Of a stretch of DNA of 34,866 nt, positions 1-34,866 are shown in pieces. Numbering within the stretch: position 1 is the stretch's first letter; each line of letters begins with the position of its first letter. Below the pieces are notes generated by a model that did not search any database, was not told the DNA's origin, and saw nothing but the letters and a program-made list of their open reading frames with translations. Both the position numbers and the translations under genes were made by a program. The DNA is from Clostridia bacterium (GTDB lineage Bacteria > Bacillota > Clostridia > Christensenellales > Aristaeellaceae). Location: positions 1 through 34,866 of the forward strand of contig JAUNDF010000013.1 of assembly GCA_030526225.1 (NCBI GenBank), written 5' to 3'.

Positions 1-86
1 TTGCCTCCGATGCCTCCAACTTCGTCAACGGCCACGTGCTGTACGTGGACGGCGGCATTCTGGCCTATATCGGCAAGCAGCCGTAA
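1..86 (+). CDS. short-chain dehydrogenase/reductase, C-terminal end (gluconate 5-dehydrogenase-like)
   Basis: Only the last 27 codons are in the window, in the frame starting at base 3 and ending with TAA at 84-86. The residues include FVNGHVLYVDGGILAYIG, a typical SDR C-terminus: the G-x-x-L-x-V-D-G-G strand closes the Rossmann fold near the cofactor site. The ILAYIGKQP tail resembles sugar-acid dehydrogenases such as gluconate 5-dehydrogenase. SDR membership is well supported; the substrate is a guess because the catalytic Tyr-x-x-x-Lys lies outside the window. A hairpin terminator follows about 45 bases later, so this is the last gene of its unit. Confidence 0.7.
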   Translation, partial: ASDASNFVNGHVLYVDGGILAYIGKQP

Positions 87-130
87 CGGGCTTCGGATGA
101 AGATGCGTTGATTTGTTTCATACGACAAAA

Positions 131-166
131 GACTCCCAAGGCACAATGCCAAGGGAGCCTTTTTTG
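131..166. terminator. intrinsic terminator between convergent genes
   Basis: An inverted repeat (CTCCC and GGCA on one side, TGCC and GGGAG on the other, with an AA/AA internal loop) is followed by TTTTTT on the plus strand. On the minus strand it is followed by TCTTTTG. It lies between the dehydrogenase end and the surface-protein end, so it probably serves both. Confidence 0.75.
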
Positions 167-205
167 TATGCGCTTTCTGCGGGAAGGGGAGGCTGCTTCG
201 GGGCA

Positions 206-3200
206 TCAGCCCTTGCGGCGCTTCCTCATCACCAGCAGTGCGGTGCCGGAGAGCACCAGCCCAAGCATCCACAGCAGGGGCGCGGCGCTGTCGCCGGTCA
301 GGGGGAGGGGCTTGCGGAAGACGGGCTCGGCAATCACCGGACCCTCGGGCATGGTGAAGCTGTCGCCGGGGAGGATGGTATCGCCGGTGCCGGAGACAGG
401 CACGGATGCGGAGGCGGAGGCCAGCAGGGTCATGGCCTTGGGCATGGCGGTATCCATGCGGACGACCCAGTAGGCCAGCACATAATCCTCCAGCAGCTTG
501 CTGTCGGGGCGCAGGGTGATGACGGTGCCGGGCAGTGCGGAATCGATGAAGCTGCCGCTGCTGTCATGGGCGGTGCCGCGCATCACCTGCACGCTGTAGC
601 GGAACACGGCCTTGGCGGTGAGCGTTTGGGCGGGCATGGTCAGCTCGATGGTATTGCCCACGGCCTGTGCATCGGGGATGTCGGGGGACAGCTCCCAATG
701 GTCGTAGGTGCGCTTGGCGTTGTTGCTGACAGGCTTCAGGGTGATGCGCTCGCCTGCGTAGGCGGTGGTCACGGCCTGACCGCCTGCATTGTGGGCGGTG
801 CCGTTGGTTACGGCGATGGGGTAGCGGGGCGCAGGAACGATGACCGGCTCAATGGTGACATCGCTGTAGGGCATGGTGAAGGTTACGGTCTTGTCCGTGC
901 TGCCCGCAGGGGTGATGTCGTTGAGGGGCAGGCCGGCAGGGCTGGTCTGCCACTGCTGCAGCTGCTGGCTCAGGGGAACGGGCACGGTGACGGTGATGGT
1001 CTTGCCGGGGTGGAACTTGTTCTGCCCGATGTCGCTGACGGTGACCAGCGTGCAGTTTACAGCGGTAACGGTGTATTCCTGCAGGCGGTAGTCGATGGTG
1101 TAGGTGAAGGTCACCTCATCGCTGTCAAGCCAGCCGGAGCGGGTGGTCTTGACGGTCACCGTCCAGGTGACGGCCTTGTCCTGCTCGCCCGTCAGGCGAA
1201 GGGCGACAGCGTTGGAAGCGGAGCCGGTGAGAACATTGGGGTTGGTGTCGTTGACAGCGTAGTATTCCACCTTAAAGCCGGTACCGGAGGTGAAGGTGAA
1301 ATCCGTATCCACGGCATAGGTGGTGCCGGTGGCCTTGTCGGCGGCGGGCACGGCGCACTTGTTCTGGTTCAGGAAGGCCTTGGCTTCCACCGCATTGCCG
1401 GGCATGGTGAAGGTGTAGACGAGGTCGGTTGTTGTATCCGTGTAGTCTGTCCCTTCCGCGGCGGGATACCGGCGGCGGCCCCAGTGGTCGAAGGTGTTGT
1501 CCGTCAGCAACTCCGGCGCAACCTGCAGCGTGACATCGGTGCCGGGCAATGCGCTCTTAATCAGCTGATCCTGATCGTTGTAGGCACAGCCGTTGATGAC
1601 ATTGAGGACATAGCTGAAGTGGGCCTTGCCGTGGAGCTTTGCATGGGGCATGGAAACGTAGAGGTACTTGCCCTCCTGCTCGGTGGAGAGGGGGACACTG
1701 GGGTCGGTTTCGGTGGTCCAGTGGTCGAAGAGCCGGGCGGCATCGTTGGGGTCGGGGACGAAGGTGATGCAGTCATCCGGCAGGGCGTAGACGGCCACGC
1801 TGCCATCGGGGTTGTAGGCGGTGCCGTTTTCCACGGTGACGGGGTACTTGTCGGCAAAGTTAGCCGTGACGGTAACGCCGCCCTGCAGCCGTGTATCGGA
1901 GGGCATGCGGACGGATGCGAGCATGCTGCCGCGGTCATTCAGCTCGGCATAGTTGGTGCCGGTCCAGCCGAAGAAGAATTCCGTTTCGTTGCCGGCCGTA
2001 TCCTTGGCAAGGTCCCTTGCCTGAATGCTGACCAGCTGACCGGCGTACACCTTGACAATATAGCCGTCGGCGGTTGGTGTAGCGTCGGGCAAAAGGTTGC
2101 CGTCTGCATCCACGGGCTTGCCGTTGACAACCGTCAGGTCATACTTGGTCTGTCCTACCACATTTGCGGTGATGCGCACATGGTCGTAGGGCATGGTGAA
2201 GGTGTAGATCTTTGAGCCGGCGGTGGAGGATTTCTGGTTCAGCTGCAGGTTTTTGGGCTCGGTGACAAAGTTGTTATAATCAAACACGTAACCGGCGGGA
2301 ATCGGCACTTCGATTTCCACTGTGTCGCCGGGATGGAACCAGTCGAATTCAGCGCCTGCAGGGCTTTCGGTAAGACGGTTGCAGTTGATGGTTTCCACCG
2401 AGAAGTACCGCTGGCTGTAGTCGATGGTGTAGGTGTAGGTCACCTCATCGCTGGGCAGCCAGCCCTCGCGGGTGGTTTGGGCGGTGCCTGTCCAGGTGAC
2501 CACGCGGCCCAGTTCACCGCTCAGGAAGACGGTGGCGGCGGTGGTGCCGGAGCCGGCGGCAATGGCGCCCTTGCCGTCCTCAAAGGAGCAATCCACCTTG
2601 AAGCCTTCGCCGGCGGTGAAGGTGGCATCGAAGTCACGGTCATAGATAGCGCCGGAGGGATGGCTGGGCGTGGGAGCCGGGCACTTGAACTGGGTGAATT
2701 CAAAGAGCAGATACACGTTGCCGTTAATCATGGTGAAGGAGGCGTTGTTGTCCTTCACCTGCAGATCGGGGATGGCCTGCTCCACAGGTGCCTTGTCGGT
2801 ATCCCACTTCACAGCCACGGAGTGGTACTGCTTGGAGGGTACGGGGAGGCTCACCTTATCGCCAGCGTTGTAGCGGCCCACCAGTCTGGCGGTGGTTTCA
2901 TCCGAGGTGCGCACATACACCTCATACTGGCTGGTCACAGGAACGATGCTGAAGGATGCGGTGTCGCTGAAGGTGCCGTACCACATGGTGTTTGCGATGA
3001 TGTTGGCACCCTTGTCATCCACATCGATGTGGTGATAGAACAGCTTTTCGGGGCCGGAGTAGCTGTTATCCATCTGGGCGCGGGCAGGCTTGCCTGCGGG
3101 CAGGGGCTTGCCGTCGTCGTAGTAGATGGCGCCGCCCATGTTCTCGTGCTCCAGATGCAGCTGCACATCCTCCACCTTTTCGCCGTTGTTGGGGTTGAAC

Positions 3201-6200
3201 TCCAGCACACCGCCGTTGGTCAGCTTGACGGGCGTTCTTGCGCCGTTTCTGTCCACCACGGTGGCAGTGAGGTAGGGAATCTTCACATCCCACTTGGGGG
3301 CATCGTAGTAGTAATAGTAGGTCTGATCTACGGAGGCCCTGTCAGGCTCGGTGTAATAGTAGTAATCCTGTGCGCGGAGCCATGCGTAGATGTAGTCGGG
3401 GGTGTGGTTCTGGGCAATCAGGTCCACATTCGCCCACATGGTGCCGAACTGCACCAGATAGTCGTTGATGTAGGAGCCGTTGACCTTGTAGATGTCGTTC
3501 TTGTCGGGGTAGTTGCGCACGTTGGTCAGGTCGCCGTCCAGCAGGCCCACGGCCACGCGGCCCAGAGCGCCGATGTCACTTTGGCTCATCAGATTCCGGT
3601 CCACCTTGACGGTTTCCATCAGAATGGTGGACATGGCATCCTGCTTGGAGATGATATCGCTGCCGTAGGCGATGTAGCCCAGCAGGAAGGAGCCGATGCC
3701 GGCGAAGCCCTTGACGGACAAGATGCTGTCCACAAACTGGTCCTTCAGATTGCCCAGCATGTCGTGGTTCATCAGCTCGAAAACGCGGGCAAGGGCGGAC
3801 TGGGAGTAGTTGGCAACATACAGGTTTCGGGTGTCGCGGCTGCCGTTCTCCAGCCATGTAGCCGCCCGGAAGGTGAAGTCATCCAGCCAGTCGGACAGCT
3901 GAATATCGTTGCGGCCCACCTTTTTGGTGTAGCCCTTGCCGAACAGGGTTTCCTTCAGGTTGAAGGTGGCAAGGTGGAAGTAATCGTCAAAGTGCAGCGT
4001 GGGGTCGGTGGCGGCCAGCTGCTGGCGCATCACATTCTTGACGGCGGTATAATCCGCGCTGCCCACGGGGTAATCGTCGTTATCAGCCCGGAAGGTGGCC
4101 TGCGGCGTACCGGCGGGGGTCAGCTGATTGGAATGGCTGCGGGTGTAGGCATAGGGGGTGCGGGAGCCGCTGCCGGGGATGAAGTGGTCCACGCCGTAGC
4201 GCTGGAAGCCCAGCTCGTGCATGGCGGCACGGGGCACCACGTCGCCCTTGTTGATGATGTTGTGCAGGGAGGAGTAGTTGCCCGTATCCTTGGATGCAAT
4301 GCCGCCCTGAGGTGCCTCAAAGTGGTAGCCGTACACGGCATTGCCGAGACCGGCGTACTTATCCACCAGAGATTTGGCCACCAGGTTGGAGGTGGCACCG
4401 GCGCGGGAATAGCCCACAACCCAGAAGCGAATCTTGCCGCTGTTGACCTTTTCGCGGAGGCCGTGGAGGTCGATGTAGGCCTCCACATCGCCCAGCACCT
4501 TGTCAGCGGCATCGCGGAAGCCGTTATGCTCCGTGGTGTAATCGCTGCCCATGGTCACGTTGCTGGCCCATTCGGATTCGTAGCCTGCGCCGCGCACGGC
4601 AATGGGAATCAGCACATAGCCGGTATCCTCGCCCTCGATGGCGGTGCCGTTTTTGTAAACATTGCCCTTCAGCGCCTTCTGGCCGATGGCCACGCCGATG
4701 GAGTTCGTTTCGGGCTTGTACAGGTAGCTGTCGCGGATGTAGGTCTTTTCGTCATCACAGCCGATGTCGGCCAGCAGCTGCTTGACATTGCCGAACTGGT
4801 TGAGGTAGTCGATGTACACATTGCCGGAATCGTAGAATTTGCCGGAGTTGAAGGCACTGATGGCCAGCCGGATGGACATGGTGGCCAGCTGCTCGCTGTA
4901 CCGCTCGGGCTTTTCAAAGAAGTAGCCGTCGGAATAGAAGTACATGCCCAGCCGGGTCAGGTTGATATCGCCCCGGCCATAGCCGCGGTACACATGCCAG
5001 TAGCCATAGATGCCCACATCGGTGTTGTCGCGGTCAACATAGTACCAGCGGTAGGGGTCCATGGCCACCTGACCGGTGGTGGCGGTGCGGGGAGATGCCT
5101 GATGGGGCGACAGCTGCATCTGGGTGATGGGATTAAGGGTGCCGTCATACTTGGTGCCCTTGCCGTGAACCAGATGGCGGAATTCCTTGGTGTTGTTGGG
5201 GTCCTGTCCCCAGAAAACCGTGGGGGTTGAGCTGCCTTCCGCTGCAAGGTCGGAATGGAAGATGCTGTCGTTGTAGCTGCCGTCGGTATAGGTCAGCACG
5301 CGGTTGGAGGTGGAATCCACGCGCACCCACACCTCGGAGCCGCCGCCGGGCACGCTGGCCAGATATGCCATGCGGCCCATGGTGCCGGAATCTGCCAGAT
5401 GCAGGTTGGATTTCTGACCGTTATAGAGGGTGTTGCCCTTGATTTTCACCACGCCGTCCAGATACAGCTTGGGGGTGTACACGATGTTGCTGTTGTCCAC
5501 CCAAACACCGGCGCCCTTGTCGGTTGCCTGGTTCTGCTCAATGCTGCAGTTGCGGATGGCGCAGTCCTCCTGCCGGATGAACACGCCGCCGCCGGTTGAG
5601 CTGGCCTTGTTGCGGGAAATCTGGCCGCCCTCAATCACGTTCTCGGTGGAGCCGACATAAATGCCGCCGCCCTCCTTGGCGCTGTTGAACACGAAGGCGC
5701 TGTCTTCCAGGGTGATGGTGGCGCCTGCGGTGTCATTTTCCAGGAAGATGCCGCCGCCCTTGCCGTCGGTGAAGTTGTGGGAGATGCGGCTGTTTGTCAG
5801 GGTGATTTTGCACTTGCTGCTGTTATCGGCAGAGATGGCACCGCCGCCCTGCTTGGCAAAGTTGTGAATCAGGGAGCAGTTGGTCAGCTCCACCTCGGCT
5901 TCCTTGCCGCGCTCCAGATAGATGGCGCCGCCGGTGCCGTAGGACTTCATATACGTATCGGCCACGTTGCCGGCCACGGTAACGTCATTCATGACCAGCT
6001 TGGCCTTTTTCTTCAATGTAAAGGCGCCGCCGTAGTCACTGTCGGTGGCACCGCCGGTAATCAGCGCGCCGACAATCAGGTTGCCGGTGGCGGACGTGTT
6101 GTACTCCCACAAATCGTACCGGACGATGTTGCCGGCGCGGATCTGGGGGGCATCGCCATCGGAGGAGCCGTTGATGACCAGCATGGCCTCTTCATTCAGC

Positions 6201-6583
6201 AGGATGATAGAGCCATTGCCGCTGGAGTCGCTGGCTTCCAGCGGATTGCCGTGGTTGATGGCGTTGCGGTTGATCATGTAGCCATGCATGTTCAGCCCGA
6301 TCACGCGCTTTTCGGGGACCTACAGCCGTCCGGTTGTGGTCCAGTCCGCCAGCATATCGATGACGGGGTAGGGCTGCTTGCGGTCCTGGGGCGCGGCACT
6401 CACCGCAGCATTCCAGGCTTCCGCGTAGCTTGTATAGTTTGTGGTGCCGATTCTGGCCACATACACAGGGTCGGCCAGTGCCGCCAGCTGCGCCACGGGG
6501 AGCATGTGCAGCACCATGGTGAGCATCAGCACCAATGAGGCAATCCTGAGCGCAAACTGTCTGCGCCGGGAACGGTTTATCAC
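206..6583 (-). CDS. giant cell-wall-anchored surface protein with in-frame amber codon (beta-helix, lipase-like domain, beta-repeats, LPLTG anchor)
   Basis: Read through one TAG (6322-6320, codon 88), this is about 2,125 residues. The GTG start at 6583 sits six bases after GGAGGG; ATG 6589 directly abuts that site. Residues 1-37 are a signal peptide (RSRRRQ basic start, long hydrophobic core, AALA). About 95-420 are short Gly-rich repeats (GGAIY, GGGIFLEN, GGGIYVGS), typical of a right-handed parallel beta-helix. Near 720 is GYSRAGA, a G-x-S-x-G nucleophile elbow, inside a region resembling lipase-class alpha/beta hydrolases. From about 1,330 there are repeated modules of the type 'VxNGxAxxxxG ... 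FDHW ... FTMP', like the bacterial InlB-type B-repeat. The C-terminus has LPLTG, a hydrophobic helix and RKRRKG, so sortase should attach it to peptidoglycan. Likely role: adhesion or hydrolysis of an external lipid or glycan; the substrate is unknown. Apart from the TAG no lesion is seen over 6.3 kb. Confidence 0.8.
6320..6322 (-). other. in-frame TAG inside the surface protein gene
   Basis: The signal-peptide part ends DWTTTGRL then TAG, and the same frame continues VPEKRVIGLNMHGYMINRN with no other stop for 2,038 codons. The only start candidate after the TAG close to it is GTG 6304, which has no Shine-Dalgarno site and would give a surface protein without a signal peptide. The protein therefore makes sense only if the TAG is read through, or if it is a recent mutation or an error. 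Confidence 0.85.
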
Positions 6584-6599
6584 AATCATCCCTCCATTA

Positions 6600-6626
6600 C
6601 AGCCGCATCGCCATGTGATGTGGCTG
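6600..6626 (-). other. 5' leader hairpin of the surface protein mRNA
   Basis: A 10-bp inverted repeat with one G-T pair (CAGCCGCATC ... GATGTGGCTG, 7-base loop) lies directly before the GGAGGG ribosome site. It has no T-run, so it is not a terminator. It may stabilise the mRNA or affect translation; this is inference. Confidence 0.4.
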
Positions 6627-6716
6627 CGGATACATATACTTATACAAATTAAGTAATATTCGGCATGGGATGTGGAAATTTCTGCCAAATGCGGGGGAAA
6701 AAGCATAAAGAAATCA

Positions 6717-6757
6717 ATAAAAAACCAGCCCGGCGGCGATGGAGCCGGGGGCTGGTT
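6717..6757 (-). terminator. terminator of the acetolactate synthase gene
   Basis: On the minus strand AACCAGCCC pairs with GGGCTGGTT over nine bases, with a further inner GC stem, followed by TTTTTTATT. It lies 27 bases after the acetolactate synthase stop codon and before the surface protein gene. Confidence 0.9.
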
Positions 6758-6783
6758 AAATGGGTGTGGGGATTTTGCCGCGC

Positions 6784-8436
6784 TTACGCTTCCCCCCACT
6801 TTTCCGTCAATTCCTTCAGCCGCTTGGTCAGCAGCACGTTTTCGCCGTAGTCCACGGGGCAGTCGATGACGGCGGGGACGCTCTGGCGGAAGGCTTCCTG
6901 CAGGGTGGGGAGCAGGTCTTCGGTGCGCTCTACTCTGTAGCCCTTGCAGCCCATGCTTTCGGCCAGGGCGACAAAGTCGGGGTTGGTGAAGGCGGTCATG
7001 TTGGCGTGGCCGTAGCGGTCGTTCTGCTTCCATTGAATCAGGCCGTAGGCGCTGTCGTTGAAAATCAGGGTGACGAAGGGCAGCTGCTCCCGCACGGCTG
7101 TTTCCAGCTCCTGACAGTTCATCATAAAGCCGCCGTCGCCGGTTACGGCCAGCACGCGCTTGTCGGGATGCAGCAGCTTGGCGGCCAGCGCACCGGGGAC
7201 GGCAATGCCCATGGTCGCAAAGCCATTGGAAATCAGGCAGGTGTTGGGCTCATCGCACAGGTAGTGGCGGGCAATCCACATTTTGTGCGCGCCCACATCG
7301 CTGAGCAGGATATCCCCGGCGCCCATCACCTTGCGGACATCGCCCAGAATGCGCTGGGGCTTGACGGGGTAGCCTTCATCCGCGCTGCAGGCTGCGTATT
7401 CCTGCAGCATTGCCTGCCGCAGGGCGAAGGCGTATTCCGGCTCCTGAATGCGCACGGTCAGCTGGCTGAGATGGCGCAGAGTTTCTGCCATATCACCCAC
7501 CACCTCAATGGCGGGGGGATAGCAGCGGTTGACATGGGCGGCGCCGGTGGAAACGTGGATAATCTGCTTGTCCAGCCGTGTATCCAGCCGGGCGGGGGAC
7601 AGCTCTACTATATCATAGCCCACGCACAGCAGCACATCAGCCCGGTCCAGCAGCAAATCCTGATAATCCCGCTGGGGGATGCCGATGGTGCCAAGCGCGT
7701 AGGGGTCATCGCTGGGGATGACACCCTTGGCCATCATGGTGTTGACCACAGGGATTTTGGCGCCATGGGCCAGTGCCATGATTTCCCGGGTGATGCCTGC
7801 CCGGGCGGCATCGGCCCCCACCAGCATCACAGGGCTGGCGGCGCGGGCAAGGATTTTGGCGGCCTGAGCGATGGTTTCCAAATCGGCGTATTCCGGCTTG
7901 CGGTGCTGGGGAAGCATGGGTCGGATGCCCTGCGGCACCTCCATTTTGGCCACATCCACCGGCAGGTCGATGTGGGTGGCGCCCATTTTACCCTCCTGCT
8001 GGGCATACTTGAAGGCCAGCCGCACGATTTCCGTGATGCTGTCCGGGCGCATGACCAGCTTGGTGCGCTTGGTGATGGGCTCAAACAGCTTGGCCAAATC
8101 AAGATACTGATGGCCGGTGATGTGCATCCGTTCGGAGGACACCTGACCGGTGATGGCCACCAGCGGCGCGCCGTCGGAATTGGCATCGGCCACGCCGGTA
8201 ATCAGGTTGGTGGCACCGGGGCCGAGGGTGGACAGGCACACGCCGGCCCTGCCCGTCAGGCGGCCATAGACATCAGCCATAAAGGCGGCACCCTGCTCGT
8301 GGCGGGTGGTGATAAACCGAATGGGGGAGGCGGCAAGGGCTTCAATCAGCTCCAGGTTCTCTTCTCCGGGGATGCCGAAGACATATTCCACGCCCTCGGC
8401 CAACAGGCTTTCAACCAGCATTTCGGCAACATTCAT
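6784..8436 (-). CDS. alsS: acetolactate synthase, catabolic AlsS-like (TPP-dependent)
   Basis: 550 residues, the usual full length for this family. It joins two pyruvates into 2-acetolactate with loss of CO2, in the cytoplasm. Near residue 48 is TTRHEQGAAFMADVYGR, holding the catalytic Glu that activates thiamine diphosphate; STLGPGATNL follows near 75. Near 430 is VTGDGGFMMNCQELET, the GDG...N metal/TPP-binding motif. There is no neighbouring small regulatory subunit gene and no alsD decarboxylase in the window, so the catabolic (acetoin or pH-balancing) type is more likely than the biosynthetic IlvB type, but a benzoylformate-decarboxylase or glyoxylate-carboligase relative cannot be fully excluded. 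The ATG has AGGAGG eleven bases upstream. The leader carries its own promoter and a terminator-like hairpin, suggesting attenuation. Confidence 0.8.
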   Translation of the reverse strand: MNVAEMLVESLLAEGVEYVFGIPGEENLELIEALAASPIRFITTRHEQGAAFMADVYGRLTGRAGVCLSTLGPGATNLITGVADANSDGAPLVAITGQVSSERMHITGHQYLDLAKLFEPITKRTKLVMRPDSITEIVRLAFKYAQQEGKMGATHIDLPVDVAKMEVPQGIRPMLPQHRKPEYADLETIAQAAKILARAASPVMLVGADAARAGITREIMALAHGAKIPVVNTMMAKGVIPSDDPYALGTIGIPQRDYQDLLLDRADVLLCVGYDIVELSPARLDTRLDKQIIHVSTGAAHVNRCYPPAIEVVGDMAETLRHLSQLTVRIQEPEYAFALRQAMLQEYAACSADEGYPVKPQRILGDVRKVMGAGDILLSDVGAHKMWIARHYLCDEPNTCLISNGFATMGIAVPGALAAKLLHPDKRVLAVTGDGGFMMNCQELETAVREQLPFVTLIFNDSAYGLIQWKQNDRYGHANMTAFTNPDFVALAESMGCKGYRVERTEDLLPTLQEAFRQSVPAVIDCPVDYGENVLLTKRLKELTEKWGEA

Positions 8437-8459
8437 GGGCTTTTCCTCCTGATAAAATC

Positions 8460-8501
8460 AAAAAAAGGATGGCATGCGCGTTTTCCGCGCCGCTCATCCT
8501 T
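8460..8501 (-). terminator. terminator-like hairpin at the extreme 5' end of the alsS leader
   Basis: On the minus strand AAGGATG pairs with CATCCTT, with an inner GCGCG/CGCGC stem around a GAAAA loop, followed by TTTTTTT. It begins about five bases after the predicted start of transcription. No gene lies upstream on this strand that it could terminate, so it is a candidate attenuator of alsS itself. Confidence 0.65.
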
Positions 8502-8512
8502 GAACGGATATC

Positions 8513-8540
8513 AGTATACTCCATCTGGGGGAAAAGTCAA
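8513..8540 (-). promoter_or_regulatory. promoter of alsS
   Basis: Minus-strand TTGACT (8540-8535), a 16-base spacer and TATACT (8518-8513). The predicted transcription start is near 8506, about 70 bases before the ATG. Confidence 0.75.
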
Positions 8541-8602
8541 TCCATATAGTGGAAGAAAATTTATTTCATTAAAGTATATGCATGTATCCAATGCACACTT
8601 TC

Positions 8603-8678
8603 ACAAAATGCAGGAAAATTCACAAAATTGTTTTCGTTTTGCATTTTACAAAAATAATGCTTGCAAAATAAACAAAAT
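8603..8678. repeat. four iterated ACAAAA(A/T) motifs upstream of the amino acid importer
   Basis: ACAAAAT occurs at 8603, 8622 and 8672, and ACAAAAAT at 8648, in an AT-rich stretch between the divergent alsS and importer promoters. The last copy lies inside the importer promoter spacer. It could be a regulator binding array or simple AT-rich bias. Apart from the promoters, nothing else was seen in this 350-base gap. Confidence 0.35.
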
Positions 8679-8689
8679 CGTGCTATCAT
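8661..8689 (+). promoter_or_regulatory. promoter of the amino acid ABC importer operon
   Basis: TTGCAA (8661-8666), a 17-base spacer and TATCAT (8684-8689). The predicted start near 8696 gives a leader of about 90 bases. Confidence 0.75.
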
Positions 8690-8729
8690 CCAAATTGTTC
8701 CGATGATGGAATGAGAAAAGTACGGCAAA

Positions 8730-8757
8730 GGCGTCGGAGCGAAGAAGCTTCGGCGCC
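8730..8757 (+). other. leader hairpin of the amino acid importer operon
   Basis: An 11-bp stem (GGCGTCGGAGC with GCTTCGGCGCC, two G-U pairs) closes a GAAGAA loop in the leader. No T-run follows, so it is not a standard terminator. Its role is unknown. Confidence 0.5.
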
Positions 8758-8784
8758 TCTGCGTTTATAATGGGAGTGATGGTC

Positions 8785-9507
8785 TTGATTCAAATCAACA
8801 ACTTGCACAAAAACTTCGGCAATCTGGAGGTGCTCAAGGGCATCGACCTGCATGTGAAGAAGGGTGAGAAGCTGGTCATTATCGGGCCCAGCGGCTCCGG
8901 CAAAAGCACGCTCATCCGCTGCATGAATGGTTTGGAACCCGTCAGCGAGGGCACGGTGACCATCGACGGCAAACCCATGAATCAGAAAAATCGGGCGGGG
9001 CTGAACAGGGAGTACTCCTCCATGGTGTTCCAGCAGTTCAACCTCTATCCGCACCTGACCGTGCTGGATAACCTGACGCTGGCCCCCACCCGGCTGAAGA
9101 AGGTCCCCAAGAAGGAAGCCGAGGAGCTGGCCATGGAAAACCTGAAGCGGGTGGGTCTGGCCCACAAGGCCAACGTGTACCCCACCACCCTCTCCGGCGG
9201 CCAGCAGCAGCGCATCGCCATCGCCCGGGCGCTGACCATGAAGAACCCCATCATCTACTTTGACGAGCCCACCTCCGCCCTTGACCCTGAAATGGTCAAG
9301 GAGGTGCTGGACATCATGGTGGAACTGGGCAAGGAAGAAATCACCATGGTCACGGTAACCCACGAAATGGGCTTCGCCAAGGAGGTGGCCGACCGGGTCA
9401 TCTTCTGTGATGAGGGCAAGATTCTGGAGGAGGGCACCCCGGAGCACTTCTTCGAAAACCCCGAGCAGGAGCGCACCAAGGCGTTCCTTTCCAAGATTCT
9501 GCGGTAA
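8785..9507 (+). CDS. glnQ: polar amino acid ABC transporter, ATP-binding protein (GlnQ-like)
   Basis: About 240 residues, full length for the family. It hydrolyses ATP on the cytoplasmic side to power the two permeases encoded downstream. Walker [10 protein letters not shown] lies near residue 32, the signature TLSGGQQQR near 130, Walker [13 protein letters not shown] near 152, and a switch His in [10 protein letters not shown] near 190. The TTG at 8785 is preferred because GGGAG lies eight bases upstream and it gives the usual family N-terminus ([17 protein letters not shown]); ATG 8770 and ATG 8779 lack a well-placed ribosome site. It is first in the order ATPase, binding protein, permease, permease. 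The closest families import glutamine, glutamate/aspartate or cystine; sequence alone does not choose between them. Confidence 0.9.
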
Positions 9508-9587
9508 GCCTTCTATTCTATATTCTTTCAATCGCTGACCGCGAAGGGCGGTTTCCGATAAACACAAAAATCAAGGAGGAAATGACA

Positions 9588-10364
9588 ATGAAAAAGCTGT
9601 TTGCATTGGTTCTGGCTGTTATGGTTATGGTTACCTCTTCCGCCATGGCGGAAACCTTCCGTGTGGGCGTAAAGCAGGATGTGTACGGCTTCGGCTATCT
9701 GGATGAAGCCACCGGCACCTACACCGGCATGGAGATTGAGCTGGGCGCATTGTTGGCCGAGGCGCTGGGCTATGATGATGTGGAATACACCACCGTCACC
9801 GCCGCCACCCGCGGCCAGATGCTGGATAATGACGAGCTGGACTGCGTTATTGCCACCTTTACCATCAAGCCCGAGCGCAAGGAAAGCTGGGATTTCTCCA
9901 CGCCCTACTACACCGATGCGGTCACCGTGCTGGTTGAAACCGCTTCCGGCATCACCGACCTTACCGGTCTGGCCGGCAAGACCGTGGGCGTATCCTCCGG
10001 CTCCACCTCCGCTAAGGCACTGGCCACCGCCATGGCCGACGCCGGTGTCATCCCCGCCTTTGATGCCGACACCTTCGACATCTCCACCTTCAACGGCGGC
10101 GTATCCTTCAAGCAGTTCGACGACTATCCCGCCATCTCCATCGCCCTGAGCGCCGGTGACGTGGATGCCTTCTGCGTGGATAAGTCCATCCTGGCCAACT
10201 ACAAGACCTCCGACCGCAGCTTCATCGCTGACAGCTTCTCCCCCCAGGACTACGGCGTGGCCACCAAGAAGGGCAGCGAACTGTCTCCCAAGGTGGAAGA
10301 GCTGATCTGCACCTGGCTGGAAGACGGCACCATCGCCGGTCTGATTGAAGCCTGGGGCCTGTAA
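9588..10364 (+). CDS. polar amino acid ABC transporter, extracellular substrate-binding protein
   Basis: 258 residues from the ATG at 9588, which has AGGAGG eight bases upstream (an alternative ATG at 9582 is too close). Residues 1-21 are a signal peptide ending SSAMA|E. There is no lipobox Cys, so it would be released by signal peptidase I rather than lipid-anchored, which is unusual in a single-membrane bacterium. The fold is a class II binding protein (SBP_bac_3): residues 23-60 contain RVGVKQDVYGFGYLD and GMEIELGALLAEALG, then DCVIATFTIKPERKESWDFSTPYYTD, the usual carboxylate/amine ligand segment. It should catch an amino acid outside the cell and hand it to the permease pair downstream. 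The gene is preceded by a short hairpin and followed by a hairpin, which fits high expression relative to the membrane parts. Confidence 0.88.
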   Translation: MKKLFALVLAVMVMVTSSAMAETFRVGVKQDVYGFGYLDEATGTYTGMEIELGALLAEALGYDDVEYTTVTAATRGQMLDNDELDCVIATFTIKPERKESWDFSTPYYTDAVTVLVETASGITDLTGLAGKTVGVSSGSTSAKALATAMADAGVIPAFDADTFDISTFNGGVSFKQFDDYPAISIALSAGDVDAFCVDKSILANYKTSDRSFIADSFSPQDYGVATKKGSELSPKVEELICTWLEDGTIAGLIEAWGL

Positions 10365-10378
10365 TCCGCTTTCTCGTA

Positions 10379-10412
10379 AAGGGGCGTGCGGTATAAGCTG
10401 CACGCCCTTTCC
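10379..10412 (+). terminator. intercistronic hairpin between binding protein and permease genes
   Basis: AAGGGGCGTGC pairs with GCACGCCCTTT (11 bp, one G-U pair, 10-base loop), followed by CCTTTATC. The T-run is weak, so partial termination or 3' protection of the binding-protein mRNA is likely, with read-through into the permeases. Confidence 0.6.
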
Positions 10413-10443
10413 TTTATCATGATGTTGTTGGTGGTGGATAGGG

Positions 10444-11154
10444 ATGAATACCATCTTTGATGCGGCCTGCTGGGAAGTGGTGTGGCGCTATCGGGGAACA
10501 TTTATCAACGGTTTGCTCAATACGCTGATGACGGCCGCTGCCGGTCTTGTGCTGGCGCTTCTGGTGGGCGTTGTGCTGGGGCTTTTCTCCACGGGAGAGA
10601 GCCGCGTGCTGCGGGTGCTTGCCCGGGTTTATGTGGAGTTTTTCCAGAACACGCCGGTGATTTTGCAGGTGTGCTTTCTGTATTATGCCCTTGCGTATTC
10701 CGGCGTGCGGGTATCCGTGGTGGTGGTGGGCATTATCTCGCTGGGTCTGTATACCGGCGCGTACATGGCGTAGGTCATCCGGGCCGGCATTACCGCCATC
10801 CCTCAGGGTCAGTTCGATGCGGCCATCTCCCAGGGCTTTACCCGGCTGGATACCATGCGGCTGGTGATTCTGCCCCAGACGGTGAAAATCATCCTGCCCC
10901 CCATGGTTAACCAGATGGCCAACCTGATTAAGAACACCTCCTGCCTGTTTATCATCGGCGGTGCGGATCTGATTGCCACCACCTACAACTTCGTCACCGG
11001 CGAAACCACCGGCGGCGCGTACGGGCCTGCGTATCTTGTCAGCGGCTTGATGTTCTTCTGTATCTGCTACCCCCTGTCCTGGGCGGCAGGCAAGTGGGAG
11101 AAGCGGCTGAAGCAGCAGGAGACCACCGTCAATCCTGAGGAGGTGAGCGCATGA
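10444..11154 (+). CDS. polar amino acid ABC transporter, permease 1, with in-frame amber codon
   Basis: Read through one TAG (10771-10773, codon 110), this is about 236 residues, normal for HisM/GlnP-type permeases. Several hydrophobic segments surround the cytoplasmic EAA loop that docks on the ATPase (IPQGQFDAAISQGF, with the conserved QFDAA). Before the TAG the protein reads GLYTGAYMA and after it VIRAGITAIPQGQ; family members and the next gene have Glu at this point (MAEIIRGG). The 3' end overlaps the next ATG by four bases (ATGA), so the two permeases are translationally coupled and form the membrane dimer. The start ATG has only a weak AGGG upstream. No other stop or frameshift is present. 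Either the TAG is translated, or the gene is a very recent nonsense mutant or a sequencing error. Confidence 0.85.
10771..10773 (+). other. in-frame TAG in permease 1 at a conserved Glu position
   Basis: The downstream paralogue has VMAEIIRGGLNAVPKGQFEAA where this gene has YMA-TAG-VIRAGITAIPQGQFDAA, so the TAG lines up with a GAA (Glu) codon. One base change would turn GAG into TAG. Confidence 0.88.
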
Positions 11155-11948
11155 GTGATTTCATGACCCAGCTGCAGGGCAGCTTCATGATGCTCGCCAA
11201 CCTTGATGTGCAGCAGTTCCTGCTGAAGGGTACGCTGTTCACCGTGGGCATTTCCGTGATTACCATCCTCTTCAGCGTGGTGCTGGGGGCGATTCTGGCG
11301 CTGGTGCGCAACTACTGCACCCAGGGGCCTGCAAGGCTGCTGCGCCGCATTGCCATCATCTATATCGAGCTTTTCCGCAACACGCCTTTGATGCTGTGGG
11401 TGTTCGCCGGGTTTGTGCTGTGTCCCGCACCGGAATTCAGCAAGGCCATGGCCACGGCACTGGGCTTTTCCTCCGTGGTGGCGCTGAAAACGCTGTTCAA
11501 GGCCATCGTATCTCTGACGCTGTTCACCTCGGCGGTGATGGCGGAAATCATCCGCGGCGGATTGAACGCCGTGCCCAAGGGTCAGTTTGAGGCGGCCTAC
11601 TCGCAGGGCTTCGGCACCGTGCGCACCATGGAGCGGATTGTGCTGCCCCAGGCCTTCCGGCACATTGTGCCCACCATGCTCAGCCAGATGATTACCACCA
11701 TCAAGGACTCCAGCTACATGGCCAGCCTTGTGACGGTGGAATTGATGGGCTGCACCAAGCTGCTCATCTCCAAGGCCAACAACTACAACGGCACCTGGGT
11801 GGACCGCTTCGACCGCGGTACCATCCATGTAACGGATGTGTTCGTGCTTTTCGGCGCGGCCTTCCTGATTTACTTTGTCATCAACTTCTGCCTGTCCTGC
11901 GCCGTGCGAACCATCAAGCGCCGCTCGGAAAAGGGGAAGGCAGCGTAA
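11151..11948 (+). CDS. polar amino acid ABC transporter, permease 2
   Basis: 265 residues, full length. An N-terminal stretch near the membrane is followed by about five transmembrane segments. The HEQRo-type family features are present: LIELFRNTPLML-like IYIELFRNTPLML near 65-78 and the EAA loop AVPKGQFEAAYSQGFGTV near 140-158. Its start overlaps the stop of permease 1 (ATGA). It forms the heterodimeric membrane channel with permease 1, driven by the GlnQ-like ATPase. TAA ends the gene and a strong bidirectional terminator follows. It provides the best internal comparison for the TAG in permease 1. Confidence 0.9.
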   Translation: MSDFMTQLQGSFMMLANLDVQQFLLKGTLFTVGISVITILFSVVLGAILALVRNYCTQGPARLLRRIAIIYIELFRNTPLMLWVFAGFVLCPAPEFSKAMATALGFSSVVALKTLFKAIVSLTLFTSAVMAEIIRGGLNAVPKGQFEAAYSQGFGTVRTMERIVLPQAFRHIVPTMLSQMITTIKDSSYMASLVTVELMGCTKLLISKANNYNGTWVDRFDRGTIHVTDVFVLFGAAFLIYFVINFCLSCAVRTIKRRSEKGKAA

Positions 11949-11964
11949 AGGATAATATGAAGAA

Positions 11965-11997
11965 AAGGAGCTGTGAATCGTTCACAGCTCCTTTTTT
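11965..11997. terminator. bidirectional terminator (CTGTGAA family)
   Basis: AAGGAGCTGTGAA and TTCACAGCTCCTT form a perfect 13-bp stem with a three-base loop. TTTTTT follows on the plus strand and TTTTCTT on the minus strand. It separates the convergent importer operon and the GGDEF gene. Confidence 0.92.
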
Positions 11998-12002
11998 GGA
12001 CC

Positions 12003-13265
12003 TCACCCCGGCATTCTGTCGTCGCGGTACTGGCAGTCGGCAAGGAAGTTCTTGTGGGTCTTTTTGTACTCGTACATCATCCGGTCGATTTCCTGCAGAT
12101 GCTGTTCCATGGGAACGGCGGTGTGGGGGTCAATCAGGCTGGAGGCAAAGCTGAAGCTGTGAGGATAGGGGTAGCGATCCTCGGCCATAAACATGGCGCG
12201 AAGGTTCGCCAGCTCATCCTGATGCTGCTGCAGCCGGTCATCCTCCTTGATGATGAAGAACTCGTCGCCGCCCACCCGGCACACATCACCGCCGTACTGG
12301 GTTTTCATCAGCGCGGCCACGGCCTTCAGGTATTCATCGCCCTTTTCATGGCCGAAGGTGTCGTTGCAGTACTTCAGGTAGTCGATGTCCACCATGGTCA
12401 GCACGAAGGGAGCATTGCCGCGGGACAATGCCTCCAGCCGGTCCATGGCATAGCGGCGGTTGTGCAGCCCTGTGAGGGGATCGGCATAGGCAAGGGAGTG
12501 GAAGAAGCTCTCCTGCTGCTTTTGCTGGGTGATGTCGGTGATGACATGGGCCAGCGCCGGTGTGCCGGACCACTGGATGGGATGGGTCTCGATGCGCAGG
12601 TAGGTATCGTCATTCTTGCCCTCGGGGCGAAGCACGATTTCCCATGTGTCGTGCCTGCCGTTTTCAGGGAAGGTGCGGCCGGAAAAGGATTTCCACAGCT
12701 TCTCCGTTTCCCCGGGATGAATCTTTTCAAACCATTGGGCGGTGCGGTTTTGGAAAATCAGCCGGTTGTCGTCGCAGGAAATCACATAAATCATGCTGTG
12801 GGTGTCATCGGCCAGCTCCAGCATCAGGTCAAGGCTTTTCTGAAGCTCGGTGTTCATGGCATCCACCAGCTTTTTTTCCTCCATCAGGCTTTCCGTTTTT
12901 TCGGCCAGCTGGGTGGTCATGGTGTTGAAGGCCTGGGAGAATTCGCCCATAAAGTCAACCCGCTGGCTGAAATCGCCCTTGGCCACCTGCTGGGTCTGCC
13001 AGCTGAGGTGGCGCAGGTTGCCCTGCAGCTCCTTTAAGGGTGCGGCCAGCATGTTGTCCACTGCAGGGGGCTCCTTGGAAAGCTATCCCCGGGCGATGGC
13101 TTTGGCGAAATCGTTGTATTCCGCCACCCAGTGGCCCAGCAGCTGCAGGCCCATGCCCAGCTTGCGGAAATCCTCGGGCAAGGCTTCGGGATCAAGCTGT
13201 GCGGCACCGGGCCGGTACAGGATGTCCTTCAGGTATTGAAACAGTATCTGTGCAGTCTTGTCCAT
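12003..13265 (-). CDS. diguanylate cyclase (HAMP-like linker, PAS, GGDEF) with in-frame amber codon
   Basis: Read through one TAG (13085-13083, codon 61), this is 420 residues. Residues 1-60 are a helical input region. After the TAG comes a linker that family members share (LAAPLKELQGNLRHLSWQ, then QVAKGDFSQRVDFMGEF, HAMP-like). A coiled coil near 115-140 leads to a PAS-like sensor (about 140-250) and a GGDEF domain that starts DPLTGLHNRRY and carries an intact VGGDEFF active site near 330. It should make cyclic di-GMP from two GTP. No RxxD inhibitory site is visible five residues before the motif. No transmembrane helix is seen, so it is cytoplasmic. It lies 12 bases after the V4R gene, which probably acts as its sensor partner. 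ATG 13265 has GGAG upstream; a start at GTG 13061, after the TAG, would lack a good ribosome site and the conserved N-terminal part. Confidence 0.85.
13083..13085 (-). other. in-frame TAG in the GGDEF gene
   Basis: The protein reads DFAKAIARG, TAG, then LSKEPPAVDNMLAAPLK in one continuous frame. From memory of related cyclases this spot (RG-x-LS) is usually an acidic or other polar residue. The flanks show no sign of decay. Confidence 0.85.
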
Positions 13266-13277
13266 GTTATCTCCGAT

Positions 13278-13814
13278 TCAGTCCAGTCGGCTGCAGCGGA
13301 AGCGGCACACCCGGTCACCGGATGCCCAGCAGTCAATCTCGCGCACCTGATAGGGTTTGTGGGTGTAGGTCTGCAGGATGCCGGCAATAAAGCCCTCGTC
13401 ATAGTTGCACACCACCTCGTTGGTGGGGGGCAGGCCGCTGCAGTCAAGGTCCTCGGCCACGGTGAGCACAATGGCCTCCTCCTGCTCGGTTACGCTTTCC
13501 ACCCGGAGCACGCCGATGCGCAGCTCCCGCAGCTTGCGCTGCAGCTGAGAAAAGAAGGTGTTGACATCCACCGTCAGGTCAAGGTTGTTTTTGGCAAACT
13601 CCGAGCCGGCCAGAAAGCCTGTTTTGCGGAACAGCTCGTTGGCCTTGTCCACGCCGAATTCCTCGGCCAGCACATGGTTCATGCTGTACTCCAGCAGACG
13701 GTACACCAGCACGGGCATCTCTTCGCCCAGATCGCCGCGGCCTTCCTTGATGTTGCCCAGCTTTTCCCAGGCAAAAATGTGGTGGGATTCATCTTCCATA
13801 AAAATGTTCTTCAT
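13278..13814 (-). CDS. V4R-domain sensor protein, partner of the GGDEF cyclase
   Basis: 178 residues, cytoplasmic, no membrane segment. The C-terminal half resembles the V4R (4-vinyl reductase) domain, a small-molecule or metal-binding fold found in regulators: residues around VLRVESVTEQEEAIVLTVAEDLDCSG and the end DCWASGDRVCRFRC. The three terminal Cys residues could hold a metal or hydrocarbon ligand, as in other V4R proteins. The N-terminal part (VLVYRLLEYSMNHVLAEEFG) is helical. The stop lies 12 bases from the cyclase ATG, so the two are co-transcribed, and a sensing role for c-di-GMP synthesis is inferred from that pairing. ATG 13814 is preceded by GGGAG. The ligand is unknown. Confidence 0.7.
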   Translation of the reverse strand: MKNIFMEDESHHIFAWEKLGNIKEGRGDLGEEMPVLVYRLLEYSMNHVLAEEFGVDKANELFRKTGFLAGSEFAKNNLDLTVDVNTFFSQLQRKLRELRIGVLRVESVTEQEEAIVLTVAEDLDCSGLPPTNEVVCNYDEGFIAGILQTYTHKPYQVREIDCWASGDRVCRFRCSRLD

Positions 13815-13873
13815 AACAGGGGGCTCCCTTTCTGCGGTATTTCAGACAATCGCCAGCGGAATGCGGCCTGTCG

Positions 13874-13915
13874 AAAAAATGGGATGTGAAAGAAGAAGCT
13901 TCACAGTCCCATTTT
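13874..13915 (-). terminator. terminator after the M20 gene, coinciding with the 5' end of the V4R transcript
   Basis: On the minus strand AAAATGGGA-c-TGTGAA pairs with TTCACA-TCCCATTTT around an eight-base loop, followed by TTTTTT. It ends transcripts from the M20 gene. It also starts exactly where the V4R promoter is predicted to begin transcription, so it may control that unit as well. Confidence 0.8.
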
Positions 13916-13921
13916 ATTTTC

Positions 13922-13950
13922 TTTATATCATTCTGTACAGAATGTGTAAA
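13922..13950 (-). promoter_or_regulatory. candidate promoter of the V4R-GGDEF unit with a palindromic operator in the spacer
   Basis: Minus-strand TTTACA (13950-13945), 17 bases, TATAAA (13927-13922). Sixteen of the 17 spacer bases (13929-13944) are the perfect palindrome CATTCTGTACAGAATG. A dimeric repressor bound there would block RNA polymerase. The regulator is not identified. Confidence 0.6.
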
Positions 13951-13992
13951 ATCCTGCTGAATTGATATATTTTGATACATATTGTGAAAATA

Positions 13993-15213
13993 TTACCGAT
14001 GTTCCTCCAACCAGCGCATGGCACCATAGGCGTACACCGCGGCGCCGTAGGGGAGGGCCTCGTTGTCAAACTTCACCATGGGATGATGCTGGGGATAGGT
14101 GTAGCCCTCCTCCGGATGACCGGCGGCCAGGGCCAGCATCACCGCGGGGACCTGCTGGCTGATGTAGGCAAAGTCCTCCGAACCGGCGGACTTGGAGGCG
14201 CCGCCGCCGCCCTGCTGCAGCTGTGCCACGCTGAAGGCCATGCGGGGCCCCAGCAGCTCCTTCATGTAGCGGTCGGCATCGGCGGAAAGGGCGGCGTTGT
14301 TGTCAAGGGTGGGGCAGCCGGTGGTAAAGCGAACCTCGGCCTTGGCGCGGTAGGCGGCGGCGATTCCTTCGGCGATGTCCACCATGCGCTGCTTGATGTA
14401 GGCACGGGTTTGCTCGTCAAAGGTGCGCAGGGTGCCGCCCATCACGGCTTCATCGGGGATGGCGTTGGCGGCGTTGCCGGCATGGAGGCTGCCGAAGGTC
14501 AGCACGGCCCGGTCGGTCAGGGCCAGCTCACGGGTCTGAATCTCCTGCAGGGCGATGAGGATATGAGCCGCCGCCGTCAGGGGGTCAATGCCCATGTTGG
14601 GCATGGAGCCGTGGCAGCCCTTGCCCTTGACGGTGATGTCGAAGTAGTCTGCCGCCGGTGCGCTGACACCGCCGCCGGAGACAATCACCGTGCCGGACTG
14701 CATGGGCATCCCGGCCATGACATGGATCATCATGGCGGCATCCACATGGGGGTTCTCCAAAAGGCCCGCCTTAATCATGTCAGCCGAGCCCTCAAAGGTT
14801 TCCTCGGCCGGCTGGAACATCAGCTTCACCGTGCCTTCGATTTCGTCCTCGTGCATCTTCAGCAGCTTCGCGGCACCCAGCAGCATGGCGGTGTGCATAT
14901 CGTGGCCGCAGGCGTGCATGGCGCCGCTGCGGCAGGCGAAATCCACATCAGCCTGCTCGGCAATGGGCAGTGCATCCATATCCGCCCGGAGCATAAACAC
15001 CCTGCCCGGCTTTTTGCCGCCGCAAAGGGCCACCAGACCTGCCCTGCCGCAGGGCTGCGGGTCATAGCCCATGTCCGTCAGCTGTTGTTTTACATAGGCC
15101 ACCGTATTGGTCAAATCAAAGCGAACCTCTGCGTTTTCATGCAGATGCTTGCGGGCGGCGGTGATGTCGTCCCGGATGTCCTTTGCCTGAAGCAGCAATT
15201 CCTGTGCGTTCAT
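13993..15213 (-). CDS. M20 family metallopeptidase/amidohydrolase (N-acyl-L-amino acid or hippurate hydrolase type)
   Basis: 406 residues, the usual length of the M20D group. The enzyme is cytoplasmic and splits an acyl or aromatic group from an amino acid. Metal ligands are seen in MHACGHDMHTAMLLG (residues about 98-112: Cys, His-Asp, His), in FQPAEE near 136 (catalytic Glu), in the His of MIHVMAGM near 164, and in the late His of YPQHHPMVKFDNEAL near 383. The dimerisation-domain signature KGKGCHGSMPNMGIDPL is near 196. ATG 15213 has GAGGA upstream. It lies downstream of a DUF1294 gene on the same strand (102-base gap). The exact substrate (hippurate, acetyl-cysteine, indole-acetyl amino acids) cannot be told from sequence. 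Confidence 0.88.
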   Translation of the reverse strand: MNAQELLLQAKDIRDDITAARKHLHENAEVRFDLTNTVAYVKQQLTDMGYDPQPCGRAGLVALCGGKKPGRVFMLRADMDALPIAEQADVDFACRSGAMHACGHDMHTAMLLGAAKLLKMHEDEIEGTVKLMFQPAEETFEGSADMIKAGLLENPHVDAAMMIHVMAGMPMQSGTVIVSGGGVSAPAADYFDITVKGKGCHGSMPNMGIDPLTAAAHILIALQEIQTRELALTDRAVLTFGSLHAGNAANAIPDEAVMGGTLRTFDEQTRAYIKQRMVDIAEGIAAAYRAKAEVRFTTGCPTLDNNAALSADADRYMKELLGPRMAFSVAQLQQGGGGASKSAGSEDFAYISQQVPAVMLALAAGHPEEGYTYPQHHPMVKFDNEALPYGAAVYAYGAMRWLEEHR

Positions 15214-15315
15214 GATGATTCCTCTTTTTCTGTGTCGTGGGGGATGACAGGGCTGTTCCCTGCAGCATCATCCTATCCATTATATATGAAGTTACTGTGA
15301 CATTTACGGGGATAA

Positions 15316-15591
15316 TTACAGCACCGTATACATGGCCCAGACCAGCACAAACAGCTGGATGACCAGCAGCACGGGGAAGAAAATCCGGAAATACCAGTGC
15401 TTTGTCTTGTGGCGGAAAAAGAACATGCCCAGCGTGCCGCCAAGGCCGCCGAAAAGGATGGTGGGCAGGAAGAGCATCTTTTCCGGGATGCGCCAAGCAC
15501 CCTTTCTGGCGCGGCGCTTGTCAATGCCCATCAGGGCGAAGGCAATCAGGTTTATCACGGCGATGACAGCAAATAAAATGGTTCTCAGCAT
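15316..15591 (-). CDS. DUF1294 small membrane protein
   Basis: 91 residues from ATG 15591, which has GGAGGA upstream; a longer reading from 15672 lacks a ribosome site and overlaps the divergent promoter. The middle shows the DUF1294 pattern: MGIDKRRARKGAWRIPEKMLF, then GGLGGTLGMFFFRHKTKHWYF. There are three hydrophobic segments (about 3-20, 40-58, 72-90). It is an inner-membrane protein of unknown function; in some relatives this domain is fused to a cold-shock domain, which is absent here. It may be co-transcribed with the M20 gene. Confidence 0.8.
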   Translation of the reverse strand: MLRTILFAVIAVINLIAFALMGIDKRRARKGAWRIPEKMLFLPTILFGGLGGTLGMFFFRHKTKHWYFRIFFPVLLVIQLFVLVWAMYTVL

Positions 15592-15662
15592 GGGAATATC
15601 CTCCGTTATCAAATCTTGTTCATGGTATGATTGTACCCGCGATGGCGGCTGTTCGTCAATGC

Positions 15663-15691
15663 TTGACGGCAAAACAGGGAAGGTTTATAAT
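15663..15691 (+). promoter_or_regulatory. promoter of the threonine-aldolase-like gene
   Basis: TTGACG (15663-15668), a 17-base spacer and TATAAT (15686-15691), about 33 bases before the start codon. Confidence 0.85.
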
Positions 15692-15723
15692 CGACCTATA
15701 TTCGCCGAATGTGAGGGATGACG

Positions 15724-16749
15724 ATGTTTTATTTCAATTGTGATTATATGGAAGGCTGCCACCCCGAGGTGCTGGCCAGGCTGACGGAAACCAATCTGGA
15801 GCAGTGCATCGGCTATGGCGAGGATGATTATTGCGCCCGTGCGGCGGAAATCATCCGCGACCGGTTCGACTGCCCCGGTGCCGCGGTGCACTTCCTTGTG
15901 GGCGGCACCCAGACCAACACCGTGGTCATCAGCTCCGTGCTGCGCCCCTTTGAGGGCGTGATCTGCGCGGAGACCGGCCACATCAATGTGCACGAGACCG
16001 GCGCCATCGAGGCCACCGGCCACAAGGTGCTGGCAGTGCCCTCCGAGGACGGCCTCATCCGCCCCGAGCAGATTGACCGGGTGATGAAGGAGCAGGGGGA
16101 TGACGAGCACATCGTGCGCCCCGGCATGGTGTACATTTCCTTCCCCACGGAGGTTGGCACGCTGTATACCCTCAGCCAGCTGGAGGATATCTACGCCGCC
16201 TGCAGACGCTGGGGCCTGTATCTGTTTATTGACGGCGCACGGCTGGGCTATGGCCTGACCGCCGAGGAATGCGACGTGACCCCCGCGGACATCGCCCGCT
16301 GCTCCGATGCCTTCTACATCGGCGGCACCAAGGTGGGTGCGCTCTTCGGCGAGGCTGTGGTGATTACCCATCCGGACATGATGCCCCGCTTCCGCTACAT
16401 GATGAAGCGCGCCGGCGGTCTGCTGGCCAAGGGCCGGCTGCTGGGCGTTCAGTTCATCGCCCTGCTGGAGAATGATTTGTATTTCGACATTGCCGAAAAG
16501 GCTGTGCAGCAGGCCGGGAAAATCCGGCAGAAGCTGCTGGACAAGGGCATCCCGCTGATGGTGGATTCCCCCACCAACCAGCTGTTCCCCATCTTCACCG
16601 CAGAGCAGATGGCCGCGCTGACCGCCGATTTCGGTCTGGCTGTGTGGAAGACCTATGATGACGGCCGCACCGCCGCCCGCATCTGCACCTCCTGGTGCAC
16701 CCCCGACGAACAGGTGGATGCGCTGATGGAGGCAATTGAGAGGGTGTAA
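15724..16749 (+). CDS. low-specificity threonine aldolase family enzyme (PLP-dependent)
   Basis: 341 residues, full length for the beta-eliminating lyase/threonine aldolase family. It uses pyridoxal phosphate to split beta-hydroxy amino acids, typically L-threonine or allo-threonine into glycine and acetaldehyde. Seen: GGTQTN near 59-64 (phosphate loop), TGHINVHETGAIEATGHKV near 84-102, LFIDGARLGYGL near 164-175 (Asp that holds the PLP ring nitrogen, Arg contact) and YIGGTKVGALFGEAV near 200, where the Lys should form the Schiff base. The start ATG 15724 is chosen because GAGGG lies six bases upstream; ATG 15718 overlaps that site. It is transcribed alone from a strong promoter and ends at a shared terminator. 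Confidence 0.88.
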   Translation: MFYFNCDYMEGCHPEVLARLTETNLEQCIGYGEDDYCARAAEIIRDRFDCPGAAVHFLVGGTQTNTVVISSVLRPFEGVICAETGHINVHETGAIEATGHKVLAVPSEDGLIRPEQIDRVMKEQGDDEHIVRPGMVYISFPTEVGTLYTLSQLEDIYAACRRWGLYLFIDGARLGYGLTAEECDVTPADIARCSDAFYIGGTKVGALFGEAVVITHPDMMPRFRYMMKRAGGLLAKGRLLGVQFIALLENDLYFDIAEKAVQQAGKIRQKLLDKGIPLMVDSPTNQLFPIFTAEQMAALTADFGLAVWKTYDDGRTAARICTSWCTPDEQVDALMEAIERV

Positions 16750-16760
16750 ACCAAAAATAA

Positions 16761-16795
16761 TCCCGCAAGGCGTAACTGCCCTGCGGGAATTTTTA
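16761..16795. terminator. bidirectional terminator between aldolase-like and EamA genes
   Basis: TCCCGCA pairs with TGCGGGA, with a further GGC/GCC pairing inside the loop, followed by ATTTTTAT on the plus strand. The two flanking genes converge here. Confidence 0.8.
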
Positions 16796-17701
16796 TTGCG
16801 CGGCTTCCTGCCTGTCCTTGCTGTTGAGCAGCTGCAGGGCCACGAGGCCCACCATAAAAATGGCCGTGCCGCCGATGACATAGCCGGTGATGGCTTCGCC
16901 GAAGAACAGCGCACCCCAGATGATGGCATAAATCACCATCATGCTCTGGATGATGGGCACCATGAACAGCGGCACCAGCGGGATGGCCTTGGCGTTGAGG
17001 TAAAAGCCGATGCCGGTGTTAAAGCCGAAGCCCAGCAGACCCACAATGCCCATGATGTCCATGCGCATGTCCGGCAGGCCGTTGGCGGCGGCATCGGGAA
17101 TCAGGAACAGCGCGGACATGGCGGCGGCCAGCACGAACATGCTCAGGTTGCTGTCCACGTTGTCCATGCGGTCGGCCACCATCTTCTGCGCCAGCACATG
17201 GGCGCCCGCGCACATGCCGGAGATGATGAACAGCACCAGCAGCAGCAGATTCTCACGGAAGAAGGTCTCCATGGGGCGGCCGTTCCATGAAATCAGCAGC
17301 ACACCCATCAGACACAGCGCCATGCACAGCAGCTTTTTGCGGGTGATTTTCTCCCGGAACAGCATGTAGCTGACGATGGTGATAAACACCGCCTGTGCCG
17401 GCTGGGTGATGATGTTGCCGTAGGAGGGGCCCCGCAGCAGGGCGTAGTTTTCCGTCAGGTAGGCAAGGGTTTTGGCGGCGGCGCCGATGACAATCCACTT
17501 GCCGCACTTTTTCAGGGATTGGAAAAAGTCCCTGCGGAAGCCCTGCCGCAGCACCAGCTTCAGCGCCAGAAGAAACAGCACACCCACCGCAAAGCGGAAA
17601 AAGGTGATGTAGTTGGAGGACAGGTAGGGCTTGAGCAGCTTGGCAAAGGTCCCGCCGAAGCTGAACAGCACCGATACGCAGACAAGATAGAAATAACCCA
17701 T
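16793..17701 (-). CDS. EamA/DMT family transporter
   Basis: 302 residues with about ten hydrophobic segments, arranged as two EamA repeats of five helices (roughly 1-140 and 150-290). Family features include FSFGGTFAKLLKPYLSSNY and FFRFAVGVLFLL in the first repeat and SMMVIYAIIWGALFFGEAI in the second. Members export or import small metabolites such as amino acids, purines or sugars; the substrate is not predictable here. It lies downstream of metI on the same strand but a hairpin separates them. The stop codon overlaps the bidirectional terminator region. Confidence 0.85.
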   Translation of the reverse strand: MGYFYLVCVSVLFSFGGTFAKLLKPYLSSNYITFFRFAVGVLFLLALKLVLRQGFRRDFFQSLKKCGKWIVIGAAAKTLAYLTENYALLRGPSYGNIITQPAQAVFITIVSYMLFREKITRKKLLCMALCLMGVLLISWNGRPMETFFRENLLLLVLFIISGMCAGAHVLAQKMVADRMDNVDSNLSMFVLAAAMSALFLIPDAAANGLPDMRMDIMGIVGLLGFGFNTGIGFYLNAKAIPLVPLFMVPIIQSMMVIYAIIWGALFFGEAITGYVIGGTAIFMVGLVALQLLNSKDRQEAAQ

Positions 17702-17744
17702 GGGGGAGCCTTCTTTCGTTGAATATGGCTTGGGGCAGAGAAAT

Positions 17745-17769
17745 GGAGCTGTGAATGATTCACAGCTCC
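17745..17769 (-). terminator. hairpin after metI (CTGTGAA family)
   Basis: GGAGCTGTGAA and TTCACAGCTCC form a perfect 11-bp stem with a three-base loop. The T-run on the minus strand is weak (ATTTCTCT). It is eight bases beyond the metI stop codon. Confidence 0.7.
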
Positions 17770-17776
17770 TTGCATA

Positions 17777-18484
17777 TTACTTCTTCAGCCGCTTGTCGCT
17801 CTTGATGGCGGCCCAGGTGCCGGCAGACTGGAAAATCTGGGTCAGGATGACCAGCACAATCACGGCCAGATACAGCACGGCGTAGCGGTAGCGCTGGTAG
17901 CCGATGGTGATGGCAATCTTGCCGATGCCGCCGCCGCCGATGGCACCGCTCATGGCGGTGTAGCCCATGATGGTGGTGATGGCCAGAGTGAAGTTGTTAA
18001 TCAGGGAAGGCACAGCCTCGGGGAGCATCACCTTCAGCAGAATCTGCATGGGGGTGGCGCCCATGGACTGGGCGGTTTCAATCAGGTTGGGGTTTACCTC
18101 GCGCAGGCTTGTTTCCACCAGACGGGCCACAAAGGGGAAGGCGGCCACCACCAGCGGAACCACGCTGGCCATGGTGCCCACGCTGGTGCCCACAATGGCG
18201 CGGGTCAGCGGGATGACCATGACAATCATAATCAGGAAGGGAACAGAGCGCAGCAGGTTAATCATCACGTTGAGGAACTTCATCAGCGGGGCGGGCAGGG
18301 GACGGATGCCGTCCTTTTCGCCGGCCACCAGAATCATGCCCAGGGGCAGGCCGATGACCATGGCGAATACCGTAGCCAGCACGGTGACATACAGGGTTTC
18401 CCACAGCGCACCGGGGAAGTCGTTAATCAGCATTTGCCAGGCTTCAGCCAGGCGTTCGGGGGTAAAACCGGATGCAAAATTCAT
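17777..18484 (-). CDS. metI: methionine ABC transporter permease MetI
   Basis: 235 residues, full length. It is the membrane channel of the MetNIQ methionine importer. Five hydrophobic segments are seen, with a long N-terminal one (ETLYVTVLATVFAMVIGLPLG). The EAA loop that contacts MetN is LIETAQSMGATPMQILLKVMLPEA near 130-153. The MetI-type ending GGGGIGKIAITIGYQRYRY is near 180-200. The ATG directly follows the metN stop with no gap, so the two are translated together. Confidence 0.93.
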   Translation of the reverse strand: MNFASGFTPERLAEAWQMLINDFPGALWETLYVTVLATVFAMVIGLPLGMILVAGEKDGIRPLPAPLMKFLNVMINLLRSVPFLIMIVMVIPLTRAIVGTSVGTMASVVPLVVAAFPFVARLVETSLREVNPNLIETAQSMGATPMQILLKVMLPEAVPSLINNFTLAITTIMGYTAMSGAIGGGGIGKIAITIGYQRYRYAVLYLAVIVLVILTQIFQSAGTWAAIKSDKRLKK

Positions 18485-19522
18485 TTACTCGGCCTCCTTC
18501 CGCTGCTTGGTGTAGCTGCTTTCCACCGATACGGAAAGCTCGGGCTCTTCGTTGAGGTACTTGATGACCTTGGCCAGATCATCGGGGCCGCCGGGAACCT
18601 CCAGCAGCATGTAGCCGTACACCTTTTCACCAACGGCGCGGGTGGAGGCGGAAATAATGCTGGGGGCCACGCCCACCTCGTTGACCATGGTGGCAATCAG
18701 CGGCTTTCTGGCGGTGGAGGCGCCGTTGAAAATGATGCGGACCATCTGGCTGTTGTTCATATCCACGGTGAGGGCGGCGCTGTCAGCCATTTCGGGGTAA
18801 ATCAGGTTGCGGGTGGCGCGGGCCTTGGGGTGGCTGAAGATGGCAGAAACCTCGCCCTCTTCCACCACGGCACCGTTTTCCAGAATGGCCACGCGGTTGC
18901 AGACCTCCTGCACCACGCTCATCTGGTGGGTGATGATGATGATGGTGATGCCCAGCTTCTTGTTGATTTCCCGCAGCAGGGACAGGATGGCATGGGTGGT
19001 TTTGGGGTCCAGGGCAGAGGTGGCCTCGTCGCACAGCAGCACCTCGGGGTTGGTGGCCAGCGCACGGGCGATGGCGATGCGCTGCTGCTGGCCGCCGGAC
19101 AGCTGGGCCGGATAGGCATTGGCCTTGTCAGGCAGACCCACGGTCTCCAGCAGCTCCTTGGCGCGCTTTTCCGCCTCGGCCGTGGGCACGCCGGAAAGCT
19201 TCAGGGGCAGCATGATGTTCTTCAGGCAGGTGCGCTGCATCAGCAGGTTGAAGCCCTGGAAAATCATGGTCACCCGATGGCGGACCTCCCGCAGCTCCTT
19301 GCGGGACAGGGCGCCGATATCCACGCCGTCCAGAATTACCTGACCCTCGGTGGGGCGCTCGAGCATGTTGATGCAGCGGACCAGGGTGGATTTGCCGGCA
19401 CCGGACATGCCGATGATGCCGTATATATCGCCATTGTTAATGGTCAGATTCACCTGACGGAGGGCATCCACAGGGCCGTCAGCCGTGCGGAAGCTCTTGG
19501 ACAGGTTGCGAAGTTCGATCAT
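18485..19522 (-). CDS. metN: methionine ABC transporter ATP-binding protein MetN
   Basis: 345 residues. The ATPase domain has Walker A GMSGAGKST near 38, the Q-loop MIFQGFN near 85, the signature QLSGGQQQR near 140, Walker B LLCDEATSALD near 160 and the switch His in IIITHQMSVV. The C-terminal ~100 residues (about 250-340) form the NIL domain that binds methionine and inhibits transport when internal methionine is high (ARKPLIATMVNEVGVAPSIISAS). This makes MetN more certain than a generic amino acid ATPase. AGGAGG precedes the ATG. Its own promoter appears to overlap the terminator that follows metQ. Confidence 0.93.
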   Translation of the reverse strand: MIELRNLSKSFRTADGPVDALRQVNLTINNGDIYGIIGMSGAGKSTLVRCINMLERPTEGQVILDGVDIGALSRKELREVRHRVTMIFQGFNLLMQRTCLKNIMLPLKLSGVPTAEAEKRAKELLETVGLPDKANAYPAQLSGGQQQRIAIARALATNPEVLLCDEATSALDPKTTHAILSLLREINKKLGITIIIITHQMSVVQEVCNRVAILENGAVVEEGEVSAIFSHPKARATRNLIYPEMADSAALTVDMNNSQMVRIIFNGASTARKPLIATMVNEVGVAPSIISASTRAVGEKVYGYMLLEVPGGPDDLAKVIKYLNEEPELSVSVESSYTKQRKEAE

Positions 19523-19566
19523 GGCGGAAAGCCTCCTGTCATTTGTTAAACGCCGTTTCTTCCTAT

Positions 19567-19605
19567 AAAAAAGCGGCCATCTCTTATTATAACAGAGATG
19601 GCCGC
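19567..19605 (-). terminator. terminator between metQ and metN
   Basis: On the minus strand GCGGCCATCTCT and AGAGATGGCCGC form a perfect 12-bp stem, followed by TTTTTT. It would lower metNI transcription relative to metQ. Confidence 0.9.
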
Positions 19606-19615
19606 CTGTTGTCTA
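19586..19615 (-). promoter_or_regulatory. candidate promoter of metNI embedded in the terminator
   Basis: Minus-strand TAGACA (19615-19610), an 18-base spacer and TATAAT (19591-19586). The -10 box falls in the loop region of the metQ terminator hairpin. Confidence 0.55.
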
Positions 19616-19632
19616 CTGCGGGTCGGTGAAAA

Positions 19633-20475
19633 TTACTTCACGGTCAGGGCGGTCAGGTCAGCCTGCTTGCCGCCGTACAGAGCCATGGGCTCCACGTGTA
19701 CGCCCAGCACGTTGACGATGTGGGTGCCGTTGTTGGCGTTGAAGTCATCCTGATAGGGGGTGTGAGCGAAGTAGTTGGCGAACAGGTCACCGGCTTCCAG
19801 AGCTTCGTTGGGCAGGATGTAGTCGGTGTACTCAACGATTTCCAGGGTGATGTCCTTGGCGGCCAGGATGTCCTTGACCACGGTCAGAATCAGCTCGTGG
19901 GGGTTGGGGGTAGCGCCAACCTTGATGGTGGTGCCGGCCAGAGCAGCGTAGTCAACGGTGGCATCGTAGCCGTCGCCGGGCTCGGCGATAACGGAAACAA
20001 CGGAGCCGTCAGCCCAGTTGGCAGCGATGTAATCGGCAACAGCCTGGCTGGACAGAGCAGCGATCAGAGCCTTGCAGGCATCGGTGTCCTGGTTGCCGTC
20101 CTTCACGGACAGAACGTTGGCATAGGGGGAATCAGCGGATTCCTTCAGCAGGGAGCCGTCAGCGGGGTTCAGGCCGGCATCCAGAGCGAAGTTGTTGTTG
20201 ATGATGGCATAGTCAACGTCAGCCAGCACGTTGGGAACCATGGCAGCTTCCACTTCGTGGAACTCCAGACCCAGGGGATTCTCGGCGATATCGGCGACGG
20301 TGGCGGTGATGCCGGCTTCTTCCTTCAGGGTGATGATGCCGTTGGCCTGCAGCAGCAGCAGAGCGCGGCCTTCGTTGGTGGCGTCATTGGGCAGGGCCAC
20401 GGTCACAGCCAGAGCGGAGGAAGCAAGGGACAGGGTCAGAACCAGAGCCAGGACTACAGACAGGAACTTTTTCAT
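19633..20475 (-). CDS. metQ: circularly permuted MetQ/NlpA-family methionine-binding protein
   Basis: 280 residues. Residues 1-23 are a signal peptide ending ALA, without a lipobox Cys. Residues 25-162 match the part that is normally the C-terminal half of MetQ: PNDATNEGRALLLL (29-42), AENPLGL (64-70), EVEAAMVP (74-81), SPYANV (116-121). Residues 184-280 match the normal N-terminal half: IKVGATPNPHELIL (184-197), TDYILPNEAL (217-226), ANYFAHTPY (233-241), VEPMALYGGK (261-270). A linker (about 163-183) joins the old end to the old start. All expected family motifs are present, only in swapped order, so ligand binding is probably kept. ATG 20475 has GGAGAG upstream. The gene heads the metQ-metN-metI unit. 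The loss of lipid anchoring and the permutation are both unusual. Confidence 0.88.
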   Translation of the reverse strand: MKKFLSVVLALVLTLSLASSALAVTVALPNDATNEGRALLLLQANGIITLKEEAGITATVADIAENPLGLEFHEVEAAMVPNVLADVDYAIINNNFALDAGLNPADGSLLKESADSPYANVLSVKDGNQDTDACKALIAALSSQAVADYIAANWADGSVVSVIAEPGDGYDATVDYAALAGTTIKVGATPNPHELILTVVKDILAAKDITLEIVEYTDYILPNEALEAGDLFANYFAHTPYQDDFNANNGTHIVNVLGVHVEPMALYGGKQADLTALTVK

Positions 20476-20624
20476 AGCAGATACTCTCCTTTTTTGTTAG
20501 CGGCTTGCGCTTTCATCGTGTGTCAGAAAAACGGGACAGGGGATAAAAAACGTCACATTCGTCTGCTCTCGGTGTTGGCGCGAATCCGCAGCCTGATTGA
20601 TATTGCCATGTTTGCAACCTACTT

Positions 20625-20660
20625 CAAAAAAATCGGGGAGCCTCTCGACGAGACTCCCCG
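20625..20660 (-). terminator. strong terminator between the leader peptide and metQ
   Basis: On the minus strand CGGGGAGTCTC pairs with GAGGCTCCCCG (11 bp, one G-U) around GTCGA, followed by ATTTTTTT. No convincing promoter is visible in the 150 bases between it and metQ, so transcription must pass it to reach metQ. Confidence 0.92.
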
Positions 20661-20664
20661 TATC

Positions 20665-20703
20665 CGGATGAGCCGATTTGCTTCAATCGGTTATGTTCAT
20701 CCG
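20665..20703 (-). promoter_or_regulatory. hairpin overlapping the leader peptide stop codon
   Basis: CGGATGA (containing the TGA stop) pairs with TCATCCG, and an inner CCGATT/AATCGG stem closes the structure. A ribosome at the stop codon would melt it; one held earlier in the ORF would not. It directly precedes the terminator hairpin. Confidence 0.6.
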
Positions 20704-20804
20704 TTTATCTGAAAGCCCATCGAAAAATCTGCACAGCGACGCATGCACATGCACAACAGCATGCACATCTCCATGGACATCATAGCGGTGAACTGATTCT
20801 TCAT
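20697..20804 (-). CDS. Met/Cys-rich 35-residue leader peptide upstream of metQNI
   Basis: The ORF starts at ATG 20804 with AGGAAAGGAG a few bases upstream and ends with TGA at 20699-20697. It contains 9 Met and 4 Cys in 35 residues, mostly packed in MMSMEMCMLLCMCM (8-21). It is transcribed from a near-consensus promoter and followed by two hairpins and then the methionine importer. This is the arrangement of a ribosome-sensed attenuator: slow decoding of Met (or Cys) codons would alter RNA folding and let transcription reach metQ. No mutually exclusive antiterminator was found by eye, so the mechanism is inferred. An alternative is a small metal-binding peptide (Met and Cys bind copper), expressed independently of metQ. 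Confidence 0.65.
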   Translation of the reverse strand: MKNQFTAMMSMEMCMLLCMCMRRCADFSMGFQING

Positions 20805-20841
20805 GGTGCTTTCTCCTTTCCTGATGAAGATTACGAGACTG

Positions 20842-20870
20842 ATGATAACAGCTTACCAAATCTTTGTCAA
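20842..20870 (-). promoter_or_regulatory. strong promoter of the leader peptide and metQ transcript
   Basis: Minus-strand TTGACA (20870-20865), a 17-base spacer and TATCAT (20847-20842). It is the best -35 box in the window. Confidence 0.88.
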
Positions 20871-20915
20871 TAAGGGCTATTGTTTTTTGAATGTTTTTCT
20901 GCCGGAAATCCCATG

Positions 20916-21848
20916 TCACTGCCCCAGTGCCTGCTGCAGCACGGCCATGTTTTCCCGCATGGCGGTTTCGTACTGACCCTTGGCATCAGCCGCACCCTCG
21001 GGGCCGGTGACCACGGGATCCAGCTGGTAGATGGGTGCGCCCGTTTCCTGAGAGATGGTCCGGGCGGCCATGTCGGCATACTGGGGCTCGGTGAACAGCG
21101 GCGGTGCGCCAAGGTCCACCACGGTCTTCACCAGCCGGGACAGCTGGGCGGGAGACAGTGCATCGCCGGGCTCCCGGTTGACCACGCCCACCACATTCAG
21201 GCCGTAGGCGTTGGCAAAATAGGGGAATGCCTCGTGGAAGGTGATGATGTCCTTCTTCGGCAGATTGTCAAGACCGGCGTGGAGGTCATCATCCAGCTGC
21301 TGCAGCTGTGCCAGATACCGGTCGCGGTTGGCTTCAAGGGCTTCGCGGTGCCGGGGCCATGCCTGACAAAGCCCCTCGCACAGGTTGGTGACCATAGCCT
21401 GTGCGTTTTTTACATCCAGCCACACATGGGCGTTGACCTCGCCGTGGTCATGGTCGTGGTCATCGTGATCGTCATGGCTGTGGTCACCCTCCAGCAGCTG
21501 GTTTTCCTCATCCAGCAGGGGGATGCCCTCGCTGGCCACCACCACCGGCAGATTGGGGAAGGCTTCGTACACATGGGCAAGGTAGCTTTCCATGCCCGCG
21601 CCGTTGACAAGGAACACATCGGCACCTGCAAGGGTCTTCATGTCGCCGGTCTGCAGCTGATAATCATGCAGACAGCCGGTGCCGGGAGCGGCAAGGTTGT
21701 ACAGCTCAATGCCCTCGATGCCGTCGGTCAGGTTGGCGGCAAAGACATAGATGGGATAAAAGGAAGTGACGGCAGTCTCTGCCATGGCCAGCAGGGGCAG
21801 GAAAAGCATGGCGCCCAAGAGCAGGATGGCGGCAATCAGTTTACGCAT
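20916..21848 (-). CDS. znuA: zinc/manganese-type ABC transporter substrate-binding protein (ZnuA-like)
   Basis: 310 residues. A signal peptide (1-23, LLAMA|E) lacks a lipobox. The fold is the TroA/ZnuA cluster with a rigid central helix: TSFYPIYVFAANLTDG near 27-42, CLHDYQLQTGDM near 59-70 (first metal His), NAHVWLDVKNA near 138-148 (second His), IITFHEAFPYFANAYGL near 200-216 (third His) and LFTEPQYAD near 250 (acidic ligand). A His/Asp-rich loop at about 121-134 (HSHDDHDDHDHDHG) precedes the second ligand, which points to zinc rather than manganese. No permease or ATPase for it lies in the window, so its partners are elsewhere. It follows an unknown gene by 33 bases and is probably co-transcribed with it. 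Confidence 0.88.
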   Translation of the reverse strand: MRKLIAAILLLGAMLFLPLLAMAETAVTSFYPIYVFAANLTDGIEGIELYNLAAPGTGCLHDYQLQTGDMKTLAGADVFLVNGAGMESYLAHVYEAFPNLPVVVASEGIPLLDEENQLLEGDHSHDDHDDHDHDHGEVNAHVWLDVKNAQAMVTNLCEGLCQAWPRHREALEANRDRYLAQLQQLDDDLHAGLDNLPKKDIITFHEAFPYFANAYGLNVVGVVNREPGDALSPAQLSRLVKTVVDLGAPPLFTEPQYADMAARTISQETGAPIYQLDPVVTGPEGAADAKGQYETAMRENMAVLQQALGQ

Positions 21849-21881
21849 GAATTCGTCCTTTCATAACAGCATTCCGGTGGA

Positions 21882-22373
21882 TTACAGGGAGGGGCGCAGC
21901 CAGCTGCGGTACCGTTCCTCAGGGAAATTTTCGCGGATCACATTCTCCAGATACCGCTTTTCCTCCTCGGTCTGCATGCCGGCAAACTTGGTGTACAGAA
22001 TGCGCATGGCCGACAGGGACATGGCGTGGAGGGAATAATCCTTGATGATGGTATAGCTGCGGGAGTAGGGCTCCATGCCCTCAAACATCACGCACAGCGC
22101 CTCATCAGCCAGTTGGGGCAGCTGGGAAAGCCGGATGCGGCATACGGTGCCGTCATCGAGGCGGAGCTTCATGCCCTCGCCCAGCAGCTCGTACAGGCTG
22201 TTGAAGATGGCGCTCTCCAGCTGGCGGAGCACATCCTCCAAAGTATCGCGGTAGGGGGCATAATTCATCAGCACATCCGTCAGGCGGGTGCAGAAATCGG
22301 TATTGTCGCAAATGGCGCTGCCCACAAAGGGCCGCATGGCCTCACACATGGCCTGGCGGGAAATTCTGGCCAA
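21882..22373 (-). CDS. protein of unknown function upstream of znuA
   Basis: 163 residues if started at TTG 22373, which has GGAGG eight bases upstream; GTG 22382 overlaps that site. No signal peptide or membrane helix is evident. The composition is mixed helical with Cys residues near the N-terminus (AMCEAM, SAICDN, DFCTRL) and a C-terminal stretch EEEKRYLENVIRENFPEERYRSWL. I do not recognise the family. It is divergent from dnaA and upstream of znuA on the same strand. Confidence 0.7.
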   Translation of the reverse strand: MARISRQAMCEAMRPFVGSAICDNTDFCTRLTDVLMNYAPYRDTLEDVLRQLESAIFNSLYELLGEGMKLRLDDGTVCRIRLSQLPQLADEALCVMFEGMEPYSRSYTIIKDYSLHAMSLSAMRILYTKFAGMQTEEEKRYLENVIRENFPEERYRSWLRPSL

Positions 22374-22464
22374 ATCAGGCACCTCCGTATGATGATGGTA
22401 ACATGTATATATTCGCTGTGCGGGGGAAAACTCCTTGCTTCAGGGCGGCGATTTTTGCCGAAAA

Positions 22465-22561
22465 AATAATTATTTTCACGAAAATGCATAATATGCATCA
22501 ATTGGGAAGAATATGCACCGCGCCGTGACAGGTCTTGTGCCGCGGTGAAGCGGCGGCACAA
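22465..22561. repeat. AT-rich segment with inverted repeats upstream of dnaA
   Basis: AATAATTATT (22465-22474) is a perfect palindrome. ATGCATA-A-TATGCAT (22484-22498) is a perfect 7-bp inverted repeat. TTGTGCCGC/GCGGCACAA (22535-22561) is a 9-bp inverted repeat. They lie between divergent genes and could be regulator sites or part of an origin. Confidence 0.45.
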
Positions 22562-22576
22562 TTTGTTGGGACAGAG

Positions 22577-22681
22577 TTTTCCACAGCCTTGTTTTTTTAA
22601 TCAGCAGGGGGAAATGCCGTATCTGTTGCATTTCCGGCGCTTGTGTGATAATATTTATCCCTGCGGAAAAAGTTATCAACA
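22577..22681 (+). promoter_or_regulatory. dnaA promoter region with DnaA-box-like sites
   Basis: TTTTCCACA (22577-22585) and TTATCAACA (22673-22681) each differ by one base from the DnaA box TTATCCACA, and TTATCCCTG (22655-22663) keeps its first half. A candidate promoter, TTGCAT (22626-22631), 17 bases, TAATAT (22649-22654), lies between them. This fits self-regulation by DnaA and possibly an origin, though three weak boxes are few for one. Confidence 0.5.
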
Positions 22682-22768
22682 TACAGCATGATGCTTTTAT
22701 CATACATTCGTGAATGCACGAAAAAACATCGCAAAAAAGCAAGTTCATGCAAAATATCAGGAGGAACC

Positions 22769-24106
22769 ATGGATATCAGGGAACTTTGGGAGCAGGCGTG
22801 TGAACTGATTCGTCAGGAAATGAGCGAAATCTCCTACAAAACATGGATTGTCAACGGCCTTAAGCCCAGCAGCATGGAGGGCAATCTGGTGGTGCTGTCC
22901 ACCGAGGCCATTTATATGAAGACCATGATTTCCGGCAAGTATGCCACCCTGCTGGAGGAATGCCTCTCCAGCGTGGCCGGTCAGCCCATGAAGGTGCAGA
23001 TTCTGACCGAGGAGGAAATCAAGACCAAAAAGGAAGCCGCCGTCGAGCCCAAGCGGGATGTCAACCGGGAAATGGACGGCTCCTCCCTCAACCCTGAATA
23101 TACCTTTGATACCTTTGTGGTGGGCAACAACAACCGCTTTGCCCATGCGGCCTGCCTGTCTGTGGCAGAATCCCCCGCAACGGCCTACAACCCCCTGTTT
23201 ATCTACGGCGGCGTGGGTCTGGGCAAAACCCACCTGATGCATGCCGTGGGCCACTACATCAAGGAGAATACCCCCAGCGCCCGGGTGCTGTGCGTTACCT
23301 CCGAGGCGTTTACCAACGATTTGATTTCTGCCATCCAGCGCGGCCGAAACAACGAGTTCCGTGAGCGCTTCCGCAACGTGGATGTGCTGATGGTGGACGA
23401 TATCCAGTTCATCGCCGGCCGTGACACCACCCAGGAGGAGTTCTTCAACACCTTCAATGCGCTGCACACCGTGGGCAAGCAGATTATCCTGACCAGCGAC
23501 CGTCCGCCTCAGGAAATCGCCAAGCTGGAGGAGCGCCTGCAGAGCCGCTTCGGCTGGGGCCTTGTGGTGGATATCCAGCGCCCCGATCTGGATACCCGCA
23601 TTGCCATCCTGCGCAAGTATGCCGAGCGGCAGAGCGTCATCATCCCCGATGAGGTGCTGGAGGTCATTGCCACCCATGTGGACCGCAACATCCGTGAGCT
23701 GGAGTCAAGCCTGAACAAGCTGCGCCTGTACGCCAGCCTCACCGGCAAGCCCATCACCCCCGAGCTGTGCCACGAGGCGCTGAAGGATGTGTTCGCCGAA
23801 ACCTCCTCCCACGCGGTAACCATTGAGAGCGTCATCAAGGCGGTGGCGGATTACTACAGCCTTGCCCCCGAGGACCTCACCGGCTCCTCCCGCCGCAGGG
23901 AAGTGGCCGTCCCCCGGCAGATTGCCATGTACCTTGCCCGTGATATGGTGCAGCCCAGCCTGAAGCAGCTGGGTCAGGCCTTCGGCGGCCGCGATCATTC
24001 CACCGTGGTGTACAGCTGCGGCCTGATTGAAAAGCAGCTTGGCACCGACAACAACATGGTCAACCTTGTCAACGATATCCGCAAGATGATTCGCGAAGGA
24101 AAGTAA
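22769..24106 (+). CDS. dnaA: chromosomal replication initiator protein DnaA
   Basis: 445 residues, full length. It binds DnaA boxes at the origin and melts DNA with ATP. Domain I (1-75) contains ISYKTWIVNGLKP. The AAA+ core (about 105-320) has Walker A GGVGLGKTHLMHAVG near 150, Walker B LMVDDIQFI near 210, sensor 1 ILTSDRPP near 240 and the arginine-finger region LQSRFGWGL near 260. The C-terminal DNA-binding domain IV shows RQIAMYLARDM and GGRDHSTVVYSC near 400-415. ATG 22769 has AGGAGG at the right distance; an earlier ATG at 22688 lies in the leader. Unlike most Bacillota, dnaN does not follow: the next gene is convergent. Confidence 0.97.
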   Translation: MDIRELWEQACELIRQEMSEISYKTWIVNGLKPSSMEGNLVVLSTEAIYMKTMISGKYATLLEECLSSVAGQPMKVQILTEEEIKTKKEAAVEPKRDVNREMDGSSLNPEYTFDTFVVGNNNRFAHAACLSVAESPATAYNPLFIYGGVGLGKTHLMHAVGHYIKENTPSARVLCVTSEAFTNDLISAIQRGRNNEFRERFRNVDVLMVDDIQFIAGRDTTQEEFFNTFNALHTVGKQIILTSDRPPQEIAKLEERLQSRFGWGLVVDIQRPDLDTRIAILRKYAERQSVIIPDEVLEVIATHVDRNIRELESSLNKLRLYASLTGKPITPELCHEALKDVFAETSSHAVTIESVIKAVADYYSLAPEDLTGSSRRREVAVPRQIAMYLARDMVQPSLKQLGQAFGGRDHSTVVYSCGLIEKQLGTDNNMVNLVNDIRKMIREGK

Positions 24107-24113
24107 ATAAAAG

Positions 24114-24143
24114 CAGGGACTGTGATTTGGTTCACAGTCCCTG
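24114..24143. terminator. bidirectional terminator between dnaA and the L,D-transpeptidase gene
   Basis: CAGGGACTGTGA and TCACAGTCCCTG form a perfect 12-bp stem with a six-base loop. The minus strand has CTTTTATTT after it, the plus strand TTGTGTT. Confidence 0.8.
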
Positions 24144-24157
24144 TTGTGTTATGGCAG

Positions 24158-25843
24158 TTACCCCTGCCTGTCATTCTTTTCATTCACAACATCCACTTCC
24201 TCCCGGCGCAGCTGGGGGGCGCAGCCGGGGCAGCGGGTGAGGGATGCGAAGGGGTCTTCATCCAGCTGATCGTAGCGGAAGGGTGTCAGGGGCCACAGGG
24301 CCTCCCGGACAATGGGGCAGTTTTCCACGGAATGGTACTGCTTGCCGCCGTTGGGGTTGTAGTACAGCGTCAGGTCATCGGAGGGATAATCCAGCACGCG
24401 GCCGATTTCATCCCAGATGATGACCTTGGCGTTTTCCTTTTTGCCAAGGTTGTCCCACAGCCATGCGGCGTTGACATAGTTGATGCCCTTCTCCTTCTGG
24501 ATGCGGACGCAGCCGTGGCTGGCCTTTTCGCCCAAATACCGCTCACAGCGGAAGTAATCCCGCTTTTCCGAGCCGTCGGGCTGAATCTCAATGGTGCAGG
24601 GGACCTCGTGGAGCAGAATGCCGTCATTGATGCGGATGCCCTTGTCGCAGAACAGGCTGCCGGACCAGAAGCCGCCCGTCCAGCTGATGGCGATGAACTC
24701 GCCCGCGGGGGTTTCGTTCCATGGGGTATCGGCGCGGGCAAAGCCGGTGGAGCAAAGAAGCGTGGAGTACAGCTGGCCGTCCTTGAAAACGTACAGGCGC
24801 TGCTGCAGCTTGTCAATCACAAGGCCCACCTTCTGGCTGACCTTCTTTTCCTGCAGGAGGCTGGTCTTCACATAGCCCTGAAAATGGGTGGCGTAAACCT
24901 TGACGGATGAGCCCTCCACGGAGGAGGAGTAGGCTTCGATGAGGGACCATGTTTCGCCCCGCTCCAGCACATGCACGGCCTGACTGGCGTAGGTCACCTC
25001 GCCCACATATTCCCTGCAGCCTTCGTCCGGCAGGGCACGGACGCGGCACTGCTTGCGCTCATCGCCCTTGAGAACGGTCACTGGCTGGGTCAGCACCTGC
25101 CAGATGAGGTCCTCGTTCAGTTCGCCCATGTTCATCTTCCAGTAGCACACATCGTGGTCACACAGCACCTCGCTGTTTTCGTTGGGGGTATGGTATTCCA
25201 CATCCCGGGCCAGATGCGGCTCGGATACGACCTCAAACCACACGGACACGATTTCCGGGCTGGAGGAAAAGCCGGTGTCATCCGTCAGGCGGAAGACAAG
25301 GTCGAATTCGCCCTCGGGCAGGGGCTGCTGGGTGTCATTGGTCCATGTGACGGTATGGGTGCCTTGGGTAACGGGGGTGTCAATCAGGGTGAGGGCGTCA
25401 TCCTCAAGCATAGCGGTGACGGTGAGGGTGCCGTCCATGCCGGCTTCGATGTCGGCAGACCAGCTGCTGCCCAGCTCCTCATCGGCGGTGATGACCGATA
25501 CGGTGGGGGCTGGGGCGCCGATTTCAATCAGGCGGTAATCCTCCCTGTCGCCGCACACAAGGTCCAGATAATAGTAGCCGGGCAGGAGCGGCGCGCCGTC
25601 GGCACAGCCATCCCAGATGATGGCGCCGGGGCCTTCCGCGGCGGTGATGCCCTGGGCCGGGACGGTCATCTGCTGGCCGAATTCGTCGCTGACCCGCACG
25701 GTTACATCGCCGCCGTCCACGGTGTAGTGCAGCCGCACCGTCTTGCCCGGGCGAATCAAATCCGGCACATCCGTCCATGCGGTTTCGGCCAGTGCAGCGG
25801 GGCACAGCAGGAGAAACATCATCAGGCACAACAGCTTTTTCAT
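24158..25843 (-). CDS. secreted L,D-transpeptidase (YkuD domain) with extra C-terminal Cys-rich module
   Basis: 561 residues. A signal peptide (1-19, CPAALA|E) is followed by two or three beta-sandwich regions (about 25-230) and an SH3-like stretch (about 250-340). The YkuD catalytic domain spans about 345-480: IDKLQQRLYVFKDGQLYSTLLCSTG at its start (read in two parts in the protein), LLHEVP (catalytic-region His) and ASHGCVRI with the catalytic Cys near 455. These enzymes make 3-3 cross-links in peptidoglycan or attach proteins to it. After the domain comes a module with YYNPNGGKQYHSVENC and LTRCPGC: its Cys and His could hold a metal. ATG 25843 has GAGG upstream. Its promoter shares a -35 box with the divergent glycan operon. 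Confidence 0.9.
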   Translation of the reverse strand: MKKLLCLMMFLLLCPAALAETAWTDVPDLIRPGKTVRLHYTVDGGDVTVRVSDEFGQQMTVPAQGITAAEGPGAIIWDGCADGAPLLPGYYYLDLVCGDREDYRLIEIGAPAPTVSVITADEELGSSWSADIEAGMDGTLTVTAMLEDDALTLIDTPVTQGTHTVTWTNDTQQPLPEGEFDLVFRLTDDTGFSSSPEIVSVWFEVVSEPHLARDVEYHTPNENSEVLCDHDVCYWKMNMGELNEDLIWQVLTQPVTVLKGDERKQCRVRALPDEGCREYVGEVTYASQAVHVLERGETWSLIEAYSSSVEGSSVKVYATHFQGYVKTSLLQEKKVSQKVGLVIDKLQQRLYVFKDGQLYSTLLCSTGFARADTPWNETPAGEFIAISWTGGFWSGSLFCDKGIRINDGILLHEVPCTIEIQPDGSEKRDYFRCERYLGEKASHGCVRIQKEKGINYVNAAWLWDNLGKKENAKVIIWDEIGRVLDYPSDDLTLYYNPNGGKQYHSVENCPIVREALWPLTPFRYDQLDEDPFASLTRCPGCAPQLRREEVDVVNEKNDRQG

Positions 25844-25903
25844 CTATATTGCATCCTCACAGAAAATTCGTTTGCTTCGGGCGGAAAAATCCGCCGGAAT
25901 GCT

Positions 25904-25932
25904 ATTGTAGCGTATCTGTCCGCTGATTGCAA
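25904..25932 (-). promoter_or_regulatory. promoter of the L,D-transpeptidase gene
   Basis: Minus-strand TTGCAA (25932-25927), a 17-base spacer and TACAAT (25909-25904). TTGCAA is its own reverse complement and is also the -35 box of the divergent promoter. Confidence 0.75.
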
Positions 25933-25955
25933 CACCATCAAATATATGATATAAT
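25927..25955 (+). promoter_or_regulatory. promoter of the envelope glycan operon
   Basis: TTGCAA (25927-25932), a 17-base spacer and TATAAT (25950-25955), about 50 bases before the first start codon. Confidence 0.8.
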
Positions 25956-26004
25956 GATAAGTGGCGAAATTCGCGCAATACGGAATACAAGGAGCATTTG
26001 ACCT

Positions 26005-26643
26005 ATGAAGAAAATCATCACCCCCGGGCGGATTTTCTGCCTGGTGATGGCGCTTGCCTGCCTGATTGTGGGCATGACGGGGCGCATTTCCGGCAACGGC
26101 AATGACATGCTGATTAACAAGCACAAGACCGGCATCGGTGCCTTGAATCAGGAGACACCGGCAAGCCAGCGGTTCACCGCCGCACAGGACGGCCTTTGCG
26201 CTGTGGAAGTGATGTTCTCCAACTACCAGAAGAAAATCCGCTCCGGCACCCTGACCCTGACGCTGGAGGATGAAACCGGCAAGGTGGTGGGCAGCCAGAC
26301 CTTCAACGCCGCGGATTACAAGAATAACTCCTTCATCACCATGCAGCTGCCCGCCCCTGTGGCAGGCTCTGCCGGCAAGCAGTTTGTGCTGAAGGCTACC
26401 AGTGACTGCACCGAGCAGAAGGGCGTTACCCTTCGCTGCGGCCCCAGTGAGGGCAGGGACAGCGCTGCTGTGCTCGTAAAGCCCGACGGCACGCAGGAGA
26501 CGGAAAACTGCCTGTACCTGCGCACCACCTACCGCACCAGCAAGGTCAACAGAATGTCCGTGATGACCGGCATCCTGTTCGCGCTGTGCTTTGCCGTGTG
26601 CATCCCCATGGCCGGAACGAAGGAGGGCAAGCGCCGTGCGTAA
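26005..26643 (+). CDS. membrane protein of unknown function with an external beta-rich domain
   Basis: 212 residues with one hydrophobic segment near the N-terminus (about 9-26) and one near the C-terminus (about 187-203). The part between (about 35-180) is beta-rich and would face outside. Lys/Arg at both ends fit a cytoplasmic N- and C-terminus. No known domain was recognised. The start of the next gene overlaps its end by eight bases, so the two are likely a functional pair. The next protein also starts with a helix and a similar beta-rich external region. A role in envelope glycan synthesis is inferred only from the neighbours. Confidence 0.75.
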   Translation: MKKIITPGRIFCLVMALACLIVGMTGRISGNGNDMLINKHKTGIGALNQETPASQRFTAAQDGLCAVEVMFSNYQKKIRSGTLTLTLEDETGKVVGSQTFNAADYKNNSFITMQLPAPVAGSAGKQFVLKATSDCTEQKGVTLRCGPSEGRDSAAVLVKPDGTQETENCLYLRTTYRTSKVNRMSVMTGILFALCFAVCIPMAGTKEGKRRA

Positions 26644-28468
26644 TGTGAAGAAATATCTTGTATGGGTTCTGCTGCCCCTGTTTGTGGCGGCGATGATGTT
26701 CGGCGTGGAGCTGTCTCTGCAGAAGGACACCCTGTCCATCCCCGCCGACCAGCGCAAGGTCACCGACATCAGCCTTGCGGAGATTGAAGCCGACGGCGTG
26801 ATGAATGACGGCGAGGCGCTGATTGCCGAGGGCAATGCCACCGTTTCCCTGCCTGTCACCGGCTATGTGCACACACTGGTCCTGCAGGGCAATGATGCCC
26901 GGGGCAGCGATGTGACCGTCACCTGGGAGGGCGGCCGGAGCAAGGTGATGTTCCTTGCCGCGGGCAACGAGGTCTCCGTGCAGGTGAAGGCTGATGTCAA
27001 CGGCATCACCGTTGATCTGCCTGCCGGTGTCACGCTGGAAAAGGTGCAGGTGGATAACGCCCTGCACATGAACGGCAGCCGCATGCTGCTGGTGGCCCTG
27101 CTGTCCGCCGCTGTGTATCTGCTGCTGGCGCTCAACAAGGTCATCGGCAAAAAGATGGAATACGGCTTCCTGATTGTGGCTTTGGCCATCGGCATCTTCA
27201 TGAGCATCTGCATGCCCATGGGCACCAACATCTCCTATGACGACCAGATTCATGCCCAGAATGTGCTGGAGCTGAGCCGCGCCGTTGTACCGGCCAAGAA
27301 CACCAACCAGCTGGTCTCCGAGTTCTGGTCTGTGCTGGAGGGCGGCCGCGCTGTTGCCGCATCTGCCGCAGACAGCGGGGAAGAGGTGGCGGTCAATGCA
27401 CCGTGGCAGTTCTCCTACACCGGCTATGTGCCCTCTGTCATCGGCATGACGCTGGCCCGCGTGCTGGGCATGAGCGTGGTGGTGCAGATTATTGCGGCAC
27501 GGCTGTTCGGCATGCTGTCTTATGTACTGCTGGCGTTTATGGCCATCAAGGCACTGGGTCGCTTCAAGCTGCTGTTCTCCGCCATCGCTCTGATGCCCAC
27601 CCCCATGTTCCTTGCAGCCAACTTCTCCTATGACCCCTTCGGTCTGGGCCTGTGCTTTGCCGGCATCGCCCTGACGGTGGATGCCATGATTGACCCCAAG
27701 CATCCTGTCACGTGGCAGCGCGGCCTGTGCATGCTGCTGGCCCTGATGGCCGGCTCCCTGACCAAGGTGGTGTACATGCCCCTGCTGCTGCTGGTGCTGC
27801 TGATTCCCAACCGCAAGTTCGGCTCCACAAAGCTGGCAGTGTGGTTCAAGCTGGCGGCAGTGGTCATCTGCTTGCTGGGTCTGGTGTTCATGGTGGCCGA
27901 CGTGGCCGGCGATGCCGCCATTCTGGAGGACAGCCGCGGTGAGGATGTGAATTCCGCCGCGCAGATTCAGTTCATCCTGTCCCATCCCTTCCAGTATCTG
28001 GGCTACTTCTTCACCTACTTCTGGGAATACTTCAAGGCCTATGTGTTTGATTATTCCCGCACCGTGATGGCCTACCTCGGCGGTCTGACCGGCACCTGGA
28101 GCGATATCTCCCTGTGGGTGCTGCTGTTCGTGGCCTTTACCGACAACGATCCCGAGTACCGGCAAAAACTGGGCATGCGCAACCGCATCGCCTTCCTGCT
28201 GATTGCGGGCGTGGTCATCGGCATGATTTTCACCACCATGTACGTGGCCTTCTCCCCCGTAGGCAAGCTGAACTTCGGCGGCGTACAGGGCCGCTATCTG
28301 CTGCCTGTGCTGCCCCTGTGCATGATGGTCCTCAGCCCCGACGGCATCGAGAATAAGATGAACAAGCGCCTGCTGGCCAGCTGCATCTTCCTGTTCAACC
28401 TGCTGATTCTGGGCATGCTGTGCTGGAACAACATCCTCAATTATGTGCCCGTTGTGGTTGTATCCTGA
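26636..28468 (+). CDS. DUF2142-type polytopic membrane protein, probable lipid-linked glycosyltransferase
   Basis: 610 residues from GTG 26636 (AGGAGGG upstream, overlapping the previous gene); an earlier reading at 26591 has no ribosome site. A first helix (about 5-22) precedes an external beta-rich region (about 25-145), then around ten hydrophobic segments. Typical DUF2142 features: MPMGTNISYDDQIHAQN, with acidic residues in the first large external loop near 200-215, and LMPTPMFLAANFSYDPFGL near 325, ending with LNFGGVQGRYLLPVLPL. This superfamily is built like GT-C glycosyltransferases, which transfer sugars from a lipid carrier outside the membrane. The acidic pair near 206 could be the catalytic site. 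The substrate is unknown. Confidence 0.8.
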   Translation: MRNVKKYLVWVLLPLFVAAMMFGVELSLQKDTLSIPADQRKVTDISLAEIEADGVMNDGEALIAEGNATVSLPVTGYVHTLVLQGNDARGSDVTVTWEGGRSKVMFLAAGNEVSVQVKADVNGITVDLPAGVTLEKVQVDNALHMNGSRMLLVALLSAAVYLLLALNKVIGKKMEYGFLIVALAIGIFMSICMPMGTNISYDDQIHAQNVLELSRAVVPAKNTNQLVSEFWSVLEGGRAVAASAADSGEEVAVNAPWQFSYTGYVPSVIGMTLARVLGMSVVVQIIAARLFGMLSYVLLAFMAIKALGRFKLLFSAIALMPTPMFLAANFSYDPFGLGLCFAGIALTVDAMIDPKHPVTWQRGLCMLLALMAGSLTKVVYMPLLLLVLLIPNRKFGSTKLAVWFKLAAVVICLLGLVFMVADVAGDAAILEDSRGEDVNSAAQIQFILSHPFQYLGYFFTYFWEYFKAYVFDYSRTVMAYLGGLTGTWSDISLWVLLFVAFTDNDPEYRQKLGMRNRIAFLLIAGVVIGMIFTTMYVAFSPVGKLNFGGVQGRYLLPVLPLCMMVLSPDGIENKMNKRLLASCIFLFNLLILGMLCWNNILNYVPVVVVS

Positions 28469-28496
28469 CGGACGCTGACAAAAGGAGCGAACTGCC

Positions 28497-29288
28497 TTGA
28501 AGCATCTTTACGCTGTATGCGCCTATAAAGAAAGCCCGTTTCTGCGGGACTGCATTGTATCGCTGAAAACGCAGACGGTCCCCTCTGACATCATCCTGTG
28601 CACCTCCACGCCCTGCGAGCATATTCAGGGCGTGGCAGATGAATTCGGCCTTCAGGTGCGGGTAAACCCCGACGGCCCCGGCATCGCTCAGGACTGGAAC
28701 TTTGCCATGGCTGAGGCCAAAAAGGAAGGGGCCGACTTTGTGACCCTCTGCCATCAGGATGACCTGTATCTGCCCGGCTACGGCGAGGCCTTCCGCGAAG
28801 CGCTGAAGGAGGATGCATCCCCCCTCATCTGGTTCTGCGATTACGGCGAAAAGCGCGGGGAGGATACGGTGACGGAAAGCACGCTGCTGAAAATCAAGCG
28901 CATGCTCCGCTGGCGGCTGAAGGTAAAAGCATGGCAGACCAGCCGCTTTGCCAAGCACCGGTCCCTTGCACTGGGCCAGTGCATCGGCTGCCCCAGCGTA
29001 ACCTACAATCTGGGCCGCATCGACCTGCCCCTGTTCCGGGTGGGCTACAAGAGCGACCTTGACTGGGAGGCCTTTGAAAAGCTGAGCCTGATGGAGGGCC
29101 GCTTCTGCTACGAGCGGGAAACGCTGATGCTCCACCGCATCCATGAGGAGTCCACCACCTCCCATCTGCTCAATGACGGCATCCGCAAGCAGGAGGACTA
29201 CGAAATGTTCTGCCATTTCTGGCCAAAGCCCCTGGCGAAAATCATCACCCGCGCCTATGCCCTCAGCGAAAAGAGCAACAACCTGTAA
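28497..29288 (+). CDS. family 2 glycosyltransferase
   Basis: 263 residues from TTG 28497, which has AAAGGAGC nine bases upstream. The N-terminal GT-A fold reads HLYAVCAYKESPFLRDCI then SLKTQTVPSDIIL, the first strand and helix that bind the nucleotide sugar. VTLCHQDDLYLPGY near 82-95 holds the acidic metal-binding motif (QDD). LIWFCDYGE follows near 108. There is no transmembrane segment; it acts at the cytoplasmic face, adding a sugar to a lipid or polymer. It closes the three-gene unit that starts at 26005. The donor and acceptor are unknown. Confidence 0.88.
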   Translation: MKHLYAVCAYKESPFLRDCIVSLKTQTVPSDIILCTSTPCEHIQGVADEFGLQVRVNPDGPGIAQDWNFAMAEAKKEGADFVTLCHQDDLYLPGYGEAFREALKEDASPLIWFCDYGEKRGEDTVTESTLLKIKRMLRWRLKVKAWQTSRFAKHRSLALGQCIGCPSVTYNLGRIDLPLFRVGYKSDLDWEAFEKLSLMEGRFCYERETLMLHRIHEESTTSHLLNDGIRKQEDYEMFCHFWPKPLAKIITRAYALSEKSNNL

Positions 29289-29357
29289 GGCACAGGTCAC
29301 AAAAGAAAACATCGGAAGTTGTGGAAAATAGCTCTTCCATTTCGGGGAAATATATTA

Positions 29358-29363
29358 TATAAT
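29358..29363 (+). promoter_or_regulatory. -10 box upstream of ireB
   Basis: A perfect TATAAT; the matching -35 at 17 bases (CTTCCA) is poor. It suggests that ireB has its own transcript after the glycosyltransferase unit. Confidence 0.45.
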
Positions 29364-29395
29364 GTCTATAACATCATCAACCGGAGGTGGCCATC

Positions 29396-29656
29396 GTGTC
29401 TGATACCTTCAATACTGTCAAATTTTCTCCCATTCAGGAATCCGACAACGAAGCGCAGGATATCCTGATGTACGTGTACCAGGCCCTGCAGGCCAAGGGA
29501 TACGACCCCATCACGCAGATTGTGGGGTACATCATCTCCGGCGATCCCACCTACATTACCAGCCACAATCAGGCCCGCAGCATGATCTGCCGCCTGGAGC
29601 GCGACGAAATCCTGGAGGAGCTGGTGCGCTACTATCTGGCCGGCCACAATTCCTGA
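29396..29656 (+). CDS. ireB: IreB family regulatory phosphoprotein (UPF0297)
   Basis: 86 residues, close to the family length. GTG 29396 is chosen because CGGAGG lies eight bases upstream; GTG 29387 overlaps that site. The signature runs SDTFNTVKF (2-10, with the phosphorylated Thr region) and [18 protein letters not shown] (35-52), then [17 protein letters not shown]. In Enterococcus, IreB is phosphorylated by the Ser/Thr kinase IreK and affects cephalosporin resistance, linking it to cell-wall control. In most Bacillota it is followed by ruvX/yqgF and yrzB; here a terminator and an unrelated glycosyltransferase-like gene follow. Confidence 0.95.
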
Positions 29657-29671
29657 TTATTTTGTCCATCA

Positions 29672-29699
29672 AGCCGCCTGTATTTCGGGCGGCTTTTTT
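29672..29699 (+). terminator. terminator of ireB
   Basis: AGCCGCC pairs with GGCGGCT around a nine-base loop, followed by TTTTTT. Confidence 0.92.
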
Positions 29700-29711
29700 G
29701 CTTGCTCCCCG

Positions 29712-29740
29712 TTGCGAAAAAGGGGTCAAAATGCTATGAT
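29712..29740 (+). promoter_or_regulatory. promoter of the GT-C-like gene
   Basis: TTGCGA (29712-29717), a 17-base spacer and TATGAT (29735-29740), 45 bases before the start codon. Confidence 0.7.
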
Positions 29741-29784
29741 ATCAATCGACAAATTCTGTTAAATCATGATGGGAGAACATCACC

Positions 29785-31341
29785 ATGCTGAAGCAATCAA
29801 AGGGGATTGTGCGTGTGCTGCTTTGTTCGGCGGCCGTGCTGTGTGCCGGTGTTCTGTTGGCCTTTTTTGCCGTGTCCCTGTTTTCCTATTCCTCGGTTAC
29901 GCTTACCGGCTGGTATGAGACCATTAAAATCAAGCCCGCGCCGTGGTACATGGTGATTCTTGCGGCTGTGCTGCTGCAGGTGCTGATGGCTGCCCTGCGC
30001 TTGCTGAAAAAGGTGAAAAACAGAACGCTGTTTATGGTGCTGGGCCTGCTCTACGCGGTGCTGGGCGCAACGCTGGTGCTGGCCGCTGATGACAAGCTCC
30101 GGGCGGATGCATTGCTGGTGCTCACCGGTGCGTGGGATGTCAACGCCGGCATCTACAAGAATTTCGAGCCCGGCGGGTACTTCTTTCAGTATCCCCATCA
30201 GTTGGGCACGGTGACCTTTGAACGCATCCTCACCGGCCTTGTGCCCACCATCCGGGTGCTGTACGGGGCGAATCTGCTGTGCATTCTTGCCACAAATGCT
30301 TTGTTGTGGCAGATGACGGACATTCTGTGCGGCAGGGAATCCACGGCCTCCCGGGCGGTGATTCTGCTGTCCTTCCTCTTTGCACCTTCGCTGTTCTTTA
30401 TCCTGTTCCTGTACGGCCTTGTGCCGGGCATGTGCCTGACGGCGGCGGGCTTCTACTGCTGGATAAAAACGGAGCAGTCTGAAAAACCGGTGCTGTGGTG
30501 GGTTGGCTGCATTGCCGCCATGACCCTTGCGGTGCTGCTGCGCAAAAACTGCCTGATTGCCGTGGTTGCCGTGGTGATTCTCACGCTGGTGCGCATCCTG
30601 CGCGACAGGCAGTGGAAGCCGCTGATTGCTCTGCTGGCGCTGATGGTCTGCGTGACCCAGGCAACGCCCCTGCTGGTGAAGTATTACGAGCATGAGACCG
30701 GCATGACCCTCGGCAAGGGCTTTCCCACCTCCTACTGGATGGCCATGGGCCTGCAGGATAACCAAAGGGAAAAATTCGGCCGCCGCGGCTGGTTCAACGG
30801 CTATGACGGCGTACTGATTGGCAAATGCGACAAGGACTACGAAGCCATGGACGAAATGGCAAAGAAGAACATCGCCAAAAATCTTGAATACATGGCGCGC
30901 TATCCTGACCGTGCCGCCGCCTTTTTCGGCTACAAGCTGGTGACCATGTGGTGCGATCCTCTGTGCGAATCCATCGTATCCGGTCCGCAGACGGAATGCG
31001 GCCAGAGCCTCAGCAATCCCGTGTGGCAGTCCATTTATGACGGAAAAGGCGCCCACGGGGCCATCCTTGCCTTCAGCCACGGGCTGATGGCGCTGGTGTT
31101 CCTGTTTGCGGGGCTGGGGGCGGTGAAATTCATCATCAGCAAAAACGGAGATGTGCGCCCGCTGATTTTCGGCGTGTACTTTTTGGGCGGCGTGCTGTTC
31201 CACCTTGTGTGGGAGGCAAAGAGCCAGTACGCCTATCCCTACATGGTGCTGCTGCTGCCGCTGGCGGCCATGGGCATGGCCTGGGTGCGGGACAGCATCA
31301 AAGGAAAACATACGAAAGAATCAAATGAGGAAAACAAATGA
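29785..31341 (+). CDS. polytopic membrane protein, GT-C/family 39 glycosyltransferase-like
   Basis: 518 residues with about ten to twelve hydrophobic segments and a large external loop near 300-400. Features shared with family 39-type transferases of Bacillota: DDKLRADALLVLTGAWDVNAGIY in the first external loop (with acidic residues), FLFAPSLFFILFLYGLVPG mid-protein, and a C-terminal end VLFHLVWEAKSQYAYPYMVLLLPLAAMG. Such proteins move a sugar from a lipid carrier onto teichoic acids or other wall polymers outside the membrane. No partner enzymes lie next to it except the glycan unit one gene upstream. ATG 29785 has GGGAG upstream. The following MATE gene is 21 bases away, probably in the same transcript. 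Confidence 0.75.
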   Translation: MLKQSKGIVRVLLCSAAVLCAGVLLAFFAVSLFSYSSVTLTGWYETIKIKPAPWYMVILAAVLLQVLMAALRLLKKVKNRTLFMVLGLLYAVLGATLVLAADDKLRADALLVLTGAWDVNAGIYKNFEPGGYFFQYPHQLGTVTFERILTGLVPTIRVLYGANLLCILATNALLWQMTDILCGRESTASRAVILLSFLFAPSLFFILFLYGLVPGMCLTAAGFYCWIKTEQSEKPVLWWVGCIAAMTLAVLLRKNCLIAVVAVVILTLVRILRDRQWKPLIALLALMVCVTQATPLLVKYYEHETGMTLGKGFPTSYWMAMGLQDNQREKFGRRGWFNGYDGVLIGKCDKDYEAMDEMAKKNIAKNLEYMARYPDRAAAFFGYKLVTMWCDPLCESIVSGPQTECGQSLSNPVWQSIYDGKGAHGAILAFSHGLMALVFLFAGLGAVKFIISKNGDVRPLIFGVYFLGGVLFHLVWEAKSQYAYPYMVLLLPLAAMGMAWVRDSIKGKHTKESNEENK

Positions 31342-31362
31342 ACCGTTGAGGGAGGACTTGTC

Positions 31363-32739
31363 ATGAAGCGCAATGCAGGTGCCATGGCGGGCAATTCCAT
31401 TACCGAGGGCAGCATCTGGAAATCACTGCTGGCCTTCTTTTTCCCGATTATGCTGGGCACGGTGCTGCAGCAGCTGTACAACACGGTTGACGCCATGATT
31501 GTGGGTCAGGTGGTGGGCAAGCAGGGGCTTGCGGCTGTGGGCGGCACCACCGGCGCACTGATTAACCTGATGGTGGGCTTCTTTGTGGGCCTGGCATCAG
31601 GTGCGGCGGTAATTATCAGCCAGTATTGGGGCGCAAAGGAGCATCAGCGGGTGGAGGAGGCGGTGCACACCTCCATGGCACTGGCGCTGGTGGGCAGCGT
31701 GGTGCTGATGGTGTTCGGCATCCTGTCGGCACCCACATTGCTGAAGTGGATGAACACCCCCGACGATGTGATGGGCATGGCGGAATTGTACATGCGCATC
31801 TACATGTGCGGCATGATTCCCTCCATGGTGTACAACATCGGCGCGGGCATCCTCCGTGCAGTGGGTGACAGCAAGCGGCCGCTGTATTTCCTTCTGGCGG
31901 CCTGCGCGGTGAATGTGGCGCTGGATATTGTGCTGGTGGTATGGCTGAAGCTGGGCGTGGCCGGTGCGGCACTGGCAACCATCCTGTCCCAGCTGGCCAG
32001 CGCGGTGCTGGTGGTCATTTCTCTGGTGCGCACAAAGGAGAGCTACCATCTGGAGTTCCGCAAAATCGGCTTCCAGAAGCACGTGCTGCGGCAGGTTATC
32101 CGCATCGGACTTCCGGCCGGTGCCCAGAGCGTGATGTACTCCCTGTCCAACGCGGTGATTCAGGCCAGCGTCAACTCCTTCGGCACGGACATCCTTGCGG
32201 CATGGACGGCCTTCGGCAAGCTGGACGGTATATTCTGGGCCATGGTCAATGCCTTCGGTGTGGCCATTACCACCTTTGTGGGGCAGAACTACGGCGCGGG
32301 CAAAATCGACCGCATGCGCAAGGGCATCAATGCCTGCCTGCTGCTGACGGCAGGGGCAACGGTGGTGTTCTCCGCGGCGCTGTACTTCTTCGCCGCACCG
32401 CTGTATCAGCTGTTCTCCAACGACAGCGCGGTGGTGGAGCAGGGCGTGTACATCATGCATCTGCTGGCCCCTACGTTTATCACCTACATCTTCATTGAGG
32501 TGTATTCCGGCGCACTCCGCGGCGCAGGCGATGCGGTGATGCCCACCCTGATGACGCTGCTGGGCGTGTGCGTGCTGCGTGTGATTTGGGTCATGGGCAT
32601 TACCCCCATGCACAATGATGTAGGCTTCATGCTCCTCAGCTACCCCATCACCTGGACGGTGACCTCGCTGGCGTTTTTGGTGTACTACCACAAGGGCACA
32701 TGGCTGAAAAAGCGAATGGCCGCCAGAGCGGATTTGTGA
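31363..32739 (+). CDS. MATE family multidrug/small-molecule efflux transporter
   Basis: 458 residues, with twelve hydrophobic segments in two six-helix halves. MATE features: FFFPIMLGTVLQQLYNTVDAMIVGQVVG (read across 25-53), ALINLMVGFFVGLASGAAVIISQYWGA near 68-90, and the second-half repeat GLPAGAQSVMYSLSNAVIQASVNSFG near 247-272 with AVTTFVGQNYGAG-like AITTFVGQNYGAG near 303. It exports organic cations or other small molecules using a sodium or proton gradient. GGGAGGA precedes the ATG. It is probably co-transcribed with the gene before it; whether they are functionally related is unknown. Confidence 0.92.
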   Translation: MKRNAGAMAGNSITEGSIWKSLLAFFFPIMLGTVLQQLYNTVDAMIVGQVVGKQGLAAVGGTTGALINLMVGFFVGLASGAAVIISQYWGAKEHQRVEEAVHTSMALALVGSVVLMVFGILSAPTLLKWMNTPDDVMGMAELYMRIYMCGMIPSMVYNIGAGILRAVGDSKRPLYFLLAACAVNVALDIVLVVWLKLGVAGAALATILSQLASAVLVVISLVRTKESYHLEFRKIGFQKHVLRQVIRIGLPAGAQSVMYSLSNAVIQASVNSFGTDILAAWTAFGKLDGIFWAMVNAFGVAITTFVGQNYGAGKIDRMRKGINACLLLTAGATVVFSAALYFFAAPLYQLFSNDSAVVEQGVYIMHLLAPTFITYIFIEVYSGALRGAGDAVMPTLMTLLGVCVLRVIWVMGITPMHNDVGFMLLSYPITWTVTSLAFLVYYHKGTWLKKRMAARADL

Positions 32740-32755
32740 CGGATGAGGTTTCCCC

Positions 32756-32792
32756 AAGGGCTGTGAAGATTGTTCTTTCACAGCCCTTTTTC
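32756..32792 (+). terminator. terminator of the MATE gene (CTGTGAA family)
   Basis: AAGGGCTGTGAA pairs with TTCACAGCCCTT over 12 bp with a nine-base loop, followed by TTTTTCT. Confidence 0.92.
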
Positions 32793-32990
32793 TATGCCCG
32801 AAAGGATAACGGCCTATTTCACAGAGTATGTATAAATAATGTATAACGATGAATCGCAAAGGAAAGGGTGTCGTGTATAAATTGAGAGGCAGCGCGAATA
32901 AATATCAGTAATTAAATGGAAATAACGAAAAAATATTCAAATATATCGACGATATTGGCACAAATGGTCAGTAAATCGCCATAACTGCTA
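32793..32990. other. AT-rich intergenic stretch upstream of the C69 peptidase gene
   Basis: About 200 bases with far lower GC than its surroundings. Apart from the palindrome at 32943-32955 no coding potential, RNA gene or clear repeat was seen. The composition change could reflect a regulatory region or an old insertion. Confidence 0.5.
32943..32955. promoter_or_regulatory. palindromic operator-like site
   Basis: ATATCG-A-CGATAT is a perfect inverted repeat about 36 bases upstream of the C69 -35 box, a common place for an activator or repressor. Confidence 0.4.
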
Positions 32991-33019
32991 TTTACAAAAA
33001 TATACACCAAGAGTTAATA
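32991..33019 (+). promoter_or_regulatory. promoter of the C69 peptidase gene
   Basis: TTTACA (32991-32996), a 17-base spacer and TTAATA (33014-33019). Confidence 0.65.
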
Positions 33020-33040
33020 TATATGCATCACGAGAGAGCG

Positions 33041-33068
33041 CTTCGCGGTGCTTCCCCCGCGAAGTTTT
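33041..33068 (+). other. leader hairpin before the C69 start
   Basis: CTTCGCGG and CCGCGAAG form a perfect 8-bp stem followed by only TTTT and then the AAGGCGG ribosome site. It may act as a weak attenuator or stabilise the mRNA. Confidence 0.5.
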
Positions 33069-33085
33069 GAAAGGCGGTATATGTT

Positions 33086-34627
33086 ATGAAAAAGCTTTTG
33101 ACCTCTGTTATGTCTCTGATGACGGCGCTGTCCCTGACCTTCGGTGCCTCCGCTTGCACAGCCATTTACGTGGGCGGCGATTATACCGAGAGTGGAAACC
33201 CCATCTTCTCCAGAATTGAGGACCTGTCCAACAGCTACAACAAGGTGTACAATGTGGTGCCCGCCGGTGTGCACAAGGCCGGCGAAGCATACGAGGGCTG
33301 CTACGGCTTCACCTACACCTTCACCCATGACAGCTACGGCTACAATGCCTTCCAGGATGACAACCTCTCCGGCACCTGCCCTGACTGTGACGGCACCCAC
33401 ACCCACACGCCTTATCAGGCCGCCGGTACCAACGAGATGGGCGTTTCCATGACGGCCACCGAAACCCTGGGCAACAACGAAGCCATCGACGCTGTTGACC
33501 CCATGAATTATGACACCGGCATCGAAGAGGCCGACATCACCACCGTGATTCTCTCCGAAGCCGCCACCGCCAAGGAAGGCGTGGAGCTGCTGACCAAGAT
33601 TTATGACGAGAAGGGCTGCCAGGGCGGCTCCGGCATCTTCATCGCCGACCAGAAGGAAATCTGGTACATCGAAAACACCACCGGTTCCCAGTATGTGGCT
33701 GTGAAGCTGAACAACGGCGTGTGCTTCCTGGAGCCCAACATGTCCGTTATCGGTCTTGTTGATTTGGACGACACCGACAACGTCATCGCCTCCAAGGACC
33801 TGATTGCCAAGGCCAAGGAAGCCGGCACCTTCGTGGGCAACGAAGAAGAGAATCAGATCGACTTCATGCAGTCCTATGAAACCGGCTATGTGGGCATCCG
33901 GATGATCAACGGCCTGAACTTTGTTACCGGCAGCAACTATGCCGAGGGTGATGTGAAGGCTGAGGACTATGTCATCTCCAACGTGGGCGAGGATGGCAGC
34001 ATCGTTCCCTTCGCCTCCAAGGTGGTCCCCGCCAAGAAGTTCACCGTCTCCGATGTGGCTGCTTATCAGTCCCTGCCCACCATCGGCACCCCCCGGAACC
34101 TGGAAACCCACATCTTCGAAATCAACCCCGATGCTGATGTAAAGGTCGGCGCTGTGGAATGGGTCAGCATGAACGACAACGCCTTCTCCCTGTTCGTGCC
34201 CTACTATCCCATGATGACCACCGATGTGTTTGATGCCTACAAGGTTGGCACCGAGCCCGCTGTGTTCACCGAAGAAAAGCCCGAAGAAGGCTTCTTCTAC
34301 CCCACCACCAGCAAGAAGAAGGTTGATGACGAATGGGTCACCGTTGAAGGCTACAAGACCCTGCCCGCCGGTTGGGAAACCAGCTACTACTGGACCTTCG
34401 ACGCCCTGAGCAACTACTGCGAATATGTCAACCCCGACTGCGCCGAGGAAGTCAAGGCCAAGCTGGCTGATGTTCAGGCTGAAATCGATGCCGAATTCCT
34501 GGTGATGAAGGCCTCCGTGGAAGATGGCACCGCCACCCCCGAAAGCCTGACCGCCGCTTCCAGCGCACTGGCTGAAAAGGCATTCACCGCCGCCGGAACC
34601 ATTCTGGCTGAGCAGATGAATAAGTAA
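33086..34627 (+). CDS. secreted C69 family dipeptidase (Ntn hydrolase, PepD-like)
   Basis: 513 residues. Residues 1-23 form a signal peptide ending GASA, followed directly by CTAIYVGGDYTESGNPI. In C69 enzymes the N-terminal Cys is the catalytic nucleophile, so signal peptidase cleavage would itself expose the active site. GTNEMGVSMTATET near 115-128 and GIFIADQKEIWYIE near 182-195 are family features. These enzymes release dipeptides. A short segment TCPDCDGTHTHTPY near 97-110 with two Cys and two His may bind metal. The C-terminus (about 445-513) is helical. The ATG 33081 runs into a stop after two codons, so ATG 33086 (AAGGCGG upstream) is the start. The gene is rich in high-expression codons such as AAG, GAA and CTG. 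Confidence 0.9.
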   Translation: MKKLLTSVMSLMTALSLTFGASACTAIYVGGDYTESGNPIFSRIEDLSNSYNKVYNVVPAGVHKAGEAYEGCYGFTYTFTHDSYGYNAFQDDNLSGTCPDCDGTHTHTPYQAAGTNEMGVSMTATETLGNNEAIDAVDPMNYDTGIEEADITTVILSEAATAKEGVELLTKIYDEKGCQGGSGIFIADQKEIWYIENTTGSQYVAVKLNNGVCFLEPNMSVIGLVDLDDTDNVIASKDLIAKAKEAGTFVGNEEENQIDFMQSYETGYVGIRMINGLNFVTGSNYAEGDVKAEDYVISNVGEDGSIVPFASKVVPAKKFTVSDVAAYQSLPTIGTPRNLETHIFEINPDADVKVGAVEWVSMNDNAFSLFVPYYPMMTTDVFDAYKVGTEPAVFTEEKPEEGFFYPTTSKKKVDDEWVTVEGYKTLPAGWETSYYWTFDALSNYCEYVNPDCAEEVKAKLADVQAEIDAEFLVMKASVEDGTATPESLTAASSALAEKAFTAAGTILAEQMNK

Positions 34628-34641
34628 TCAATAAAACAAAG

Positions 34642-34678
34642 CGCATCTCCTGCAGAATATGGCAGGGGATGCGTTTTT
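34642..34678 (+). terminator. terminator of the C69 peptidase gene
   Basis: CGCATCTCCTGC pairs with GCAGGGGATGCG (12 bp, one G-U) around an eight-base loop, followed by TTTTT. Confidence 0.92.
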
Positions 34679-34713
34679 GGTTTTGTGATGATATGCGGAA
34701 TGAATGTTGCCGG

Positions 34714-34826
34714 AAACCCTCTCAGTCTTCGCTTTGCTCAGACAGCTCTCCCAAAGGGCGAGCCTTTATTTTTGCTCGACTAACTAAAAAAGGCTCCCCC
34801 GCTGGGGGAGCTCAGACCGCTGACAA
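34714..34826. repeat. REP/MITE-like palindromic element
   Basis: The segment carries CCTCTCAGTC, then GACAGCTCTCCCAAAGGGCGAGCC, written here as its parts GACAGCTCTCCC and AAAGGGCGAGCC, and in the other half AAAGGCTCCCCC-GCTGGGGGAGC. The latter forms an 8-bp hairpin (34791-34809). Elements of this look (CTCTCAGTC ... GACAGCTCCCCC ... GGGGGAGC) are, from memory, scattered in gut Clostridia genomes. No gene is inside it. Confidence 0.55.
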
Positions 34827-34858
34827 AGAGACTTGGTCAAAAACCAGGTCTCTTTTTT
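34827..34858 (+). terminator. strong hairpin with T-run at the window end
   Basis: AGAGACTTGGT pairs with ACCAGGTCTCT (11 bp, one G-U) around CAAAA, followed by TTTTTT. No gene lies between it and the previous terminator, so it either serves as a back-up or belongs to the repeat element. Confidence 0.8.
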
Positions 34859-34866
34859 GCGCAAAA

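Follow-up and report, generated by a model that had tools for sequence, protein, structure and literature searches.

The window analysed here, by which we mean the whole stretch of 34,866 nucleotides, comes from the draft genome of an uncultured gut member of the Clostridia (G000; 79.8% complete, 136 contigs) and carries on its minus strand a predicted methionine importer operon, metQNI. Reading along this strand, a promoter, a ribosome-binding site (RBS) with a 35-codon open reading frame (ORF), a hairpin over the stop codon of this ORF and a terminator precede the operon in that order. The features of the locus are as follows.

20916-21848, minus strand: gene upstream of the leader, encoding an AztC/ZnuA-like ABC protein that binds zinc/manganese and contains a His/Asp-rich stretch
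20842-20870, minus strand: sigma-70-type promoter, TTGACA-17-TATCAT, agreeing with the consensus at 11 of 12 positions and with TG before the -10 box
20697-20804, minus strand: leader peptide ORF, MKNQFTAMMSMEMCMLLCMCMRRCADFSMGFQING, 35 codons with 9 Met (start included) and 4 Cys
20665-20703, minus strand: hairpin over the leader stop codon, found by folding
20626-20660, minus strand: intrinsic terminator, consisting of a hairpin (20660-20634, -21.9 kcal/mol; the 3:4 hairpin below) and a U-tract
20553-20609, minus strand: second mini-ORF, MAISIRLRIRANTESRRM-stop, ending in CGA-ATG-TGA (20561-20553), with the core CGA-AUG-YG
19633-20475, minus strand: metQ, encoding a predicted, circularly permuted methionine-binding protein (from PDB 4k3f blocks, TIGR00363 and AlphaFold2)
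18485-19522, minus strand: metN-like ABC ATPase gene, best match TIGR02314 MetN at 357 bits, below the equivalog cut-off of 499.7
17777-18484, minus strand: metI-like permease gene, best match NF008049 MetI at 193.5 bits, below the cut-off of 212

The circular permutation of MetQ places the canonical C-terminal part first (residues 24-159) and the N-terminal part second (residues 183-275). Against PDB 4k3f the two blocks are swapped, such that query residues 183-275 correspond to residues 4-96 of the chain and query residues 24-159 to residues 102-236, and the NCBIfam model TIGR00363 is matched as two stretches that score 158 bits, short of the 228.85 required. The AlphaFold2 model is confident (mean pLDDT 87.6), and Foldseek matched MetQ-like structures over about half of the chain each time, as a permutation predicts. 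Permuted MetQ proteins are common in Clostridia, and the ordinary domain order occurs in other genera of this family.

The promoter upstream of the leader has its -35 box (TTGACA) at 20870-20865 and its -10 box (TATCAT) at 20847-20842, separated by a spacer of 17 nt, and TTGACA/TAT--T-like motifs are found at the corresponding position in the leader alignment of relatives. The leader ORF is preceded by the RBS AAGGAG, which is conserved in relatives as well, and the terminator hairpin is directly followed on its 3' side by ATTTTTTT. Folding of the window leader gave a structure that beat 200 of 200 shuffled sequences (z -5.8). The first-pass annotation of this DNA had described a near-consensus promoter, a Met/Cys-rich ORF of this length and composition, a hairpin over its stop codon and a strong terminator ahead of metQ, and had seen neither another clear metQ promoter nor an S-box or T-box at the locus. 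Each of these descriptions was borne out, including the last two: the stretch 20620-20480, which separates the terminator from metQ, showed no promoter-like site, and Rfam searches gave no match to either RNA class at 20300-21000 up to an E-value of 10.

S-box (SAM-I) riboswitches and T-boxes are the textbook regulators of methionine genes in Bacillota, whereas the metQ locus of the window has neither. For the S-box (RF00162) there was no match in the window, none at 20300-21000 at the relaxed E-value, and none in the draft genome; a SAM-I riboswitch of this organism may lie in the part of the genome that the draft lacks. For the T-box (RF00230) there was likewise no match at 20300-21000, even with E up to 10. 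Rfam searches at curated and relaxed thresholds (E up to 10) returned nothing relevant on the leader, nor did searches of 20 met loci and of a metQ paralogue, and a SAM riboswitch and a T-box at the leader were rejected on the lack of an Rfam match at the locus. T-boxes are present elsewhere in the window's genome and plentiful in the family (30 of 30 relatives searched), and an S-box was found somewhere in the genome of 54 of 80 relatives. Since both regulators occur elsewhere in relatives and neither at this locus, metQNI would use a different sensor.

We therefore turn to the leader ORF and its distribution. The search for MetQ orthologues first covered 80 relatives and was then extended to 308 genomes of this family, of which 115 contain an orthologue with the domain order of the window MetQ; the upstream regions of 94 of these 115, together with 80 named GTDB contigs, were inspected. 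In seven genera of the family (g1, the genus of the window, and g6, g8, g10, g24, g44 and g48), permuted metQ is preceded by ORFs that are rich in Met/Cys and have a good RBS. Such ORFs are present, too, in contigs assigned to Lachnospiraceae, Oscillospiraceae and Clostridiaceae, every one of them a metagenome assembly with a rough label. Across 45 distinct leader ORFs, Met accounts for 24.7% and Cys for 10.9% of codons, and ATG triplets fall into frames 0, +1 and +2 344, 11 and 5 times, respectively, but these ORFs were picked for their Met content, so the strand and shuffle controls are the fairer evidence. Under a rule demanding an RBS, a length of up to 40 amino acids, four or more Met and a combined Met and Cys count of six or more, 39 of the 94 regions upstream of permuted metQ have a leader on the coding strand. 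The reverse strand gave 0 of 94, and shuffled sequences gave 2 of 1,880; 415 kb of background sequence contained four such ORFs.

A terminator lies 3' of the leader in 45 of 46 cases checked (34 of 35 in the family and 11 of 11 in other Clostridia). When 300 family genomes were searched with a profile of the leader peptide, strong matches were obtained solely before metQ, one per genome, with no confident match away from it; in the searches made, the Met-rich leader is linked exclusively to permuted metQ. It is scarcely credible, then, that a terminator of the upstream gene and a chance ORF merely lie side by side and regulate nothing. Terminator-like hairpins are indeed common in intergenic DNA, but here the promoter separates the ORF from the upstream gene, the arrangement recurs in many genomes with compensatory changes, and the reverse strand and shuffled sequences yield almost no such ORF. 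We also looked for relatives that keep the terminator and lack the peptide, and found no such pattern: the Met-rich ORF is absent at 15 loci of genera g9, g16, g18, g30 and g32, and only one of these has a terminator-like hairpin.

Composition also bears on which amino acid is sensed. Cysteine codons are frequent, ATG-TGY is a recurrent pair and a Cys cluster closes several of the leaders, which would be in keeping with an attenuator that senses cysteine, or methionine and cysteine equally, upstream of an importer that may carry another sulfur compound. However, Met codons outnumber Cys codons by more than two to one, one leader (L068) has six internal Met codons and no Cys, and the downstream genes are MetQ-, MetN- and MetI-like, such that we regard a cysteine signal of this kind as unlikely. 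The idea of a ribosome-sensed methionine or cysteine attenuator, put forward in the first-pass annotation, is supported by comparison for all of its structural parts and is here amended, with Met dominant and Cys secondary.

The switch itself appears to be built from the terminator and three stretches of the leader RNA, the third of which belongs to the terminator; they are listed here with their partners.

20793-20816, minus strand: region 1, GGAGAAAGCACCATGAAGAATCAG, comprising the leader RBS and start codons; partner of region 2 in the minimum free energy fold
20711-20723, minus strand: region 2, TCGATGGGCTTTC, the 3' end of the leader ORF, which can pair alternatively with region 1 or region 3
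20645-20660, minus strand: region 3, CGGGGAGTCTCGTCGA, the 5' arm and loop of the terminator, which pairs with region 2 (2:3)

When the full leader is folded, region 2 is paired with the RBS and start codon of the leader (1:2), and in the window this duplex has an energy of -25.5 kcal/mol (z -6.0). Folds without the 3' arm of the terminator, made for the first seven leaders, showed that the last part of the ORF is able to pair instead with the 5' arm and loop of the terminator (2:3), and in one of these leaders (L004) this pairing varies with the amount of ORF left free; once it has formed, the 2:3 helix encloses the hairpin over the stop codon. The 11 checked leaders from other Clostridia all gave a 2:3 fold, of 7-18 pairs. 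Tested leader by leader against shuffled sequences, duplex energies reached p<0.05 in 53% of cases for 1:2 and in 26% for 2:3, a weak test in part because the DNA is GC-rich, and pair counts from an alignment were therefore used. Among 21 aligned leaders, with pairing columns derived from folds of those same sequences, standard pairs make up 84% of 2:3 (47-55% at slid registers), 73% of 1:2 (38-49% slid) and 83% of 3:4 (50-63% slid), and 7 of the 17 pairs of 2:3 show double changes. An antiterminator pairing, which the first-pass annotation had been unable to find, is thus provided by 2:3, and folding together with covariation shows that 1:2, 2:3 and 3:4 are mutually exclusive, as in classical amino-acid attenuators.

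The alignment further indicates which parts of the leader are conserved as peptide and which as RNA. All insertions and deletions within the Met run have lengths divisible by three. For TTCGATGGGCTTTCAG, three readings occur: ..SMGFQ.. (L003, L005 and L069), ..LRWAFR-stop (L066, L075, L084 and L117) and ..FDGLS.. (L076); region 2 is thus read in three frames among relatives and is therefore conserved as RNA and not as peptide. MxM and CxC patterns can bind metal, and the gene upstream in the window encodes a zinc/manganese-binding protein, although we saw no sign that this gene (20916-21848) belongs to the attenuator. Nevertheless, it is very unlikely that the ORF encodes a functional small protein rich in Met and Cys, such as one that binds copper or zinc, and lies before metQ by chance, given that its C-terminal third switches frame between relatives, that it overlaps two competing pairings, that a terminator (in 45 of 46 checked leaders) and metQ always follow it and that its profile has no confident match elsewhere in the 300 family genomes. 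In another reading, a small molecule such as methionine or SAM would stall the ribosome by way of the nascent peptide sequence, and a shortage of charged tRNA would play no part. Arrest leaders of this type are known, for example TnaC (PMC3902921), and the nearby second ORF carries a peptide-level motif, NxESxRM. For the first leader we nonetheless hold such a mechanism to be highly improbable, because this leader keeps a Met/Cys composition and no fixed motif, and its C-terminus, the usual site of an arrest motif, is freely variable.

Taken together, the locus has a promoter with an RBS-bearing short ORF, conserved cognate control codons and an intrinsic terminator, as well as an antiterminator that, by folding and covariation, excludes the terminator and is freed by a stall at the control codons. 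On the basis of folding, conservation, covariation and the link to metQ, we believe that it is very probably a ribosome-mediated transcription attenuator which senses charged Met-tRNA and controls the importer operon metQNI; Cys-tRNA is probably sensed too, more weakly. With ample methionine, the first ribosome would reach the leader stop codon and cover region 2, allowing the terminator (3:4) to form and RNA polymerase to halt at about 20626. When Met-tRNA is scarce, the ribosome would stall within the Met/Cys run and leave region 2 free to form 2:3 with the 5' arm of the terminator while the 3' arm has still to be transcribed, leading to read-through into metQ. If the leader is not translated, or has been translated once, region 2 would shut the leader's own RBS (1:2) and leave the terminator free, and the default state would be off. 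We infer the stalling on Met codons, the response to methionine, the amount of read-through and the strength of termination.

Folding of the window leader with the ribosome-covered part masked is broadly consistent with this scheme. Without a ribosome, 1:2 forms, and with a ribosome at the stop codon there is no 2:3. With a stall at Met codon 8, 2:3 forms before the 3' arm is made (about 12 expected pairs), and the same holds for a stall at codons 15-21 if a second ribosome occupies the RBS. However, when the only ribosome is stalled at codons 13-15, 1:2 remains a competitor of 2:3, and an early stall or a trailing ribosome would therefore be needed. At equilibrium, 3:4 wins in the full leader in all ribosome states, and we therefore assume that the switch is kinetic. 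Attenuators of the leader-peptide type are generally held to decide kinetically.

Apparently independent versions of this control precede metQ paralogues. A second permuted metQ in the same genome (contig C43; L308 706-1918, minus strand), whose product is about 33% identical to the window MetQ, has a Met/Cys-rich leader, MKRTNFAAMAQMMMMREDMCMCMCLCSSCVCSRGR, with its own terminator; CACACG forms the basis of its 2:3 pairing, and the sequence of this leader is unrelated to that of the window. In genomes G007 and G005, too, each paralogous metQ has a Met/Cys leader of its own, followed by a terminator and capable of 2:3 pairing, with sequences that differ again. In addition, the C43 paralogue is preceded by an R-M mini-ORF, MKKRLPVRATDRM, ending in CGA-ATG-TGA, as the second mini-ORF of the window also does.

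This second mini-ORF, between the terminator and metQ, is itself conserved. The motif NxESxRM, searched as NxESxR-CGA-ATG-YG, was found in 21 of 300 family genomes, in every case within about 0.2 kb before permuted metQ, and the reversed pattern gave no match in the same 300 genomes; a stricter pattern ending in TGA recovers the window and G023 only, the 21 genomes coming from the looser form. Across 158 metQ upstream regions the octamer CGAATGYG occurs in 75, with 97 copies where about one is expected and one copy on the opposite strand. Arg codons before ATG-YG in these regions are CGA in 97 of 114 cases, while in eight genes of the window CGA is the rarest Arg codon, with 1 of 130. Repeated CGA-ATG copies within one leader stay in frame, and the conserved Ser of the mini-ORF is encoded by AGC, TCA or TCG, from which the peptide seems to be under selection, too. 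RNAalifold found no conserved structure in this second element. A search for two CGAATGYG copies in 291 genomes of the class gave mostly chance matches and no further convincing leader; the CGA-AUG element stands alone before permuted metQ in Oscillibacter (L233, L251).

We tentatively suggest that metQNI may be under two tandem leader ORFs, and that the CGA-AUG-YG mini-ORF (..NxESRRM-stop and variants) could serve as a methionine sensor in its own right, and a very sensitive one. In the Salmonella his leader, CGA is a slowly read codon (PMC4046918), which makes a slow CGA-AUG sensor plausible. With a slow CGA in the P-site, the arrival of Met-tRNA at the following AUG might become the rate-limiting step; alternatively, the RRM-stop nascent chain might stall termination. 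If either option is true, it would be an undescribed control element that is used alone in other Clostridia such as Oscillibacter. The nearly invariant rare Arg codon before AUG allows codon-pair slowness to be tested as a natural amino-acid sensor. In genera g11 and g26 the leader is often shorter and carries R-M motifs. Several loci of g26 and g11 (L151, L153, L157, L169, L011 and others) have one to three in-frame CGA-ATG pairs without a long Met run, and in L128, L157 and L169 a terminator follows; these leaders may represent the same control in a simpler form.

Similar to trpL, hisL, leuL and ilvL of Proteobacteria, the window leader combines a translated run of control codons with exclusive 1:2, 2:3 and 3:4 pairings and an intrinsic terminator before the operon. 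It differs from them in that the control amino acids are Met and Cys, that the operon encodes a transporter and the host belongs to the Clostridia, and that region 1 consists of the leader's own RBS and start codon, with the control codons in the 1-2 loop. Ribosome-sensed attenuation within the same phylum has been described for the His leader peptides before hisS and hisZ in bacilli (PMC2965389) and for the Leu-rich ilv leader of Staphylococcus aureus, where it is experimentally supported (PMC5794164). These leaders involve histidine or branched-chain amino acids and precede other genes, and the sections available of both papers describe no methionine leader. In Campylobacter jejuni, a 20-residue peptide with three Met codons, MetL, has been predicted before metBA; it is limited to C. 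jejuni, C. coli and C. doylei, and antitermination was proposed (PMC3847290). MetL is likewise encoded by a short Met-codon ORF before methionine genes, with an RNA that ends shortly past the stop codon, but those genes are biosynthetic and do not encode an importer, and an antiterminator pairing is not described in the accessible part of that report. In Actinobacteria, Cys-codon leader ORFs precede sulfur genes, without terminators having been found, and upstream of methionine operons that study found no conserved RNA structures (PMC1262725); runs of Cys codons are the shared feature, but those leaders contain Cys only. In the open-access literature the C. jejuni prediction is the only methionine leader peptide we found, and there was none for the group of the window.

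The first-pass annotation had called such an attenuator new or rare in this group. This holds for methionine and for the lineages described here and does not extend to leader peptides as such, since His and branched-chain leaders are known in Bacillota. The novelty lies in Met(/Cys) control codons, the Clostridia host, the importer, the use of the leader RBS as region 1 and the tandem mini-ORF. Several clades of gut Clostridia, whose relatives have SAM riboswitches and T-boxes, thus appear to sense methionine for their importer by means of the translating ribosome. With about 48 leaders, their terminators and, where checked, the antiterminator, this would be the best-documented methionine attenuator known to us, and an unannotated small ORF would become a readable switch. 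Apart from the leader, a terminator-like hairpin followed by a T run is present on the plus strand at 21377-21405, antisense inside the gene of the metal-binding protein.
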